This document shows, piece by piece, positions 1 through 64,000 of a stretch of 64,000 nucleotides of DNA. A program made the translations under genes and the position numbers. Each line of letters opens with the position of its first letter. Positions within the stretch are counted from its first letter, which is position 1. Location: positions 2,143,185 through 2,207,184 of the forward strand of contig NZ_CM001773.1 of the NCBI RefSeq assembly GCF_000314895.2. The letters run 5' to 3'. The notes beneath the pieces were generated by a model, which worked only from the letters and a program-made list of their open reading frames with translations, was not told the origin of the DNA and made no database searches. The DNA is from Providencia sneebia DSM 19967. Lineage in GTDB: Bacteria > Pseudomonadota > Gammaproteobacteria > Enterobacterales > Enterobacteriaceae.

Positions 1-32
1 AATTTCAATATATTAAATCAATACTCAAAGCC

Positions 33-63
33 AAAATAAAACGGGGAGCAATTATTGCTCCCC
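33..63 (-). terminator. pykA intrinsic terminator
   Basis: Arms GGGGAGCA and TGCTCCCC (43-50 and 56-63) flank a 5-base loop. Read on the minus strand they are followed by GTTTTATTTT. It lies 40 bases past the pykA stop codon. Confidence 0.8.
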
Positions 64-102
64 ATTATATTTTTATACAGACTTGCGTTATTTACTCAAA
101 TT

Positions 103-1545
103 CTATTCTACTTCTAAAATTCGGCAAGTATTGGTGCTGCCAATGGTTCCCATTAAATCACCTTGAGTCACAAGAATGAGATCACCACTCATGAGATATC
201 CATTATCACGTAAGCGTGTGATTGCTTCATTTGCAGCTTCAATACCATCGGTATGCGTGCTACAAAATACTGGGGTAACACCGCGGTAAAGTGAGCATTG
301 GTTCAATGTTTTTTCGTGGCGTGACATAGCAAAAATAGGCAAACCAGAACTAATACGTGACATCATTCTTGCCGTCCGACCTGACTCTGTCATTGCAATA
401 ATTGCCTTCACACCTTTGAGGTGGTTAGCGGCATACATTGTTGACATCGCAATTGCTTCTTCAGGCGAATTAAACATTACATCTAAACGGTGTTTAGACA
501 CGTTCAGACCGGGCATTTTTTCAGCACCCAAACATACTTGCGCCATCGCAGCGACGGTTTCCGCTGGATATTGTCCTGCTGCTGTTTCTGCTGATAGCAT
601 CACTGCATCAGTACCATCAAGAACTGCGTTTGCCACATCCATAACTTCTGCACGTGTTGGCATTGGGTTAGTGATCATGGATTCCATCATTTGCGTTGCA
701 GTAATGACGACACGGTTCAATTGACGCGAACGACGGATCAGTTTCTTTTGTACCGCAACGAGTTCAGGGTCACCAATTTCTACACCTAAGTCACCACGAG
801 CTACCATTACAACATCAGAAGCAAGGATGACTTCATCCATAATCTCATCATTAGCGACCGCTTCAGCACGTTCTACTTTTGCGACAATTTGGCATTCACA
901 GCCAGCATCACGCGCTAAGCGACGAGCATAATTTAAATCTTCACCTGAACGAGGGAAAGAAACGGCTAAATAATCAACACCAATCTTGGCTGCGGTGATA
1001 ATATCTGCTTTATCTTTGTCTGTTAGTGCTTCAGCTGATAAGCCACCACCCAGTTTATTTATACCTTTATTATTGGATAATTGGCCACCAACAGTGACTT
1101 CAGTAACAACTTGCAACCCTTTGACTTCACGTACTTTTAATTGTACGCGACCATCATCAAGTAATAAAATATCGCCAGGAACTACGTCAGTAGGTAGACC
1201 TTTGTAGTCAATACCGACTTTTTGCTGGTCACCTTCACCTTTGCCAAGCGCGGCATCTAAAGTGAAAATATCACCAACATTTAAGAAAACTTTTCCATCT
1301 TTAAATGTAGAAACTCGAATTTTAGGACCTTGTAAGTCGCCAAGAATGGCAACGTGACGGCCTAAGCGAGCTGAGATTTCTCGTACCTTATTAGCACGAA
1401 GAATATGGTCTTCTGGAGTTCCGTGGGAGAAATTAAGGCGTACAACGTTTGCTCCGGCGTTGATAATTTTTTCAAGGTTGTTATCGCGATCGGTAGCTGG
1501 ACCTAGGGTAGTAACAATTTTAGTTCTTCTAAGCCTTCTAGTCAT
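103..1545 (-). CDS. pykA: Pyruvate kinase II (PykA type)
   Basis: Cytosolic enzyme that converts phosphoenolpyruvate and ADP to pyruvate and ATP, the last step of glycolysis. The 480-residue product has exactly the length of E. coli PykA and is near-identical over long stretches. It starts with the PykA-type N-terminus ([18 protein letters not shown]). Visible motifs are the barrel strand NFSHGTPED, the active-site region AKVERAEA with its lysine, the substrate loop [20 protein letters not shown], and the C-terminal domain ending RILEVE. It is transcribed in the same direction as hexR upstream, with a 282-base gap that probably holds its own promoter, and it is followed by a strong hairpin terminator. 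PykF, the other enteric isozyme, is a poorer match at the N-terminus. Confidence 0.97.
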
Positions 1546-1827
1546 GTATTACTCCGTTGACCTATTATGGTTTTGATTAATCGAGTGAAATCTTTACCTG
1601 TCATACTTCGCATTGCAACATTGTTGGCTGTGTTCATTCACTTGCTATAAATGCAATAAAATGCAATGCGAACTACAGTTGTGTATTTTAGACCTTTTCC
1701 TTGTAAATAGTCATGCTGACACGTGCACAGCTATTATATACAGCTAATCAGTTTATGCCATAAGGTCGGCAAAACTATTCAGGTTGATGATAAAAGAAAA
1801 GAGTAAATCGTATTTTTATATATTCCT

Positions 1828-2673
1828 CTATTCACTATCAAACCGAGGATTGCGTAAAGCTTCTTTGACCCGTTTCAAGTTATCTCTAAATTTTTCGCCT
1901 CGTCTTAAAGTAAAACCTGTTGTCAGGACATCAATGACGGTTAATTGAGCTAATCTTGAAACAATGGGCATGTATATACCAGTATCCTCTGGAATATCAA
2001 TAATAATTGAAAGTGTCGATTCTTGGGACAAAGGGGAGTTTTCTGAGGTGATAGCGATAACAGTTGCATCGTTTTCTCGTGCGAGTTTTGCTAGATCAAC
2101 CAAAGTTTTTGTCTTACCTGTCTGTGAGATTAACACGATAACATCGTCTTCTGTGCTATTGATGCAAGCCATGCGTTGCATAACAATATCATCAAAATAA
2201 ATGACAGGAATATTAAAACAGAAGAATTTATTCATGGCATCGTGTGCGACGACCGAAGAGGAGCCAAAACCAAAAAAACTGATACGCCGAGCTTGTATTA
2301 GGAGATCAACCGTGCGATTAATCGCAGTAATGTCTAATGTGTGCTTCACATTATCCAGCCCTGCCATTGCAGATTCAAAAATCTTATAAGTGTAAGTATT
2401 AACAGTGTCATTTTCTTCGACGCTGCGATTTATATACGGTTTATTGTTAGCTAAGTTTTGCGCTAACCGCAATTTGAAATCTGGGAATCCTTTGGTTTCC
2501 ATTTTGCGGCAAAACCGATTTACAGTAGGTTCACTGACTTGTGCTATTTGTGCAAGGCTCGCAATACTAAGGTGTATAGCACGTTGCGGCATATCTAAAA
2601 TGACTTCGGCAACTTTCCTCTCTGATTTACTTAATACGTCGAGACTATTTTTCATTTGTTCTAAAATATTCAT
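1828..2673 (-). CDS. hexR: HexR, RpiR-family regulator of hexose catabolism
   Basis: Transcriptional repressor of the Entner-Doudoroff and central carbon genes, released by 2-keto-3-deoxy-6-phosphogluconate in studied bacteria. The 281-residue protein has an N-terminal RpiR helix-turn-helix (about residues 1-77, containing VSEPTVNRFCRKM) and a C-terminal SIS sugar-phosphate domain (about 120-260, with FFGFGSSSVVAHDAMNKFF and VLISQTGKTKTLVDLA). The conserved tail TGFTLRRGEKFRDNLKRVKE matches E. coli HexR (YebK). It sits between pykA and divergent zwf, the enterobacterial arrangement, and a HexR-type palindrome lies in the zwf leader at 3166-3180. No strong Shine-Dalgarno sequence is visible at this start. 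Confidence 0.96.
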   Translation of the reverse strand: MNILEQMKNSLDVLSKSERKVAEVILDMPQRAIHLSIASLAQIAQVSEPTVNRFCRKMETKGFPDFKLRLAQNLANNKPYINRSVEENDTVNTYTYKIFESAMAGLDNVKHTLDITAINRTVDLLIQARRISFFGFGSSSVVAHDAMNKFFCFNIPVIYFDDIVMQRMACINSTEDDVIVLISQTGKTKTLVDLAKLARENDATVIAITSENSPLSQESTLSIIIDIPEDTGIYMPIVSRLAQLTVIDVLTTGFTLRRGEKFRDNLKRVKEALRNPRFDSE

Positions 2674-3081
2674 ATAACGAAAGTGCCTATTTCATTGAAA
2701 GGAGATACTTATCTGTCGTTAAGCTATCCTATTTTTAAGGTTGGCTTTTTTGGTAGAGATTTTAGTTCTTAAATAATTAAAAATACACCGAGGTAATCGC
2801 AAAAATGCGTTCTACTTTATCTATGATGCTTCATATTTTGATATGATGATTGTTGCTAATGGTAGCTTAAGTATACTGAATTTAAGTAGAAATATATTTT
2901 ATGTTAGAGATAACTTATCTGAATGATGTGTGTTGATGGTCAGATTTTTCATAACATTATGACCTAGCTCTAGTTTTTCATTTCGGCTATTTTGTTTCAG
3001 CTTTGTTATTTTCATAAAAAGATATCACGATAAGAAATCATCATAACTGTCTTTATTCATTGATATAGATTTGTTGTTTTA

Positions 3082-3110
3082 TTGAGCATAAAAACTGTGA
3101 TCTGTATCAT
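3082..3110 (+). promoter_or_regulatory. Candidate zwf promoter
   Basis: TTGAGC (3082-3087) and TATCAT (3105-3110) are separated by 17 bases, a good sigma-70 spacing. A start near 3117 would leave a leader of about 90 bases containing the HexR palindrome. The 535-base hexR-zwf interval is otherwise A+T-rich and shows no ORF. Prediction by eye only. Confidence 0.4.
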
Positions 3111-3165
3111 CAATATTTACTGGGTACTTTCAAAAGGGTACATTAGCTGAATATCTGGCTAATTT

Positions 3166-3180
3166 TGTAACAAAATTACA
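3166..3180 (+). promoter_or_regulatory. HexR operator in zwf leader
   Basis: Palindrome TGTAACAAAATTACA (arms TGTAA and TTACA, 5-base centre). It matches the TGTAAT/ATTACA-type consensus described for HexR in gammaproteobacteria. It ends 28 bases before the zwf start codon, directly upstream of the ribosome binding site, and hexR itself is the divergent neighbour. Confidence 0.75.
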
Positions 3181-3208
3181 ATAATTCCGCAAATTGAGGA
3201 GAACCAAT

Positions 3209-4684
3209 ATGGCGGTACATAATGCAGCTCAAGCCTGTGACTTAGTTATTTTTGGCACCAAGGGAGATCTCGCGCGTCGTAAACTACTTCCATCTCTTTA
3301 TCAGTTGGAAAAGGCGGGTTATATACACCCAGATACACGTATTATCGGCGTGGGTCGTGCCGAATGGAGTCAGAGCGATTATATCGAGTTTGTGAAGAGC
3401 GCATTTGATGAGTTTTTGAAAGAAGAACTTGATCCTGCATTGTGGGAAAAATTAAGTTCGCGTTTAGATTTTTGTAATTTAGATGTCAATAAAACTGAAA
3501 ATTTTGTCCATTTAGCTGAAATGCTAAAACAAGATTGCCAACCTGCGATTCATTATTTTGCAATGCCACCAAGCACTTTTGGTGCCGTGTGCAAAGGGTT
3601 AGGTTATGCAGGGCTTAATAAGCAACCAAACCGAGTGGTTATGGAAAAACCACTCGGGACAGATTTAGCTTCTTCCCAAGAAATTAATAATGAAGTTGCG
3701 AAGTATTTTGATGAAAGTCAGGTTTACCGGATTGACCACTATCTTGGTAAAGAAACTGTACTGAATTTATTAGCACTGCGTTTCGCGAACTCACTCTTTA
3801 TCAATAATTGGGATAATCGTACTATTGATCATGTCCAAATTACGGTAGCAGAAGAAGTGGGTATTGAAGGGCGTTGGGGCTATTTTGATAAAGCAGGGCA
3901 GATGCGTGACATGGTACAAAACCACTTGTTACAAATCTTGACCATGATTGCGATGTCACCACCAGCGGATTTAACCACTGACCGAATTCGCGATGAGAAA
4001 GTCAAAGTATTGCGTTCATTACGCCGTATTGACCACACTAACGTGCGTGAAAAAGCAGTGAGAGGCCAATATACAGCAGGTTTCGTGCAAGGACGTAAAG
4101 TGCCGGGCTATCTTGAAGAAGAAGGCGCGAATAAACAAAGCATGACAGAAACTTTTGTGGCATTGCGGGTGGATATTGATGATTGGCGCTGGGCTGGCGT
4201 TCCTTTTTATCTACGCACAGGTAAACGTTTACCTGCTAAATGCTCTGAAGTGGTTGTGTATTTCAAAAAGCCTGCATTAAATATTTTCTCTGAAAGTTAT
4301 CAAGACCTTCCACAAAACAAATTAACCATTCGTTTGCAACCAGATGAAGGTATTGACATTGAAATTATGAATAAAGCGCCAGGGCTAGATCATAAACATC
4401 GTCTGCAAACAACAAAATTAGATTTAAGTTTCTCTGAAACCTTTAATCAAACGCATCTTGCGGATGCTTATGAACGTTTGCTATTAGAAGCAATGCGCGG
4501 TATCCAAGCACTATTTGTTCGTCGTGATGAGGTTGAAGAAGCGTGGAAGTTTGTTGATTCGATCATGGATGCATGGGCAATGGATAATGAAGCACCGAAA
4601 CCTTATCAAGCGGGAACTTGGGGGCCAATTGCCTCAGTTGCTATGATCACAAGAGATGGTCGTTCATGGAATGAATTTGAGTAA
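3209..4684 (+). CDS. zwf: Glucose-6-phosphate 1-dehydrogenase
   Basis: Cytosolic NADP-dependent oxidation of glucose 6-phosphate to 6-phosphogluconolactone, the entry to the pentose phosphate and Entner-Doudoroff routes. The 491-residue product equals the E. coli enzyme in length. It shows the dinucleotide-binding N-terminus (FGTKGDLARRKLLPSLYQL), the catalytic and substrate motif RIDHYLGKE at roughly residue 178, and the C-terminus GTWGPIASVAMITRDGRSW. An in-frame TTG occurs at 3194, but the ATG at 3209 has GAGGAG at 3196-3201 and gives the family N-terminus MAVHNAAQACDLVIFG. It diverges from hexR, and a HexR operator overlaps its leader. Confidence 0.97.
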   Translation: MAVHNAAQACDLVIFGTKGDLARRKLLPSLYQLEKAGYIHPDTRIIGVGRAEWSQSDYIEFVKSAFDEFLKEELDPALWEKLSSRLDFCNLDVNKTENFVHLAEMLKQDCQPAIHYFAMPPSTFGAVCKGLGYAGLNKQPNRVVMEKPLGTDLASSQEINNEVAKYFDESQVYRIDHYLGKETVLNLLALRFANSLFINNWDNRTIDHVQITVAEEVGIEGRWGYFDKAGQMRDMVQNHLLQILTMIAMSPPADLTTDRIRDEKVKVLRSLRRIDHTNVREKAVRGQYTAGFVQGRKVPGYLEEEGANKQSMTETFVALRVDIDDWRWAGVPFYLRTGKRLPAKCSEVVVYFKKPALNIFSESYQDLPQNKLTIRLQPDEGIDIEIMNKAPGLDHKHRLQTTKLDLSFSETFNQTHLADAYERLLLEAMRGIQALFVRRDEVEEAWKFVDSIMDAWAMDNEAPKPYQAGTWGPIASVAMITRDGRSWNEFE

Positions 4685-4705
4685 TTTCTAAATAATCTAA
4701 AACCC

Positions 4706-4750
4706 AAAAAGCTAGCTGAATGATAAATAGAATCAGCTAGCTTTTTATTT
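4706..4750. terminator. Bidirectional terminator between zwf and pdxK
   Basis: Arms AAAAAGCTAGCTGA and TCAGCTAGCTTTTT flank a 13-base loop. A-rich and T-rich flanks make it usable from both strands, which fits the converging zwf and pdxK genes. Confidence 0.85.
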
Positions 4751-4766
4751 TGGGTATATCCCGCTG

Positions 4767-5615
4767 TTATAAAACTAATTCACTGCGTCCAGTTGCTGCC
4801 ATATGGATTATACCTTGTTCTATGCGTAAACAGGCCATTTTCGCAGCATCAGGGAGAGAAAGCCCAGATAATAAATGCGCCGTTAGTTCAGCACCAAATA
4901 AATCCCCCGTTCCTTTAGGCGTTACAGGGTAACGTTTATGGCGAATAACAGAAACATCACTGTTTGTAATACACACCACTTCGATGCTGTCATCATCAGG
5001 CTGAAAAGCGCTCGTGATAATCACCCACTTAGTATAGCCTTTTAGCAGTGAGCGAGCGGCTATCACAGCATCATCCAATGAATTGACCTCTTGCCCACTT
5101 AATATTGATAACTCAAATTTGTTGGGAATAATACCAGTAGCCAATGGCAAAACTTCATCACGATAAACATTCGCTATTTCTGGTGGAATATAAAAGCCGC
5201 TATCTTCATCACCCATCACTGGGTCAACAATAACGGGAATTGATGGATATAATTGGCGTATTGAGCCTAACCATTGAGCAAGATCATGCGCTTTATCTTT
5301 AGAGCCGAGATAGCCCGTCAAAATAGATTTCACATGTGGTAAGCAACCCCGTTCTTCAAGTCCTTTTAAATAACCACGAAACCATTCACTCGGTAATTCA
5401 CCGCCGTAACATGTCTCATAATGTGGCGTATTACTTAATATTACTGTGGGAACGGCTGCGACTCTTAGCCCATGCTTCATTAATGCGGGCACAGCAATGC
5501 TATTGCCAACACTGCCATAGATAACTTGTGATTGTATTGAAATAACATCATAAGGAAGTGGAGTTGCATTAGAATCATTTTGAAAACGATTGGAAGTGAG
5601 GCTAAAAGTATCCAT
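4767..5615 (-). CDS. pdxK: Pyridoxine/pyridoxal kinase PdxK
   Basis: Cytosolic ATP-dependent phosphorylation of pyridoxal, pyridoxine or pyridoxamine in the vitamin B6 salvage pathway. The 282-residue ribokinase-superfamily protein carries SQVIYGSVGNSIAVPAL at residues about 29-45, FAVPTV-like AAVPTVILSNTPHY, the acidic segment VDPVMGDEDSGFY, and the anion-hole signature KGTGDLFGAEL with its catalytic aspartate near the C-terminus. The internal sequence follows PdxK rather than PdxY, which has SHVVYGHAGN at the equivalent position. It is a single-gene unit converging on zwf across a shared terminator. Confidence 0.9.
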   Translation of the reverse strand: MDTFSLTSNRFQNDSNATPLPYDVISIQSQVIYGSVGNSIAVPALMKHGLRVAAVPTVILSNTPHYETCYGGELPSEWFRGYLKGLEERGCLPHVKSILTGYLGSKDKAHDLAQWLGSIRQLYPSIPVIVDPVMGDEDSGFYIPPEIANVYRDEVLPLATGIIPNKFELSILSGQEVNSLDDAVIAARSLLKGYTKWVIITSAFQPDDDSIEVVCITNSDVSVIRHKRYPVTPKGTGDLFGAELTAHLLSGLSLPDAAKMACLRIEQGIIHMAATGRSELVL

Positions 5616-6036
5616 TTATCTCTCTTTTATATAGCGGTAGGGCATAAATAATAAATATTATCACTATAAGATGCTGGTTTATAATTGTTGTCAATGGTGA
5701 TGTTTAGATTTAATGATTAGGGTTTAACTTCTCCAAGAAAAAGTGTTGATGAATATAAAATATAATAGGTAAAAAAGACTTTTTTTCGATAAAAAATCTG
5801 GTTATTTAGTGAAGGGTTTTCGGTTTGTTATTCGTTCTTTCTACACATCCATCAGGGTTTTTTATGTTATTTTTGCATATTTATGCGAATAATATGCAGT
5901 TTGGAAAAATGTTTATATTCATTGACTTAATAAAAATGGCATGATAAAAGTAAACGCGTAACTATCAATTATACAATTATATGAGGATTCGGAGTAACTT
6001 GGATGGATGTCCATCCGATGAAAAGAATGAGATATC
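5616..6036. other. pdxK-mdtJI divergent intergenic region
   Basis: A+T-rich spacer between pdxK (minus) and the mdtJI leader (plus). TTGACT (5922-5927), 17 bases, then TAAAAG (5945-5950) is a plausible promoter for the leader transcript. GGATGG (6001-6006) and CCATCC (6011-6016) form a 6-bp hairpin just before the upstream ORF. No other gene is supported here. Confidence 0.4.
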
Positions 6037-6147
6037 ATGCTTAGCGTGACTAGCATTAAAATCAGTAAATCCCAAAGAAGAACCACACATCGTCTATTCC
6101 TTTCTGCGATTCTTTCCAGTGAACATCACTGGTGCGGTGCATTATAG
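6037..6147 (+). CDS. Leader peptide upstream of mdtJI (MdtU/SpeFL-like)
   Basis: A 36-codon ORF opens at ATG 6037 and ends TAG at 6145-6147, 156 bases before mdtJ. Its middle and end read KSQRRTTHRLFLSAILSSE then HHWCGAL. The RRTTH block also occurs in SpeFL, the ornithine-sensing arrest peptide that controls speF in E. coli, and a short upstream ORF (mdtU) has been reported for E. coli mdtJI. A hairpin lies directly upstream (6001-6016) and a terminator-like structure follows (6170-6216). Both are expected where ribosome stalling controls read-through. The ribosome binding site is weak (GAG at 6029-6031). That it is translated and senses a polyamine or ornithine is inference. Confidence 0.6.
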   Translation: MLSVTSIKISKSQRRTTHRLFLSAILSSEHHWCGAL

Positions 6148-6169
6148 CTTCTCTCTCGAATATTCATTT

Positions 6170-6216
6170 TGCTGAATAAAATCAGCATCACGTTGTTTTT
6201 TATTGTTTATTTTTTA
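6170..6216 (+). terminator. Candidate attenuator between leader ORF and mdtJ
   Basis: Arms TGCTGA (6170-6175) and TCAGCA (6182-6187) have a 6-base loop and are followed after six bases by a T-rich tract (about 6194-6216). The stem is short and the T tract offset, so it may act as a Rho-dependent pause region instead. Its place between leader ORF and mdtJ suggests a conditional stop. Confidence 0.4.
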
Positions 6217-6303
6217 ATTGCACGATGCTTCCTTAGTCAAAAAGTTTTTAATGGCTGTTTGAAAAACATACGAGTACGTGCAGTTCTGTAGAGAGATTTT
6301 ATC

Positions 6304-6732
6304 ATGATATATTGGATATTTTTAGGATTAGCTATTGTTACCGAGGTTATCGGGACATTATCAATGAAACACGCGAGTGTGAGTGGTGATTTTACGGGAA
6401 TGGTGGTGATGTATGCCATGATTGCGTCTTCCTATATTCTTCTTGCTATTGCAGTAAAAAAAGTGGCATTAGGCGTTGCTTATGCCTTGTGGGAAGGGAT
6501 CGGTATTTTATTTATTACAACATTTAGTGTTATGTGGTTTGGTGAATCACTTTCGCCGATGAAAATTGGTGGCCTAGTGTTGTTGATTACTGGAATCGGT
6601 TTGATTAAATCCGGTACGAAGAAAGTAACTGTTACAAAATCAGCTCAAAAAATGAAAGCAACCGCAGAGCGAGCGGTTAGTGCTGTTAAATCAAGTGGAT
6701 TAGCTCCGAATAACGTTAAAACGGAGGCTTGA
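6304..6732 (+). CDS. mdtJ: Spermidine export protein MdtJ
   Basis: Small multidrug resistance family subunit that works with MdtI to excrete spermidine across the inner membrane. At 142 residues it is about 20 longer than the E. coli protein, and the extra length is a charged Lys/Ala/Ser-rich C-terminal tail. Four membrane segments are visible, starting with [19 protein letters not shown] with its conserved glutamate, and including [16 protein letters not shown] and [17 protein letters not shown]. It opens the mdtJI operon, with mdtI starting three bases after its stop. Expression is probably set by the leader ORF at 6037-6147. Confidence 0.95.
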
Positions 6733-6734
6733 TT

Positions 6735-7067
6735 ATGGAAGGTCAATTTGAATGGTGGCATGGCGCCTTCTTGGTTCTTGCTGTCGTACTAGAAATTCTG
6801 GCGAATATCTTTTTAAAGATGTCGAATGGTTTTAAACGATATTGGTTAGGTATTTTATCATTAATTGCTGTATTAGGCGCATTTAGCTCGTTAGCTCAAG
6901 CCGTAAAAGGAATTGAACTATCAATTGCTTATGCTCTGTGGGGCGCGTTTGGTATTATTGCTACTGTTGCAGCAGGATGGATACTGTTTAATCAACGCTT
7001 GAATTATAAAGGCTGGGGTGGAATTGTTCTGTTATTATTAGGAATGGTTCTTATCAAGATGTCTTAA
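6735..7067 (+). CDS. mdtI: Spermidine export protein MdtI
   Basis: Partner subunit of MdtJ in the heteromeric spermidine exporter of the inner membrane. The 110-residue SMR protein has four transmembrane segments, with the conserved glutamate in [17 protein letters not shown], the [14 protein letters not shown] block and the closing [15 protein letters not shown]. An in-frame TTG lies at 6729, but the ATG at 6735 has GGAGG at 6723-6727 inside the end of mdtJ, so translation is probably coupled. A strong hairpin terminator follows. Confidence 0.95.
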
Positions 7068-7089
7068 TCTCTTTTAAAGCCTTTTATTA

Positions 7090-7131
7090 TCCGTGTAGCT
7101 GGTTTTGACGATATGCTACACGGATTATTTT
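7090..7131. terminator. Terminator between mdtI and yoaB
   Basis: Arms TCCGTGTAGC (7090-7099) and GCTACACGGA (7115-7124) with a 15-base loop, followed by TTATTTTAT. It serves mdtI and possibly the converging yoaB. Confidence 0.8.
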
Positions 7132-7143
7132 ATCTACATTATT

Positions 7144-7491
7144 TTAGTCAATTGCAGCAATCACTTTAATTTCGACTTTATACTCTGGCTTCATCAATTG
7201 TGCCTGAACAGTACAACGTACTGGCGCACTTCCTGCCACAACCCATGCATCCCATGCTTGGTTCATTCCCGCAAAATCGGCTTTGTCAGCAAGAAAAATC
7301 GTTGCATCAAGTATTTTACTTTTATCTGAGCCAACACGCTGTAACATGATATCAATTGCGGATAGTGTATTTGCTGTTTGAGCAATAATATCGGCATCTA
7401 AGTTTTCTGGAACGCTGGTGTAATAAACAACATTATTATGGATAACAGCTTCAGACCAACGATCATCAGGATCAATTCGTTTTATAGACAT
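7144..7491 (-). CDS. yoaB: RidA-family protein YoaB
   Basis: Small cytosolic protein of the RidA/YjgF family, whose best-studied members hydrolyse reactive enamine/imine intermediates from PLP enzymes. Its 115 residues match E. coli YoaB closely. The conserved parts are RWSEAVIHNNVVYYTSVPEN, the ANTLSAIDIMLQRVGSDKSK segment, DATIFLADKADFAGMNQAWD and the arginine-containing APVRCTVQAQL, which in RidA binds the substrate carboxylate. It is divergent from yoaA as in E. coli. Substrate of the YoaB subgroup is not established. Confidence 0.93.
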   Translation of the reverse strand: MSIKRIDPDDRWSEAVIHNNVVYYTSVPENLDADIIAQTANTLSAIDIMLQRVGSDKSKILDATIFLADKADFAGMNQAWDAWVVAGSAPVRCTVQAQLMKPEYKVEIKVIAAID

Positions 7492-7639
7492 AAGGGTTCC
7501 TCATAAATTATCTTTTTTAGGATAACAGCTTGTTCAAGAGATGAGAATCAGTTCGTTTTGATCAGATGAATTAGCTCAGCACATGTTTTTAATGCATGCT
7601 AAAGTACACCTCTTTTTTATCAATATAGACAGGTTTGCA

Positions 7640-9577
7640 GTGCACGACGATTTCTCTTCTGATGGCTTTCTGGCAAAAACAATCCCCGGTTTTCAACCTC
7701 GTGCTGCGCAGGTGACAATGTCTAACGCGGTTGCTAATGCTATTGAGGAAAAACACGTGCTGGTAGCAGAAGCGGGTACGGGGACAGGAAAAACCTATGC
7801 ATATTTAGTCCCCGCATTGCGTTCTGGTAAAAAAGTGATTGTTTCCACGGGTTCAAAAGCATTGCAAGATCAGCTATATCACCGTGATTTACCCACTATT
7901 ATTGATGCTATGCAATATAACGGGCGTATTGCATTACTTAAAGGCCGTTCGAATTATTTATGCTTAGAGCGCTTAGACCAGCAGTCTTTGGGAGGCGGGA
8001 GCCTGGAACCCGAGATATTATCTGCGGTAGTACGTTTGCGCAGCTGGTCGATTGAATCTGAACTAGGCGATATTAGCACTTGCCATGATATTGCTGAAGA
8101 TCATGCTGTATGGCCATTAGTCACCAGCACAAATGATAACTGTTTGGGAAGTGATTGCCCGCGCTATCAAGAGTGCTTTGTACTTAAAGCCCGCCGTAAA
8201 GCACTAGAAGCTGATGTTATTGTGGTCAACCACCATTTATTTATGGCTGACCGTGTGGTGAAAGATACAGGTTTTGGAGAATTAATTCCGCAAGCTGACG
8301 TAACGATTTTTGATGAAGCGCATCAAATTCCCGATATTGCAAGCCAATATTTTGGTCAACAATTAAGCAGTCGCCAATTGCTTGATCTGGCAAGAGATAT
8401 GGTGATGGTTTATCGGACGGAATTGAAAGATCAAGCTCAGCTACAAAAAAGTGCGGATAGATTGACGCAAAGCACATTAGATTTTCGATTACATCTTGGC
8501 GAGAACAGTTTTCGCGGTAATCTGCGAGATTTACTGAAAATACCAATTGTGCAAAGAGCATTAGTATTGCTCGATGATGCTTTAGAACTCTGCTATGAAG
8601 TCATAAAAACCTCATTGGGACGTTCACAAACTGTTGATTCTTTATTCGAGCGGGTGACACAATATCGTAACCGTCTTAATCGACTGAAAGATGTCTCTAT
8701 ATCAGGTTACAGTTATTGGTTTGAAAGTTACGGACGGCATTTTCTATTGGCATTAACACCTTTGACTGTTGCTGAAAAATTCAGTGAAATGATTGCCAAT
8801 TCAACGTCGAGTTGGGTATTCACATCAGCAACTTTATCCGTTAATGAAAAATTAAGTTATTTTACAGATAGGCTAGGTTTATCCGATGCTAAGACGCTGC
8901 TATTAGCGAGCCCATTTGATTATGAAAGCCAAACATTACTCTGTGTTCCACGTTTTTTACCTGAAACGAATCAAAAAGGGATTTCGCAAAAGTTGGCAGC
9001 AATGCTTAGGCCTTTAATTATTAAAAACCAAGGCAGATGCTTTTTCTTGTGTACCTCTCATATGATGATGCGTGAACTCGCGGAGGAATTTAAAGCGAGT
9101 TTAACGTTACCTGTATTTATGCAAGGTGAAAGTAGTAAAAATAAACTCCTTTCGCAATTTATTGCTGCGGGAAATGCAGTGCTTGTGGCAACGAGCAGTT
9201 TTTGGGAAGGAGTTGATGTCAGGGGTGATGAGCTGACGTGCGTCATTATTGATAAACTACCTTTTACTGCACCTGATGATCCATTATTGCGTGCGCGCAT
9301 TGAAGATTGCCAAGTCAGAGGTGGTGATCCGTTTGCAGATGTACAGCTGCCTGATGCCGTCATTACCTTAAAACAAGGTGTAGGGCGACTTATTCGAGAT
9401 ACCAGTGATTATGGCGTTATTGTGATTTGTGATAACCGTTTAGTCACTCGGCCTTATGGTGAAGTGTTTTTAAATAGCCTACCGCCATCCCCGAGAACTC
9501 GAAGCTTAACTAAAACTATTGAGTTTCTTGAAAAAAACGAACTGAGACTAATAATGATAGAAAAACCAAGACGATAG
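7640..9577 (+). CDS. yoaA: DinG/XPD-family ATP-dependent helicase YoaA
   Basis: Superfamily 2 DNA helicase related to DinG and XPD. In E. coli it binds the HolC (chi) subunit of DNA polymerase III and helps repair damaged replication forks. The 645-residue protein has Walker A AEAGTGTGKT, the iron-sulfur cysteine cluster (CLERL then CLGSDCPRYQECF), a DEAH box in IFDEAHQIPDIASQYF, the SATLS motif and the helicase C-terminal QGVGRLIRD. The start is taken as GTG 7640, preceded by ACAGG at 7629-7633, because VHDDFSSDGFLAKTIPGF aligns with the E. coli N-terminus. An upstream in-frame ATG at 7583 would add 19 residues without family support. Confidence 0.94.
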   Translation: MHDDFSSDGFLAKTIPGFQPRAAQVTMSNAVANAIEEKHVLVAEAGTGTGKTYAYLVPALRSGKKVIVSTGSKALQDQLYHRDLPTIIDAMQYNGRIALLKGRSNYLCLERLDQQSLGGGSLEPEILSAVVRLRSWSIESELGDISTCHDIAEDHAVWPLVTSTNDNCLGSDCPRYQECFVLKARRKALEADVIVVNHHLFMADRVVKDTGFGELIPQADVTIFDEAHQIPDIASQYFGQQLSSRQLLDLARDMVMVYRTELKDQAQLQKSADRLTQSTLDFRLHLGENSFRGNLRDLLKIPIVQRALVLLDDALELCYEVIKTSLGRSQTVDSLFERVTQYRNRLNRLKDVSISGYSYWFESYGRHFLLALTPLTVAEKFSEMIANSTSSWVFTSATLSVNEKLSYFTDRLGLSDAKTLLLASPFDYESQTLLCVPRFLPETNQKGISQKLAAMLRPLIIKNQGRCFFLCTSHMMMRELAEEFKASLTLPVFMQGESSKNKLLSQFIAAGNAVLVATSSFWEGVDVRGDELTCVIIDKLPFTAPDDPLLRARIEDCQVRGGDPFADVQLPDAVITLKQGVGRLIRDTSDYGVIVICDNRLVTRPYGEVFLNSLPPSPRTRSLTKTIEFLEKNELRLIMIEKPRR

Positions 9578-9753
9578 AATAGGTTTTGTACTGTTAAATG
9601 CTTAGATTATGTTATCATATTTTGCAATTTAGGGCTGTTATCTACTTGATTTAATCAATAAGATACCATTGAGTCATGTTATATTAAACCCAATTACAGG
9701 TTGCTGTGCGCGAGCATGGTAGCGTCAATTTAATCATTTGCCGGAGTTATGGC

Positions 9754-10446
9754 ATGTCGAGTCGTATCCTTGCTGTTGATACAGCAACAGAAGCATGTTC
9801 TGTCGCACTGTTATGTGATGGAGAAATTATTTCTCGTTTTGCAATCTCACCTCGTGAGCATACCCAAAAAGTTTTACCTATGGTTGAAGATGTTTTATCC
9901 GAGGCGGGGATTAAACTGAATCAGCTAGATGCATTAGCATTTGGGCGAGGACCGGGGAGCTTCACTGGCGTGCGAATTGGTGTTGGGATTGCGCAAGGTT
10001 TAGCACTAGGTGCCAACTTACCTATGATTGGTATCTCATCTTTGATGGCTTTAGCAGAAGGGGCTTATCGCTTGCAGGGACAAGAAAATGTCTTGGTTGC
10101 AATAGATGCGAGAATGTCTGAAATTTATTGTGCACAATATCAACGAACAGAAAATAGCCTGTGGCTTGGTGAAGAAACTGAAGCGGTTATGAGCCCAGAT
10201 ATTTTCCAACAAAAGATTGCTGATTTAACGGGGCAGTGGAGTTTTGCTGGAACTGGATGGCAAGCTTATCCGCAATTAGGGGAAAATCTCACTTTAGTTG
10301 ATAGCACAGTAGAATTGCCAGCTGCGCAAGATATGCTGCCAATTGCAGAACAGTTATGGCTAGTAGGAAAAGTGCAAGCTGTTGAAGATGTTGAGCCGAC
10401 TTATTTGCGTAATGAAGTGACATGGAAAAAACTGCCGGGCCGTTAA
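9754..10446 (+). CDS. tsaB: tRNA t6A biosynthesis protein TsaB
   Basis: Essential cytosolic ASKHA-fold protein that pairs with TsaD and TsaE to transfer the threonylcarbamoyl group to A37 of ANN-decoding tRNAs. The 230-residue product has the TsaB N-terminus [17 protein letters not shown], the block [16 protein letters not shown], the signature [20 protein letters not shown] and [15 protein letters not shown]. An upstream in-frame start at 9706 would add 16 residues. The ATG at 9754 has CCGGAG at 9741-9746 and fits the family. It heads the tsaB-yeaY-fadD-rnd block seen in E. coli. Confidence 0.95.
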
Positions 10447-10679
10447 TCCGGCTTCTATCATATTTATTCTGAGTCGGTTGGGAAATGTCAGTAAGTTGTT
10501 ATAAAATTAAAGTAGATTATCTGTCACTAACTCAGTAAATAGGATTGTTATTTAGATGCTCTATTTATGATTATTTATAGTTTCCGGTAAGTTAGATTGT
10601 ACATATCGTGTTATTGTAGATAAGAATCATTTTAATCTTAGTCGACTGAATTTATAATAAAGCTAAACGGAGGTGGTGA

Positions 10680-11291
10680 ATGGAAAAGAAACTTAATTAC
10701 CGCTCTGCACTTAAAATAGTTTTATTTGCAGGCGTACTAGCATTAACGGGTTGCGTATCGATACCGTCATCTATTCAAGGTTCATCGCCTAACCCAGCGG
10801 TTAATCTAGCATCGGTTCAAAATGCACCTGAAATGTATGTTGGGCAAGAAGGCCGTTTTGGTGGAAAAGTGATCTCTGTATTTAACGAGCCAAGCAGAAC
10901 GCGTTTGGAAATTGCTGTTATGCCACTGAACAAATATGATGCAGCTCCTGAATTAAATACTGCATCAGAAGGTCGTATTTATGCTTATGCGAATGGTTTC
11001 CTTGATCCAGCTGATTTCAAAGGTCGTTATATCACTGTGGTAGGCAAAATCACTGGCGTGAAAGCAGGTAAGATTGGTGAAATTGCATATAACTATGTGA
11101 CGCTTAATGTAACGGGTTATCAACGTTGGAATATGGCTCAAAGTGTTATTATGCCGCCAGTAGGGCCTTGGGGCTATGGTGGTTATTATGGTGACCCATA
11201 CTTCTATAATCATCCTTGGGGCTATGGGTACGGATATGGTTATGGTTACCCAGGTGGAGTTGCGCCCGTTCAAACTTATTTAACTGAATAA
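10680..11291 (+). CDS. yeaY: Slp-family outer membrane lipoprotein YeaY
   Basis: Predicted outer-membrane lipoprotein of the Slp family, of unknown exact function. The 203 residues begin with a signal peptide and the lipobox LTGC, with the lipidated cysteine at about residue 25. The Slp domain follows, with VGQEGRFGGKVISVFN and FKGRYITVVGKITGVKAGKIGE. The last 40 residues are strikingly rich in glycine, tyrosine and aromatic residues, including a GYGYGYGYGYP run. GGAGG precedes the ATG. Position between tsaB and fadD matches E. coli yeaY. A strong terminator follows. Confidence 0.9.
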   Translation: MEKKLNYRSALKIVLFAGVLALTGCVSIPSSIQGSSPNPAVNLASVQNAPEMYVGQEGRFGGKVISVFNEPSRTRLEIAVMPLNKYDAAPELNTASEGRIYAYANGFLDPADFKGRYITVVGKITGVKAGKIGEIAYNYVTLNVTGYQRWNMAQSVIMPPVGPWGYGGYYGDPYFYNHPWGYGYGYGYGYPGGVAPVQTYLTE

Positions 11292-11301
11292 TACTGATTT
11301 T

Positions 11302-11334
11302 AAGAGGACGTAATTTAACGTCCTCTTTTTATCT
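11302..11334 (+). terminator. yeaY intrinsic terminator
   Basis: Arms AAGAGGACGT (11302-11311) and ACGTCCTCTT (11318-11327), 6-base loop, then TTTATCTTT. It begins 11 bases after the yeaY stop codon. Confidence 0.9.
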
Positions 11335-11533
11335 TTATTTATTGATATTGACGCCAAGTTATTTCTTCTATAATTAAATCCTGTCTTGTTATTGCGTGAT
11401 TAAATATCCTATATTTTAGTTCCAACCTGATAATGACGTAATTTAGAGATGACTTTACATTTCTAAATAGCCAAGTCAGCCCGTTCTTCTATTCTTATTT
11501 TGCGAAATTCTCCTCAATTTCAGGGAAAGTGTG

Positions 11534-11660
11534 TATAATTCTCGGCGCATTCTAAATATGTCAAATTGGTTTTAACTTGCCATATAATGGATGTACACCA
11601 GATTTAATTCTGGGAAACTAACTAAAAAATACCGTAGGCGGAATTGACCGCCTATTTTTG
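11534..11660 (+). ncRNA. Candidate short transcript or leader upstream of fadD
   Basis: Two perfect TATAAT hexamers (11534-11539 and 11583-11588) are followed by a terminator-like hairpin, TAGGCGG (11635-11641), loop AATTGA, CCGCCTA (11648-11654), and then TTTTTG. A transcript of about 60-115 bases would result, ending 140 bases before the fadD start and upstream of the FadR site. It could be a small RNA or an attenuated early leader of fadD. Neither -35 element is convincing and I recognise no known RNA family. Confidence 0.35.
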
Positions 11661-11722
11661 TTTCGAAGGAATGAAATTTATTTAGTGATAGACCTCTCAA
11701 CCTTAGCATTGGTTATTTTCCA

Positions 11723-11739
11723 AACTGGTACGCTGAGTT
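11723..11739 (+). promoter_or_regulatory. FadR operator upstream of fadD
   Basis: AACTGGTACGCTGAGTT fits the 17-bp FadR consensus (AACTGGTCNGACNAGTT type) at most positions. It sits 60 bases before the fadD start codon, where FadR represses fadD in E. coli until long-chain acyl-CoA releases it. Confidence 0.7.
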
Positions 11740-11798
11740 AATATTTTGTTAAAGGAGTGTGTCGGTTATATTGCTATACTAAATTCAGGAGTCATACT

Positions 11799-13487
11799 TT
11801 GGAAAAAATCTGGCTAAAAAATTATCCTACAGATGTCCCGGAAGAGATCGATCCTGACCGATTTGCCTCTTTGGCTGAGCTGCTAGAAAATTCGGTTTCT
11901 CAATATGCCGATCAACCTGCATTCATTAATATGGGTGCGGTAATGACATACCGAAAACTAGAGGAAAGGAGCCGCGCATTTGCTGCTTATTTACAAAATG
12001 GTTTAGGATTAAAAAAAGGGGATCGCGTCGCATTAATGATGCCAAATCTTCTGCAATACCCTATTGCATTATTCGGCATATTGCGTGCAGGGATGGTTGC
12101 CGTTAACGTCAATCCACTTTATACACCAAGAGAGCTTGAGCACCAGTTAAATGACAGTGGTGCGGCTGCAATCGTTATTGTTTCAAACTTTGCCCATACC
12201 TTAGAAAAGGTTGTTTTTAATACAAAAGTTAAACATGTTATTTTAACTAGAATGGGAGATCAGCTGCCGCGACCTAAAGCGACATTAGTTGATTTCATTG
12301 TTAAATATGTGAAGCGCTTAGTACCAAAATACAATCTTCCTGATGCCATCTCGTTTCGCCGTGCAATGCATTATGGTTATCGTATGCAATATGTTAAACC
12401 TAATATTGCGGGTGATGATTTAGCATTCCTCCAATATACCGGTGGTACGACTGGAGTTGCGAAAGGTGCCATGTTAACTCATCGCAATATGTTGGCTAAT
12501 CTAGAGCAAGCAAGATCCGCTTATGGGCCAGCATTAAAATTTGGCGAAGAGTTTGTGGTAACTGCATTGCCGCTTTATCACGTTTTTGCATTAATGGTGA
12601 ACTGTTTGCTGTTCATCAATGTGGGCGGGGTGAATTTACTCATAACCAACCCTAGAGATGTACCTGGTACCGTTAAAGAATTAGCGCGTTATCCCATCAC
12701 CGCAATCACTGGGGTCAATACATTATTTAATGCATGGCTGCATAATGATGAATTCCATAAGCTTGATTTTTCTAATTTAAGATTATCAGTTGGTGGTGGA
12801 ATGCCAGTGCAAAAATCCGTTGCAGAGAAGTGGCAAAAGCTGACAGGAAAGCACTTATTAGAAGGATATGGCCTGACAGAGTGTTCACCGCTTGTCACAG
12901 GAAATCCATATAATCTGACGGAGTATAGTGGTAATATCGGCCTACCAGTACCTTCAACGGATGTGAAGTTTTTAAACGACGAAGGCCAAGAAGTGGCTAT
13001 TGGTGAGCCAGGCGAAATGTGGGTAAAAGGCCCACAAGTGATGAAAGGTTATTGGAATCGACCTGATTCAACCGCTGAAGCCATTCATGATGGTTGGCTA
13101 GCAACTGGGGATATTGCTGAAATTAATGAAGAAGGTTATATCCGGATTGTTGACCGCAAAAAAGACATGATTATTGTCTCTGGTTTTAATGTTTATCCTA
13201 ATGAAGTTGAAGATGTGATTGCGGCTCATCCTGATGTCGTTGAATGTGCAGCAATTGGCATACCGAGTGAAAGCACCGGAGAGGCCGTTAAAGTTTTTGT
13301 GATCTCTAAAAATGCCAATTTAACTTCAGATGATTTGAAAGCTTTCTGTCGACGTTCTTTAACTGCCTATAAGGTTCCGAAAATTTTCGAATTTCGTGAT
13401 GAATTACCAAAATCAAATGTTGGTAAAATATTGCGTAAAGATTTGCGTGACGAAGAGAAAATGCGGCAAAATAAATCATTGGCCTAA
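11799..13487 (+). CDS. fadD: Long-chain fatty acid-CoA ligase FadD
   Basis: Inner-membrane-associated AMP-forming acyl-CoA synthetase that activates imported fatty acids for beta-oxidation. The 562-residue product shows the AMP-binding motif [29 protein letters not shown], the hinge [18 protein letters not shown] and the C-terminal lysine motif [10 protein letters not shown]. The start is TTG at 11799. It has AGGAG at 11787-11791 and gives [17 protein letters not shown], colinear with E. coli FadD. An upstream GTG at 11757 would add 14 residues without support. FadR control is indicated by the operator at 11723-11739. Confidence 0.96.
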
Positions 13488-13515
13488 TCTATTCATAGTC
13501 TAATAACCTTGATGA

Positions 13516-13541
13516 GTAACACTGGATTTTTCCAGTGTTAC
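13516..13541 (+). terminator. Hairpin between fadD and rnd
   Basis: Perfect 11-bp stem GTAACACTGGA/TCCAGTGTTAC with a TTTT loop, 28 bases after the fadD stop. No T tract follows, so it may be an RNA-stability or partial termination element and allow read-through to rnd. Confidence 0.5.
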
Positions 13542-13573
13542 TGTAATAAAAATATAAAAAAGAGAAATGTGTT

Positions 13574-14698
13574 TTGAATTATCGTTTAGTTACAACTGAT
13601 AGCGAGTTAGTACAAGTATGCCAGCAGGCAAGTGAAGCCGAATGGTTAGCATTGGATACCGAATTCATCCGTACCAGAACTTTCTATCCACAATTAGGTT
13701 TGCTACAACTTTATGATGGAAAACAAGTTTCTCTGATTGATCCTTTAACTATTACGGATTTTTCACCGTTTAAAACGTTGTTGTCTAATCAACATCAGAT
13801 AAAGTTTTTACACGCAGGTAGTGAAGATCTTGAAGTCTTTTTGCATGATTTCGGTTGTGTTCCAGACCCCATGATTGATACGCAAGTTATTGCGGCTTTT
13901 TTAGGCTATCCAATTTCTTGTGGTTTTGCTTCTTTAGTCTCGGAACATCTTGAAATTGAATTGGATAAAAGTGAATCTCGTACTGATTGGCGCGCTCGCC
14001 CCTTAAGTGATAAACAGTGTGAATATGCTGCTGCCGACGTATTCTATTTGTTGCCATTAGCTAAAATTTTGATGCAAAAAGTCGAAGATGCAGGCTATCT
14101 TACTGATGCGAAAGAAGAGTGTTTACGAACGGTTGCACGCAGACAAAAAGTCATTGATCCTGCAAAGGCGTATCGAAATATTACCAATGCTTGTCAATTA
14201 AAAGATGAACAATTAGCGTGTTTGCAAATGCTTGCTGAATGGCGGTTAAATCAAGCTAAAGCGCGTGATATGGCAATTAACTTTGTTGTAAAAGAAGAGC
14301 ATTTGTGGAAAGTTGCTCGTTTTATGCCAAGTTCTTTAGCTGAACTTGATGCATTGGGGCTAACAGGGCAAGAAATACGTTGCCATGGTCGGCGCTTATT
14401 AAGCATAGTTGAAAAAGCGCAACAGATGGATGAAAGTGAGTATCCTAAAGCGGTTTCTAACCTTAATGAACAAGCTCAATATAAAAGTTTATTTAAAGAA
14501 ATTAAAACAGCCGTTAAAGAAATAGCAGAGCTCGAAAAATTCAATGTAGAGCTTCTAGCATCCAGACGCCAAATAAACCAATTATTGTCTGTACATTGGG
14601 GAATAAAGTCCGTAACTGGTCAACCTGAATTATTGGATGGCTGGAGAGGACGTTTACTTGCCAAAACAATTACAGAACTACTTGCTCAAGCGGATTAG
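13574..14698 (+). CDS. rnd: Ribonuclease D
   Basis: 3'-5' exoribonuclease of the DEDD family that trims tRNA and other stable RNA precursors in the cytosol. The 374-residue protein has the exonuclease motifs LALDTEFIRTRTFYPQLGLL, HAGSEDLEVF and CEYAAADVFYLLPLA, followed by an HRDC region (about 210-290, with LAEWRLNQAKARDMAINFVV). Like E. coli rnd it begins with TTG, here directly after a T-rich stretch, with a purine-rich AAAGAGAAA a few bases upstream. It lies 86 bases after fadD, and a terminator follows. Confidence 0.95.
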   Translation: MNYRLVTTDSELVQVCQQASEAEWLALDTEFIRTRTFYPQLGLLQLYDGKQVSLIDPLTITDFSPFKTLLSNQHQIKFLHAGSEDLEVFLHDFGCVPDPMIDTQVIAAFLGYPISCGFASLVSEHLEIELDKSESRTDWRARPLSDKQCEYAAADVFYLLPLAKILMQKVEDAGYLTDAKEECLRTVARRQKVIDPAKAYRNITNACQLKDEQLACLQMLAEWRLNQAKARDMAINFVVKEEHLWKVARFMPSSLAELDALGLTGQEIRCHGRRLLSIVEKAQQMDESEYPKAVSNLNEQAQYKSLFKEIKTAVKEIAELEKFNVELLASRRQINQLLSVHWGIKSVTGQPELLDGWRGRLLAKTITELLAQAD

Positions 14699-14747
14699 TT
14701 GACTTAGTTGTTAGGCTCTGTCTAATTAACCATTTTGCAAATGAGGT

Positions 14748-14783
14748 AAGGCCCCTAATGATTATCACTAGGAGCCTTTTTAG
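14748..14783 (+). terminator. rnd intrinsic terminator
   Basis: Arms AAGGCCCCTA (14748-14757) and TAGGAGCCTT (14769-14778), one mismatch, 11-base loop, then TTTAGTTTTT. Confidence 0.8.
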
Positions 14784-14990
14784 TTTTTATCTCAAAGATA
14801 ATTTAAGCTGTTGTGTCTAAAATACAGTGTGCTTGTGGGATTAATTGAATAAATCCAAAGCATGCTGATATAACCTATTTTTTTATTTTTGAGCGCATAG
14901 CTTAATACAATGTAACTACATACTAAGCAATAAATAGCAATATGATAAGTCACTATGCGGCGTATACGCGATAAATAATAAAGATATATT

Positions 14991-15027
14991 AAGCCGTTAT
15001 TTGACATGATAAAACAACGGCTTTTTT
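14991..15027. terminator. Terminator between rnd and minE
   Basis: Arms AAGCCGTT (14991-14998) and AACGGCTT (15016-15023) with a 17-base loop. A T run follows on the plus strand and AATATAT on the minus strand. It most likely ends the minCDE transcript. The whole rnd-minE interval (14699-15039) contains only this and the rnd terminator. Confidence 0.65.
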
Positions 15028-15039
15028 CAGTCTCTATTT

Positions 15040-15312
15040 TTATGGCGTTTTAGCGTCATCACCTTCTGGCAATGTTACGTTAAGCTCAAGTACTGAAATA
15101 TCATCATCTTTTTGTTCAAATTGCACGGAAAGCATTTCTGGGTCAACTTGAACATATTTGCAAATGACTTGTAAAATGTCACGTTTCATATCCGCAAGAT
15201 AGGGAGGTTCACTATCACCACGACGACGTTCAGCAACAATGATTTGTAATCGCTCCTTTGCGATATTTGCTGTCGGCTTTTTTCTCGACAGGAAGAAATC
15301 CAATAAAGCCAT
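15040..15312 (-). CDS. minE: Cell division topological specificity factor MinE
   Basis: Stimulates MinD ATPase and drives pole-to-pole oscillation of MinCD, confining Z-ring inhibition to the poles. The 90-residue protein starts with the membrane-targeting helix [22 protein letters not shown] and has the MinD-contact segment [11 protein letters not shown] followed by the dimerisation domain ([19 protein letters not shown]). It lies three bases after minD in the minCDE operon. Confidence 0.97.
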
Positions 15313-15315
15313 TAT

Positions 15316-16131
15316 TTACCCCCCAAATAGGCGTTTTAAGAAGCCTTTCTTCTCTTCTTCTATAAATCGGATAGGGCGATCTTCACCTAGAATACGCTCA
15401 ACACAGTCGCTATATGCTTGCCCTGCATCTGAATCGGCATCTAAAATAACAGGTTCACCTTGGTTAGATGAACGTAAAACAGATTGATCTTCTGGAATGA
15501 CACCAATTAAAGGAATACATAAAATTTCCAAGACATCTTCCATACTAAGCATATCACCACGAGTCACTCGACCTGGATTATAACGAGTGAGTAGTAAATG
15601 TTCTTTAATAGGCTCTAACCCTTGCTCAGCACGGCGTGATTTTGAAGCAAGAATGCCTAAAATGCGGTCAGAGTCACGAACAGAGGAAACTTCTGGGTTG
15701 GTGGTAATAATCGCTTCATCGGCAAAGTAGAGAGCCATTAACGCTCCGCTTTCAATACCAGCAGGTGAATCACAAACAATAAAATCAAATGCTAGCTCAT
15801 TACTGAGTTCATCTAAGATTTTCTCAACACCTTCTCGCGTTAAAGCATCTTTGTCGCGTGTCTGTGATGCAGGTAAGATAAAGAGATTTTCTGTACGTTT
15901 ATCTTTGATTAGTGCTTGATTAAGTGTCGCATCACCTTGGATGACATTAACGAAGTCATACACTACGCGGCGTTCACATCCCATAATCAGATCGAGGTTA
16001 CGTAGGCCGATATCAAAATCGATAACGACTGTTTTTTTCCCTCGTTGTGCTAGGCCTGTAGCTATGGCCGCGCTTGAAGTGGTTTTACCAACACCACCTT
16101 TACCCGATGTAACAACAATTATGCGTGCCAT
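15316..16131 (-). CDS. minD: Septum site-determining ATPase MinD
   Basis: Membrane-associated ParA-family ATPase that recruits MinC and is displaced by MinE. The 271 residues show the deviant Walker A GKGGVGKTTSSAA near the N-terminus, switch I and II regions (VIDFDIGLRNLDL, VCDSPAGIESGA) and the C-terminal amphipathic membrane-targeting helix EEKKGFLKRLFGG. It is the middle gene of minCDE, 23 bases after minC. Confidence 0.98.
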   Translation of the reverse strand: MARIIVVTSGKGGVGKTTSSAAIATGLAQRGKKTVVIDFDIGLRNLDLIMGCERRVVYDFVNVIQGDATLNQALIKDKRTENLFILPASQTRDKDALTREGVEKILDELSNELAFDFIVCDSPAGIESGALMALYFADEAIITTNPEVSSVRDSDRILGILASKSRRAEQGLEPIKEHLLLTRYNPGRVTRGDMLSMEDVLEILCIPLIGVIPEDQSVLRSSNQGEPVILDADSDAGQAYSDCVERILGEDRPIRFIEEEKKGFLKRLFGG

Positions 16132-16154
16132 GAATAATTCCTTGTAAATAAGGT

Positions 16155-16865
16155 CTAAAATAAGTTCTCAATATTTAATTTGTTATCAACGAGACGAAGT
16201 TTCGTTGCTTTGCCGAGATATTCAGAAGGTATCTGATCACTCAACCAATATTCACCTGCAATTGACACCAGTTCAGCTTGTAAATGAATACAATAAATTT
16301 GACTTTCAATATCGCCGGAAGCGCCCGCTAAGGCTCGGCCTCGCATCACGCCATAGATATGAATATTACCATCTGCTAATAATTCTGCACCTGCGCTAAC
16401 ATTACTTGCCACGACGAGATCACTATTTGGTGCATAAATCCGTTGTCCTGAACGAACAGGCGTATTAATAATTCGCGTTTTACGGTGATGGAATTCAGGA
16501 TCAGGCGGTGTTTCGGCAACGTGTGTCGCTTCAGGCTGAATTTCGGCAGCTTTTTGGCTTTTCCCTTCACTGAGAATAGGTAAACCAGAATCACTGACTT
16601 TTTTGCGTAATTGCGGGTCAGTGCAACCACTTACCCCGACAACTCTAAGGTCTACGGAAACTATTGCTTTATTAATGCTATATAAATCAGCTTGTTCCGT
16701 AAGAGAAGCAACGTTAATAACGATAGGTGCATTTTTAAAAAAGTCAGGAGCTTGGCTGACTTTATCCTGTAGTGCTTTTTTAATGAGTTTAGGTTCTTCA
16801 CTATGTAAGTGAAGAACAGAAAGTGTAAAGCTACTACCTTTGAGTTCTATTGGCGACTGTGACAT
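16155..16865 (-). CDS. minC: Septum formation inhibitor MinC
   Basis: FtsZ assembly inhibitor delivered to the membrane by MinD. The 236-residue protein has an N-terminal FtsZ-interacting domain (about 1-110, [20 protein letters not shown]), a proline/histidine-rich linker, and a C-terminal beta-helix domain (about 130-236) with the conserved [35 protein letters not shown] and [10 protein letters not shown]. It is the first gene of the minCDE operon, divergent from ycgL as in E. coli. Confidence 0.96.
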
Positions 16866-16992
16866 CTATCCGGCTCAGCAAATTAAAATATCCGAAACAA
16901 ACTTCGGGTGGCGATATTCTGTAAAACAATAGCATGTTATAGTTACTGTATTCTTCAAGCAAGCCAATGCGCTATAAAAAGAGTTAAATATA

Positions 16993-17253
16993 ATGATTTG
17001 TGCAATATATCGTAGTCCTAATCGTGATCAAACATATCTTTATATTGAGAAAAAAGATGATTTTTCTCGAGTCCCTGAAGAACTACTGAAACAATTTGGT
17101 ACGCCGCAATTTGCAATGATGTTATCCCTGTCAAACCGCGATAAACTGGCAAATGCGGATATCGAAAAGGTCAAAACTGATTTAGCTGAGGTGGGTTACT
17201 ATCTGCAATTTCCACCACCAGTTGAAGATTTATTAGCGGAATATCGTGAATAA
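16993..17253 (+). CDS. ycgL: YcgL-domain protein
   Basis: Small conserved cytosolic protein of unknown function. The 86 residues carry the YcgL signature [21 protein letters not shown] and the block [20 protein letters not shown] followed by PPPVEDLL. It is somewhat shorter than E. coli YcgL, lacking the N- and C-terminal extensions. It starts the plus-strand cluster ycgL-transglycosylase-ycgM-ycgN-grxB opposite minC. Confidence 0.93.
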
Positions 17254-17314
17254 TTTCGACGAATAAAAAATTAAGAAAAAACTGATAGGTCTTTTAACCG
17301 ACAAAAGTGATCAA

Positions 17315-18403
17315 ATGAAGAAAACTTTATTATTTACCCTAATCGGTAGTGCATTTTTAGTGAGTTGCGCTGCTAAGCATTCTGAAAGTGTTTCACCGAA
17401 AGTCATAACAACTCAACAAGAGGCGGTTATTGAAAAACAGGTTGATGCTTTAGATAAAGCTTTCCCTATTGACCAACGTGAGCCATCGCAATTTCCAGCA
17501 TATGTTGAATTATTAAAAGAGCATGCTTTAGCGCAAGGCATAAAACAATCTACAATTGATCGTGGATTTGCCAATATTCACTTTATTGAGCGTGTTGTTA
17601 AAGCGGACAAGGGACAGCCCGAAAAAAGGGCAACAGTCACGCTTGATAGTTACTTAAAAAATGTTTTACCTGCCTCGCGCATTAATGCAGGTGCGCAAAA
17701 GTATTGGGAAAATGAAGCGATTTTAAATGCCGTAAGTAAACGCTCGGGTGTTCCTCCTCAATATATTGTTGCATTATGGGGATTAGAGAGTGGTTTTGGG
17801 CGTTCACAAGGAAAAGAAGATGTTATCTCAGCATTAGCAACGCTTTCATTTGAAGGGCGCCGAGAAGCTTTATTTAGCAAACAACTTTTTGCCGCTTTAG
17901 AGATAATGGATAAAGGTTATATTCCGGATGACCAGCAACTAAAAGGTTCATGGGCTGGTGCAATGGGGCAAAGTCAATTTATGCCAACATCTTACCTTGC
18001 TTACGCGGTAGATGGTGATGGCGATGGTAAAATTGATATTTGGAACAATAAAGCAGATGTTTTTGCTTCTATAGCAAACTATTTAGCAACAGAAGGCTGG
18101 CAGTCTGCATTGCCTTGGGGTTACCAAGTTAATTTGCCTGCTGATTTTAATCGTCAGCTTGAAGGTGTGAAAACTGAACAAGGTAAAACAGTTGCACAAT
18201 GGGAAAAATTAGGCGTTAAATTACCTGCATTTGCTAAGTTACCATCGAATGTAAAAACGTGGATTGTTATTCCTGATGATCCTCAAGGAAGAACATATCT
18301 GGTAACTGATAATTTCCGTACCATAATGCATTGGAATCGTTCATATTATTTTGCATTGAGTGTTTGCCTGATGGCAGATGGTATTGCTCAAAAAATACAA
18401 TAA
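17315..18403 (+). CDS. MltB-family lytic murein transglycosylase (lipoprotein)
   Basis: Predicted periplasmic, lipid-anchored enzyme that cleaves the MurNAc-GlcNAc bond of peptidoglycan with 1,6-anhydro product formation. The 362-residue protein has a lipoprotein signal ending FLVSC, the catalytic glutamate in LWGLESGFGRSQG, the substrate-groove motif AGAMGQSQFMPTSYLAYA, and an acidic EF-hand-like loop DGDGDGKIDIW comparable to the calcium site of MltB. A third MltB-type segment ends the protein (FRTIMHWNRSYYFALSV). It sits between ycgL and ycgM, where E. coli K-12 has no such gene. MltB itself is a near paralogue, so I give no symbol. Confidence 0.9.
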   Translation: MKKTLLFTLIGSAFLVSCAAKHSESVSPKVITTQQEAVIEKQVDALDKAFPIDQREPSQFPAYVELLKEHALAQGIKQSTIDRGFANIHFIERVVKADKGQPEKRATVTLDSYLKNVLPASRINAGAQKYWENEAILNAVSKRSGVPPQYIVALWGLESGFGRSQGKEDVISALATLSFEGRREALFSKQLFAALEIMDKGYIPDDQQLKGSWAGAMGQSQFMPTSYLAYAVDGDGDGKIDIWNNKADVFASIANYLATEGWQSALPWGYQVNLPADFNRQLEGVKTEQGKTVAQWEKLGVKLPAFAKLPSNVKTWIVIPDDPQGRTYLVTDNFRTIMHWNRSYYFALSVCLMADGIAQKIQ

Positions 18404-18423
18404 TGAGAGTAGGAGTGACAACT

Positions 18424-19080
18424 ATGTATCAACATCGCGATTGGCAAGGTGCTTTATTGGATTTTCCTGTGAATAAGGTTGTGTGTGTTGGTAGCAATTA
18501 TGCCAAACATATTAAAGAGATGGGCTCAGCGCATCCTGAAGAACCCGTCATTTTCATTAAACCAGAAACAGCATTGTGTGATGCTAATCAACCCATTGTC
18601 ATTCCCAAAGAGTTTGGTTCTGTTCATCACGAAGTTGAGTTGGCTGTGCTTATTGGCATGCCTTTGAAAAATGCAGATGAAGACCGCGTATCTCGATCAA
18701 TTGCAGGTTTTGCGGTTGCGTTAGACTTAACCTTAAGAGATTTACAGGCGAAATTTAAAAAAGCGGGTCAACCTTGGGAAAAAAGTAAAGCGTTTGATGG
18801 TGCTTGCCCAATATCTGGTTTTATTCCTGTCAATAGCTTTGGTGACCCTCAAAATGCTCAGCTTTCCTTAGAAATCAATGGGGAAGTTCGTCAGTCAGGT
18901 TCGACTCGTGATATGATCACGCCAATTTTGCCGTTGATTAGTTATATGTCACGCTTTTTCACCTTACGCCCTGGAGATATTATTTTAACGGGGACGCCTG
19001 AAGGTGTCGGGCCATTAGTGTCTGGTGATATGTTAAAATTATCGATTAATGACCATTCGTTAACAACACGAGTGATCTAA
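18424..19080 (+). CDS. ycgM: Fumarylacetoacetate hydrolase-family protein YcgM
   Basis: Cytosolic metal-dependent hydrolase or decarboxylase of the FAH family. The 218 residues match E. coli YcgM over their length: [33 protein letters not shown], metal-ligand acidic motif [29 protein letters not shown] and [15 protein letters not shown]. Homologues include acylpyruvases and oxaloacetate decarboxylases, and the true substrate here is unknown. Upstream in-frame starts would overlap the transglycosylase. ATG 18424 has TAGGAG about nine bases before it, 20 bases after the preceding stop. Confidence 0.93.
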
Positions 19081-19091
19081 ATATAGGATTT

Positions 19092-19550
19092 ATGAGTATT
19101 ATGTCTCAGCCTTTTTGGCAGGTTAAAACGTTAGATGAAATGACAGATAATGAGTGGGAATCGTTGTGTGACGGTTGTGGTCAATGTTGTTTGCATAAAT
19201 TAATTGATGAAGATACCGACGAAATTTATTTCACTAACGTTGCATGTAATCAATTAAATATTAAAACCTGCCAGTGTAAACATTATGAAAATCGTTTCGA
19301 TTACGAAGAAGATTGTATCAAACTTAATCGCCATAATTTAGAAACGTTTGATTGGTTGCCTCATACTTGTGCTTATCGTTTATTACTTGAAGGCAAAACA
19401 TTACCAATGTGGCATCCTTTAATAACGGGATCAAAAGCGGCAATGCATGGAGAAAGAATATCTGTGCGTCATATTGCTGTTAGAGAAAGTGATGTGATTA
19501 TTTGGGAAGATCATATTATGAACCACCCAGATAAATCGAAAAGACTTTGA
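19092..19550 (+). CDS. ycgN: YcgN family cysteine-cluster protein (UPF0260)
   Basis: Conserved protein with cysteines spaced as in iron-sulfur or zinc-binding proteins, of unknown function. The 152-residue product has [11 protein letters not shown] at about residues 28-38, [21 protein letters not shown] and an additional CIKLNRHN and CAYRLL. The closing block [20 protein letters not shown] is highly conserved. Two ATG codons are possible, 19092 and 19101. AGGA lies three bases before the first and 12 before the second, so the start is uncertain by three residues. It follows ycgM by 11 bases. Confidence 0.92.
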
Positions 19551-19577
19551 TGCAATCAAATTAAAAGGGGTCTTGCT

Positions 19578-20216
19578 ATGAAATTATATCTTTATGACCA
19601 TTGTCCATTTTGTGTTCGTGCCAGAATGATTTTTGGATTAAAAAATCTACCCGTTGAGAATATTTATTTATTGGATAATGACGTAGAAACACCAACTAAA
19701 ATGATTGGTCGTAAAATGCTGCCCATTTTAGAAAAAGATAATGGCGAATATCTCCCTGAAAGTTTAGATATTGTGCATTATGTTGATCAATTATCGGCTC
19801 CTGCTATTGCGACGGGTGAAATTTCACCTGAAGTTGACCAATGGTTTAAAGAAGTTTCTGGCGCAGTTTATAAGCTGGTTGTTCCTCGTTTTACACAATC
19901 ATCATTCCCGGAAATTAAAACGCCTGAAGCGAAAAAAGCGTATATTGAACGTGAAGAAAAACGGTTTGGTGACCTTAATATTCCTTTAAAAGAGACGAAA
20001 ACATTTCTTATTGAATTAGAACCGCATATGGATGTTTTAGATGAATGGTTAGAAAAACGCGGGGATATTATCAATATTGATGATTTTATTATTTTCCCTG
20101 TGCTACGCAGTTTATCTATTGTTGCCGATTTACCCTTTAGCACCACCATATTGAACTATATGGAAAAAATGTCTAAAGCTGCGAATGTTGAATTGTTATT
20201 CGATCAAGCTAAATAA
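19578..20216 (+). CDS. grxB: Glutaredoxin 2
   Basis: Abundant GST-like glutaredoxin that reduces protein disulfides and mixed disulfides with glutathione. The 212-residue protein begins with MKLYLYDHCPFCVRARMIF, giving the redox pair Cys9-Pro-Phe-Cys12, and has the glutathione-binding MLPILEKDNGEYLPESLDIV. A helical C-terminal GST-type domain follows (about 85-212). AAAAGGGG precedes the ATG. It lies 27 bases after ycgN and is followed by a hairpin terminator. Confidence 0.95.
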   Translation: MKLYLYDHCPFCVRARMIFGLKNLPVENIYLLDNDVETPTKMIGRKMLPILEKDNGEYLPESLDIVHYVDQLSAPAIATGEISPEVDQWFKEVSGAVYKLVVPRFTQSSFPEIKTPEAKKAYIEREEKRFGDLNIPLKETKTFLIELEPHMDVLDEWLEKRGDIINIDDFIIFPVLRSLSIVADLPFSTTILNYMEKMSKAANVELLFDQAK

Positions 20217-20241
20217 ACTCAAAGACTGTCAATATGACACT

Positions 20242-20285
20242 TGCATCCCGAGTGAATAATATGTTTCTCGGGATGCAGTATTTGT
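20242..20285 (+). terminator. grxB intrinsic terminator
   Basis: Arms TGCATCCCGAG (20242-20252) and CTCGGGATGCA (20267-20277), 14-base loop, followed by GTATTTGT. Confidence 0.7.
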
Positions 20286-20314
20286 AATGATATAAATTAT
20301 TAGGTCATTAAAAC

Positions 20315-20752
20315 CTAATTTATATAATCATGCAGGGTATAAACCAATTTCTTTTTACCCTGAGAAAGAACCAAACTCTTATTATTATACGAAATAGCTA
20401 CGCCATCGCTGAGCATTTGCTTAATTAATGGGTCCCATTTAGAGAGATCTTCATCAACACACTCCAACTCAGTTTTTGATAAATGTTTGACACGAAGAGT
20501 CGCATTATGAACTCTGCCCATACCATAAAAGTCGTTACACATTGTGGCCGTGATAAACATTTTTTCACCAAAAGAAATTGTTGGTGTACTTGTTTTACCC
20601 GTAATGGGGCGCCCATCAATTTCCGTCAAAATAAAATTATGGTGAAGCAACTGCTGTTCAGTCACATTATCGCTATTACTAGCATTCACTTTCTGAGTTT
20701 GACAAGCGACTAATAAACAACCAAATAGTACTAAAGGTATAATCCGCTTCAT
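20315..20752 (-). CDS. hslJ: HslJ-like META-domain lipoprotein
   Basis: Heat-shock protein HslJ homologue, an envelope lipoprotein linked in E. coli to heat response and novobiocin resistance. The 145-residue product has a signal peptide with lipobox LLVAC, the META domain with FILTEIDGRPITG, PTISFGEKMFITATMCNDFYG and the C-terminal KKLVYTLHDYIN. It begins 18 bases after ldhA and is probably co-transcribed with it, as in E. coli. Confidence 0.9.
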   Translation of the reverse strand: MKRIIPLVLFGCLLVACQTQKVNASNSDNVTEQQLLHHNFILTEIDGRPITGKTSTPTISFGEKMFITATMCNDFYGMGRVHNATLRVKHLSKTELECVDEDLSKWDPLIKQMLSDGVAISYNNKSLVLSQGKKKLVYTLHDYIN

Positions 20753-20770
20753 TTATTACTATACCTATAT

Positions 20771-21772
20771 CTATGAGGCTTTAACGATGTTAGGGCAAGA
20801 TTCACCACGGCTTATTTCGCTAATATTACTTAATGTTGTTTCACTAATACTTGTTAGTGCTTCATCAGTTAAGAAAGCTTGGTGCCCTGTGAATAAAACG
20901 TTATGACATGAGGAAAGACGACGGAAAATATCATCTTGAATAACATCATTTGATTTGTCTTCAAAGAAGAGTTCACGTTCATTTTCATAAACATCCATGC
21001 CTAATGCACCAATTTTTTGAGATTTAAGGGCATTAATTGCAGCGGCAGAATCAATAAGGCCACCGCGGCTTGTGTTAATGATCATTACGCCATTTTTCAT
21101 TTTATTGAAGGCAGACTCATCCAATAAATGATAATTTTCCGGTGTAAGTGGACAATGAAGTGAAATAATATCCGAATTTTTATACAGCGTATCTAAATCA
21201 ACATATTCCGCACCTAAATCCAGAACAGCTTGGTTTGGATAAGGATCATGCGCTAATAAACGCATACCAAAACCTTTTAAAATTCGCAGTGTAGCAAGAC
21301 CGATTTTACCTGTGCCAATAATACCTGCGGTACGATTGTGCATATTAAAACCAGTTAAACCTTCTAATGAAAAATTGGCATCGCGGGTTCTTTGATATGC
21401 GCGATGAATACGGCGATTTAAACAGAGCATCATACCAACAGCATGTTCAGCCACGGCTTCAGGTGAATAAGCGGGTACACGAACAACTTGGATACCCAAC
21501 TCTTCGGCGGCGTTTAAATCAACATTATTAAAACCTGCACAACGTAATGCTAATATATGTATATTCAGTGCCGCGAGTTCTTCTAATACTTCACGACTGG
21601 CGTCATCATTAACAAAAATACAGACAGCATCAGCACCAACCGCATTCTTTGCAGTTTGTACTGTTAAAGGGAAATCAAAGTATTCTATATCAAAGTCAAA
21701 ATCTGATCTTTGATTGACTTGATTCATATGTTTGCGATCATATTGTTTAGTGCTATAAGAAACGATTTTCAT
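20771..21772 (-). CDS. ldhA: D-lactate dehydrogenase (fermentative)
   Basis: NADH-dependent reduction of pyruvate to D-lactate during mixed-acid fermentation, in the cytosol. The 333-residue protein of the D-2-hydroxyacid dehydrogenase family has the N-terminal MKIVSYSTKQYDRKHM, the NAD-binding GIIGTGKIGLATLRILKGFG, INTSRGGLIDSAA with the catalytic arginine region, the glutamate block MDVYENERELFFED and the catalytic histidine in LFTGHQAFLTDEAL. It is divergent from ydbH, as in E. coli. Confidence 0.96.
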   Translation of the reverse strand: MKIVSYSTKQYDRKHMNQVNQRSDFDFDIEYFDFPLTVQTAKNAVGADAVCIFVNDDASREVLEELAALNIHILALRCAGFNNVDLNAAEELGIQVVRVPAYSPEAVAEHAVGMMLCLNRRIHRAYQRTRDANFSLEGLTGFNMHNRTAGIIGTGKIGLATLRILKGFGMRLLAHDPYPNQAVLDLGAEYVDLDTLYKNSDIISLHCPLTPENYHLLDESAFNKMKNGVMIINTSRGGLIDSAAAINALKSQKIGALGMDVYENERELFFEDKSNDVIQDDIFRRLSSCHNVLFTGHQAFLTDEALTSISETTLSNISEISRGESCPNIVKAS

Positions 21773-22024
21773 CTAAGTAACTCCGTGTACAATTAGGAAC
21801 CTAGAAACTCAAAAATAAAGTGATAGTTTAAATAAGTAACTATCAAGGGTTCAGGTCAGAATAAGACAATTATTACTGTAAATCACCAAAAAAATAGAAA
21901 ATAAGACTTTCCTTACAGTATAACGTCAATAGTCGTTGAAAATAGCCAATATAGTGGTCATTGAATTAAACGGGACAACATTGTTTCTCATATTTAGCAT
22001 CAATAAAAACAAGGAAGTTGTTTA

Positions 22025-24613
22025 ATGAAAAGGATACTAAAAATATTACTTTTGAGCGCAGCTTCGATTTTTGTGCTCATGTGTATATTATGGTTAACAA
22101 TGGCTCGCTGGCTTCCCATTGTGGCTAAAATTTATCTTCCCGAAAATGTGACATTGTCTATTAGCCAACCAACATTGACTAATAAGCAATTTACTGTTGA
22201 TAGTATACAACTAAGAGCAGAAAATTGTTTATGGATTAATGCACAAAATAGTCGATTTTCACTTTTTCCATTACACTTAGTTATTGATGAATTAAAGGAA
22301 GATAATCAGTGTTTAGCGTTTTTAACTAGCCAAAATGAGAATGAAAGTTCCGCAATATCTGTTAGTGAAATTATTCAAAATCTGCCAACCTTTTCATTCG
22401 TTATCAATAAAGTGATCCTAGCACCTTGGGAAAGTTATCAAGGAAATTTATGGCTATATCGTAATGATAAAACACCACTGTCTTTAGACTATCGCGGTGA
22501 TAAATTAGCTATTTCAACTCATATTACTGAAGATGGCCATTTAATTATTGAACGTCTTGTCGCGACATTGCCAAATGAAGAACAGCAAATTAGTTTGAAT
22601 GGTCAGCTGATATTGCCCTTAATGACAAATGAATTACCTGAAAATGGGGCATTATTTGCAGATTTTCAGCTAACTCAGCCTTCAAAATCGTTACATGCCA
22701 AATTTCAGTGGCAGAAAAATCAAGGTGATTTATCTCTCTTTGATGTCAATACAGGCCAAGAAATATTGCATCTTCCTTGGGAAGTTCAACCCACTGTTAT
22801 TAATATTACAAATGGGCGCTGGTGGTGGGAACAAAATAGCTTACCTATACAAGGCGGTATTTCATTGAAAGTGGAAGATTGGCCTGAAGGGATGGCGAAC
22901 ATGGTTATTAGTAGCCGCATAAATGCGATTACTGAAGCTAAGAAGGGCAAAGCGAATCTCGTTTTAACACTACCAGCAACTAAGATTAATGTATTAGATG
23001 CCGATATTAAATTGGGTCTAAATGGGCAAGTAAAATATAACGATATGGTATTGGATATTAATTTACCTACCAAAATTTCAGGTCAATTAATTTCACCATC
23101 AGTGATGTTTCAACCAGGCGCATTATTACGGGCTTATGGGCGAGTTTCTCCAACGTTATTGTTACAAGAAGCGCGTTTGCCTCTTGCTGGAACATCTTTA
23201 AATAGAGAAGGCGTATCAGGCAGATTACAAGCAATTTTAAAAGTCAAAGAGCAATATTGGGGAAATTTTGCCGTTCATTTAGATGGTCAAGCGGATCAAT
23301 TTAAATTTGATAAAGGCTCATGGGATTGGAAATATTGGGGTGAAGCGTATTTACCGTCATTAGCTGCAAATTGGGATATTCAAGGTAAAGGACGTTGGCA
23401 AGAGACACTGATCACATTAGATAGCTTGGATACTGGATTTGATCAGATAAAATATGGTTTGTTATCTATGAATACCACGAGGTTGGTATTGACCAAACCG
23501 TTAATGTGGCAACGAGATATTAATAAAGCGCAATTTTTAGGCTCAGTGAAATTAACCAGTAATCGCATGCAATTTGGTGCGGCAAGTTACCTACCCAAAA
23601 TTACGATTAATGCTGATATTGCAGGGAAGTCACCCGCTGATTTTCAATTAAAAGCAGATTTAAGCACACAACAAGTTGGACCAATTGTTATTTTTACTCG
23701 TTGGGATGGTGAGCGTTTTAGAGGTATGGCACGTTGGCCAGAACAATCCGTCAGTGCTTTTCAAACATTAATTCCTGCGGATTTAGGGATCACGTTGCGA
23801 GAAGGAAAGTTATTTTCTCAAGCCGCATTTTCTATTGATCCTGAAAAAGGATTCATTGCAGGTGGTCACTGGCGTGTTGAAAATACGGGGTTGTGGTTAA
23901 AAGATGGAGAGATCAGTGGGCTTAATTTTGTTTTACCTTGGAAATTGCAAAATAGTACTTGGGTTTTAGGTGAAAAATCACCGGTAGAATTACGCATTAA
24001 ACAACTCAATAATTTATTTGAATTAACCGATATTCGTGCTGATTTAAACGGTTCTTATCCGCCAACAAATCAACAGCCATTAAAACTCAGTAATGTGAGT
24101 TTTAATGTATTAGGTGGGAAAGTTTCCTTAGATTTATTACGCTGGCCACAAGAGCAGCCTGCAACGATCCGCCTTCATCAAGTTGAGTTGAGCCAGTTAT
24201 TTACTGTTCTTAAAGTTAGCCAATTTGCGGCATCAGGTAAAGTTGATGGTGAATTACCTTTTTATCTCTCTAATCCTGAATGGATCGTAAAAAAAGGCTG
24301 GGTACAAAATAGTGGTCCTTTAGCATTACGCCTTGATACTCAATTTGTAGAGTCAATTAAAAAGGATAATATATCCGCGGGTTCTGCAATAAGTTGGCTC
24401 CAATATTTAGAGATTTCGCGTAGTCGCACTGAAGTTAATATCACCAATTTAGGATTATTAACAATGAAAACGTTGATTGTAGGCTTTAATTCTCAAGCAA
24501 CGAAAAGGCAAGAGGTTCATCTTAATTATTCTCATGAAGAGAATATTTTTCAATTATGGAAAAGTTTACGTTTCGGCAGTAATTTAGAAGAGTGGTTAGA
24601 AAAAAACCTGTAA
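22025..24613 (+). CDS. ydbH: AsmA-like intermembrane protein YdbH
   Basis: Inner-membrane-anchored, periplasm-spanning protein of the AsmA-like group (TamB, YhdP, YdbH), which in E. coli work redundantly in moving phospholipids to the outer membrane. The 862 residues start with one transmembrane segment (about 7-28, LLLSAASIFVLMCILWLTMA), followed by a very long beta-rich stretch consistent with a hydrophobic-groove fold. The length is close to the E. coli 879. ynbE and ydbL follow as an operon. GAAGTTG stands about six bases before the ATG. Confidence 0.93.
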   Translation: MKRILKILLLSAASIFVLMCILWLTMARWLPIVAKIYLPENVTLSISQPTLTNKQFTVDSIQLRAENCLWINAQNSRFSLFPLHLVIDELKEDNQCLAFLTSQNENESSAISVSEIIQNLPTFSFVINKVILAPWESYQGNLWLYRNDKTPLSLDYRGDKLAISTHITEDGHLIIERLVATLPNEEQQISLNGQLILPLMTNELPENGALFADFQLTQPSKSLHAKFQWQKNQGDLSLFDVNTGQEILHLPWEVQPTVINITNGRWWWEQNSLPIQGGISLKVEDWPEGMANMVISSRINAITEAKKGKANLVLTLPATKINVLDADIKLGLNGQVKYNDMVLDINLPTKISGQLISPSVMFQPGALLRAYGRVSPTLLLQEARLPLAGTSLNREGVSGRLQAILKVKEQYWGNFAVHLDGQADQFKFDKGSWDWKYWGEAYLPSLAANWDIQGKGRWQETLITLDSLDTGFDQIKYGLLSMNTTRLVLTKPLMWQRDINKAQFLGSVKLTSNRMQFGAASYLPKITINADIAGKSPADFQLKADLSTQQVGPIVIFTRWDGERFRGMARWPEQSVSAFQTLIPADLGITLREGKLFSQAAFSIDPEKGFIAGGHWRVENTGLWLKDGEISGLNFVLPWKLQNSTWVLGEKSPVELRIKQLNNLFELTDIRADLNGSYPPTNQQPLKLSNVSFNVLGGKVSLDLLRWPQEQPATIRLHQVELSQLFTVLKVSQFAASGKVDGELPFYLSNPEWIVKKGWVQNSGPLALRLDTQFVESIKKDNISAGSAISWLQYLEISRSRTEVNITNLGLLTMKTLIVGFNSQATKRQEVHLNYSHEENIFQLWKSLRFGSNLEEWLEKNL

Positions 24614-24628
24614 AAATAAGGGAAACAA

Positions 24629-24835
24629 GTGAAATTACTTATAACAAGTGCATTTGTGTTAATGTCAATGATGTTAACGGGGTGTTTAAAAATAGAAGTC
24701 GCTACTCCTGATAAACCAATTAATATTAATATGAATGTCAAAATTGAGCATGAAATTCAGATCAAAGCGGATAGGCAGATTGAAGATTTGCTCAAAGAAA
24801 ATAGCGAGCTATTTGGTAAGGTAGAGACAAAATGA
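24629..24835 (+). CDS. ynbE: Outer-membrane lipoprotein YnbE
   Basis: Small lipoprotein that in E. coli oligomerises and joins the C-terminus of YdbH, completing a bridge to the outer membrane. The 68-residue product has the signal and lipobox MLTGC (cysteine at about residue 19) and the characteristic PINININMNVKIEHE-like segment, here PDKPININMNVKIEHEIQIK. The start codon is GTG at 24629 with AAGGGA at 24618-24623. Its end overlaps ydbL by four bases. Confidence 0.93.
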   Translation: MKLLITSAFVLMSMMLTGCLKIEVATPDKPININMNVKIEHEIQIKADRQIEDLLKENSELFGKVETK

Positions 24836-25161
24836 AACAATTCATCAAAATAGTGATGTTATTCAGTTTATTAACTGTGTTTCCTGCACTTGCTTTAACG
24901 GTTGATGAAGCGAAAAACCAAGGATTAGTGGGTGAAACGCTATCAGGCTATCTTGCTGTCATTAATGAAGATAATAAACTTGCCACAGAATTAGTCTCGA
25001 ATATTAACCGTGAACGAGAGCTAAAATACAGTGAAATAGCCAAGAAGAATAATCTGCAAACGCGTGAAGTTGCTAGAATTGCAGGGCAAAAATTAGTTGA
25101 ACGAGCAAGTTCAGGTGAATATGTTCGAGGTATTAATGGTCAATGGTTACAGAAAAAGTAG
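24832..25161 (+). CDS. ydbL: YdbL family periplasmic protein
   Basis: Secreted DUF1318 protein encoded with ydbH and ynbE. In E. coli it is proposed to modulate the YdbH-YnbE interaction. The 109 residues have a cleavable signal peptide (about 1-21, ending FPALA), then LTVDEAKNQGLVGETLSGYL and VNRERELKYSEIAKK-type motif, here NINRERELKYSEIAKKN, and the ending VRGINGQWLQKK. The ATGA overlap with ynbE implies translational coupling. Confidence 0.93.
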   Translation: MKQFIKIVMLFSLLTVFPALALTVDEAKNQGLVGETLSGYLAVINEDNKLATELVSNINRERELKYSEIAKKNNLQTREVARIAGQKLVERASSGEYVRGINGQWLQKK

Positions 25162-25464
25162 TCCATATCATATTAAGTCAACATAATGATTAATATGCAC
25201 TTCATCATCTGCCTACATGGCGAATTGTTTACAGTTTAGCTGATACAATTGAGTATAAAAACGGATATTTGAAAGTACCTTACTTTTACAGTTAATCTGA
25301 AAGCTTACTACTTGGTTTTACTGCTAGATAGCCGAAAAACTGCTAGAATTCGCATCAATTTTCAAATCAAATTATTGACTACGACATGAACAATTATAAC
25401 GCTGATTAAGTTTGTCATTCTCAATTGGTTAGTCGTCTAAGATATATAAATAAGGATCCAAAAA
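25162..25464 (+). other. ydbL-hrpA intergenic region
   Basis: 303 bases with no ORF. ACTGCTAGA occurs twice (25320-25328 and 25339-25347) about 120 bases before hrpA. No terminator for ydbL and no convincing promoter can be fixed by eye. Confidence 0.3.
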
Positions 25465-28400
25465 GTGAAATCCATACTGACAGCTTTAGAAGCTGATATT
25501 GGACAAACTTCATTACGTGATCAGTGGCTATTAAAAAAACGCCTGCACGGAGTGGCTAAAATTCGTGATGATAAATCGCGAGCTGCGGTATTAGATGTGA
25601 TTAAAGCTGATATTGAAACAGCAAAACAGAAGGTGGCAAATAAGTTATTAAATCCACCCAAAATCATTTACCCTGAAAATCTACCTGTAAGCCAAAAAAA
25701 ACAAGCAATTTATGATGCGATTAAACAACATCAAGTTGTTATTATTGCAGGGGAAACAGGTTCTGGTAAAACAACCCAGATCCCAAAAATTTGTTTAGAG
25801 TTGGGTCGTGGAATTAAAGGGTTCATTGGACATACCCAGCCAAGACGATTGGCTGCTCGTTCTGTCGCTGCTCGTTTGGCGCAAGAGCTAGAGAGTGAAA
25901 TTGGCACAACGGTAGGTTATAAAGTCCGTTTTAGTGACCAAGTCAGCGAAAATACCAGAGTCAAACTGATGACTGATGGTATTTTGTTGGCAGAATTGCA
26001 AAATGATAAATTATTACTGCAATATGACACCATTATTATTGATGAAGCACATGAACGCAGCCTGAATATTGATTTTATTTTAGGGTATTTACGCCAATTA
26101 TTAATCAAACGCCCTGATCTGAAAGTCATTATTACATCGGCAACGATTGATCCTGAACGATTTTCACGCCATTTTAATCAAGCACCAATCATTGAAGTTT
26201 CTGGGCGCACTTATCCTGTAGAAGTCCGTTATCGTCCTATTATTGGTGCGGATAATGATAATGATCGCGACCAAATCGATGGCATTATTGATGCAGTCAA
26301 TGAATTGGGCAAAGAAAGTGCAGGCGATATTTTGATTTTCATGAGTGGTGAACGTGAAATTCGTGACACTGCGGATGCTTTGAATAAATTACAATTACGC
26401 CATACTGAAATTTTGCCCTTGTTTGCTCGCTTATCAAATAGTGAACAAAATCGTATTTTCCATCCTCATGGTGGCCGCCGTATTATTTTATCCACTAACG
26501 TGGCTGAAACATCTTTAACAGTGCCTGGTATTAAATATGTCATTGATACAGGTTACGCACGGATCAGCCGCTATAGTTTTCGCACTAAGGTACAACGCCT
26601 TCCTGTTGAACCAATATCTCAAGCTTCTGCTAATCAGCGTAAAGGCCGGTGTGGTCGGGTTTCTGATGGAGTTTGTATCCGTCTCTATTCCGAAGAGGAT
26701 TTTTTGGGACGGCCAGAGTTTACTGATCCTGAAATATTAAGAACCAATCTTGCCTCTGTTATTCTACAAATGACCTCAATTGGTTTAGGGGATATCAGCG
26801 CATTTCCATTTGTTGAAGCACCAGACAAACGGAATATTCAAGATGGTGTCAAATTGCTTGAAGAGTTAGGGGCAATTAAACCTCATAAAGAGAATGAACG
26901 CGGCTATTTGCTAACGGATATCGGTCGCCAATTAGCTCAATTACCGGTTGATCCAAGACTTGCCCGTATGGTGATTGAAGCGAAGAAACAGGGTGCTGTT
27001 CGTGAAGCAATGGTGATTGTGTCAGCGCTATCCATTCAAGACCCAAGAGAAAGGCCACTTGATAAACAGCAAGCTTCTGATGAAAAGCATCGTCGTTTTC
27101 ATGATAAACAATCTGATTTCCTCGCCTTTTTAAATTTATGGGATTATCTCAAAGATCAACAAAAGGCACTTTCTAATGCTCAGTTTAGAAAAATGTGTCG
27201 CCAAGATTTTCTCAACTATTTGCGTGTTCGTGAGTGGCAAGATTTATATACCCAATTAAGACAAGTTGTTAAAGAACAGGGTATTCCTATTAACAGTTTA
27301 GAGGCTGATTTTAGAAGCATTCATGTTTCTTTATTGGCGGGTTTACTTTCTCATGTTGGGCAAAAAGATGCAGATAAACCCGAGTTTACCGGCGCGAGAA
27401 ATGCCCGATTTATGTTATTTCCGGGCTCTGGGTTGTTTAAAAAACCGCCCAAATGGGTGATGGTGGCCGAATTAGTTGAAACCTCAAAATTATGGGGCAG
27501 AATTGGCGCAGCAATTGACCCTGAATGGATTGAACCTTTAGCCGCGCATTTAGTTAAACATCACTATAGCGAACCGCATTGGTCAAAATCGCAAGGCGCT
27601 GTAATGGCGTCAGAAAAGGTAACGCTTTATGGATTACCGATTGTCGCTGCTCGTCAAGTCAACTACGGAACAATCGATCCATTATTATGCCGTGAATTAT
27701 TTATTCGTCATGCATTGGTTGAAGGAGACTGGCTCACCAAACATGCCTTCTTTAGAGAGAATCGTAAGTTACTTGCTGAAGTTGAAGACTTAGAACATAA
27801 ATCGCGTCGCAGAGATATTTTGGTTGATGATGAAACTTTATTTGCATTTTATGATCAACGTATCCCCAATGATGTTATTTCAGCGCGTCATTTTGATCAT
27901 TGGTGGAAAAAAATATCAAAACAGCAGCCTGATTTGCTAAATTTTGAAAAAAATATGCTAATTAAGGAAAATGCAGCGAATGTTTCATTACTTGATTATC
28001 CCAATTATTGGCATCAAGGTGATTTAAAATTCCGCTTAAGCTATCAATTTGAGCCGGGAACAGATGCTGATGGTGTAACGGTTCATATTCCTTTGGCGAT
28101 ATTAAATCAGGTGCAAAATGTGGGTTTTGATTGGCAAGTTCCGGGATTACGTGAAGAATTAATCATCGCGTTGATTAAATCTTTGCCGAAACCTATCCGC
28201 CGTAATTTTGTGCCCGCACCAAATTATGCGTCTGCATTTTTAGAACGGGTTCCTACACCCGATGGCAATATTCTTGAAAGGCTCGAAAAAGAGTTGCGCC
28301 GGATGACAGGGGTGACCGTTGATCGTGATTCTTGGCAATTATCGCAATTGCCTGTGCATTTACAGATGACTTTTCGTGTTATAGGTGAGAAAAATAAAAC

Positions 28401-29364
28401 GATTGCTGAAGGTCAGGATCTTGACGAACTGAAAGGCCGCCTAAAAGAAAAAGTCCAAGAGACGCTATCCGAAGTTGTTGATGACGGCATTGAACAAAGT
28501 GGTTTGCATATTTGGAGTTTCGGTGAATTACCTCAGCGTTATGAACAAAAACGCGGTGGTTATTCTGTCAAAGCTTACCCAGCATTAGTGGATGAGAAAA
28601 ACAGTGTTGGAATTCGGGTATTTGAGACTGAATTTGAACAACAGCAGGCAATGTGGAGTGGTATTCGCCGTTTATTATTACTCAATATTCCTTCGCCAAT
28701 TAAATATTTGCATGAAAAATTGCCGAATAAATCTAAATTAGGTTTATATTTTAATCCTTATGGAAAAGTATTAGACCTGATTGATGATTGCATTGCTTGT
28801 GGTGTGGATAAACTTATCGAAAAACATGGCATGTTAGTGTGGGATGAGAAGGGCTTTAGTCAACTGCAAGATTTCGTACGTGCAGAGCTTAATGATGAGG
28901 TCGTGCAAATTGCCAAACATGTTGAGCAGATATTAACCGCTGTTTTTGCTATCAATAAACGATTGAAAGGGCGGGTAGATTTTTCAATGGCACTGGCACT
29001 TTCTGACATTAAAGCGCAATTAGCCAATTTAGTGTTTAAAGGTTTTGTGACGGCGCATACATGGAAACGTCTTCCAGATGTATTACGTTATTTAACTGGG
29101 ATTGAGCGTCGCTTAGAAAAATTATCTGTTGATCCAAATCGTGATAGAGCTCAGATGAGTAAAATTGAGCATGTCACTAACATGTGGCAACAATGGATGG
29201 CTAAATTAACGCCTATTCAACAATTATTGCCTGAAGTGCAAGAAGTCCGCTGGATGATTGAAGAATTACGGATTAGTTTATTTGCACAACAATTAGGTAC
29301 GCCTTATCCAATCTCAGATAAGCGAATTATCCAAACAATGGAAAGTCTTACTCAAAAAATGTAA
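25465..29364 (+). CDS. hrpA: ATP-dependent RNA helicase HrpA
   Basis: DEAH-box RNA helicase that, in E. coli, resolves stalled or collided ribosomes and processes mRNA. The 1299-residue protein is within a residue of the E. coli length. It shows Walker A AGETGSGKTTQIPK, the DEAH box in IIDEAHERSLNID, SATIDPERFS, motif VI QRKGRCGRVSDG, the ratchet/OB-fold region to about residue 750, and the long HrpA-specific C-terminal half. The start codon is GTG at 25465, preceded by AAGGA. It is monocistronic, with a strong hairpin behind it. Confidence 0.97.
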   Translation: MKSILTALEADIGQTSLRDQWLLKKRLHGVAKIRDDKSRAAVLDVIKADIETAKQKVANKLLNPPKIIYPENLPVSQKKQAIYDAIKQHQVVIIAGETGSGKTTQIPKICLELGRGIKGFIGHTQPRRLAARSVAARLAQELESEIGTTVGYKVRFSDQVSENTRVKLMTDGILLAELQNDKLLLQYDTIIIDEAHERSLNIDFILGYLRQLLIKRPDLKVIITSATIDPERFSRHFNQAPIIEVSGRTYPVEVRYRPIIGADNDNDRDQIDGIIDAVNELGKESAGDILIFMSGEREIRDTADALNKLQLRHTEILPLFARLSNSEQNRIFHPHGGRRIILSTNVAETSLTVPGIKYVIDTGYARISRYSFRTKVQRLPVEPISQASANQRKGRCGRVSDGVCIRLYSEEDFLGRPEFTDPEILRTNLASVILQMTSIGLGDISAFPFVEAPDKRNIQDGVKLLEELGAIKPHKENERGYLLTDIGRQLAQLPVDPRLARMVIEAKKQGAVREAMVIVSALSIQDPRERPLDKQQASDEKHRRFHDKQSDFLAFLNLWDYLKDQQKALSNAQFRKMCRQDFLNYLRVREWQDLYTQLRQVVKEQGIPINSLEADFRSIHVSLLAGLLSHVGQKDADKPEFTGARNARFMLFPGSGLFKKPPKWVMVAELVETSKLWGRIGAAIDPEWIEPLAAHLVKHHYSEPHWSKSQGAVMASEKVTLYGLPIVAARQVNYGTIDPLLCRELFIRHALVEGDWLTKHAFFRENRKLLAEVEDLEHKSRRRDILVDDETLFAFYDQRIPNDVISARHFDHWWKKISKQQPDLLNFEKNMLIKENAANVSLLDYPNYWHQGDLKFRLSYQFEPGTDADGVTVHIPLAILNQVQNVGFDWQVPGLREELIIALIKSLPKPIRRNFVPAPNYASAFLERVPTPDGNILERLEKELRRMTGVTVDRDSWQLSQLPVHLQMTFRVIGEKNKTIAEGQDLDELKGRLKEKVQETLSEVVDDGIEQSGLHIWSFGELPQRYEQKRGGYSVKAYPALVDEKNSVGIRVFETEFEQQQAMWSGIRRLLLLNIPSPIKYLHEKLPNKSKLGLYFNPYGKVLDLIDDCIACGVDKLIEKHGMLVWDEKGFSQLQDFVRAELNDEVVQIAKHVEQILTAVFAINKRLKGRVDFSMALALSDIKAQLANLVFKGFVTAHTWKRLPDVLRYLTGIERRLEKLSVDPNRDRAQMSKIEHVTNMWQQWMAKLTPIQQLLPEVQEVRWMIEELRISLFAQQLGTPYPISDKRIIQTMESLTQKM

Positions 29365-29374
29365 CCATTCCAAC

Positions 29375-29412
29375 AAGGTTAGCTTTCGAATAAATGAAAG
29401 CTAACCTTTATC
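29375..29412 (+). terminator. hrpA terminator hairpin
   Basis: Perfect 13-bp stem AAGGTTAGCTTTC (29375-29387)/GAAAGCTAACCTT (29396-29408), 8-base loop, then TTATC. Confidence 0.75.
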
Positions 29413-29554
29413 AATTAGTAAAATCCAATACTTACCGGCTTTAGCCTAAAATCGATGAATTTAGTTACAACATACTAGTGTTTGTGTATTTAAAAATACC
29501 TTAACCACCAGCTTCAGTACAATAGAAATAAGGCTAAAAAGGAACAAACAAGAG

Positions 29555-29599
29555 AGGTCATTACAAGATTTTATTTATGGTTAAACCTTGTAATGACCT
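29555..29599 (-). terminator. ydgI terminator hairpin
   Basis: Perfect 13-bp inverted repeat AGGTCATTACAAG (29555-29567)/CTTGTAATGACCT (29587-29599) with a 19-base loop, 24 bases past the ydgI stop. Read on the minus strand it is followed by CTCTTGTTTGTTCC. Confidence 0.6.
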
Positions 29600-29623
29600 G
29601 AATACAATTAGTCAGATATAAAA

Positions 29624-31024
29624 TTAGATAAGATAGTAAATGGCGGGAATTGCACCAGCAAGAATGGCAAGAGAAGCAATTTTCTCAACAAAATTTAACT
29701 TCATTTGGTTTGATTGCTGTGAACGAGCATACCAAAAAACCAAAATACCCGGTGCATATAAAACGACTGAAAGCATCAAATTAATCAGCCCTGAAGCATA
29801 CAGCAACCATAATCCATAAAAGCTGGCAATTAGTCCTACTAATAACAATGGTTTGTTATGGCGCTCAAAAGCAACTTTTATGAGAAATGCACCAACCAAA
29901 AAGTAGGGGACGAGGATCATCTCTGAGGCGATGGTTAATAGCGTATTATAATTACTGCCGCTTAACCAAATTAACACAAGTGATAATTGAACTGCACCAT
30001 TAGTCAACCATAAAGAAGAGGAAGGTGCGTCGTTTTTATTTAGTTTATTGAAAATTTTAGGAAATGATTGATGCTGTGCCGCAATGTAAGGCACTTCAGC
30101 TGCCATGATTGTCCAGCTTAAATAAGCACCACAAACTGAAATAATGAGTCCTGCGGCAATAATGATTTCACCACTAGAGCTGATTAAATTAACCATCAAA
30201 GGTGCCATTGATGGATTTTTAATTTCAGCCAGTTCAGCGCGCGGCATGATGCCTAATGAGAGTAAGGTAACAAGGATATAAATAATTAACGCTGCGCTAA
30301 CAGCAAAAACAGTGGCTAAGCCAACATCACGTCTATTTCTCGCTCTAGCTGAGACAACAACCGCACCTTCTATCCCAATGAAAACCCATAATGTAATCAA
30401 CATGGTATTTTTAACTTGCTCCCAAACAGGGACACCAAGAGAAATACCGCTAAAATCAGCATCAAATATATCGAGTTTGAATGCTAACATAGCTAAAACA
30501 ATAAATAGCCCTAATGGGATTAATTTAGCCATTGTAGCGAGCTTATTGATCCCCGCCGCAGTTTGCACACCGCGCAAAACTAAGTAATGAACAAACCACA
30601 ATAGAATTGATTCACCAATTAAAGCTTGCCAAGTGTTACCATCACCAAAAATAACATTATCTGGGGTATCGGTAAAAAAGCTGATCGCCGCAAAAACAAT
30701 GACTAAATAAGAAACGTTTGCAACAACTGCACATAGCCAATAGCCCCAAGCTGAACAAAATCCGACTAATTCGCCAAATCCTTCTTTTGCATAAGTGAAA
30801 ATACCACCATCAAGATCAGGCCGAATGCGGGAAAGTAACAGGAGTGAAAAGGCTAAAAACAAAATTCCGATACCTGTTATTGACCAACCAATAATCAGCG
30901 CGAGTGGGCTTGCAATTTCGGCCATGTTTTGTGGGAGGCTAAAAACACCCGCACCGACCATGGAACTTAGGACTAAGGCGGTAAGTGCAGTGAGGCTAAG
31001 TGTATGTTTCAATGTATATCCCAA
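29624..31024 (-). CDS. ydgI: Arginine/ornithine-type APC antiporter YdgI
   Basis: Inner-membrane transporter of the APC superfamily, basic amino acid/polyamine antiporter group, related to ArcD. The 466-residue protein has about 12 hydrophobic segments and the N-terminal signature ALVLSSMVGAGVFSLPQNM. Other family blocks are DGGIFTYAKEGFGELVGF, LWVFIGIEGAVVVSARARNR and MAAEVPYIAAQH. Gene order ydgI-ydgH-pntAB matches E. coli. The substrate is inferred from the family and not shown here. Confidence 0.88.
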   Translation of the reverse strand: MGYTLKHTLSLTALTALVLSSMVGAGVFSLPQNMAEIASPLALIIGWSITGIGILFLAFSLLLLSRIRPDLDGGIFTYAKEGFGELVGFCSAWGYWLCAVVANVSYLVIVFAAISFFTDTPDNVIFGDGNTWQALIGESILLWFVHYLVLRGVQTAAGINKLATMAKLIPLGLFIVLAMLAFKLDIFDADFSGISLGVPVWEQVKNTMLITLWVFIGIEGAVVVSARARNRRDVGLATVFAVSAALIIYILVTLLSLGIMPRAELAEIKNPSMAPLMVNLISSSGEIIIAAGLIISVCGAYLSWTIMAAEVPYIAAQHQSFPKIFNKLNKNDAPSSSLWLTNGAVQLSLVLIWLSGSNYNTLLTIASEMILVPYFLVGAFLIKVAFERHNKPLLLVGLIASFYGLWLLYASGLINLMLSVVLYAPGILVFWYARSQQSNQMKLNFVEKIASLAILAGAIPAIYYLI

Positions 31025-31259
31025 TTATTCTGCAATCGAAAGTTAAATTAACGTTAAGATGGCAGTTCTGCCGCTTAATTTAACTGTTTCAGTTTCAAAT
31101 AATAGATTGTTTATCTATTGGCTCTAAAAAGAGAAAGGATTCTACGAATGAAAGGCGGCTTATGCAATGGAAAGTTATGCAGTTTGGTAAGATTTTTATT
31201 CAATCCTAAATTTGAATTGATCTACTCAAGATATTTATGTGAAATTAAAAAAATGCGAT

Positions 31260-31291
31260 AAAAAAGCCAGCAATTGATGCTGGCTTTTTTG
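31260..31291 (-). terminator. ydgH intrinsic terminator
   Basis: Perfect 13-bp stem AAAAAAGCCAGCA (31260-31272)/TGCTGGCTTTTTT (31278-31290) with a 5-base loop. T runs on either strand make it a strong terminator after ydgH. Confidence 0.9.
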
Positions 31292-31304
31292 GATGAGTTA
31301 TCTG

Positions 31305-32255
31305 TTATTTAAACAGATCAGCGCTGATGGTGACGCTTCCACCGTTTGATTGCCATTCACGGGTAATGTGGAAATATTTTGCACCTTTTGCTTCAGCACG
31401 TTTTGCAATTTGATAACGTACTTCAGGCGTATTGGTGTAATAACCAGAGAAAGTGATTGAATCAAATGGAACCATTTGAGCAGCGGCAACTTTATTAAGT
31501 TCTTCTATCACGTAACCATTTGGCAGCGTTACATTAGTTTTGCTTGATTCACTACTTGATGTTTCAAAGAAGCGCCCAACAGCAGCTGTTGGTTCTTCTG
31601 ATGAAGCAACACCTGGTATACGCACTTTTTTCGCTGCTTCACCACCTTCAGCTAAAAGTGCTTTACCTGCTTCTGAATCCGCAGGGATCACCGCTTCTTC
31701 AAGTTGAACTTGGCGTTTTGGCGCATCTTTTTTGTAGATATAAGCTGTCGCTAAAGTATTACCACCGTCATTAACCGCTATATTGCGGACGACATAAAAT
31801 GATGCTCCACCTTTTTCTTTAGCTTGCTTAGCAATAGCTTCATAAAGATCAGGCTGAGAAGGGTAAAAACCGCTTACGGTAACCGTATCAAAAGGTTCAT
31901 ATTGAGCCGCATCAGTTTTTGTCATTTCTTCAACGCCATTGAACACTCGGCGTTTAGGTTCATCTACAGGTTTTGCATCTTTTTTGTAAAGGTCCGCGAC
32001 AACACGCATGTTACCACTATCACCAACATCATCTAAGCTCTGCATGTAAAAGGCATATGCCCCAGCCTTGTCAGCTCGACGAGAGACAGCATCGGATGCT
32101 TCATAAATAGCATTAAAGCGACCAGTTACTGTGATGCGCTCATAAGGTGTTAACTCTTGTGCCTGCTTGGGCGTTAATTCCACAGCTGCTTGTGTAGCCG
32201 TAATACTTGTTAATGATAACACCGCGGCTGCGATGGCCGTAGTTTTCAGCTTCAT
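31305..32255 (-). CDS. ydgH: YdgH, three-domain DUF1471/BhsA-like periplasmic protein
   Basis: Secreted protein with three YdgH/BhsA/McbA-like (DUF1471) repeats, linked in enterobacteria to envelope stress and host interaction. The 316 residues have a signal peptide (about 1-23, ending TATQA) and three homologous repeats, marked by YERITVTGRFNA, FDTVTVSGFYPSQ and FDSITFSGYYTN, each followed by an alpha/beta unit ending ADLYK, AYIYK or ADLFK. Start: an in-frame ATG lies 24 bases further upstream, but the ATG at 32255 has AAGGA six bases before it and gives the family N-terminus MKLKTTAIAAAVL. Confidence 0.93.
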   Translation of the reverse strand: MKLKTTAIAAAVLSLTSITATQAAVELTPKQAQELTPYERITVTGRFNAIYEASDAVSRRADKAGAYAFYMQSLDDVGDSGNMRVVADLYKKDAKPVDEPKRRVFNGVEEMTKTDAAQYEPFDTVTVSGFYPSQPDLYEAIAKQAKEKGGASFYVVRNIAVNDGGNTLATAYIYKKDAPKRQVQLEEAVIPADSEAGKALLAEGGEAAKKVRIPGVASSEEPTAAVGRFFETSSSESSKTNVTLPNGYVIEELNKVAAAQMVPFDSITFSGYYTNTPEVRYQIAKRAEAKGAKYFHITREWQSNGGSVTISADLFK

Positions 32256-34171
<1,916 letters not shown>

Positions 34172-34181
34172 GGGGTAACTT

Positions 34182-35573
34182 ATGTTGTCGAGTGGAATTG
34201 TGACAGCGGCCTATATTGTTGCTGCTATCCTATTTATTTTCAGTCTAGCCGGTTTATCACGCCATGAAAGTTCTCAACGTGGTAACACTTACGGCATTGC
34301 GGGTATGGCAATTGCTTTAATTGCAACTATTTTAGGACCAAATAGCGCAAACATTGGCTGGATCATTGCTGCAATGGTAATTGGTGCCGTTATTGGTATC
34401 CGTCTGGCGAAAAAGGTCGAAATGACTGAAATGCCAGAATTGGTTGCTATTTTACACAGTTTTGTTGGTTTGGCTGCGGTATTGGTTGGTTTCAATAGCT
34501 TTATTGCGAGTGAAGGCCATGTCGATGCTGTTATGGAAAATATTCATTTAACAGAAGTGTTCTTGGGTATTTTCATTGGGGCAATAACCTTCACGGGTTC
34601 TATTGTTGCTTATGGTAAATTGTCAGGCAAAATTTCATCAAAACCGATGATGTTGCCAAACAAGCATAAACTCAACTTAGCGGCATTAGTTGTTTCATTT
34701 ATTTTATTACTGATTTTCGTGAAGACAGAAAGTGTTGGGCTACAAGTTTTCGCGATGTTAATTATGACAGTGATTGCGCTTGCTTTTGGTTGGCATTTGG
34801 TTGCTTCAATTGGTGGTGCAGATATGCCCGTTGTTGTATCAATGCTGAACTCATATTCAGGTTGGGCAGCTGCTGCCGCAGGTTTCATGCTAAGCAATGA
34901 CTTACTGATTGTTACTGGTGCTTTAGTGGGTTCTTCCGGTGCGATCCTGTCTTACATTATGTGTAAAGCGATGAACCGTTCATTCTTCAGTGTTATTGCG
35001 GGTGGATTTGGTACAGATGGTGCCTCTACAGGAACAGAAGAAGAGATGGGGGAATATCGTGAAACAACCGCGGAAGAAGTGGCTGAATTACTGAAGAACT
35101 CAACATCAGTAATCATTACCCCAGGTTATGGATTGGCTGTTGCTCAGGCGCAGTATCCTGTTCATGATATTACAGCGAAATTACGTGAACGTGGTATTAA
35201 TGTGCGTTTTGGTATTCACCCAGTTGCAGGCCGTTTACCGGGCCATATGAATGTTTTGTTAGCTGAAGCAAAAGTACCTTATGATGTCGTACTAGAGATG
35301 GATGAAATCAATGATGACTTTTCTGAAACAGATACTGTTTTAGTTATTGGTGCGAATGATACGGTGAACCCTGCGGCGCAAGATGATCCAAATAGCCCAA
35401 TTGCGGGAATGCCAGTCTTAGAAGTATGGAAAGCTAATAACGTTATTGTATTCAAGCGTTCAATGAATACAGGTTATGCCGGTGTACAAAATCCATTATT
35501 CTTTAAAGAAAATACCCAAATGTTGTTTGGTGATGCTAAAGCAAGTGTTGATGCAATTCTAAAAGCGCTATAA
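34182..35573 (+). CDS. pntB: NAD(P) transhydrogenase subunit beta
   Basis: Beta subunit carrying most of the proton channel (domain II, about residues 1-260, nine predicted membrane helices) and the NADP(H)-binding domain III (about 290-463). Domain III shows [39 protein letters not shown] and [12 protein letters not shown]. The 463 residues match the family. GGGGTAA stands before its start. It shares a transcript with pntA and ends at a strong bidirectional hairpin. Confidence 0.97.
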
Positions 35574-35615
35574 GTGAGAATTGTTTTCAGCAACGCAGAA
35601 ATAACATAAAAGTAC

Positions 35616-35649
35616 AAAAAAGCTCTGTTTATGACGACAGAGCTTTTTT
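35616..35649. terminator. Bidirectional terminator between pntB and uspE
   Basis: Perfect 13-bp stem AAAAAAGCTCTGT (35616-35628)/ACAGAGCTTTTTT (35637-35649) with an 8-base loop. It serves both converging genes. Confidence 0.9.
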
Positions 35650-35668
35650 AATAAATTAAATTTTAAAA

Positions 35669-36613
35669 TTAATCTTCATCAGCTGTAATTGGACACACAA
35701 AACCATCTGGTTTGATAGCTAACAAATCGCATTTTAATTTATCAACCACATGTTCAGCCGTGTTACCTAAAAAAGCCGCAGAAAGACCAGTCCTGCCTAG
35801 TATACCCAGAACAACAACACCAGCATGAAGCTCATCACAGACTTCAGGGATGATTTTTTCCGGTAGTCCTTCGCGAACATGTGTATATTTTTCATCAACC
35901 CCAAATTTTTGCCGCAACTCTTTCATGGCAATAAGGTGTTGACCGCGTAATGCGTTGTTATAAAGACTCGGGTCAAAATCAGGTAACTCAATCGCAATAT
36001 TCATTGGTGCAATCGGATATGCACTTACCAAATGAATTTCCTGATCTTTAACAATGCGCGTTGCTAAATCTTTCGTTTTTTCAACTAATTTAATATTGAG
36101 GTCGTCATGGTAAGACTCTTCATTAGAAAGATTTACTGCGACAACAACAGAGCCATGATCCGGCCAAACTTTATCTTTTACCATCCAAACTGGAGAAGGG
36201 CATTTTCGTAATAAATGCCAATCAAGCGGTGTAAATATAATTGATTCAAAATTATCCGTTTGATGAGCCATTTTTAATAGCAGGTCATGCTTACCATTAA
36301 TGACTTCCTGAATAATGGCTTCATAAGGTTTATTATGCCAGATGACTTTTATTTCAATATCAATACCCGCTTCAAGGTAATAATGTGCTTGCTGTTTAAT
36401 CCAAGCGGCTTTTTGATTAATAACACCTTTTCTCATTGCATCACGTTCTTCAGGAGAAAGTAATGTTGTCATATCATAGGATAGATCATATATAGGTAAG
36501 AAAGCTTTTATCCGCCCACCATTACGTTGCACTATATAGACAGCACGTCGTAATGCTGGTTGATCATCCTGATTTGGGTCAATTGCAACTAGGAGATTTT
36601 GATAGTTTGCCAT
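35669..36613 (-). CDS. uspE: Universal stress protein UspE
   Basis: Cytosolic tandem universal stress protein, tied in E. coli to stress survival, motility and adhesion. The 314 residues contain two Usp domains (about 1-150 and 160-305). The conserved blocks are [37 protein letters not shown] and the second-domain [20 protein letters not shown]. The start is the ATG at 36613, with GAGG seven bases upstream. A TTG two codons earlier is less likely. It lies downstream of fnr in the same direction, the enterobacterial fnr-uspE order. Confidence 0.95.
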
Positions 36614-36738
36614 ATTCAATCCTCATAAAGGCGGATACATCCTTAAAGATAAATTAAGGTATTGAGAAAAAATAGGCAAGAATTGATGAAAAATAATGAC
36701 AGCGGGGCGTAAAGAGTGTGATCAAGAAAACGTCAATA

Positions 36739-36785
36739 AAGTTGAGTTGCAGTTAACTGACTTTCAGTTTATGACAACTCAACTT
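36739..36785 (-). terminator. Inverted repeat after fnr
   Basis: Perfect 11-bp arms AAGTTGAGTTG (36739-36749) and CAACTCAACTT (36775-36785) with a 25-base loop that itself contains the palindrome CAGTTAACTG (36750-36759). It is 30 bases past the fnr stop and followed on the minus strand by TATTG. It may end fnr transcription, but the T tract is poor. Confidence 0.45.
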
Positions 36786-36815
36786 ATTATGAATTATGGA
36801 TAACTATCAAAGTGC

Positions 36816-37571
36816 TTAGCAAGAAATAGGAGAAACTTTGCCTGCTATATCGGTCAGTTTTTCCATATCTTCAATAGTGATATATTTACCTTTAACACTC
36901 AACATGCCGCTTTTTTGAAAACGACCTAAAAGCCGACTAATTGTTTCAACCGTCAGACCTAAATAGTTTCCGATATCGCCACGCGTCATTGTTAAACGGA
37001 ATTCTCTTGGTGAAAATCCACGTTCGGCAAAGCGACGAGATAAATTAAGAATAAATGCAGCTAAACGTTCCTCAGCGTTTTTCTTAGACAATAAAAGGAT
37101 CATTTCTTGATCACCTTTTATTTCTCCGCTCATTAGACGCATAATCTGTTGACGCAGATTTGGCATTTTTCCTGATAAATCATCAAGCGTTTCAAATGGA
37201 ATTTCACAAACCATTGATGTTTCTAGTGCTTGTGCAAAACTCGGGTGCTGTGTATGAATAATTGCATCAAAACCGACAAGATCACCCGCAAGATGAAAAC
37301 CAGTGATCTGTTCATCACCTTCTTCAGTAATGGTATAGCTTTTGATGGTTCCTGAACGAATTGCATACAGCGAACGTAGCTCATCACCTGCTTTAAACAG
37401 CGTTTGGCCTTTTTGAATCGGCTTTTTACGCTCAATAATATTGTCAAGTTGATCCAGTTCATGTTCATTCAGCGTGAAGGGAATGCATAGCTGGCTAATA
37501 CTACAATCCTGACAATGAATAGCACAACCACCAGACTGGATGCGACGAACAACTCTTTTTTCTGGGATCAT
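36816..37571 (-). CDS. fnr: Oxygen-sensing regulator FNR
   Basis: Global transcription factor of the Crp-Fnr family that binds DNA as a dimer when its [4Fe-4S] cluster is intact under anaerobiosis. The 251-residue protein is almost identical to E. coli FNR. Cluster cysteines are at 20, 23 and 29 ([14 protein letters not shown]) and at about 122 (TSMVCEIPF). The recognition helix is in [15 protein letters not shown]. Only the last 20 residues and the loop DAIIHTQH differ notably. A FNR box lies 29 bases upstream (37600-37613), which suggests autoregulation. Confidence 0.98.
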
Positions 37572-37599
37572 ATTAATTGCTCAATATAAGTTAAAATTA

Positions 37600-37613
37600 T
37601 TGATATGAGTCAA
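37600..37613 (-). promoter_or_regulatory. FNR box in the fnr promoter
   Basis: TTGATATGAGTCAA matches the TTGAT-N4-ATCAA consensus with one mismatch. Its position 29 bases before the fnr start corresponds to the autorepression site known in E. coli. Confidence 0.75.
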
Positions 37614-38004
37614 TTTTAACATAATATAATGCAACTGATAAGTGAAAATATAAAACTGAATCATCCATAAAAGAAAGTTGTATTTAGACATTACTTTACT
37701 AAACAACACGAATAATCAATATTTAAAATTTAACTTAGATTAGAACTAAATTTTTAAAATAAAAGTAAAGTGTTTGGCTATTTAATAATTTTATTCATAT
37801 ATTCAATGCGATGTTATACAGATAATGCATTAAGTAACCTGATGAAATATAATGCTTTTTATTAATCTAATTCAGTATGTTGTTAAATTTAGATTTTTTT
37901 TGTTTCTTGAAAATATTTTTAGTATTTAAAAATTAACAATATTTTAAAAATTAAATAATTATGTAATGTTGATTTTTAATCATAATAATTTTATAGGAAA
38001 AATA
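37614..38004 (+). other. fnr-quinone oxidoreductase divergent region
   Basis: About 390 strongly A+T-rich bases with many runs of A and T. No ORF or clear operator is visible besides the FNR box beside fnr. Promoters cannot be assigned reliably in such sequence. Confidence 0.3.
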
Positions 38005-39015
38005 ATGGCCAATCATGAATTAAATATTCCAAGCTCAATGAAAGTCGTCAATGTTACAGAACCGGGAGGTGCAGAAAACCTGCAAATAATTGAAAATGAA
38101 TTACCTACAATTCCTGATGGATATTTATTAGTTAAAGTTGAAGCTGCGGGTGTTAACCGACCCGATGTCCTGCAACGTAAAGGGAGTTATCCTCCTCCAG
38201 CAGATGCATCACCAATTTTAGGTCTTGAGATCTCTGGAATTGTTGTTGCAAAGGCCGCAAATGTTAATAAATGGAATATTGGTGATCACGTCTGTGGGTT
38301 AGTTGCTGGAGGCGGATATGCTGAATATTGCTTGCTACATGAAGATATTGCGTTGCCATTAGGGCAGTTATCTTTTATTGAAGGAGCTGCGATCCCAGAA
38401 AACTTTTTTACTGTTTGGGCAAATGTTTTCCAATTAGGGAAGCTTAAAAAAGGTGAATCTGTACTCATTCATGGGGGCACTTCGGGTATTGGGTCAGTGG
38501 CAATTATGTTGGCAAAAGCTTTTGGTGCTACGGCTATTACGACTGTAGGTTCTGCGGAAAAAATGAAAATAGCCAAAGAACTTGGCGCAGATTTGGCGAT
38601 TAATTATCGTGATGATGATTTCGTGAAACAGACACTTGATTATACCCACTCCCGTGGTGTGGATATGGTCGTTGATATCATTGGCGGTGATTATGTCAGT
38701 AAAAACTATGAAGTTGCCGCAAAATTTGGACGCATTATCCAAATTGGTATGATGAAAGGGAACCCAACGCACCTTAATTTTATGCCATTAATGGTGAAAA
38801 GGTTGGTGCATACAGGGTCAACAATGCGTTCGCGTAATAATGAAGAAAAGGCCAATATTGCCGCTGAATTAAAAGAGCAAGTTTGGGGAATGTTGCAAAA
38901 GGGTGAGATAAAGCCGTTTATTAACAAAACCTATTCACTCGAACAGGTTGCTGATGCCCATCGTTATATGGAATCGGGGGATTTGTTTGGGAAAATAGTA
39001 TTAACTAACAATTGA
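38005..39015 (+). CDS. NAD(P)H:quinone oxidoreductase, PIG3-type zinc-independent MDR
   Basis: Predicted cytosolic NADPH-dependent quinone or enone reductase of the medium-chain dehydrogenase superfamily, closest in pattern to the TP53I3/PIG3 group. The 336-residue protein shows AAGVNRPDVLQRKGSYPPP, ILGLEISGIVV, the nucleotide-binding HGGTSGIGSVAIMLAKAFGA and DMVVDIIGGDYVSKN. The catalytic-zinc cysteine of alcohol dehydrogenases is absent, as expected. The ATG at 38005 has AGGAAA before it. An upstream in-frame start at 37966 lacks a ribosome binding site. It is monocistronic with its own terminator. The natural substrate is unknown. Confidence 0.88.
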   Translation: MANHELNIPSSMKVVNVTEPGGAENLQIIENELPTIPDGYLLVKVEAAGVNRPDVLQRKGSYPPPADASPILGLEISGIVVAKAANVNKWNIGDHVCGLVAGGGYAEYCLLHEDIALPLGQLSFIEGAAIPENFFTVWANVFQLGKLKKGESVLIHGGTSGIGSVAIMLAKAFGATAITTVGSAEKMKIAKELGADLAINYRDDDFVKQTLDYTHSRGVDMVVDIIGGDYVSKNYEVAAKFGRIIQIGMMKGNPTHLNFMPLMVKRLVHTGSTMRSRNNEEKANIAAELKEQVWGMLQKGEIKPFINKTYSLEQVADAHRYMESGDLFGKIVLTNN

Positions 39016-39039
39016 TTAGCTATTTTATTCACCCAAAAT

Positions 39040-39080
39040 AAAGTCATGAGAATAATGAACACTCATGACTTTATTTAACT
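39040..39080 (+). terminator. Terminator after the quinone oxidoreductase gene
   Basis: Arms AAAGTCATGAG (39040-39050) and CTCATGACTTT (39062-39072), 11-base loop, then ATTTAACTT. Confidence 0.8.
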
Positions 39081-39119
39081 TCAATATAACAAATGATTTA
39101 CATTTTCAAGTGTTTTTAT

Positions 39120-39137
39120 CGTAAATATCTCTTTACA
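39120..39137 (+). promoter_or_regulatory. TyrR box upstream of tdc-tyrP
   Basis: CGTAAA, six bases, TTTACA matches the strong TyrR box TGTAAA-N6-TTTACA at 11 of 12 defined positions. It lies 275 bases before the decarboxylase start, in an otherwise A+T-rich 396-base interval where I cannot place the promoter with confidence. Confidence 0.6.
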
Positions 39138-39411
39138 GCAGATAAGTTGTCGAAATTTTGTTCCCGCGCACAATTCTAATTGAAATATAAATAAGATTAT
39201 TAATATTTTAATAATTATGGATTATATCTATATACAAGTTGGCCTTTTAGCGATGTGCTTATCCAGATGGTATTATTAAACGCAATGATAACAAGGTTAT
39301 GAACTATTGCTGTTTCTGAATGACAAGCACGCGTTATATCACTTTCCAATGATAATAAGTTAACTAACTTAAATATGACCAAGATTGGTTATGATTTAAA
39401 GGTGTAGTGAT

Positions 39412-41373
39412 ATGTCAAATTTTAATAATTCTAAAATGAATGTAGATGCTTTATTTCTTGGTCCAAAATCTGAAAATGCGGTCTTTTTCAAAGAAATGAT
39501 GGAATATGCTGTCATGGAACATGCGCATTGGCGGTCGGGCTTCCATCCTGAAGATCCCGAATTTTTAACAACAGTCGACCGCTACGCACCAGAATATCGA
39601 GATACTTTATATCGAACAGAAGGCATTCTCAATCATCTCTCTTCTAAATTAAAAACCACTTCGATACCGTGGTTCTCTCCTCGCTATATGGGCCATATGA
39701 ATGCTGATACATTAATGGTCTCTAATCTCGCCTATGTCATGGCGATGATGTATAACCCAAATAATTGTGCTCAAGAATCATCGCCGACAACAACCTTACT
39801 AGAGCTAGAAGCAGGATTGGATTTGTGCGCCATGTTCGGTTATGACGTGAATCAATCTTGGGGACATATTACTTCTGGTGGAACTGTTGCCAATTATGAA
39901 GGCTTATGGGTAGCAAGAAACCTAAAAACACTTCCTTTAGCAGTTGCAAAACACGCTAAAGCACAAGATCTCTTAGAAAATAAGTCAGAAAAAGTATTGC
40001 TTAATATGCCGACAAGCGCAGTACTCGACCTTATTGACGAATTGAAAAAACAAGGCTTGTTCGAAGAAGTTAGAGAAATGACTTGCCGCGGCGAAGGTGT
40101 TGAACAAGGCAAGCTAGGTAAATTATTAGTGCCTCAATCAAAGCACTATTCATGGATGAAAGCGATGGATATTCTGGGGTTAGGACAACAAAATATTGTG
40201 CAATTACCAGTAGATGCGGGCTATCGAACAGATCCTACTGAAATGAAGAAAATCGTTTTTTCTTTAATTGAACAAGGAAAACCTATTTTAGCAGTTGTTG
40301 CTGTTGTTGGCACAACGGAAACTGGAGCCATTGATAATGTTGCAGATTTAATTGCCTTACGCAAAGAATGTGAAACACGTTTTGGTGTCTCTTTCTACAT
40401 TCATATTGATGCTGCTTATGCAGGTTATGCATGTGCAATGCTGCGAGATGAAAATAATCAACTTATTGATTATGACACTTTGATTCAACGTTACCACCAA
40501 GAAGGTATTTTCCCACCAGAAATAATTTGGCCAAAGCCGGATGTCTATCAAAGTTTTAAATCACTAAGCGAAGCCGATTCTATTACAGTAGACCCGCATA
40601 AGGTTGGATTTATTCCTTATGCTGCGGGTGCTATTTGTATGAAAGATAAACGTATTGTTGATCTGATTTCATATCATGCAGCTTATGTTTTCGAAGAAGT
40701 TGCTGAAAAAGGTCAAACTGCGAAAAAAACACAAAATGTTTTACTCGGATCTTCAATTATGGAAGGTTCAAAAGCTGGGGCAACAGCTGCTGCGGTATGG
40801 GCTGCACATCGGTTAGTTCCATTAAATATCTTAGGTTATGGCAAGCTTATTGCAGCGGGAATAACTACTGCAAATTGGATGATTGAAAGTATAAATGTCA
40901 GTGAGCCTTTTGAAATTGAAGGTAGAAAGTTTGAAATTTATGCAATGCCAGCACCGGATTTTCATATGGTTAATTTTATGTTTAAAGAGGTTGGTAACAT
41001 ATCTTTAGAAAAACAGAATCAGTTGAATAAACGAATTTATGAATTATGTTCTTATGCCGCTGGACGTTCTTATACCAATGATTTTTTAACCTCCTCAACG
41101 TCACTCACTTTTGAAGAATATGGGAATAATCCATTAAGCTTTTGCCGCTATGCCGGATTCAGTGAACAAGAATGGGATAAAGTGCATTCATTATATGTTT
41201 TACGTGCAGCCGTCATGACACATTGCTTACGGGATAAACAGCATTTCTCTGATTATTGGTTAGAACTGAGAAAAACCTTCGAAAATAAATTACAACAGCT
41301 TATTGATGAAAAAAATAAACTGAGCCATTCAAAAAATAACTATTTAAAAACTTTTGTTAGGATCTCAATATGA
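39412..41373 (+). CDS. tdc: Tyrosine decarboxylase (group II, PLP-dependent)
   Basis: Predicted cytosolic decarboxylation of tyrosine to tyramine. The 653-residue protein has the length and motifs of the TyrDC group best known from enterococci and lactobacilli. Visible features are the N-terminal domain with [20 protein letters not shown], the cofactor-binding [14 protein letters not shown] and [14 protein letters not shown], the aspartate motif [12 protein letters not shown], and the PLP lysine in [13 protein letters not shown] (residue about 397). tyrP overlaps its stop by four bases, giving the decarboxylase-permease operon. Such operons support tyramine release in gut-associated Providencia. 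Phenylalanine or DOPA could be further substrates. Confidence 0.92.
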
Positions 41374-42578
41374 AGAATCGCACCTTAGGTAGTGTTTTTA
41401 TTGTTGCAGGTACAACGATTGGTGCTGGTATGCTTGCAATGCCGATTGCAGCTGCTGGTAATGGCTTTTGGGTAAGTTTAGTTATGTTGTTCGCGTTATG
41501 GATATTAATGTGTTACACCGCGTTATTATTAGTTGAAGTGTATCAACATGAATCTTCTGAAACCGGTATAGGAAGTGTTGCGCAGCGATATCTCGGTTCA
41601 AGCGGTAAATTTATTACAGGTTTTAGTATGATGTTCTTAATGTATGCATTGACAGCGGCTTATGTCAGTGGTGCAGGGGAAATTATTACCTCTAATCTAA
41701 AAAGTAGTTTTGCTATTGAACTTGCTGATTGGATGGGAATTGTCATATTTACTATTATTGGTGGTGGTGTTGTCTGTTTTGGTACATCTTCTGTCGATTT
41801 TATTAACCGTATTTTATTTATTGCAAAGATTATTTTTTTAGTAATTATTTTGGCACTTATGATGCCACATGTTGAACAGCAGAATTTATTATCCGCGCCG
41901 ACTGAGAAAGTATTAATACTTTCTGCAATTCCTGTATTTTTTACATCGTTTGGTTTTCATGGAAGTGTTCCCAGTATTGTAAAATATATGGGTGGTGATG
42001 TGAAAAAATTGCGTATCATCTTTATTATTGGTAGTGCTATTCCGTTAATTGCGTACATTCTATGGCAAATAGCGACATTGGGAAGTATTAGTACAACAAC
42101 GTTTGTCGGAATTCTTGCAGAAAATTCTGGGCTAAATGGTTTGTTAGATTCCATAAGAAATGTAGTTATGTCGGGAAGAACAGAGTTTATTGCTCAAATG
42201 TTTATGAGTTTAGCACTCGCAACTTCATTTCTTGGTGTGGCGCTTGGATTGTTTGATTTCTTGGCGGATTTATTTAAACGACAAGATAATGCAGCAGGAC
42301 GCATTCAAACTGGATTACTCACTTTTTTACCTCCTTTAGTATTTGCATTATTTTATCCTAGAGGATTTGTCATGGCATTAGGGTTTGCTGCAATTGCATT
42401 ATCAATTTTAGCGTTATTATTACCAAGTGCGATGGCATTTAAATCAAGGTTACATAATGAACGTAAATATCAAGTTAAAGGCGGTAATTCAGCATTACTT
42501 ATCGTATTTTTATGTGGAATTGTAGTCATCGGCATCCAATTCGCAATCGCGTTTAGTATCTTACCAAATATCGGGTAA
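41370..42578 (+). CDS. tyrP: Tyrosine permease TyrP (HAAAP family)
   Basis: Inner-membrane aromatic amino acid transporter, here most likely feeding tyrosine to the decarboxylase encoded just upstream. The 402 residues follow E. coli TyrP closely: [20 protein letters not shown] at the N-terminus, [34 protein letters not shown] and a C-terminus with [14 protein letters not shown]. About 11 membrane segments are visible. The ATGA overlap with tdc indicates coupled translation. Gram-positive tyramine operons use APC-type tyrosine/tyramine exchangers instead, so whether this one also exports tyramine is open. Confidence 0.93.
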
Positions 42579-42602
42579 ATTAAACGCACCATCAAATATT
42601 AG

Positions 42603-42654
42603 AAAAGCCAGCTATATTATGTGCTATTATTATCAATATACTGGCTTTTTTTGC
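42603..42654 (+). terminator. tdc-tyrP operon terminator
   Basis: Arms AAAAGCCAG (42603-42611) and CTGGCTTTT (42641-42649) with a long A+T-rich loop, then TTTTG. Confidence 0.75.
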
Positions 42655-42659
42655 CTTAA

Positions 42660-42686
42660 TTTACATCTTTTACATCTTTTACATCT
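42660..42686 (+). repeat. Three tandem copies of TTTACATCT
   Basis: Three perfect, contiguous 9-base copies directly after the tyrP terminator and before padR. Each contains TTTACA, half of a TyrR box, but no TGTAAA partner is present. Function unknown. Confidence 0.7.
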
Positions 42687-42773
42687 TATTATGATACTTA
42701 ATTAGCTATCATATTTTATTGTTAAATTCTCACCTCATTATAGGATTCATCATTAGCATTTTATGCACAAAAT

Positions 42774-42829
42774 CCGATATATCTAACTGGCATTTTTTAA
42801 AAAAATAGCTATCATATTCGATATATCGG
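42774..42829 (+). promoter_or_regulatory. Candidate PadR operator
   Basis: CCGATATATC (42774-42783) and its reverse complement GATATATCGG (42820-42829) bracket 36 bases just upstream of padR, and CGATATATCG (42819-42828) is itself palindromic. TAGCTATCATATT is repeated directly at 42703-42715 and 42806-42818. Autoregulation at such repeats is usual for PadR proteins. The assignment is inference. Confidence 0.5.
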
Positions 42830-42862
42830 TTCTTAAAGTTTTGATAATGTTTGAGAGTAATA

Positions 42863-43420
42863 ATGAGTCGTGAACAACAGCCAACACAAGAGATGTGTGA
42901 TGGTAAAAGTTTGAGCCGTATGTTTAACCCAAAACAGCTGCGTATTTATATTCTTCATTTGCTGGCTGATGGGGCAAATTATGGGTATGAATTAATCAAG
43001 AAAATAGGGCAAGAAACGGCTGGTTTTTATACGCCAAGTCCGGGTGTTATTTATCCGACACTCACTTTATTAGAAGAACTCGGTTTTATTGAGGTTCAAA
43101 ATAAGCAGGGCAGAGGCCGAAAATGCTACTCACTAACCTTTGAAGGTAAACATTTTTTATTACTTAAAAAGGATATTTTATCTCAAGTTCAATTTAAGCT
43201 CAGTTATGCTCAGGAGCTTAAAGCAGGTAATCAATTTGCTAAAGAAATTGAACTTGCTATTGATAAGTTCAAATGTTTATTACGGCATAAAATTGTTTTA
43301 CAAGAATTGAGTTCAACACAGTCAAGCCGGATTGTTGAAATTATTAACTGCGCTGTAGAGCGCATTGAACAAGTTAATACGGCATTGGCAACACAAGGAA
43401 ATAGCCATGGCGAAAACTAA
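42863..43420 (+). CDS. PadR-family transcriptional regulator (YqjI-like)
   Basis: Winged-helix regulator. The 185-residue protein has the PadR domain at about residues 20-100, with LRIYILHLLADGANYGYELI, YTPSPGVIYPTLTLLEELGF and GRGRKCYSLTFEGKHF, and a helical C-terminal dimerisation part (about 110-180). Domain order and the C-terminal helix resemble the metal-responsive E. coli YqjI, but the histidine-rich N-terminus that binds nickel in YqjI is missing, so the signal is probably different. The ATG at 42863 has GAGAG six bases upstream. A TTG 12 bases earlier is less likely. It overlaps the next small gene by 14 bases. Confidence 0.85.
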   Translation: MSREQQPTQEMCDGKSLSRMFNPKQLRIYILHLLADGANYGYELIKKIGQETAGFYTPSPGVIYPTLTLLEELGFIEVQNKQGRGRKCYSLTFEGKHFLLLKKDILSQVQFKLSYAQELKAGNQFAKEIELAIDKFKCLLRHKIVLQELSSTQSSRIVEIINCAVERIEQVNTALATQGNSHGEN

Positions 43421-43613
43421 TCGTATTATTCAAGCAAAAGAGTCTTTATATATGAAAGAAAACACACCAACACCTTCAGTAGAGACAGAGGACAATAGAG
43501 AATCTGTTGATACTAAAGCTGAAACTGAGTCAGGCAAAAAATTTAAAGAGATTGTTTGTCCTAAAGTGCCAACCTCTTATTTTAAGCGAGCTAAACGCCA
43601 AAGAACCAAATAA
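43407..43613 (+). CDS. Small unknown protein coupled to PadR
   Basis: 68 residues, no recognised domain. The ATG at 43407 lies inside the end of padR in another frame, with AAGGA at 43395-43399, so it should be translated from the same mRNA. The sequence is hydrophilic with an acidic, Thr/Glu-rich middle (ENTPTPSVETEDNRESVD), a single cysteine (KEIVCPKVP) and a strongly basic end (YFKRAKRQRTK). No membrane segment or signal peptide is seen. It could be a partner or modulator of the PadR regulator or bind nucleic acid, but this is a guess from position and charge. Confidence 0.6.
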   Translation: MAKTNRIIQAKESLYMKENTPTPSVETEDNRESVDTKAETESGKKFKEIVCPKVPTSYFKRAKRQRTK

Positions 43614-44036
43614 TGAGTAAAATGGAACGATAATTGACCAATTTATTATTCATGGTATGACTTTTTGCGCAGTAAAACGTTAAATAGTAGTCATGATGGT
43701 ATTCTTTTTTCGTTATAAAAAGGCCATGAAAATAAAAAATCATTTACAATGGTGTCAGTCTAACTAAATAAGTTGTCTGACATCGTTTTATGATATTTTT
43801 ATGTTAAAAAGTATCCAATGCTCTTTTTAATATACACATCTAATATAGATAATTGATATGAGAGGTTTTTATCATTATCAATTCATTATTATCATGTTAT
43901 TTTCCCTTCTTTTACCACAATAATTAAATATGACTGTGTTTAATTATGCTCATAATATTATGAATAAAGTTTCTTATCTCTAGGAAAAACAATAAATTCA
44001 CGTAGAATTCTTTTATCAATACAAGGGAAACAATTC
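43614..44036 (+). other. Intergenic region before the SSAT-like gene
   Basis: 423 A+T-rich bases. TGTCAG (43753-43758) and CTGACA about 20 bases later form a weak hairpin, followed by CGTTTTATG. I see no ORF with a ribosome binding site and cannot assign a promoter. Confidence 0.3.
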
Positions 44037-44513
44037 ATGAAAATAGAAATTAAGCCAGCAACAATTAAAGATTCCGCCTTAATTCTTGATATGATTATAG
44101 AATTGGCTGAATATGAAAAAGCACGCCACGAAGTAAAAGCATCAATATCAGATATTGAAAAATCTTTATTTGATGAGAATTCTAGTACAGAAGCTTTAAT
44201 TTGTTATATTGACAATAAACCAGCAGGCTATGCTGTTTTCTTTACAAGTTATTCTACATGGCTTGGTAACAATGGAATTTATTTAGAAGACTTGTACGTC
44301 TCACCTGATTATAGAGGTGCTGGTGTAGGAAAAGCATTACTGAAATATGTTGCAAGATTAGCTAAAGAGCGTAGATGTAAAAGGTTAGAATGGAGCGTAT
44401 TAGACTGGAACCAGCCTGCGATTGATTTTTATAAAAGTATTGGTGCGCAACCGCAAGATGAGTGGGTACGTTATCGTATGGATGAACAGACTATTGCTGA
44501 ATTTGCTAATTAA
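44037..44513 (+). CDS. GNAT acetyltransferase of the SSAT (diamine/thialysine) type
   Basis: Predicted cytosolic acetyl-CoA-dependent N-acetyltransferase. The 158 residues resemble the spermidine/spermine N1-acetyltransferase and thialysine acetyltransferase group: IKPATIKDSALILDMIIELAEYEKARHEV-like N-terminus (IELAEYEKA at about residue 21), GYAVFFTSYSTWLG, LEDLYVSPDYRGAGVGKALL with the acetyl-CoA P-loop, and DWNQPAIDFYKSIGA. AAGGGA precedes the ATG. It is flanked by unrelated genes and ends with a strong terminator. A polyamine or diamine substrate is inferred from family resemblance only. Confidence 0.8.
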   Translation: MKIEIKPATIKDSALILDMIIELAEYEKARHEVKASISDIEKSLFDENSSTEALICYIDNKPAGYAVFFTSYSTWLGNNGIYLEDLYVSPDYRGAGVGKALLKYVARLAKERRCKRLEWSVLDWNQPAIDFYKSIGAQPQDEWVRYRMDEQTIAEFAN

Positions 44514-44541
44514 GATCATCAAATTTAATTACTAACAAAAT

Positions 44542-44576
44542 AATGCTAAGACTTTGTTCTTAGCATTATTTTTTTG
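44542..44576 (+). terminator. Terminator after the SSAT-like gene
   Basis: Perfect 10-bp stem AATGCTAAGA (44542-44551)/TCTTAGCATT (44558-44567), 6-base loop, then ATTTTTTTTG. Confidence 0.9.
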
Positions 44577-44579
44577 CTG

Positions 44580-44855
44580 TTTATTTGAAAATTAAGTAAT
44601 ACGTGCCAAATAGAAGGAGATAATAGTCTTAATTTGGTAATTTGTGATGTATGTGCTATTTTACTTAAGTGGTAAAGGGATAAAATAGATATAAATTAAA
44701 TAGATAGCACCATAGACTTAATGGGTAATAAAGCATCTATTTATATCTTCATTTTCACGTATTTGATGTAATTAGTATTAAAATGGGATAGTTAATATTG
44801 TTTCATAAATTAATATTGAGATGAATGCTCTCACAAAATAAAAAGAAGGGATGGT
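44580..44855 (+). other. Region upstream of yhiI
   Basis: About 275 A+T-rich bases between the terminator and yhiI. No ORF, operator or clear promoter is recognised. AGAAGGGA stands just before the yhiI start. Confidence 0.3.
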
Positions 44856-45926
44856 ATGAAAATAAATAAACGTAAGACCTTTTTTTATGTTGTTATTATT
44901 TTAATTATTGCTGCAGGTGGTTTTTATTATTGGAGTGTTAATTCTAGCAATTTACCCGCTGGTTTTGCACAAAGTAATGGTCGTATTGAGGCAACCGAAA
45001 TAGATATAGCGACTAAAACCGCAGGACGAATAGATACGGTTATGGTGAGAGAAGGTGATTTTGTCAAGGAAGGTCAGATTCTTGCCAAAATGGATACTCG
45101 AGCATTACAAGAGCAACTCCATGAAGTGCAAGCTCAGTTACGTCAAGCCGTGAGTAATGTTTCAACCGCGGAATCCGCATTAGTCCAACGTGAGAGTGAA
45201 AAACTTGCTGCACAGGCGGTTGTTCGTCAGCGTGAATCTGAACTTGATGCCGCACAAAAAAGGCTCAATCGTTCAAGAGCATTAGTCAGAACAAATGCTG
45301 TTTCGCAACAACAAGTTGATGATGATACAGCGCAAATGCAAGGTTCTCGAGCTGCACTTGAAGCAGCAAAAGCGCAAGTTGCTGCCTCTGTTGCTGCGAT
45401 TAACTCTGCAAAATCTGGTGTTGTACAAGCGAAAACAAGAGTGGATGCAGCGACCGCAACAGAAAGACGTATTCTGGCTGACTTAGATGACAGCGTATTA
45501 AAAGCCCCGCGTAATGGACGTATTCAATATCGTGTAGCAGAGCCTGGTGAAGTTTTAGGTGCGGGTGGTCGCGTATTAAATATGGTTGACTTAAGTGATG
45601 TTTACATGACCTTTTTCTTGCCAACGGAAGATGCAGGAAAAGTTGCCATCGGCAGTGATGCTCATATTGTCTTAGATGCTGCGCCAAATATTGTCATTCC
45701 AGCGAAAACGACGTTTGTCGCTAGTGTCGCGCAATTTACGCCTAAGACCGTTGAAACTCAAAATGAACGTTTGAAATTAATGTTCCGTATTCGCGCTCGT
45801 ATCTCACCTGAATTACTGGAAAAACACCTTGAATATGTCAAAACAGGTTTACCGGGCAAGGCTTACGTTCAATTAGATCCAAATGCGCAATGGCCTGCTG
45901 AACTTGAAGTGAGATTACCACAATGA
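44856..45926 (+). CDS. yhiI: HlyD-family periplasmic adaptor YhiI
   Basis: Inner-membrane-anchored periplasmic adaptor of the HlyD/membrane fusion protein family, expected to work with the ABC proteins encoded next to it. The 356 residues comprise one N-terminal membrane segment (about 8-28), a biotinyl-lipoyl-like half ([20 protein letters not shown]), a long alanine/glutamine-rich coiled-coil hairpin (about 90-210), the second lipoyl half ([20 protein letters not shown]) and a beta-barrel domain ([17 protein letters not shown]). The gene order yhiI-rbbA-yhhJ is that of E. coli. rbbA overlaps its stop by four bases. Confidence 0.94.
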
Positions 45927-48679
45927 CCGATAAATGGATGGATGATGTGATCATAGATTTAAAACATGTCAGCCAACATTACGGTGATAATTGTGCGTTG
46001 GATGACATTACTTTAGCGATCCCCGCCAGAAAGATGGTGGGGCTTATTGGGCCAGATGGCGTTGGGAAATCAACATTAATCTCTTTAATTGCAGGAGCAA
46101 GAAAGATCCAGCAAGGAGAGGTGATTGTTCTTGGTGGCAACATGGCGGATGAAGAGCACCGCCGCGCTGTTTGTCCAAAAATTGCCTATATGCCGCAAGG
46201 GTTAGGGAAAAACTTATACCACACGCTTTCAGTATATGAAAACGTTGATTTTTTTGGCCGATTGTTTGGTCAATCTAAAAAAGAACGTGAATATCGTATT
46301 CATGATTTGTTGGAAAGTACCGGGCTTTTACCATTTAAAGATAGACCCGCAGGAAAATTATCTGGTGGGATGAAACAAAAACTGGGTCTATGTTGTGCGC
46401 TAATCCATGACCCAGATCTACTTATCTTGGATGAACCAACGACAGGGGTTGACCCATTATCGCGAGCTCAATTTTGGGATTTGATTGACCGTATTCGTGA
46501 ACGTCAAACAAACATGAGCGTGTTAGTTGCGACGGCTTATATGGAAGAAGCGGAACGTTTCGATTGGCTTGTTGCAATGGATGATGGCAAGGTGCTAGCA
46601 ACCGGCCATGCATTAGAACTTAAATCTCAAACAAACTGTGATGAATTAGAGGAAGCCTTTATTGCTTTGTTGCCAGAAGAAAAGCGCAGCGGGCATACGA
46701 AAGTGGTTATTCCTCCACGTGATACTTCTGAAGATAATATTATTGCCATTGAAGCCGAAGGCTTAACCATGCGATTTGGTGATTTTGTCGCGGTTGACCA
46801 TGTTGACTTAAAAATTCCTAAAGGAGAAATATTTGGCTTTTTAGGCTCTAATGGGTGTGGTAAATCAACCACAATGAAGATGTTGACGGGTTTATTGCAA
46901 GCAAGTGAGGGGCAAGCATGGCTTTTTGGTCAAGAAATTGATCCAAAAGATCTCGAAACACGTAAACGTGTTGGTTATATGTCGCAGGCATTCTCCCTCT
47001 ATAATGAATTAACCGTTGAACAAAACCTTGAGCTGCACGCAAAGCTATTTCATATTCCAGAAAATGAAATTAAAGACCGCATTGATGAAATGTGTGAGCG
47101 TTTTGAGCTAAATGATGTTCGCGACACCATGCCGGATGATTTACCACTCGGTATTCGCCAGCGTTTATCATTAGCCGTGGCGGTGATCCACCGTCCTGAA
47201 ATGTTAATCCTTGATGAGCCAACTTCGGGTGTTGACCCGGTTGCTCGAGATATGTTTTGGAATTTAATGGTCGACCTTTCTAGGCGTGACGGTGTTACAA
47301 TCTTCATTTCAACGCACTTTATGAATGAGGCCGAACGTTGTGACCGTATTTCTCTGATGCATGCGGGGAAAGTGCTCGATTGTGATACGCCAGAAAACCT
47401 AACGAAAAAGAAAGGCCTTGATACGCTAGAAGCCGCTTTTATTGCCTATCTCCAAGATGCAATAGGCGAAGATGACGGTTCTAAAGATACCGCACCTGAA
47501 TTTAATATTGATCCAGAATTAAAGAAAGAAACAGAAGAAGCATTAAAAAGTCGTTTTAGCTTCCGCCGTTTATTTAGTTATAGCATTCGTGAAGGAATGG
47601 AACTGCGCCGTGACCCAGTCCGTTCGACATTAGCTTTGTTAGGAACAGTCATCCTGATGTTTATTATGGGATATGGGATCAGCATGGATGTCGAAAATTT
47701 GCGTTTTGCTGTTCTAGATCGCGACCAAACCGGATTAAGTCAAGATTACACATTAAATTTAGCGGGTTCTCGTTACTTTATCGAACAGCCACCATTGAAA
47801 GATTATGATGAACTTGAAACGGCATTACGAAGTGGTAAAGTTTCTGTGGCAATTGAAATCCCACCAAACTTTGCGCGCGATATTGCGCGCGGTCATTCCG
47901 TTAAGATTGGTGTATGGGTGGATGGTGCGATGCCAAAACGGGCGGAAACAGTCAGGGGATATGTACAAGCTATGCATCTTGCTTGGTTGAGTAACATGGC
48001 GGCAAAACAGCCTTCTGGTGTAGCCGGTATGCCTGTTATTGATATACAAACCCGTTACCGCTATAACCCAGATGTAAAAAGTTTACCTGCGATTGTTCCG
48101 GCTGTTATTCCCTTACTTTTGATGATGATACCTGCAATGTTAAGTGCATTGAGTGTGGTTCGCGAAAAAGAGCTTGGGTCTATCATTAACCTTTATGTCA
48201 CCCCGATCACCAAATTAGAATTTTTGCTTGGTAAACAGATACCTTATATTTTATTGGGTATGTTTAACTTCTTTTTACTCTGCCTTTTGAGTGTATTTGT
48301 ATTTGGTGTCTCCTTTAAAGGGAGTTTTTTGACGCTCACATTGGCTGCATTTCTGTATATCATGATTGCTACGGGAATGGGCTTGCTCATTTCATGTTTT
48401 ATGAAAAGCCAAATAGCAGCAATATTCGGTACAGCAATTATCACACTGATCCCTGCAACGCAATTTTCTGGAATAATTGACCCAGTTTCATCACTTGAGG
48501 GAATAGGACGCTGGGTAGGGATGATATATCCAACTTCTCACTTTTTAACCATCACGCGAGGCACTTTCTCTAAAGGATTAAGCTTGTTTGATTTACAAGT
48601 CTCTTATATTCCTCTGTTGATTACGATCCCGATTGTGATAGGTCTTAGTGTCATTTTCCTGAAAAAACAGGAGTCTTAA
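45923..48679 (+). CDS. rbbA: RbbA, fused double-ATPase ABC protein with ABC-2 membrane domain
   Basis: In E. coli RbbA is called ribosome-associated ATPase because it was found on ribosomes, but its architecture is that of an ABC exporter. The 918-residue protein has two nucleotide-binding domains (about 8-240 and 275-510). Walker A motifs are GPDGVGKST and GSNGCGKST. The first signature is [15 protein letters not shown], while the second is degenerate, [15 protein letters not shown]. Walker B motifs are [16 protein letters not shown] and [16 protein letters not shown]. An ABC-2 permease domain fills about 550-918, with [20 protein letters not shown] and [17 protein letters not shown]. It starts within the yhiI stop codon (ATGA), and yhhJ follows by three bases. 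Confidence 0.95.
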
Positions 48680-48682
48680 CTG

Positions 48683-49810
48683 ATGATACGTAATATACAG
48701 AATATATTTAACTTAGGTGTTAAAGAGTTGCGTAGTTTAGGGCGTGATAATGCAATGATAGCGTTAATTATCTTTGCATTTACTGTGTCAATTTACTCAT
48801 CAGCGACAGTGACTTCAGGTTCGTTACACAATGCTCCTATCGCTATTGTGGACCAAGATAGGTCGCAATTATCAAGCCGGATAATTAATAGCTTTTATCA
48901 GCCATATTTTAATACGCCGGTAGAGATAACTCCCGAGCAAATTGATGGTGTATTAGACCGCGGTACTTATACTTTCGTCTTAGATATTCCACCCAATTTT
49001 CAACGAGATGTTTTAGCGGGGCGTCATCCGGAAATTCAAGTTAATATTGATGCAACGCGAATGAGTCAAGCTTTCTTAGGTAATAGTTATATTCAGAATA
49101 TTACCTTGGGTGAAGTGAATGAGTTTTTGGCAAAGGCTAGAAGTGGTGAAAGTCTCCCTGTAGATCTTGAAGTGAGAATGCAATTTAACCCCAACTTAAC
49201 GCAATCTTGGTTTGGTTCGGTTATGGCTATCATTAATAATATTACGATGTTAGCGATTATTCTGACGGGAGCAGCTTTAATTCGTGAAAGAGAACACGGA
49301 ACAGTGGAACATTTAATGGTGATGCCATTAACGCCATTTGAAATCATGATGTCTAAAATATGGTCTATGGGGTTAGTCGTTCTGATTGCTTCAAGTGTTT
49401 CTCTGATTTTAGTCATCAAGCTTTTGCTACAAGTCCCAATTGAAGGCTCAATACTGCTATTTATGTGTGGTGTTGCGTTAAGTCTCTTTGCTACAACATC
49501 AATTGGTATTTTTATGGGAATAATCGCGCGTTCTATGCCGCAATTTGGCTTATTAATGATTTTAGTTTTGCTACCATTAATTATGCTTTCTGGTGGTGTA
49601 ACAGCAAGGGAAAGTATGCCGCAGTTGGTTCAAGACATCATGTTAACAATGCCGACAACACACTTTGTTAGTCTTGCCCAAGCTATTTTGTATAGAGGTG
49701 CTGGGTTCCAAATTGTTTGGCCACAATTCCTAATATTATTTGCTATTGGTGCCGTTTTCTTCTCACTTGCATTGGTTCAATTCCGTAAAACAATTGCAAG
49801 CATGGCATAA
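48683..49810 (+). CDS. yhhJ: ABC-2 type permease YhhJ
   Basis: Second ABC-2 membrane subunit for the YhiI-RbbA system. The 375-residue protein has one N-terminal membrane segment (about 25-45), a large periplasmic domain (about 50-180, with NAPIAIVDQDRSQLSSRI) and a cluster of five or six segments near the C-terminus, including the ABC-2 signature REREHGTVEHLMVMPLTPFE. It lies three bases after rbbA, completing the operon. The exported substrate of the complex is unknown. Confidence 0.93.
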   Translation: MIRNIQNIFNLGVKELRSLGRDNAMIALIIFAFTVSIYSSATVTSGSLHNAPIAIVDQDRSQLSSRIINSFYQPYFNTPVEITPEQIDGVLDRGTYTFVLDIPPNFQRDVLAGRHPEIQVNIDATRMSQAFLGNSYIQNITLGEVNEFLAKARSGESLPVDLEVRMQFNPNLTQSWFGSVMAIINNITMLAIILTGAALIREREHGTVEHLMVMPLTPFEIMMSKIWSMGLVVLIASSVSLILVIKLLLQVPIEGSILLFMCGVALSLFATTSIGIFMGIIARSMPQFGLLMILVLLPLIMLSGGVTARESMPQLVQDIMLTMPTTHFVSLAQAILYRGAGFQIVWPQFLILFAIGAVFFSLALVQFRKTIASMA

Positions 49811-49895
49811 ATGAATATGTTAATAATACATAAATAACTTGCTGTATTGTTAAATAAACGTTTAAATGTGAAACCTATTGATTGAAATATTATTG

Positions 49896-49932
49896 TTAGG
49901 TAATACCTATCATATTAATAGTATCAACTGAT
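49896..49932 (+). promoter_or_regulatory. OxyR binding site upstream of ahpC
   Basis: Two 15-base elements separated by seven bases follow the ATAGNTNNNANCTAT pattern: TTAGGTAATACCTAT (49896-49910) is an excellent match and ATAGTATCAACTGAT (49918-49932) a partial one. It ends 57 bases before the ahpC start, as expected for activation by OxyR. Confidence 0.7.
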
Positions 49933-49988
49933 TGGAAATAAATGCGGTAAACCATTATCTTATTAGGTAACAAAACAGGAGAAATAAG

Positions 49989-50552
49989 ATGTCTTTAATT
50001 AATACTAAAATCAAACCATTTAAAAACCAAGCATTTAAAGACGGTAAATTTATTGAAGTTACCGAAAAAGATGTTGAAGGAAAATGGAGTGTATTTTTCT
50101 TCTATCCAGCAGACTTCACTTTCGTATGCCCAACTGAACTTGGTGACATTGCAGACCATTACGCAGAATTCCAAAAAATGGGTGTTGAAATTTTCTCTGT
50201 TTCAACTGATACCCACTTTACTCACAAAGCATGGCATGAATATTCAGATACCATTGGTAAAATCAAATATGCAATGATTGGTGACCCAACAGCTGAACTG
50301 ACACGTAACTTTGAAAACCTGCGTGAAGCAGAAGGTTTAGCAGACCGTGGTACTTTCGTTGTTGACCCACAAGGTATCATTCAAGCAATCGAAATCACCG
50401 CTGAAGGTATTGGTCGCGACGCTGAAGACCTGCTACGTAAAATTAAAGCAGCTCAATACGTTGCAAGCCACCCAGGTGAAGTTTGCCCAGCTAAATGGAA
50501 AGAAGGTGAAGCAACTCTTTCTCCATCTTTAGACCTAGTCGGCAAAATCTAA
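49989..50552 (+). CDS. ahpC: Alkyl hydroperoxide reductase C (typical 2-Cys peroxiredoxin)
   Basis: Cytosolic peroxiredoxin that reduces hydrogen peroxide and organic hydroperoxides, recharged by AhpF. The 187 residues have the peroxidatic Cys47 in [11 protein letters not shown], the resolving cysteine at about 166 in [17 protein letters not shown], and the ending DLVGKI of the enteric enzyme. AGGAG precedes the ATG. An OxyR site lies upstream, and ahpF follows after a partial terminator. Confidence 0.97.
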
Positions 50553-50594
50553 TTCGAAAACTCTTTCGAAAGCAAAACAATTATGCTGATATTT

Positions 50595-50620
50595 CGGGTG
50601 CATCTGCACCCGATTTAAAA
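50595..50620 (+). terminator. Attenuator-like hairpin between ahpC and ahpF
   Basis: Stem CGGGTGCA (50595-50602)/TGCACCCG (50605-50612) is followed only by ATTTAAAATG, so termination is probably partial. This would make ahpC more abundant than ahpF. Confidence 0.55.
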
Positions 50621-50762
50621 TGAGGTATAAAATCATTTTAAATATTCGCCATAACAATTGTTAAAAATCAGCGAGTAAGACAAGTAAAAAATTAATCATT
50701 TTTCGTCTACTGGCAATTTATACTGGGTGCTATGTACCCGATATTATGGACAAGGGGATCAT

Positions 50763-52328
50763 ATGCTCGATAATAATATGCAAGCGCAATTAAAAGCTTA
50801 TTTAGAAAGATTAACTAAACCCGTTGAGTTGGTTGCAAATTTAGATGGCAGCAATAAATCAAATGAAATAAAAGAGCTGCTAAATCAAATTGCATCACTT
50901 TCAGATAAAATAACTGTGCGTGAAACACATGATAGTGCGATAAGAACGCCATCATTTTTAATTACCAATCCAGGTGTTGATAGCGGCGTGCGTTTTGCTG
51001 GTTCTCCACTAGGTCACGAATTTACCTCTCTTGTCCTTGCTTTGCTACAAGTGGGTGGTCATCCATCAAAAGAAGCACAAGAGTTATTAGATCAAGTGAA
51101 AGCCCTTGAAGGGGAATTTCATTTTGAAACTTATTATTCTCTCTCATGCCATAACTGCCCAGATGTTGTACAAGCACTAAATTTAATGGCAGTGCTGAAT
51201 CCAAATATCAGCCATACGGCAATAGATGGTGCATTGTTCCAAAATGAGATTGAAGAACGTAATGTTATGGGCGTCCCCGCTGTTTTCCTGAATGGAAAAG
51301 AGTTTGGTCAAGGCCGTATGACATTAAGTGAAATTGTTAATAAAGTTGATAGCAATGCTGATGCAAGAGCAGCTAAAGCACTCACTGAGCGTGAACCATT
51401 TGAAGTTCTGATTATTGGTAGTGGTCCTGCTGGTGCATCGGCTGCTATTTATACAGCGCGTAAAGGTATTCGCACAGGTATTATTGGTGAACGATTCGGT
51501 GGCCAAGTTATGGACACTGTTGATATTGAAAACTATATTTCAGTTATCAAAACAGAAGGTTCAATTTTTGCTGGGGCACTGAAAAATCATGTTGATGACT
51601 ACAGTGTTGATGTCATTGATGGTCAATCTGTAACTAAATTAATCCCTGCTTCTGTAGAAGGTGGATTACACCAAATTGAAACAGCTTCCGGCGGCATAAT
51701 GAAGTCACGCAGTATCATTATCGCGACAGGTGCTCGTTGGCGTAATATGGGTGTACCCGGTGAGGAAGAGTACCGCACAAAAGGTGTTACATTCTGCCCA
51801 CACTGTGATGGTCCATTATTTAAAGGTAAACGTGTTGCTGTTATTGGTGGTGGTAACTCAGGTATCGAAGCTGCAATCGACCTAGCAGGTATTGTTGAAC
51901 ATGTCACTGTATTAGAATTCGCTCCAGAACTGAAAGCGGACTCTGTATTGCAAGACAAAGCGCGTAGCATGAATAATATTGATATTATTGTGAATGCGCA
52001 AACAATGGAAGTGAAGGGCGATGGAAGCAAGATGACTAGCCTAGAATATAAAGATCGAACTAGTGATAGTATGCATTCTTTAGAAGTTGCTGGTGCTTTC
52101 GTTCAAATTGGTCTTTTACCAAATACAAACTGGTTAGGTGATACTATTGCTCGTAACCGTATTGGTGAGATTGAAGTGGATGCACGTTGTGAAACCAGTA
52201 TGAAAGGGATATTTGCGGCGGGTGACTGTACTACAGTTCCGTATAAGCAAATTATTATCTCTGCTGGCGAAGGTGCTAAAGCCGCACTTAGCGCATTTGA
52301 TTACCTGATCCGTACAAGTAGCAACTAG
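50763..52328 (+). CDS. ahpF: Alkyl hydroperoxide reductase F (NADH:peroxiredoxin reductase)
   Basis: FAD-containing, NADH-dependent disulfide reductase that regenerates AhpC. The 521-residue protein equals the E. coli length. It has the N-terminal double thioredoxin-like domain with the CHNC redox pair (about 129 and 132, [12 protein letters not shown]), the FAD motif [21 protein letters not shown], the CPHC pair (about 345 and 348, [13 protein letters not shown]), NADH-binding [12 protein letters not shown] and the closing [13 protein letters not shown]. The start ATG 50763 has AAGGGGA at 50751-50757. Upstream in-frame codons from 50727 lack support. Confidence 0.97.
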
Positions 52329-52370
52329 AGAAAATAGACAAAATATCTATAAAATCATAATGTTATATTC

Positions 52371-52406
52371 AGAAAGGCACTCAGAGATGAGTGCCTTTCT
52401 ATATCT
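52371..52406 (+). terminator. ahpF intrinsic terminator
   Basis: Perfect 12-bp stem AGAAAGGCACTC (52371-52382)/GAGTGCCTTTCT (52389-52400) with a 6-base loop, then ATATCT. Confidence 0.85.
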
Positions 52407-52575
52407 AGAGAATCCCGCGCTACGCATGGGGATTACCCCAAACGAATCTGAAAATAGATACTGGAAAAACTCTAAAGCGGTGGTAAGTTTTAATTGACTA
52501 CTACGAATAGGTCAGATTACCTTGCTACCTAAGCGTGATATTTAGCTAGTTATATACAATTTATAAAATCAACGC

Positions 52576-53424
52576 TTATAGCCCTAATGCTCGTTTATAG
52601 TCGAGCACCAGCAGTGAGCCTGATTGAGGCCTCGTTTTCAAATGAGTTTCCGATAGCCCAAGTCTCGCTGAGGTGATATACAGATAATCTTCATTATCAG
52701 CAAAAGTACAGCTTGTCGGTCGATGAACAGGAAGTTGAAAACACCGCTCAATTTCTCCTTCTGGAGATATCCGCGCAATGGCGGCTCCGTCAAAGAGTAC
52801 ACTTAGAAGAAATCCATGTTTGTCTACAATCAATCCGTCAGGCTTACCTTCTTTGCTATTAATACTTATCACAACCCTTCTATTACTGACTTTTCCTGAG
52901 TGGGGATCCATATCATACCCATAAATTACGCCGCGCCGTGAATCAGTTACGTAAAGAGTTTTCCAATCTAGACTCCAACTTATTCCATTAATCAACGTGA
53001 AACCTGAATCTACAGTATGCCACTTACCATCAGGATCGAAACGATATAAAATTCCGGTTCCCTCTTTTAAATCTTGGTCAATCAATCCAACCCATAAACG
53101 ACCAGAAGAATCCAATTTGGCATCGTTGAAGCGAAAATTTTTATGTGCGTGTGGGGCAGTCGCTATCCTTTGTCTTTTTCCTTTTATATCAATGAGTTCA
53201 ATGTGACAGCCAATGCCAATAATTAGCTCACCTGTGATTTTTTCCACCACAAAACCCAGAGGGCTAGGTAAGGCATATTCCACATTCTGACTTGTTATCG
53301 GATCGAAAAAATTGAGAGAAGCACCAAGAGTATCGACCCATAAAAGCCTTGCTCTTACGGGGCTCCAAATAGGCGATTCACCCAATATAGCCTTACTTGC
53401 AAAGGCCACTGATATGTTATTCAT
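52576..53424 (-). CDS. SMP-30/gluconolactonase-family lactonase
   Basis: Predicted metal-dependent lactonase with a six-bladed propeller, acting on sugar-acid lactones or related esters. The 282 residues show the metal and active-site motifs of the family: GESPIWSPVRARLLWVD with the first glutamate, FRFNDAKLDSSGRLWVGLID, INGISWSLDWKTLYVTDS with the asparagine and GKPDGLIVDKHG with the aspartate. It begins with an ATG that shares one base with the stop of the upstream SDR gene (TAATG), so the two are coupled. The substrate may be the oxidation product of the SDR enzyme, which would be a lactone. This is inference. Confidence 0.88.
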   Translation of the reverse strand: MNNISVAFASKAILGESPIWSPVRARLLWVDTLGASLNFFDPITSQNVEYALPSPLGFVVEKITGELIIGIGCHIELIDIKGKRQRIATAPHAHKNFRFNDAKLDSSGRLWVGLIDQDLKEGTGILYRFDPDGKWHTVDSGFTLINGISWSLDWKTLYVTDSRRGVIYGYDMDPHSGKVSNRRVVISINSKEGKPDGLIVDKHGFLLSVLFDGAAIARISPEGEIERCFQLPVHRPTSCTFADNEDYLYITSARLGLSETHLKTRPQSGSLLVLDYKRALGL

Positions 53425-54287
53425 TATCGAGGTTCCACGCTAGGAATAGCAATGTATTGCCAGTTTTCCACCATTTCTTGAATGGTTGATGCCTGAATAG
53501 CGCGTAGATTTAGTGGATAATTGACATTTTCGGCTTCCATCATTTTGGTAGCATGAAATTGCCCGTTCGCAGCACGAAGTATCCATCCTCCTTCAATGCA
53601 TGCTGCTGAGGCCAAATAGGCTACACCAGGGGCGACTGATGCTGGATATAGATCGGCAGGTTCTTCCTCTATACCCCACATGCGAGTCTTGGCGACGGGG
53701 GATATTGCATTAACGATAATCCCATCGTTTTTACCTTCGTAAGCTAGGACATTCATGATCCCAACTATAGCCATTTTAGCCGCTGCATAGGATGCTAAAC
53801 CTTTATGAACATACTGCGGATAGAGAGCTCGACAAGAAGTTGTCATAATAATACGGCCATAGCCAGCCGCTTTCATTGTAGGCCAAACAGCCTGTGAGAG
53901 CCAAAGCGGTGCCTTAGCCGCGATATCCATCATGTGGTCAAAAGAACTCTCTTTTATCGACTCAATGTCCTCATAAGCAACCCAACCTGCATTATGGATC
54001 AAGGCATCTAACCGACCCGCTACTTTGAGCGCATCGTGACAGAGTTTTTGACACCCTTCTCGTGAGTCAATATTCCCTATAATAGCTTGTACATTCAATC
54101 CTTCTAATCGAAGTGTCTCTGCTGCAAATTCGGCAACCTGAGGATCTGTTCCTTCTCCCAAAGAATTAGCACCAATATCCTGAATCAAAACCATTGCACC
54201 AAGCTGGCCGATATAGCGCGCATATGCAAAACCCAATCCTCGGGCAGCACCAGTAATAAGTACAACCTGTCCTTTAAAATTCACCAT
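53424..54287 (-). CDS. Short-chain dehydrogenase/reductase (SDR)
   Basis: NAD(P)-dependent oxidoreductase, probably a sugar or hydroxy-compound dehydrogenase. The 287-residue protein has the cofactor motif VLITGAARGLGFAYARYIG, the structural HNAG, the catalytic serine in MTTSCRALYP and Tyr-Lys pair in SYAAAKMAIVG. An open frame extends upstream to 54665, but that part overlaps the divergent LysR gene and is not SDR-like. The ATG at 54287 gives MVNFKGQVVLITGAARGLG. G+C counted on two 60-base lines is about 50-53 percent, higher than many neighbours. It forms a two-gene operon with the lactonase. Confidence 0.88.
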   Translation of the reverse strand: MVNFKGQVVLITGAARGLGFAYARYIGQLGAMVLIQDIGANSLGEGTDPQVAEFAAETLRLEGLNVQAIIGNIDSREGCQKLCHDALKVAGRLDALIHNAGWVAYEDIESIKESSFDHMMDIAAKAPLWLSQAVWPTMKAAGYGRIIMTTSCRALYPQYVHKGLASYAAAKMAIVGIMNVLAYEGKNDGIIVNAISPVAKTRMWGIEEEPADLYPASVAPGVAYLASAACIEGGWILRAANGQFHATKMMEAENVNYPLNLRAIQASTIQEMVENWQYIAIPSVEPR

Positions 54288-54338
54288 ATCACTTGCACCA
54301 TTACAATAAATTATTGCATAACAGCTTAGAGTGATTGA

Positions 54339-54389
54339 AATGATATATAAAATACTATTTATATCATTCCATGATACATTATTTGTATC
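54339..54389 (+). promoter_or_regulatory. LysR-type operator between SDR and LysR genes
   Basis: ATAC-N7-GTAT (54374-54388, inside the palindrome GATACATTATTTGTATC) is a canonical LysR recognition box, and an inverted repeat AATGATATA/TATATCATT (54339-54347, 54360-54368) lies beside it toward the SDR start. The pair resembles the recognition and activation sites of BenM/CatM-type regulators. Confidence 0.65.
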
Positions 54390-54426
54390 GTAGTTAAGTA
54401 AGCTTAATAACAAAATAGGGCGGGAT

Positions 54427-55326
54427 ATGACAACCAAAATTCGAACGCGGATCAGTTTACGTAGTATGGAGCAATTCATTGCTGTAGCTGAGGAATTACA
54501 TTTCCATCGTGCTGCGAAACGCCTAAATATGTCACAACCTCCATTAACAAATGCCATACTAAAACTAGAAAAAGATCTCGGTGTTACCCTGCTTGAGCGT
54601 GGTAATCGAATACTTGGACTCACACTTGCGGGAAAGGTGTTTTTTAGTGAGGCATGTGAAACCATTCGACAGGCTGAAAAAACGATTATTTCTACGCGGG
54701 ATGTAGCAGAAGGTCGAACAGGGCTTTTACACTTAGGTTATGTGGGAAGTGCTCTTTATGGTCGGTTGCCCGATATTATTCGCGGCTTTAGAGAAAGTCA
54801 TCCTCAGGTGCGCATTGAGCTACGAGAAGATACAACCTTAGCGCAAGTCACTGCACTTCAGGATGGGAAATTAGATATTGGTGTGTTGCTTCCTCCTCTG
54901 GAAAGAGCTGATAGCATCAATTTAATAAATTTCGACAATGATCGATTGTGCATGGCTATCCCCAAAGCGCACCCTCTCAGTCAATGTTCAGAACTGACCC
55001 TTGCTGATCTTGCAAATGAACCTTTCATTTTATGGCCAATGCTTGAAGGACGAGGTTTTCATTTACGCGTTATCCGCCTTTGTGCTAAAGCAGGATTTGT
55101 ACCTATGGTCACCCAAGAAGCACATGGGATGCATGCGGTATTATCATTAGTATCCGTTGGGGGTGGGGTATCTATTGTTCCTCAAAGTATGAGTAATTTT
55201 TGTCATGAACAAATTAGCTATCATCCCATATCTGATCCTGAGATTGAATTTGAGTTAGCTATAGGCTACCGACATTTATCCCCATTGGCTCGCAAATTTA
55301 TTCATTTTATTCAAGAAGAACGATAA
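54427..55326 (+). CDS. LysR-family regulator of the SDR-lactonase operon
   Basis: Transcription factor of 299 residues. The N-terminal winged helix-turn-helix is at about 10-70 (SMEQFIAVAEELHFHRAAKR and MSQPPLTNAILKLEKDLGV), followed by a periplasmic-binding-like effector domain (about 95-295, with LHLGYVGSALYGRLPDIIRG). It resembles the BenM/CatM/XapR-like set that answers to small aromatic or acidic metabolites. Divergent placement and the ATAC-N7-GTAT box between the genes make the SDR-lactonase operon its likely target. The effector is unknown. Confidence 0.88.
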   Translation: MTTKIRTRISLRSMEQFIAVAEELHFHRAAKRLNMSQPPLTNAILKLEKDLGVTLLERGNRILGLTLAGKVFFSEACETIRQAEKTIISTRDVAEGRTGLLHLGYVGSALYGRLPDIIRGFRESHPQVRIELREDTTLAQVTALQDGKLDIGVLLPPLERADSINLINFDNDRLCMAIPKAHPLSQCSELTLADLANEPFILWPMLEGRGFHLRVIRLCAKAGFVPMVTQEAHGMHAVLSLVSVGGGVSIVPQSMSNFCHEQISYHPISDPEIEFELAIGYRHLSPLARKFIHFIQEER

Positions 55327-55375
55327 GGTTTCCGGCTTCCTAAGTATTCTTGGCCCTTATGAAACAGTATAATTG

Positions 55376-55404
55376 CCCGATAATCGCTATAATTGGTTAT
55401 CGGG
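55376..55404 (+). terminator. Hairpin after the LysR gene
   Basis: Stem CCCGATAA (55376-55383)/TTATCGGG (55397-55404), 13-base loop, followed by TCATGTTTG. A moderate terminator candidate. Confidence 0.5.
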
Positions 55405-55525
55405 TCATGTTTGACATGGCTCCGCATGACAAAAAGATGAACCTCCACCAGAATGGATAATTATGTTATTAATCCATTAGTTATTATTCTGATAAATACC
55501 ATAAATAAAATTATACAGGCATGAA

Positions 55526-56350
55526 ATGAAGTATATTTTTGAACAAGTTAATGTATTTTCTTCTAAAAAACTCGATGGAAATCCCCTCGCGGTTGTTGTT
55601 GGAGCTGATAGCTTAACTACTGAACAAATGACTAAATTTGCAAAATGGACAAATTTGAGTGAAACCGTCTTTTTATTGCAGCCAACAACACAAGAAGCTG
55701 ATTACCGCGTAAGGATTTTTACGACTGAAGGAGAACTACCTTTTGCCGGTCATCCTACCTTGGGGAGTTGTTATGTTTGGCAACAAATATATGGAAAGAC
55801 ACTAGATAAAACTGTTCAAGAATGTGGGTTGGGATTAGTGACAATAAAGAGGGTGAATAATCGCCTTGCATTCAAGGCTCCACCACTTATTCGTAGTGGT
55901 GAAGTTGAACAAAGTGAAAAATTAAAATTATTAAAAGCTTTAGATATCACGGATGAGGATGTTGTTGATTTTCATTGGTTAGATAATGGTCCGGGTTGGT
56001 TAGGTATTGAGCTTAAATCTGTTGATAAGTTATTAAGCATCAAACCAAATTACGCGCAATTACACGGTTATAACATCGGTTTATGTGCCATTTATCCAGA
56101 AGGTTATGATAAACAGTTAGAAGTCAGAGTTTTTTGCTGTTCAATTGCTGAAGAAGATCCTGTCACGGGAAGTTTTAACGCAAGTGTCGCTCAATGGTTA
56201 ATTCCTCAGAAAAAATTACCCGATCACTATATTGCAGGTCAGGGACAATGTGTTTCCAGTAATGGATTAATATATGTAACTTCGGATGAAGAAGGAATTT
56301 GGATTGGCGGCGATGTTATAAATTGTATTAGTGGTACAGTTGAGCTTTAA
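55526..56350 (+). CDS. PhzF-family isomerase
   Basis: Member of the PhzF/diaminopimelate epimerase-like fold, typically about 260-300 residues and mostly of unknown substrate. The 274 residues include the opening FEQVNVFSSKKLDGNPLAVV, the catalytic glutamate in NLSETVFLLQP, RIFTTEGELPFAGHPTLGSC and the second-half motif EEDPVTGSFNASVAQWL. The ATG at 55526 has AGG seven bases before it. It is monocistronic with a strong terminator. It is not part of a phenazine cluster here. Confidence 0.9.
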   Translation: MKYIFEQVNVFSSKKLDGNPLAVVVGADSLTTEQMTKFAKWTNLSETVFLLQPTTQEADYRVRIFTTEGELPFAGHPTLGSCYVWQQIYGKTLDKTVQECGLGLVTIKRVNNRLAFKAPPLIRSGEVEQSEKLKLLKALDITDEDVVDFHWLDNGPGWLGIELKSVDKLLSIKPNYAQLHGYNIGLCAIYPEGYDKQLEVRVFCCSIAEEDPVTGSFNASVAQWLIPQKKLPDHYIAGQGQCVSSNGLIYVTSDEEGIWIGGDVINCISGTVEL

Positions 56351-56353
56351 TTA

Positions 56354-56390
56354 TTATAAGGTTACTGTTTTGTAACCTTATAATTTTTTC
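56354..56390 (+). terminator. Terminator after the PhzF-like gene
   Basis: Perfect 12-bp stem TTATAAGGTTAC (56354-56365)/GTAACCTTATAA (56372-56383), 6-base loop, then TTTTTTC. Confidence 0.9.
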
Positions 56391-56509
56391 TAGTTCTATA
56401 ATTAACAGATAATTATGGGTATTTAGCTTTTTCACTTAATTATATTAGACAATTTATACTGTTTTTATTGATGAAAATTTTTCAAATACTCTAATACTAT
56501 TTTAAACTG

Positions 56510-57091
56510 TTAATGAATATCATCATAGTTATGATAAATTAATTTAAGTTGAGGGTGATTCCATAAACTTGCTGGTGTTACTGTTGCGCGATCCCACGGG
56601 ATTTGACCAATGAACCATAATTTCCAGAAATTGAGTTTGGCATTAGGATTTTGTCCAAGTAATTCTTGAAACGTTTCTATCTTACCGATGTTAATTGAAA
56701 GTGCAGATTTGTAGATATCAAACACAAACTTAGAACAAAATTGTCTTGATGAATAGTAATCGAAACCAGTGTGATAAAATTTATGTAATCTTGCTGGAAC
56801 TTCAGCAATTAATGCTTGCTTTTGCTCATTGGATAGCGGAGTTGCTAAACGACGTACACCATATTGGTGATTCGCAGAACGCTGGATAAAGCGTGTTAAT
56901 GTTGTTGTGGTGGATAAGGGAACTCGACTTTCAGCAACGATATAATCTTGCCCATTATGCCCAATAATTATTCCCACATGATTACTCCAACATTGTGAGG
57001 CAGAGGCAATTTGGCGGAATAATGTGGTACCGATGCAGGTAAAAATAATATCGCCAATTTCATATTGCTGATAATCCGCTTTATTTTCCAT
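56510..57091 (-). CDS. yebB: YebB family permuted papain-like protein
   Basis: Predicted member of the permuted papain-fold group (YiiX/YebB-like), whose relatives act as cysteine hydrolases or acyltransferases on lipids or peptides. The 193 residues resemble E. coli YebB closely: [39 protein letters not shown] with the catalytic-type histidine, [15 protein letters not shown] with the cysteine, and TPASLWNHP at the end. An in-frame GTG at 57103 exists, but the ATG at 57091 has GTGAGG six bases upstream. Physiological role unknown. Confidence 0.9.
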
Positions 57092-57251
57092 CAGATACCT
57101 CACTAATATTAAAAAGTCTAAATTATGTGTATTTTATTTTTCATTGAAAATGATTATATAAGATAATGTCATGAAATAGAGATGGATAATGTAATATTTA
57201 AGTCATTGGTTGAGCTTTTATTTATTATTGATGAAGTGTGTCTCTTTATGA

Positions 57252-58730
57252 TTACAAGTGTTTAATTACGTGACTTAATGCGATGATATTATTAGTAATA
57301 TCTGTTTCATTATGAGCTGCATAACCGAATAAAATTGCGTTATTATTCTGACTATTAATACAATAACGAGAAAGCGGTTGTACGCCAAAACCTAGCTGAC
57401 GACAAGCAGATATAATATCTTGTAAGTTATATTCAGGTTTTACCCAACATACAGCATGAATACCTGAATCTGTTAATTCAACCTCAAAAACATGTGGTAA
57501 ATAATGTCTAATGGTTTCAATTAATATTAATTGTCGAGAATAACAAATTTTTCGTACCCGTCTGACATGGCGGGCATAATGGCCTTCTTGAATAAATTGT
57601 GCTAAAGCCGCTTGTTCTAAATAACCAGAATGGCTGTCGCTGTAATATTTAATCATAGTAAAAGCTTCTTGAAGTTTTTCTGGAACAATTAAAAATCCCA
57701 ATCGAAAACCTGGGTACATCATCTTAGAAAATGTTCCTGAATAGATAACCCGCTGATATTTATCAAGCCCTTGGAGTGCTTGTATTGGCTTAGAAAGATA
57801 ACGAAATTCGCTATTATAATCATCTTCAAAAATCCAAGCATTATTTTGATAAGCCCACTCTAATAGTGCCAATCGACGAGGCAAACTTAATGTTGTTCCT
57901 AGAGGGAACTGATGAGAAGGTGCTGTATAAATAAATTTTGCATCAGCATGATATTTAGCAGCATAAGCAATATCCATGCCCTCATTATCAGAAGGAATTG
58001 GTGATATGTTAATGCCCGAAACACTTAAAATTGCTCTGGCACTGTCATAACCAGGGTCATCTAACCATGCGCAATCGCCTGTTTGTAATAATACTTTAGT
58101 GGCTATATTTATCGCTTGTTGTGTACCATTTACAATAATGATTTGGTCTTGATGACAATTTACTCCTCGTGTAGAACGAACATAATCAGCTAAAATTTTT
58201 TTTAATGGTGGGTATCCTGCGGGGTGGTTATAGTGAGTAATCTCACGTTTAGAACTACGCCAAGCACGCCCAAGAATGCGCCCCCATAAATCATGAGGAA
58301 ATTGGTCAACACATCCGACACCTATATTAAACATTTTATATTGAGATGTGTTAGGTCTCGATTTTTCCCATTGAGTAGCCAAATTTGTGAGATTTGAGTT
58401 GGGATGAAATGTTGTTTGTTGTGATTTAGGAACATGACACATTTTTGTTGGCAATTTAATCACATCATCGGGGCGAGTTGTGGACACATAAGTTCCAGCC
58501 CCTTTTTTAGTAAATAAATAGCCTTCATCTGTTAAACGATCAAAGCCAGCTATAACAGAATTACGTGAGATTGACATCATTTCGGCAAAAGCACGGCTTG
58601 ATGGAAGTTTTGTGCCTGCCGCCAAACGCCCATCTAGAATCGCGTTACGGATCGTGTGATAAACCTTATCTTTAATATAACCGCCATCTAAAAGTAGGTG
58701 CGGGAATTGAGCCTGTGATTTTGCTTTCAT
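57252..58730 (-). CDS. MocR/PdxR-family regulator with aminotransferase-like domain
   Basis: Fusion of a GntR winged-helix domain (about residues 15-80, AGTKLPSSRAFAEMMSISRNS) to a fold type I aminotransferase domain (about 130-490), as in PdxR, GabR and TauR. The 492 residues include GTQQAINIATKVLL, the cofactor region DDPGYDSARAIL, EDDYNSEFRY and the PLP-lysine motif YSGTFSKMMYPGFRLGF, so cofactor binding should be intact. It is divergent from a GNAT gene that is its probable target. The direct repeats between them may be its operator. The effector is unknown. Confidence 0.88.
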   Translation of the reverse strand: MKAKSQAQFPHLLLDGGYIKDKVYHTIRNAILDGRLAAGTKLPSSRAFAEMMSISRNSVIAGFDRLTDEGYLFTKKGAGTYVSTTRPDDVIKLPTKMCHVPKSQQTTFHPNSNLTNLATQWEKSRPNTSQYKMFNIGVGCVDQFPHDLWGRILGRAWRSSKREITHYNHPAGYPPLKKILADYVRSTRGVNCHQDQIIIVNGTQQAINIATKVLLQTGDCAWLDDPGYDSARAILSVSGINISPIPSDNEGMDIAYAAKYHADAKFIYTAPSHQFPLGTTLSLPRRLALLEWAYQNNAWIFEDDYNSEFRYLSKPIQALQGLDKYQRVIYSGTFSKMMYPGFRLGFLIVPEKLQEAFTMIKYYSDSHSGYLEQAALAQFIQEGHYARHVRRVRKICYSRQLILIETIRHYLPHVFEVELTDSGIHAVCWVKPEYNLQDIISACRQLGFGVQPLSRYCINSQNNNAILFGYAAHNETDITNNIIALSHVIKHL

Positions 58731-58766
58731 TAAAAGTGGATCCTAAATAAATATTAAAAGTGTATC
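58729..58766 (+). promoter_or_regulatory. Direct repeats between MocR and GNAT genes
   Basis: ATTAAAAGTGGATC (58729-58742, overlapping the MocR start codon) and ATTAAAAGTGTATC (58753-58766) differ at one position and are 24 bases apart from start to start. Paired direct repeats are usual operators of MocR regulators. Confidence 0.5.
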
Positions 58767-58837
58767 TTATACAGTTCCAGATGGACAAGTAATATAACGC
58801 TATCAATTGATATGCCTATATTTTAAAAGGAGTTATT

Positions 58838-59296
58838 ATGAATAATAATGAATTAGTTATTGATGTGAAATTAGTATCACCTGAGCATTATGCTCAATGG
58901 TTAGATTATTGGCTGCAGTACCAAGAATTTTATAAAGTGGAGCTGAGTGAAGAAACAACGTTGAAAACTTGGGAACGTTTCTTTGATGATAATGAGCCAA
59001 TGTATTGTGCAGTTGCATTAGAAGATGGAAAAGTTGTTGGTTTTGTTAATTATCTTTACCATCGTTCTACATGGGCTAAAAATAATTTCTGTTATCTCGA
59101 AGATTTATTTGTTTCACCAGATGTGAGAGGGCGACATATAGGTAAGTGCTTGATTGAATTTGTTCATACTCAAGCTAAGCAACATGCATGCAATCGTTTA
59201 TATTGGCATACACAAGAAACTAATTTACGCGGTCAGAGGCTTTATGACTGGGTTGCACAAAAACCAGGTGTTATTGAATATAGAATGCCGTTGTAA
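58838..59296 (+). CDS. GNAT N-acetyltransferase divergent from MocR
   Basis: Predicted acetyl-CoA-dependent acetyltransferase of 152 residues. The GNAT core is clear: VVGFVNYLYHRSTWAKNN, YLEDLFVSPDVRGRHIGKCL with the acetyl-CoA loop, and a closing segment NLRGQRLYDWVAQKPGVIEY. The pattern resembles the SSAT-like and YhhY-like sets. AAAAGGAG stands eight bases before the ATG. Its substrate may be the amine or amino acid sensed by the adjacent MocR protein. Confidence 0.83.
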   Translation: MNNNELVIDVKLVSPEHYAQWLDYWLQYQEFYKVELSEETTLKTWERFFDDNEPMYCAVALEDGKVVGFVNYLYHRSTWAKNNFCYLEDLFVSPDVRGRHIGKCLIEFVHTQAKQHACNRLYWHTQETNLRGQRLYDWVAQKPGVIEYRMPL

Positions 59297-59349
59297 ACAA
59301 TTAATTATTTTTTATTGATATTCATTTAACGTCATTAAATAAAATTATT

Positions 59350-59385
59350 ATGCCGAGATAATTTTATACTCGGCATTTAGGTTTT
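59350..59385 (+). terminator. Terminator after the GNAT gene
   Basis: Stem ATGCCGAG (59350-59357)/CTCGGCAT (59369-59376), 11-base loop, followed by TTAGGTTTT. Confidence 0.7.
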
Positions 59386-59575
59386 AATGTATCGGTTATT
59401 AGAAAAATAAAACTTTTTACGATTATATTAAATGAGTCTGATATTTATTAATTCAACAATATCAAAATAATTTAATGTCTTCTATGGTTATATAGGTATT
59501 ACCTATATGTTTATTATAATAAAATTAAATTGCAAATGAGGAGTTTAATAATCAAAAATTAATAATAAATAGAGA

Positions 59576-59818
59576 TTAACCTTTATTTGATTTGTTTTCT
59601 TGTTGACTAAAATAACTTGCTAACTTACTTAATGAGTTAATAGATGATATAGCAACTTCTTTATTTGGATCATGGCAAAGAGTTAACAGCCGGACGATAG
59701 CTTTTTCTTGGTCGATTGTTGATTTATAGTCTCCTAACGCTGATATTGCAGCAACCTTAACATTGTCATTACTGCGAAAGGTTAGCTCAACAAGTGTACT
59801 AATAATTTGTTGTTCCAT
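59576..59818 (-). CDS. Small HEAT-repeat protein
   Basis: 80-residue protein with two tandem HEAT-like helical pairs and little else. Repeat one is about residues 5-40 (ISTLVELTFRSNDNVKVAAI and SALGDYK), repeat two about 42-72 (VRLLTLCHDPNKEVAISSIN and SLSKLAS). The signature valine/isoleucine-alanine-alanine/serine of HEAT B-helices recurs (VKVAAISALG, EVAISSINSL). The ATG at 59818 has GTGAGG six bases before it. HEAT repeats bind protein partners, so an adaptor role is plausible, but no partner gene is apparent beside it. Confidence 0.65.
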   Translation of the reverse strand: MEQQIISTLVELTFRSNDNVKVAAISALGDYKSTIDQEKAIVRLLTLCHDPNKEVAISSINSLSKLASYFSQQENKSNKG

Positions 59819-59923
59819 TAATAACCTCACTATAATTTTATTAAATTAATTTATCCTTAATTACTATTTTAAATTAAAGCAATGATAACATCTCTCTGTA
59901 TTGGGATATTGTTTAACGGTTTT

Positions 59924-59960
59924 ATACCAAAATAACCTTTATTATGGGTTATTTTGGTAT
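59924..59960. repeat. Perfect 14-bp inverted repeat in the HEAT-amn interval
   Basis: ATACCAAAATAACC (59924-59937) and GGTTATTTTGGTAT (59947-59960) with a 9-base loop. It lies between divergent genes, 106 bases before the HEAT gene start and 400 before amn, where no gene needs a terminator. It might end an unannotated small transcript or be an operator. The rest of 59819-60369 is A+T-rich with no ORF. Confidence 0.6.
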
Positions 59961-60369
59961 TTATAATATAAACCCAGAATTGTTGTATTATTATGTAAAT
60001 TTATTTTTATCTATTTTAATGATATTTCAATATGTAAGTAATAAAATCCGAAAGTGTTTTATTGTAAAAAATAAATAATTTTAATTTAAATTGGTTACTT
60101 TATTTATTCATGATAAGAGTTTACTAATAAAAAGAGTTGATATAAAACAAATTGTCTTGTTAATTTTTCGTTTCGATTATTTTTGAAAAGAGACATCTCA
60201 TTCTATATCGAATAGTATTCAAGTTTATCCTTAATTTTGTTTGTCATTTTAAGAATGTTGTTTGATGATAAATAAAAACCAACAGTTAAGCTTATTTATA
60301 GCTTATAGTATAACTCAGTTTATTTGTAATCATCCTCAGTTGGGAATGTTATCTAATAAGGAGCTTAGC

Positions 60370-61836
60370 GTGCCTATTGAACAATGCCAAAGTTATGAAA
60401 ATCTAACCATTGATGAAGTTCTAACTAAACTTGAGTTGCTATATAACAATGCTATTGATTTACAAAGAAATGCTATTGCTGATTATATTAAAGAAGGTAA
60501 GTTACCTGATATAGAAGCGAGAGAAAAAGGGGCATTTTCATACCCTGAATTATGTGTTGAATGGTATGGACAAGTTGATCATTGTGAAAAAACTCGTGCA
60601 TATGCTCGTTTTGTTAAACGGGGAAATTACAGCATCACAGTGACTCAACCTGAATTATTTCGTCACTATTTAACAGAACAATTGACTATTTTGCAGCAAG
60701 ATTACGATGTTTCATTTACTGTTCGTCCCTCTAAGGTTGAAGTGCCATATCCATTTGTAATTGATGGCTCTGATTTAGTATTAGATAGAAGTATGGGAAG
60801 TAGCCTTGCTACATATTTCCCTATTACTGACCTTGCAGAAATTAGTGATGATATTACTGATGGCTTAATTCAATCTACGGATGAATGGCCATTATCTCAT
60901 TTTGATGCTTTGCGCGTAGACTTTTCTTTAGCGAGACTGAAGCATTATACAGGCACCCCTCCAGAACACGTGCAACCCTATATTTTGTTTACCAACTATA
61001 ATCGTTATGTTGATGAGTTTGTTAGTTGGGCTTGTGAGCAGATTAAGGATCCTAATAGCCGATATATTGCGTTATCTTGTGTCGGGTTCCATTATTTAAC
61101 CGCTGAAAATGCTGATCCTGCTATAGCAACATCTGATTTGACATGGAAAAAATTTCAAATGCCAGCCTATCATTTAATTGCAAAAGATGGTGCAGGCATC
61201 ACGTTAATTAATATTGGCGTGGGTCCATCAAATGCAAAAAATATATGTGATCATTTAGCGGTATTAAGGCCACATGCTTGGTTAATGATTGGGCATTGTG
61301 GCGGATTACGAGAAAGCCAAAATATTGGAGATTATGTTTTAGCGCATGCTTATTTACGTGATGATCATATTTTAGATGATGTCTTGCCGCCTGATATTCC
61401 AATCCCAAGTATTGCAGAGGTACAAAGAGCGCTTTATGATGCAACTAAGCAGGTTAGTCGTATGCCGGGTGAATTAGTTAAACAGCGCTTACGTACAGGA
61501 ACAGTTGTTACTACAGATGATCGCAATTGGGAATTAAGATTTTTTGCAACAGCACGTCGTTTTAGTTTGAGTAGGGCAGTTGCCGTTGATATGGAAAGTG
61601 CAACGATTGCGGCTCAAGGTTATCGTTTTAGAGTGCCTTATGGCACATTATTATGTGTTTCTGACAAACCTTTGCATGGTGAAATTAAATTACCTGGACA
61701 AGCAAATAGCTTTTATGAAGGTGCGATATCAGAGCATTTGCAAATAGGAATACGTGCAATAGATTTGCTTAGGGAAGAAGGCGATAAGTTGCATTCACGA
61801 AAACTAAGAACATTTAATGAGCCACCTTTTAGGTAA
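60370..61836 (+). CDS. amn: AMP nucleosidase
   Basis: Cytosolic hydrolysis of AMP to adenine and ribose 5-phosphate, controlling adenylate pools. From the proposed start the protein has 488 residues (E. coli 484). It has the Amn-specific N-terminal domain (LARLKHYTGTPPEHVQPYIL) and a C-terminal nucleoside phosphorylase-like domain with VGPSNAKNICDHLAVLRP, HCGGLRESQNIGDYVLAHAY and AVDMESATIAAQGYRFRVPY. The GTG at 60370 has AAGGAG at 60358-60363, six bases upstream. An ATG at 60265 would add 35 residues that lack a ribosome binding site and have no E. coli counterpart. Confidence 0.93.
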   Translation: MPIEQCQSYENLTIDEVLTKLELLYNNAIDLQRNAIADYIKEGKLPDIEAREKGAFSYPELCVEWYGQVDHCEKTRAYARFVKRGNYSITVTQPELFRHYLTEQLTILQQDYDVSFTVRPSKVEVPYPFVIDGSDLVLDRSMGSSLATYFPITDLAEISDDITDGLIQSTDEWPLSHFDALRVDFSLARLKHYTGTPPEHVQPYILFTNYNRYVDEFVSWACEQIKDPNSRYIALSCVGFHYLTAENADPAIATSDLTWKKFQMPAYHLIAKDGAGITLINIGVGPSNAKNICDHLAVLRPHAWLMIGHCGGLRESQNIGDYVLAHAYLRDDHILDDVLPPDIPIPSIAEVQRALYDATKQVSRMPGELVKQRLRTGTVVTTDDRNWELRFFATARRFSLSRAVAVDMESATIAAQGYRFRVPYGTLLCVSDKPLHGEIKLPGQANSFYEGAISEHLQIGIRAIDLLREEGDKLHSRKLRTFNEPPFR

Positions 61837-61856
61837 TCATAATAAAGGAATAACAT

Positions 61857-62393
61857 ATGTTAAATAAAAGTTGTGTTATTCCTTTGCTCGAAACAGATAG
61901 GTTGATTTTAGCCGGCCATCAACATAGTGATTTCCCTGCATTAGCGAAGCTTTGGGCAACACAATCAGTGGTTCGATATTTAGGTGGCTCGCCTTCTACT
62001 GAACGCGAGTCATGGATGCGAATGTTGGAATATCTAGGATTATGGCCTTTATTAGGATTTGGATATTGGGCTGTTAGAGAAAAACAGTCCGGTCTTTATG
62101 TCGGTGATTTAGGCTTTGCTGATTTTCATCGGATGACTCGAGCTATTGTAAAAGGCACACCAGAGGCGGGGTGGATTATCGCATCTGAATTTCAAGGCCA
62201 AGGTTTTGCGACAGAAGCCATGGAAGGCGCGTTATTTTGGCTGAAATCTCAACATAAATTTAAACAAACTGTCTGTTTGATTGAACCTAATAATCTTGCT
62301 TCATTACGCGTTGCTCAAAAGTTAGGTTATATTCCGCAAAGAGAAGTTTTAATACAAGGTATTTGCAGTATCTTATATAAAAAAATGCTTTGA
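61857..62393 (+). CDS. RimJ/RimL-type GNAT acetyltransferase
   Basis: Predicted acetyltransferase of 178 residues in the RimJ/RimL-like branch, whose members acetylate protein N-termini, amino acids or small molecules. It has the branch start LLETDRLILAGHQHSDFPAL, LGFGYWAVREKQSGLYVGDL, PEAGWIIASEFQGQGFATEA with the acetyl-CoA loop, and EPNNLASLRVAQKLGYIPQ. The ATG has AAGGA seven bases upstream. It follows amn by 20 bases and may be co-transcribed with it. Substrate unknown. Confidence 0.85.
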   Translation: MLNKSCVIPLLETDRLILAGHQHSDFPALAKLWATQSVVRYLGGSPSTERESWMRMLEYLGLWPLLGFGYWAVREKQSGLYVGDLGFADFHRMTRAIVKGTPEAGWIIASEFQGQGFATEAMEGALFWLKSQHKFKQTVCLIEPNNLASLRVAQKLGYIPQREVLIQGICSILYKKML

Positions 62394-62426
62394 ATACAAC
62401 GATTCCATTAAAAGGAATCGTTGTAT
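62394..62426 (+). terminator. Hairpin after the amn-GNAT unit
   Basis: Perfect 13-bp stem ATACAACGATTCC (62394-62406)/GGAATCGTTGTAT (62414-62426), 7-base loop, starting immediately after the stop codon. No T run follows, so termination strength is uncertain. Confidence 0.6.
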
Positions 62427-62608
62427 AAAACAATTTATTCAAGACCGATGAGTGATATATGAACCTGATACCGCTGATATTGAAGAATATATTATGCATT
62501 GTTTTTATTATCCCATTTTTGATAACTATTCATCCCAATTTCAAGCATAGAAAGTCTGCTGATCTTTAACTACACTGAAAATATTGTGGTATTGATTTGA
62601 GCATATTT

Positions 62609-63568
62609 ATGTCTACTCATTTTCTTGCATTTGAAAAGCCGATTGTTGAGCTTCATGAAAAAATTGATGCTTTAGTCGCATTTAAGCAAAATGCTTCGCC
62701 ATCAAACGTTAACTTTGATGAAGAAATTAAATTACTTGAAAAAAAGTGTCTTACGTTAACTAAAAATATTTTTTCTAAACTTAATGCATGGGAAATTGTG
62801 CAACTTGCACGGCATCCATTAAGACCTTACACACTTGATTATATCCCTTTAATTTTTACGAATTTCCAAGAACTTGCAGGTGATCGGGCTTATGCGGATG
62901 ATAAAGCATTAATCGGAGGATTGGCGCGTTTAGATGATCAGCCAGTTATGGTCATTGGTCAACAAAAAGGGCGCACGACGAAAGAGAAAGTGTTCCGCAA
63001 TTTTGGTATGCCTTCACCCGAAGGTTATCGCAAAGCATTACGTTTAATGAAAATGGCAGAGCGTTTTCATTTACCTGTCATTATCTTTATTGATTCTGCG
63101 GGCGCTTATCCAGGAATAGGTGCAGAAGAGCGGGGGCAGGCAGAAGCAATTGCTCGAAATATCTTAGAAATGTCGCGCCTAAAAACACCTATTATTTGTG
63201 TCATTACTGGGGAGGGGTGTTCTGGGGGGGCTTTGGCAATCGGTGTAGGCGATAGGATAAATATGTTAGAATACAGTACTTATGCGGCTATTTCTCCCGA
63301 AGGTTGCGCATCAATCCTTTGGAAAGATGCTCAAAAGGCGCAAATTGCAGCTGAAGTCATGGGAATGACAGCAATGCGTCTTAAAGAATTAGGTATTATT
63401 GATACCATTATTCCTGAGCCACTTGGTGGTGCACACCGTGATTATCAGCATGCAAGCCATAATTTAAAACAATGTTTACTCGCTGATTTATCAATATTAA
63501 AACAACTGGATACGGATACATTATTGGCTGAGCGTTATCAAAAGATTATGGCAATTGGCTATTGTTAA
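62609..63568 (+). CDS. accA: Acetyl-CoA carboxylase carboxyltransferase alpha-subunit paralogue
   Basis: Homologue of AccA, the alpha half of the carboxyltransferase that forms malonyl-CoA from carboxybiotin and acetyl-CoA. From ATG 62609 it has 319 residues, the same as E. coli AccA, with colinear N-terminus [20 protein letters not shown]. Family motifs are [55 protein letters not shown] and [19 protein letters not shown]. Two conserved places differ from E. coli: [12 protein letters not shown] for FIDTPGAYPGVG and [12 protein letters not shown] for [12 protein letters not shown]. The gene is not beside dnaE, where enterobacteria keep accA, so it is probably a second copy. An in-frame TTG at 62597 is less likely. 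Confidence 0.85.
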
Positions 63569-63666
63569 TTTCTATTTTGATTAGTATCTGGCTAATAAAC
63601 TATTTGCAAAGTAGCCAATATTGTTTATATAGAGATAAAGTGCAAAAATTTTAATAAAGGGCAATG

Positions 63667-64000
63667 ATGCCAGTCGATCTGAATTTATTAAAGGTGTTTA
63701 TTTCTGTCGCTTCCTATGGGAATTTTTCCCAAGCAGCTAAACAATTATCAATGCCAACATCGAATGTGAGTCGTAGCATCAAACAATTGGAAGAACAACT
63801 GAATTGTCGGCTAATTGAAAGAACTACACGCCGAATGCGGTTAACTGAACAAGGAAAAGTTTTACGACAGCAAAGTCAAAAGCTTTATTTAGAACTTGAA
63901 GATATTATTAATCAAATCAAACATCCGGCACAATTAACGGGTGTTTTGCGTATGACCATTCCTAGCGAAGCGGGTAGTATGTTACTCGCTGAGTTATTAG
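63667..64000 (+). CDS. LysR-family regulator, 5' part (runs off the window)
   Basis: Only the first 111 codons are inside the window. They encode the LysR winged helix-turn-helix: MPVDLNLLKVFISVASYGNF then SQAAKQLSMPTSNVSRSIKQ, LNCRLIERTTRRMRLTEQGK, the linker helix, and the start of the effector domain (LTGVLRMTIPSEAGSMLLAE). The start is taken as ATG 63667, with AAGGG five bases upstream. An adjacent ATG at 63664 is possible. It follows the accA paralogue on the same strand after about 100 bases and might regulate it or a gene beyond the window. Confidence 0.85.
   Translation, partial: MPVDLNLLKVFISVASYGNFSQAAKQLSMPTSNVSRSIKQLEEQLNCRLIERTTRRMRLTEQGKVLRQQSQKLYLELEDIINQIKHPAQLTGVLRMTIPSEAGSMLLAELL

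Follow-up and report, generated by a model that had tools for sequence, protein, structure and literature searches.

The mdtU-mdtJI locus of Providencia sneebia

The DNA analysed here (64,000 nucleotides in all, called the window below) comes from Providencia sneebia DSM 19967. Its genome has 3.88 Mb, and its nearest named mdtJ relatives, among the best 80 of 261 relatives, are Providencia species. In the window, the two genes of a spermidine exporter follow a short open reading frame and a leader with the following features.

5922-5950, plus strand: putative promoter-like element (TTGACT, 17 nt, TAAAAG), in a block TTGA[CT]TTAAT ... TAAAA conserved in an alignment of 11 leaders
5999-6018, plus strand: hairpin of 8 pairs before mdtU, able to form with standard pairing in each of 11 Providencia/Moellerella leaders
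6037-6147, plus strand: mdtU, a leader ORF of 36 codons plus UAG (ORF listing, loci of relatives, in-frame pN/pS of 0.11 over the last 18 codons)
6076-6090, plus strand: RRTTH codons, a block resembling one in SpeFL that the family does not keep (RR..H stands in this register in only 4 of the 60 distinct MdtU ends)
6112-6144, plus strand: codons of the last 11 residues, the conserved C-terminus (residue counts in 68 representatives; pN/pS 0.04-0.16 in four groups)
6145-6147, plus strand: UAG stop of mdtU, the same in 226 of 226 loci read
6150-6156, plus strand: anti-Shine-Dalgarno segment TCTCTCT, nucleotides 3-9 past the stop (complementarity tests; MFE and centroid fold of a 210-nt region)
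6170-6187, plus strand: small hairpin TGCTGA/TCAGCA, whose arms are largely kept in Providencia and not in Moellerella
6290-6296, plus strand: mdtJ Shine-Dalgarno region AGAGAGA, partner of 6150-6156
6304-6732, plus strand: mdtJ (NCBIfam equivalog NF007767, 162.1 bits, cut-off 122)
6735-7067, plus strand: mdtI (NCBIfam equivalog NF007934, 185.2 bits, cut-off 103)

The mdtU frame begins with ATG, ends with TAG and immediately precedes mdtJ in the same orientation, with a spacer of 156 nt between its stop and the mdtJ start at 6304. A preliminary description, made from the sequence alone, had placed a 36-codon frame before the exporter genes; the frame is there, and both genes that follow it exceed their NCBIfam cut-offs. 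Rfam gives no match at E 1 in 5700-7200.

What was known of mdtJI regulation

In E. coli, loss of the MdtU start codon abolishes the spermidine induction of mdtJ, Rho is involved, and the authors proposed for mdtU a mechanism like that of speFL (PMC7815308). The main text of that paper has no occurrence of UAG, RF1 or release factor. It also cites a western blot on which the YdgV product was seen. Other reports describe repression of mdtUJI by AcrR (PMC9769551), induction in mild acid (PMC10746267), and a rise in mdtJI mRNA caused by Rof and CspD (PMC9765468). Within the literature found, the control of spermidine export in E. coli is described only as far as a need for MdtU translation and Rho, and a spermidine response is reported for E. 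coli MdtU only among the members of the family. A limited search by the names MdtU and ydgV returned no mechanistic follow-up, from which absence from print is not claimed.

The preliminary description had mentioned a reported mdtU leader in E. coli, as PMC7815308 confirms, and had proposed a leader peptide and attenuator for mdtJI. Of this proposal, the regulatory leader peptide is supported, and the start-codon mutant in the same paper had already reported it for E. coli. An attenuator built on an intrinsic terminator is not supported, with no such site found.

Two better known leaders offer models. SpeFL (orf34, the ornithine leader of speF, PF10940) is, like mdtU, a short upstream ORF of a polyamine gene; it is described as arresting ribosomes at its own stop, with an involvement of Rho and with RNA that pairs with the speF ribosome-binding region (PMC6386406, PMC8429421), and as an RF1 inhibitor (PMC8429421). 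TnaC, the tryptophan leader of tnaAB, works through a ligand-dependent block of release at its stop codon, where the held ribosome masks downstream RNA (PMC8429421).

MdtU is a conserved peptide

A frame related to MdtU lies upstream of mdtJ in all 80 named loci (the best 80 of 261 relatives), within 420 nt in 76 of them; the other four, all in Yersinia, are found with a reach of 1,500 nt. The peptides form a graded series that starts in Providencia, passes by way of Proteus, Photorhabdus, Xenorhabdus, Morganella, Yersinia and Serratia, and reaches E. coli, where RefSeq annotates MdtU ahead of mdtJ. In Providencia and Moellerella, the last 18 codons have a pN/pS of 0.11 in frame, against 1.59 and 6.16 in the two shifted frames. 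Because this in-frame ratio is low, and because a related frame is present in all 80 named loci, the mdtU of the window is more than a chance frame. The window ORF is real, is under selection at the protein level, and represents in Providencia the MdtU of E. coli.

Conservation centres on the end of the peptide. Over the last 11 codons, pN/pS is 0.08, 0.08, 0.04 and 0.16 in four groups of relatives and exceeds 1 in both shifted frames. Across 68 representatives (more than 12% apart, drawn from the 146 non-identical of 164 leaders, and used also for the RNA tests below), glutamate stands at -8 from the stop in 66, tryptophan at -5 in all 68 and leucine at -1 in 65. The corresponding E29, W32 and L36 are invariant in 23 aligned relatives, E. 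coli included. The part of MdtU conserved family-wide is its last ~11 residues and the UAG stop.

The E. coli protein (ydgV, b4777) shares with the window peptide its place before mdtJ, the C-terminal E..W...L, the UAG, and an anti-Shine-Dalgarno segment right after the stop. The N-terminal two thirds of the two peptides, however, have no sequence relation, and the spacer to mdtJ is 106 nt in E. coli as against 156 nt in the window. Pfam gives no family for the window peptide at E 1 or better, neither PF23502 (YdgV) nor PF10940 (SpeFL). E. coli MdtU itself scores 93.5 bits with PF23502, a model of 33 positions of the E. coli type, which looks narrow; the window peptide is not filed under it. 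No solved structure matches either peptide at E 10.

By similarity, 112 of the 295 genomes of a family draw have MdtU matches at E 0.1, the weakest of them by chance; by position, all 144 genomes that carry mdtJ have an MdtU. In a draw of 274 genomes from the class, the search returned the query's own match plus a weak pair (E 0.005 and 0.0099) in which the alignment stops short of the C-terminus of the model, and nothing convincing outside the genome of the window.

A stop codon unchanged in the loci read

The mdtU stop is UAG in 226 of 226 loci read, a count that includes overlapping species and redundancy. When the end of MdtU is picked by residue score with the stop ignored, the codon that follows is TAG in 164 of 164 parsed loci. 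Seven of 171 loci, where the mdtJ start was missed by the pattern or the contig ended, were kept out of the RNA tests; read on their own, they too have TAG in every case.

A design that starts from mdtJ was chosen to avoid selection on MdtU itself. It gives 144 of 295 family genomes with mdtJ (143 over the cut-off), 139 of them read earlier and five more, with TAG in 144 of 144. The loci fetched on mdtJ alone, counted among the 139, have TAG in 50 of 50, and the last five loci in five of five; these 50 and five are not among the leaders of the RNA tests. In one of the loci (L232), the MdtU assignment is weak by residue score (-8.7, with the best runner-up at -2.2), and in two of the 50 (L210 and L219) the mdtJ start is probably misplaced.

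Neighbouring stops behave differently. UAG ends mdtJ in 2 of 164 loci and mdtI in 6 of 117. Control frames in 50 leaders end in TAG in 73 of 619 cases for other sense frames, 142 of 694 for antisense frames, 5 of 50 for the runner-ups and 13 of 50 for the best antisense frames. On an mdtJ tree with 164 tips, the minimum number of changes is 25 for the codon before the mdtU stop, 8 for the mdtJ stop and 0 for the mdtU stop.

RNA pairing was considered as the cause of the fixed UAG and rejected. The longest helix starts past the stop in 65 of 68 leaders and at position 0, next to its last base, in two, leaving the stop mostly unpaired; pairings longer than this helix can take in the mdtU stop, as they do in the window.

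The codon UAG is, of course, read by RF1 and not by RF2. Because UAG is fixed, because RF1 alone of the two reads it, and because SpeFL is described as an RF1 inhibitor, the simplest inference is that an arrest by MdtU acts on RF1, and that stops readable by RF2 would leak. Unusually conserved identity of a stop codon is suggested as a handle in searches for other leaders that arrest at termination.

An anti-Shine-Dalgarno segment beside the stop

The 16 nt past the mdtU stop pair with the mdtJ Shine-Dalgarno with a mean energy of -13.05 kcal/mol in the 68 leaders, whereas the seven other offsets compared give means of -4.9 to -8.0. Compared with shuffles of the same 16 nt, the mean z is -2.57, and 54 of the 68 fall in the best 5%. 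The best complement of the Shine-Dalgarno anywhere in the leader starts between -4 and +10 of the stop in 54 leaders and elsewhere in 14. The longest helix has 6-12 bp in 60 of the 68; it starts at nucleotide 3-6 past the stop in 52 and ends at 11-14 in 48. Only four leaders (L007, L033, L163 and L194) have a duplex weaker than -6 kcal/mol.

The two segments change together. Fifty-four distinct longest helices occur in the 68 leaders, and the true pairs of anti-Shine-Dalgarno and Shine-Dalgarno beat all 10,000 of 10,000 re-pairings, a comparison that ignores kinship. Within the genus, one leader (L130) pairs GTCCTTCTAGAT with ATCTAGAGGGAT, and the window pairs TCTCTCT with AGAGAGA. The nucleotides at about 3-14 past the stop complement the mdtJ Shine-Dalgarno and vary together with it. 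The pairing is also kept across Yersinia spacers of 340 and 385 nt (L056 and L054).

Folding of the window alone speaks less clearly. The TCTCTCT/AGAGAGA pairing is in the MFE and centroid structures of the 210-nt fold and missing from the MFE structure of a longer piece, in which upstream mdtU codons take the Shine-Dalgarno. The leader folds only slightly better than its shuffles (z of -0.72 for the 210-nt region and -1.47 for the longer piece).

When UAG occupies the A site, the ribosome shields roughly 10 nt downstream of that codon. By this measure, such a footprint would span most of the anti-Shine-Dalgarno segment. A switch that would work by masking the Shine-Dalgarno is supported by the complementarity comparisons across the leaders.

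Modelling of the footprint gives a mixed answer. A single footprint of 28 nt raises the mean unpaired probability of the Shine-Dalgarno from 0.19 to 0.30, with an increase in 51 of 68 leaders. Blocks placed elsewhere do as well, however: the best among up to four shifted positions has a mean of 0.30 too, and the stall position exceeds it in only 30 of 68; in the window, the single footprint moves accessibility from 0.31 to 0.35. The gain is small, since codons earlier in mdtU compete for the Shine-Dalgarno. In a refinement made after the single-footprint result, coverage of mdtU as far as the stop was compared with coverage 10 nt beyond it; accessibility goes from 0.20 to 0.41, and rises in 66 of 68. 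The switch therefore calls for further ribosomes behind the held one on mdtU, unless the folding calculation is too coarse.

Five Yersinia loci (L054, L056, L061, L063 and L068) have mdtU-mdtJ spacers of 290-484 nt, against 157-189 nt in other Yersinia, a natural insertion. The pairing is present in all three of the enlarged spacers examined (L054, L056 and L068).

A proposed mechanism

The mdtU leader is probably a cis-acting switch, in which a polyamine-dependent termination arrest at UAG frees mdtJ. Without the signal, ribosomes would terminate at the mdtU UAG and depart; the nucleotides past the stop would then pair with the mdtJ Shine-Dalgarno, leaving mdtJ untranslated, and in E. coli the untranslated RNA would be lost to Rho. 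At high polyamine (taken to be spermidine, as in the homologous E. coli leader), nascent MdtU would use its C-terminus to prevent its release at UAG, most likely by putting RF1 out of action. The ribosome so held would cover the anti-Shine-Dalgarno segment, the Shine-Dalgarno would be free, and MdtJI would be made. What we infer here is the arrest itself, its dependence on RF1, and that spermidine is the ligand in Providencia.

A more specific version is tentative, and we would put it at somewhat below an even chance. Here, MdtU would be a polyamine sensor locked to UAG, whose last ~11 residues, lying near the peptidyl-transferase centre and not, like the SpeFL block, deeper in the tunnel, make release by RF1 sensitive to polyamine. 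UAA and UGA would be excluded, as RF2 would allow escape, and the footprint on the co-varying anti-Shine-Dalgarno segment would be the switch.

The parallel with TnaC is one of working principle. TnaC ends in UGA, read by RF2, and masks a rut site, whereas for MdtU the stop is UAG and the held ribosome would presumably sit over an anti-Shine-Dalgarno segment. The invariant UAG, the conserved last residues and the position of this segment within the presumed footprint are only indirect signs that MdtU may belong among the termination-arrest leaders.

The fixed UAG and the adjoining anti-Shine-Dalgarno segment make the mechanism concrete and directly testable. If it is true, a swap of UAG to UAA should break the sensor, and compensatory swaps in the anti-Shine-Dalgarno and Shine-Dalgarno segments should restore control.

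A less likely alternative: translation without arrest

It might be, of course, that mdtU acts through translation per se, by coupling, by keeping Rho off or by holding the RNA open, with no arrest specific to the peptide. Such a scheme also explains why the E. coli start-codon mutant loses induction, and Rho is indeed involved there (PMC7815308). Mere translation, however, needs neither strong selection on the last residues nor a particular stop codon, and it leaves the dependence on spermidine unexplained. We regard this explanation as unlikely, although it survives better than those that follow.

Resemblance to SpeFL

The preliminary description saw in the block RRTTH a hint of a ribosome-stalling sensor common to MdtU and SpeFL. 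The block is certainly present, at residues 14-18 of the window peptide (-23 to -19 from the stop), and it has the same register in E. coli SpeFL. The match is non-trivial, because among 492 window ORFs of 25-60 aa, no other than mdtU shares a 5-mer with SpeFL. A case could thus be made that the Providencia peptide has the SpeFL sensor, with RRTTH binding ornithine or a polyamine in the tunnel. IRR.TH occurs in two Morganella loci (L033 and L045), and similarity to SpeFL anchored at the stop exceeds that of column shuffles (fraction 0.0011 for 14 Morganellaceae-like ends, 0.019 for all 60 ends), though the 14 ends were grouped after inspection and are related to one another. Codons -22 to -12 are also under selection in Providencia and Moellerella, with a pN/pS of 0.12.

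As a family trait, however, the resemblance does not hold. RR..H in that register is found in only four of 60 distinct MdtU ends (those of the window, of a second genome in its genus, of Moellerella and of Morganella), and E. coli MdtU lacks the motif. Codons -22 to -12 are constrained in other Morganellaceae (pN/pS 0.25) and in the Yersinia/Serratia group (0.30) as well, but show no selection at the protein level in the E. coli type (0.80). When the mdtJI leaders are aligned and compared with SpeFL, as the preliminary description had suggested, the profiles barely align (hhalign probability 4.7%, E 0.0086, on the RRTTH block). The SpeFL sensor is reportedly the block HIRR..H, which is invariant in 10 of 10 aligned SpeFL; the window reads SQRRTTH, without HI. 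The C-termini differ as well, with phenylalanine at -9 in 10 of 10 SpeFL and tryptophan at -5 in 60 of 60 MdtU ends, and so does the gene controlled, which in the window is mdtJI and not speF.

Homology to SpeFL as a family-wide feature of MdtU was rejected on the profile comparison, the register table and a SpeFL survey of 295 genomes of the order, in which 18 exceed the PF10940 cut-off. The genome of the window has no SpeFL above that cut-off; a match in it to E. coli SpeFL (22 residues, E 0.17) and a PF10940 match at the same locus (E 0.036, below the cut-off) were dropped as chance. We judge the RRTTH match to be a lineage-specific feature and not the sensor of the MdtU family. A role of this zone particular to Providencia and Moellerella, or to other Morganellaceae, would have low probability, and a SpeFL-type sensor in Providencia MdtU appears quite improbable. 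The case carries a lesson: a short motif in common with a well-known arrest peptide, even one in register, can be specific to a lineage.

The stops of the two leaders also differ. Among the 16 of 18 SpeFL loci that could be read, TAA ends 12 and TAG four, and a figure legend gives UGA for Salmonella SpeFL (PMC6386406), so that the SpeFL stop is varied where that of MdtU is UAG only. The two loci not read (L085 and L086) are the best two PF10940 matches of the order survey, and do not fit the SpeFL pattern.

Trans action and readthrough as unlikely alternatives

MdtU could instead be a small protein that acts in trans, for example as a partner of MdtJI; it is, after all, a conserved small protein encoded beside pump genes, and YdgV has been seen on a western blot (as cited in PMC7815308). 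Its conservation is confined to the C-terminal end, however, its stop is fixed, and the anti-Shine-Dalgarno segment abuts that stop, all signs of cis action that make a trans role very unlikely.

Least probable of all is that UAG is kept because polyamine promotes its readthrough, sending ribosomes across the anti-Shine-Dalgarno segment towards mdtJ: the window frame does stay open for 47 codons past UAG, as far as 6291, where it closes with a TAG that overlaps the mdtJ Shine-Dalgarno region, in-frame extensions in the 68 leaders have a mean length of 27.4 codons (16.8 for shuffles), and mdtJ is reached in frame in 21 leaders, compared with 10 and 3 for the two alternative frames, but the extension falls short of mdtJ in 47 of 68 (by being only 3-13 codons long in several), indels occur in that stretch among Providencia, and the pyrimidine anti-Shine-Dalgarno segment itself reduces in-frame stops. 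Readthrough was rejected as not universal.

Other elements of the leader

The stem 6170-6187, which the preliminary description called terminator-like, exists, but by scan it is no terminator. A scan of both strands over 5620-6310 finds no site with a GC-rich stem and an immediate T-run; the T-rich stretch starts several bases past the TGCTGA/TCAGCA stem. The 210-nt region is no more stable than its shuffles (z -0.72), and an intrinsic-terminator attenuator was rejected. The mdtU-mdtJ spacer has 15% C and 16% G, and no C-over-G bias of the kind expected at Rho sites.

The hairpin before the ORF, in turn, is better supported than was first described. Its 8 pairs can form in all 11 Providencia/Moellerella leaders, and two of these pairs are changed on both sides. 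The shuffle controls are mixed: of 500 shuffles, two reach the observed covariation score together with the percentage paired, 115 match on doubly changed pairs, and 344 on pair types. The 5' region before mdtU in these genera is invariant at 47 of 63 positions in 5977-6039, more than a start site needs. The promoter-like element at 5922-5950 is not among the four sites of a consensus promoter scan, where 4.0 are expected by chance.

Two loci (L221 and L222) have very divergent MdtU ends, ASILAWSGEL and ASVLAWCSEL, still followed by UAG. They also have another type of anti-Shine-Dalgarno, with ACAAAAC past the stop and GTTTTGT before the start.

In many loci of the E. coli type (for example L149, L152, L162-L168 and L170-L172), the mdtU frame is also open ahead of its annotated start, where a stretch without stops reads TADNC or NADNC. 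This may reflect conservation at the RNA level or an upstream start; translation possibly beginning upstream of the annotated mdtU start has been reported (PMC12350097).
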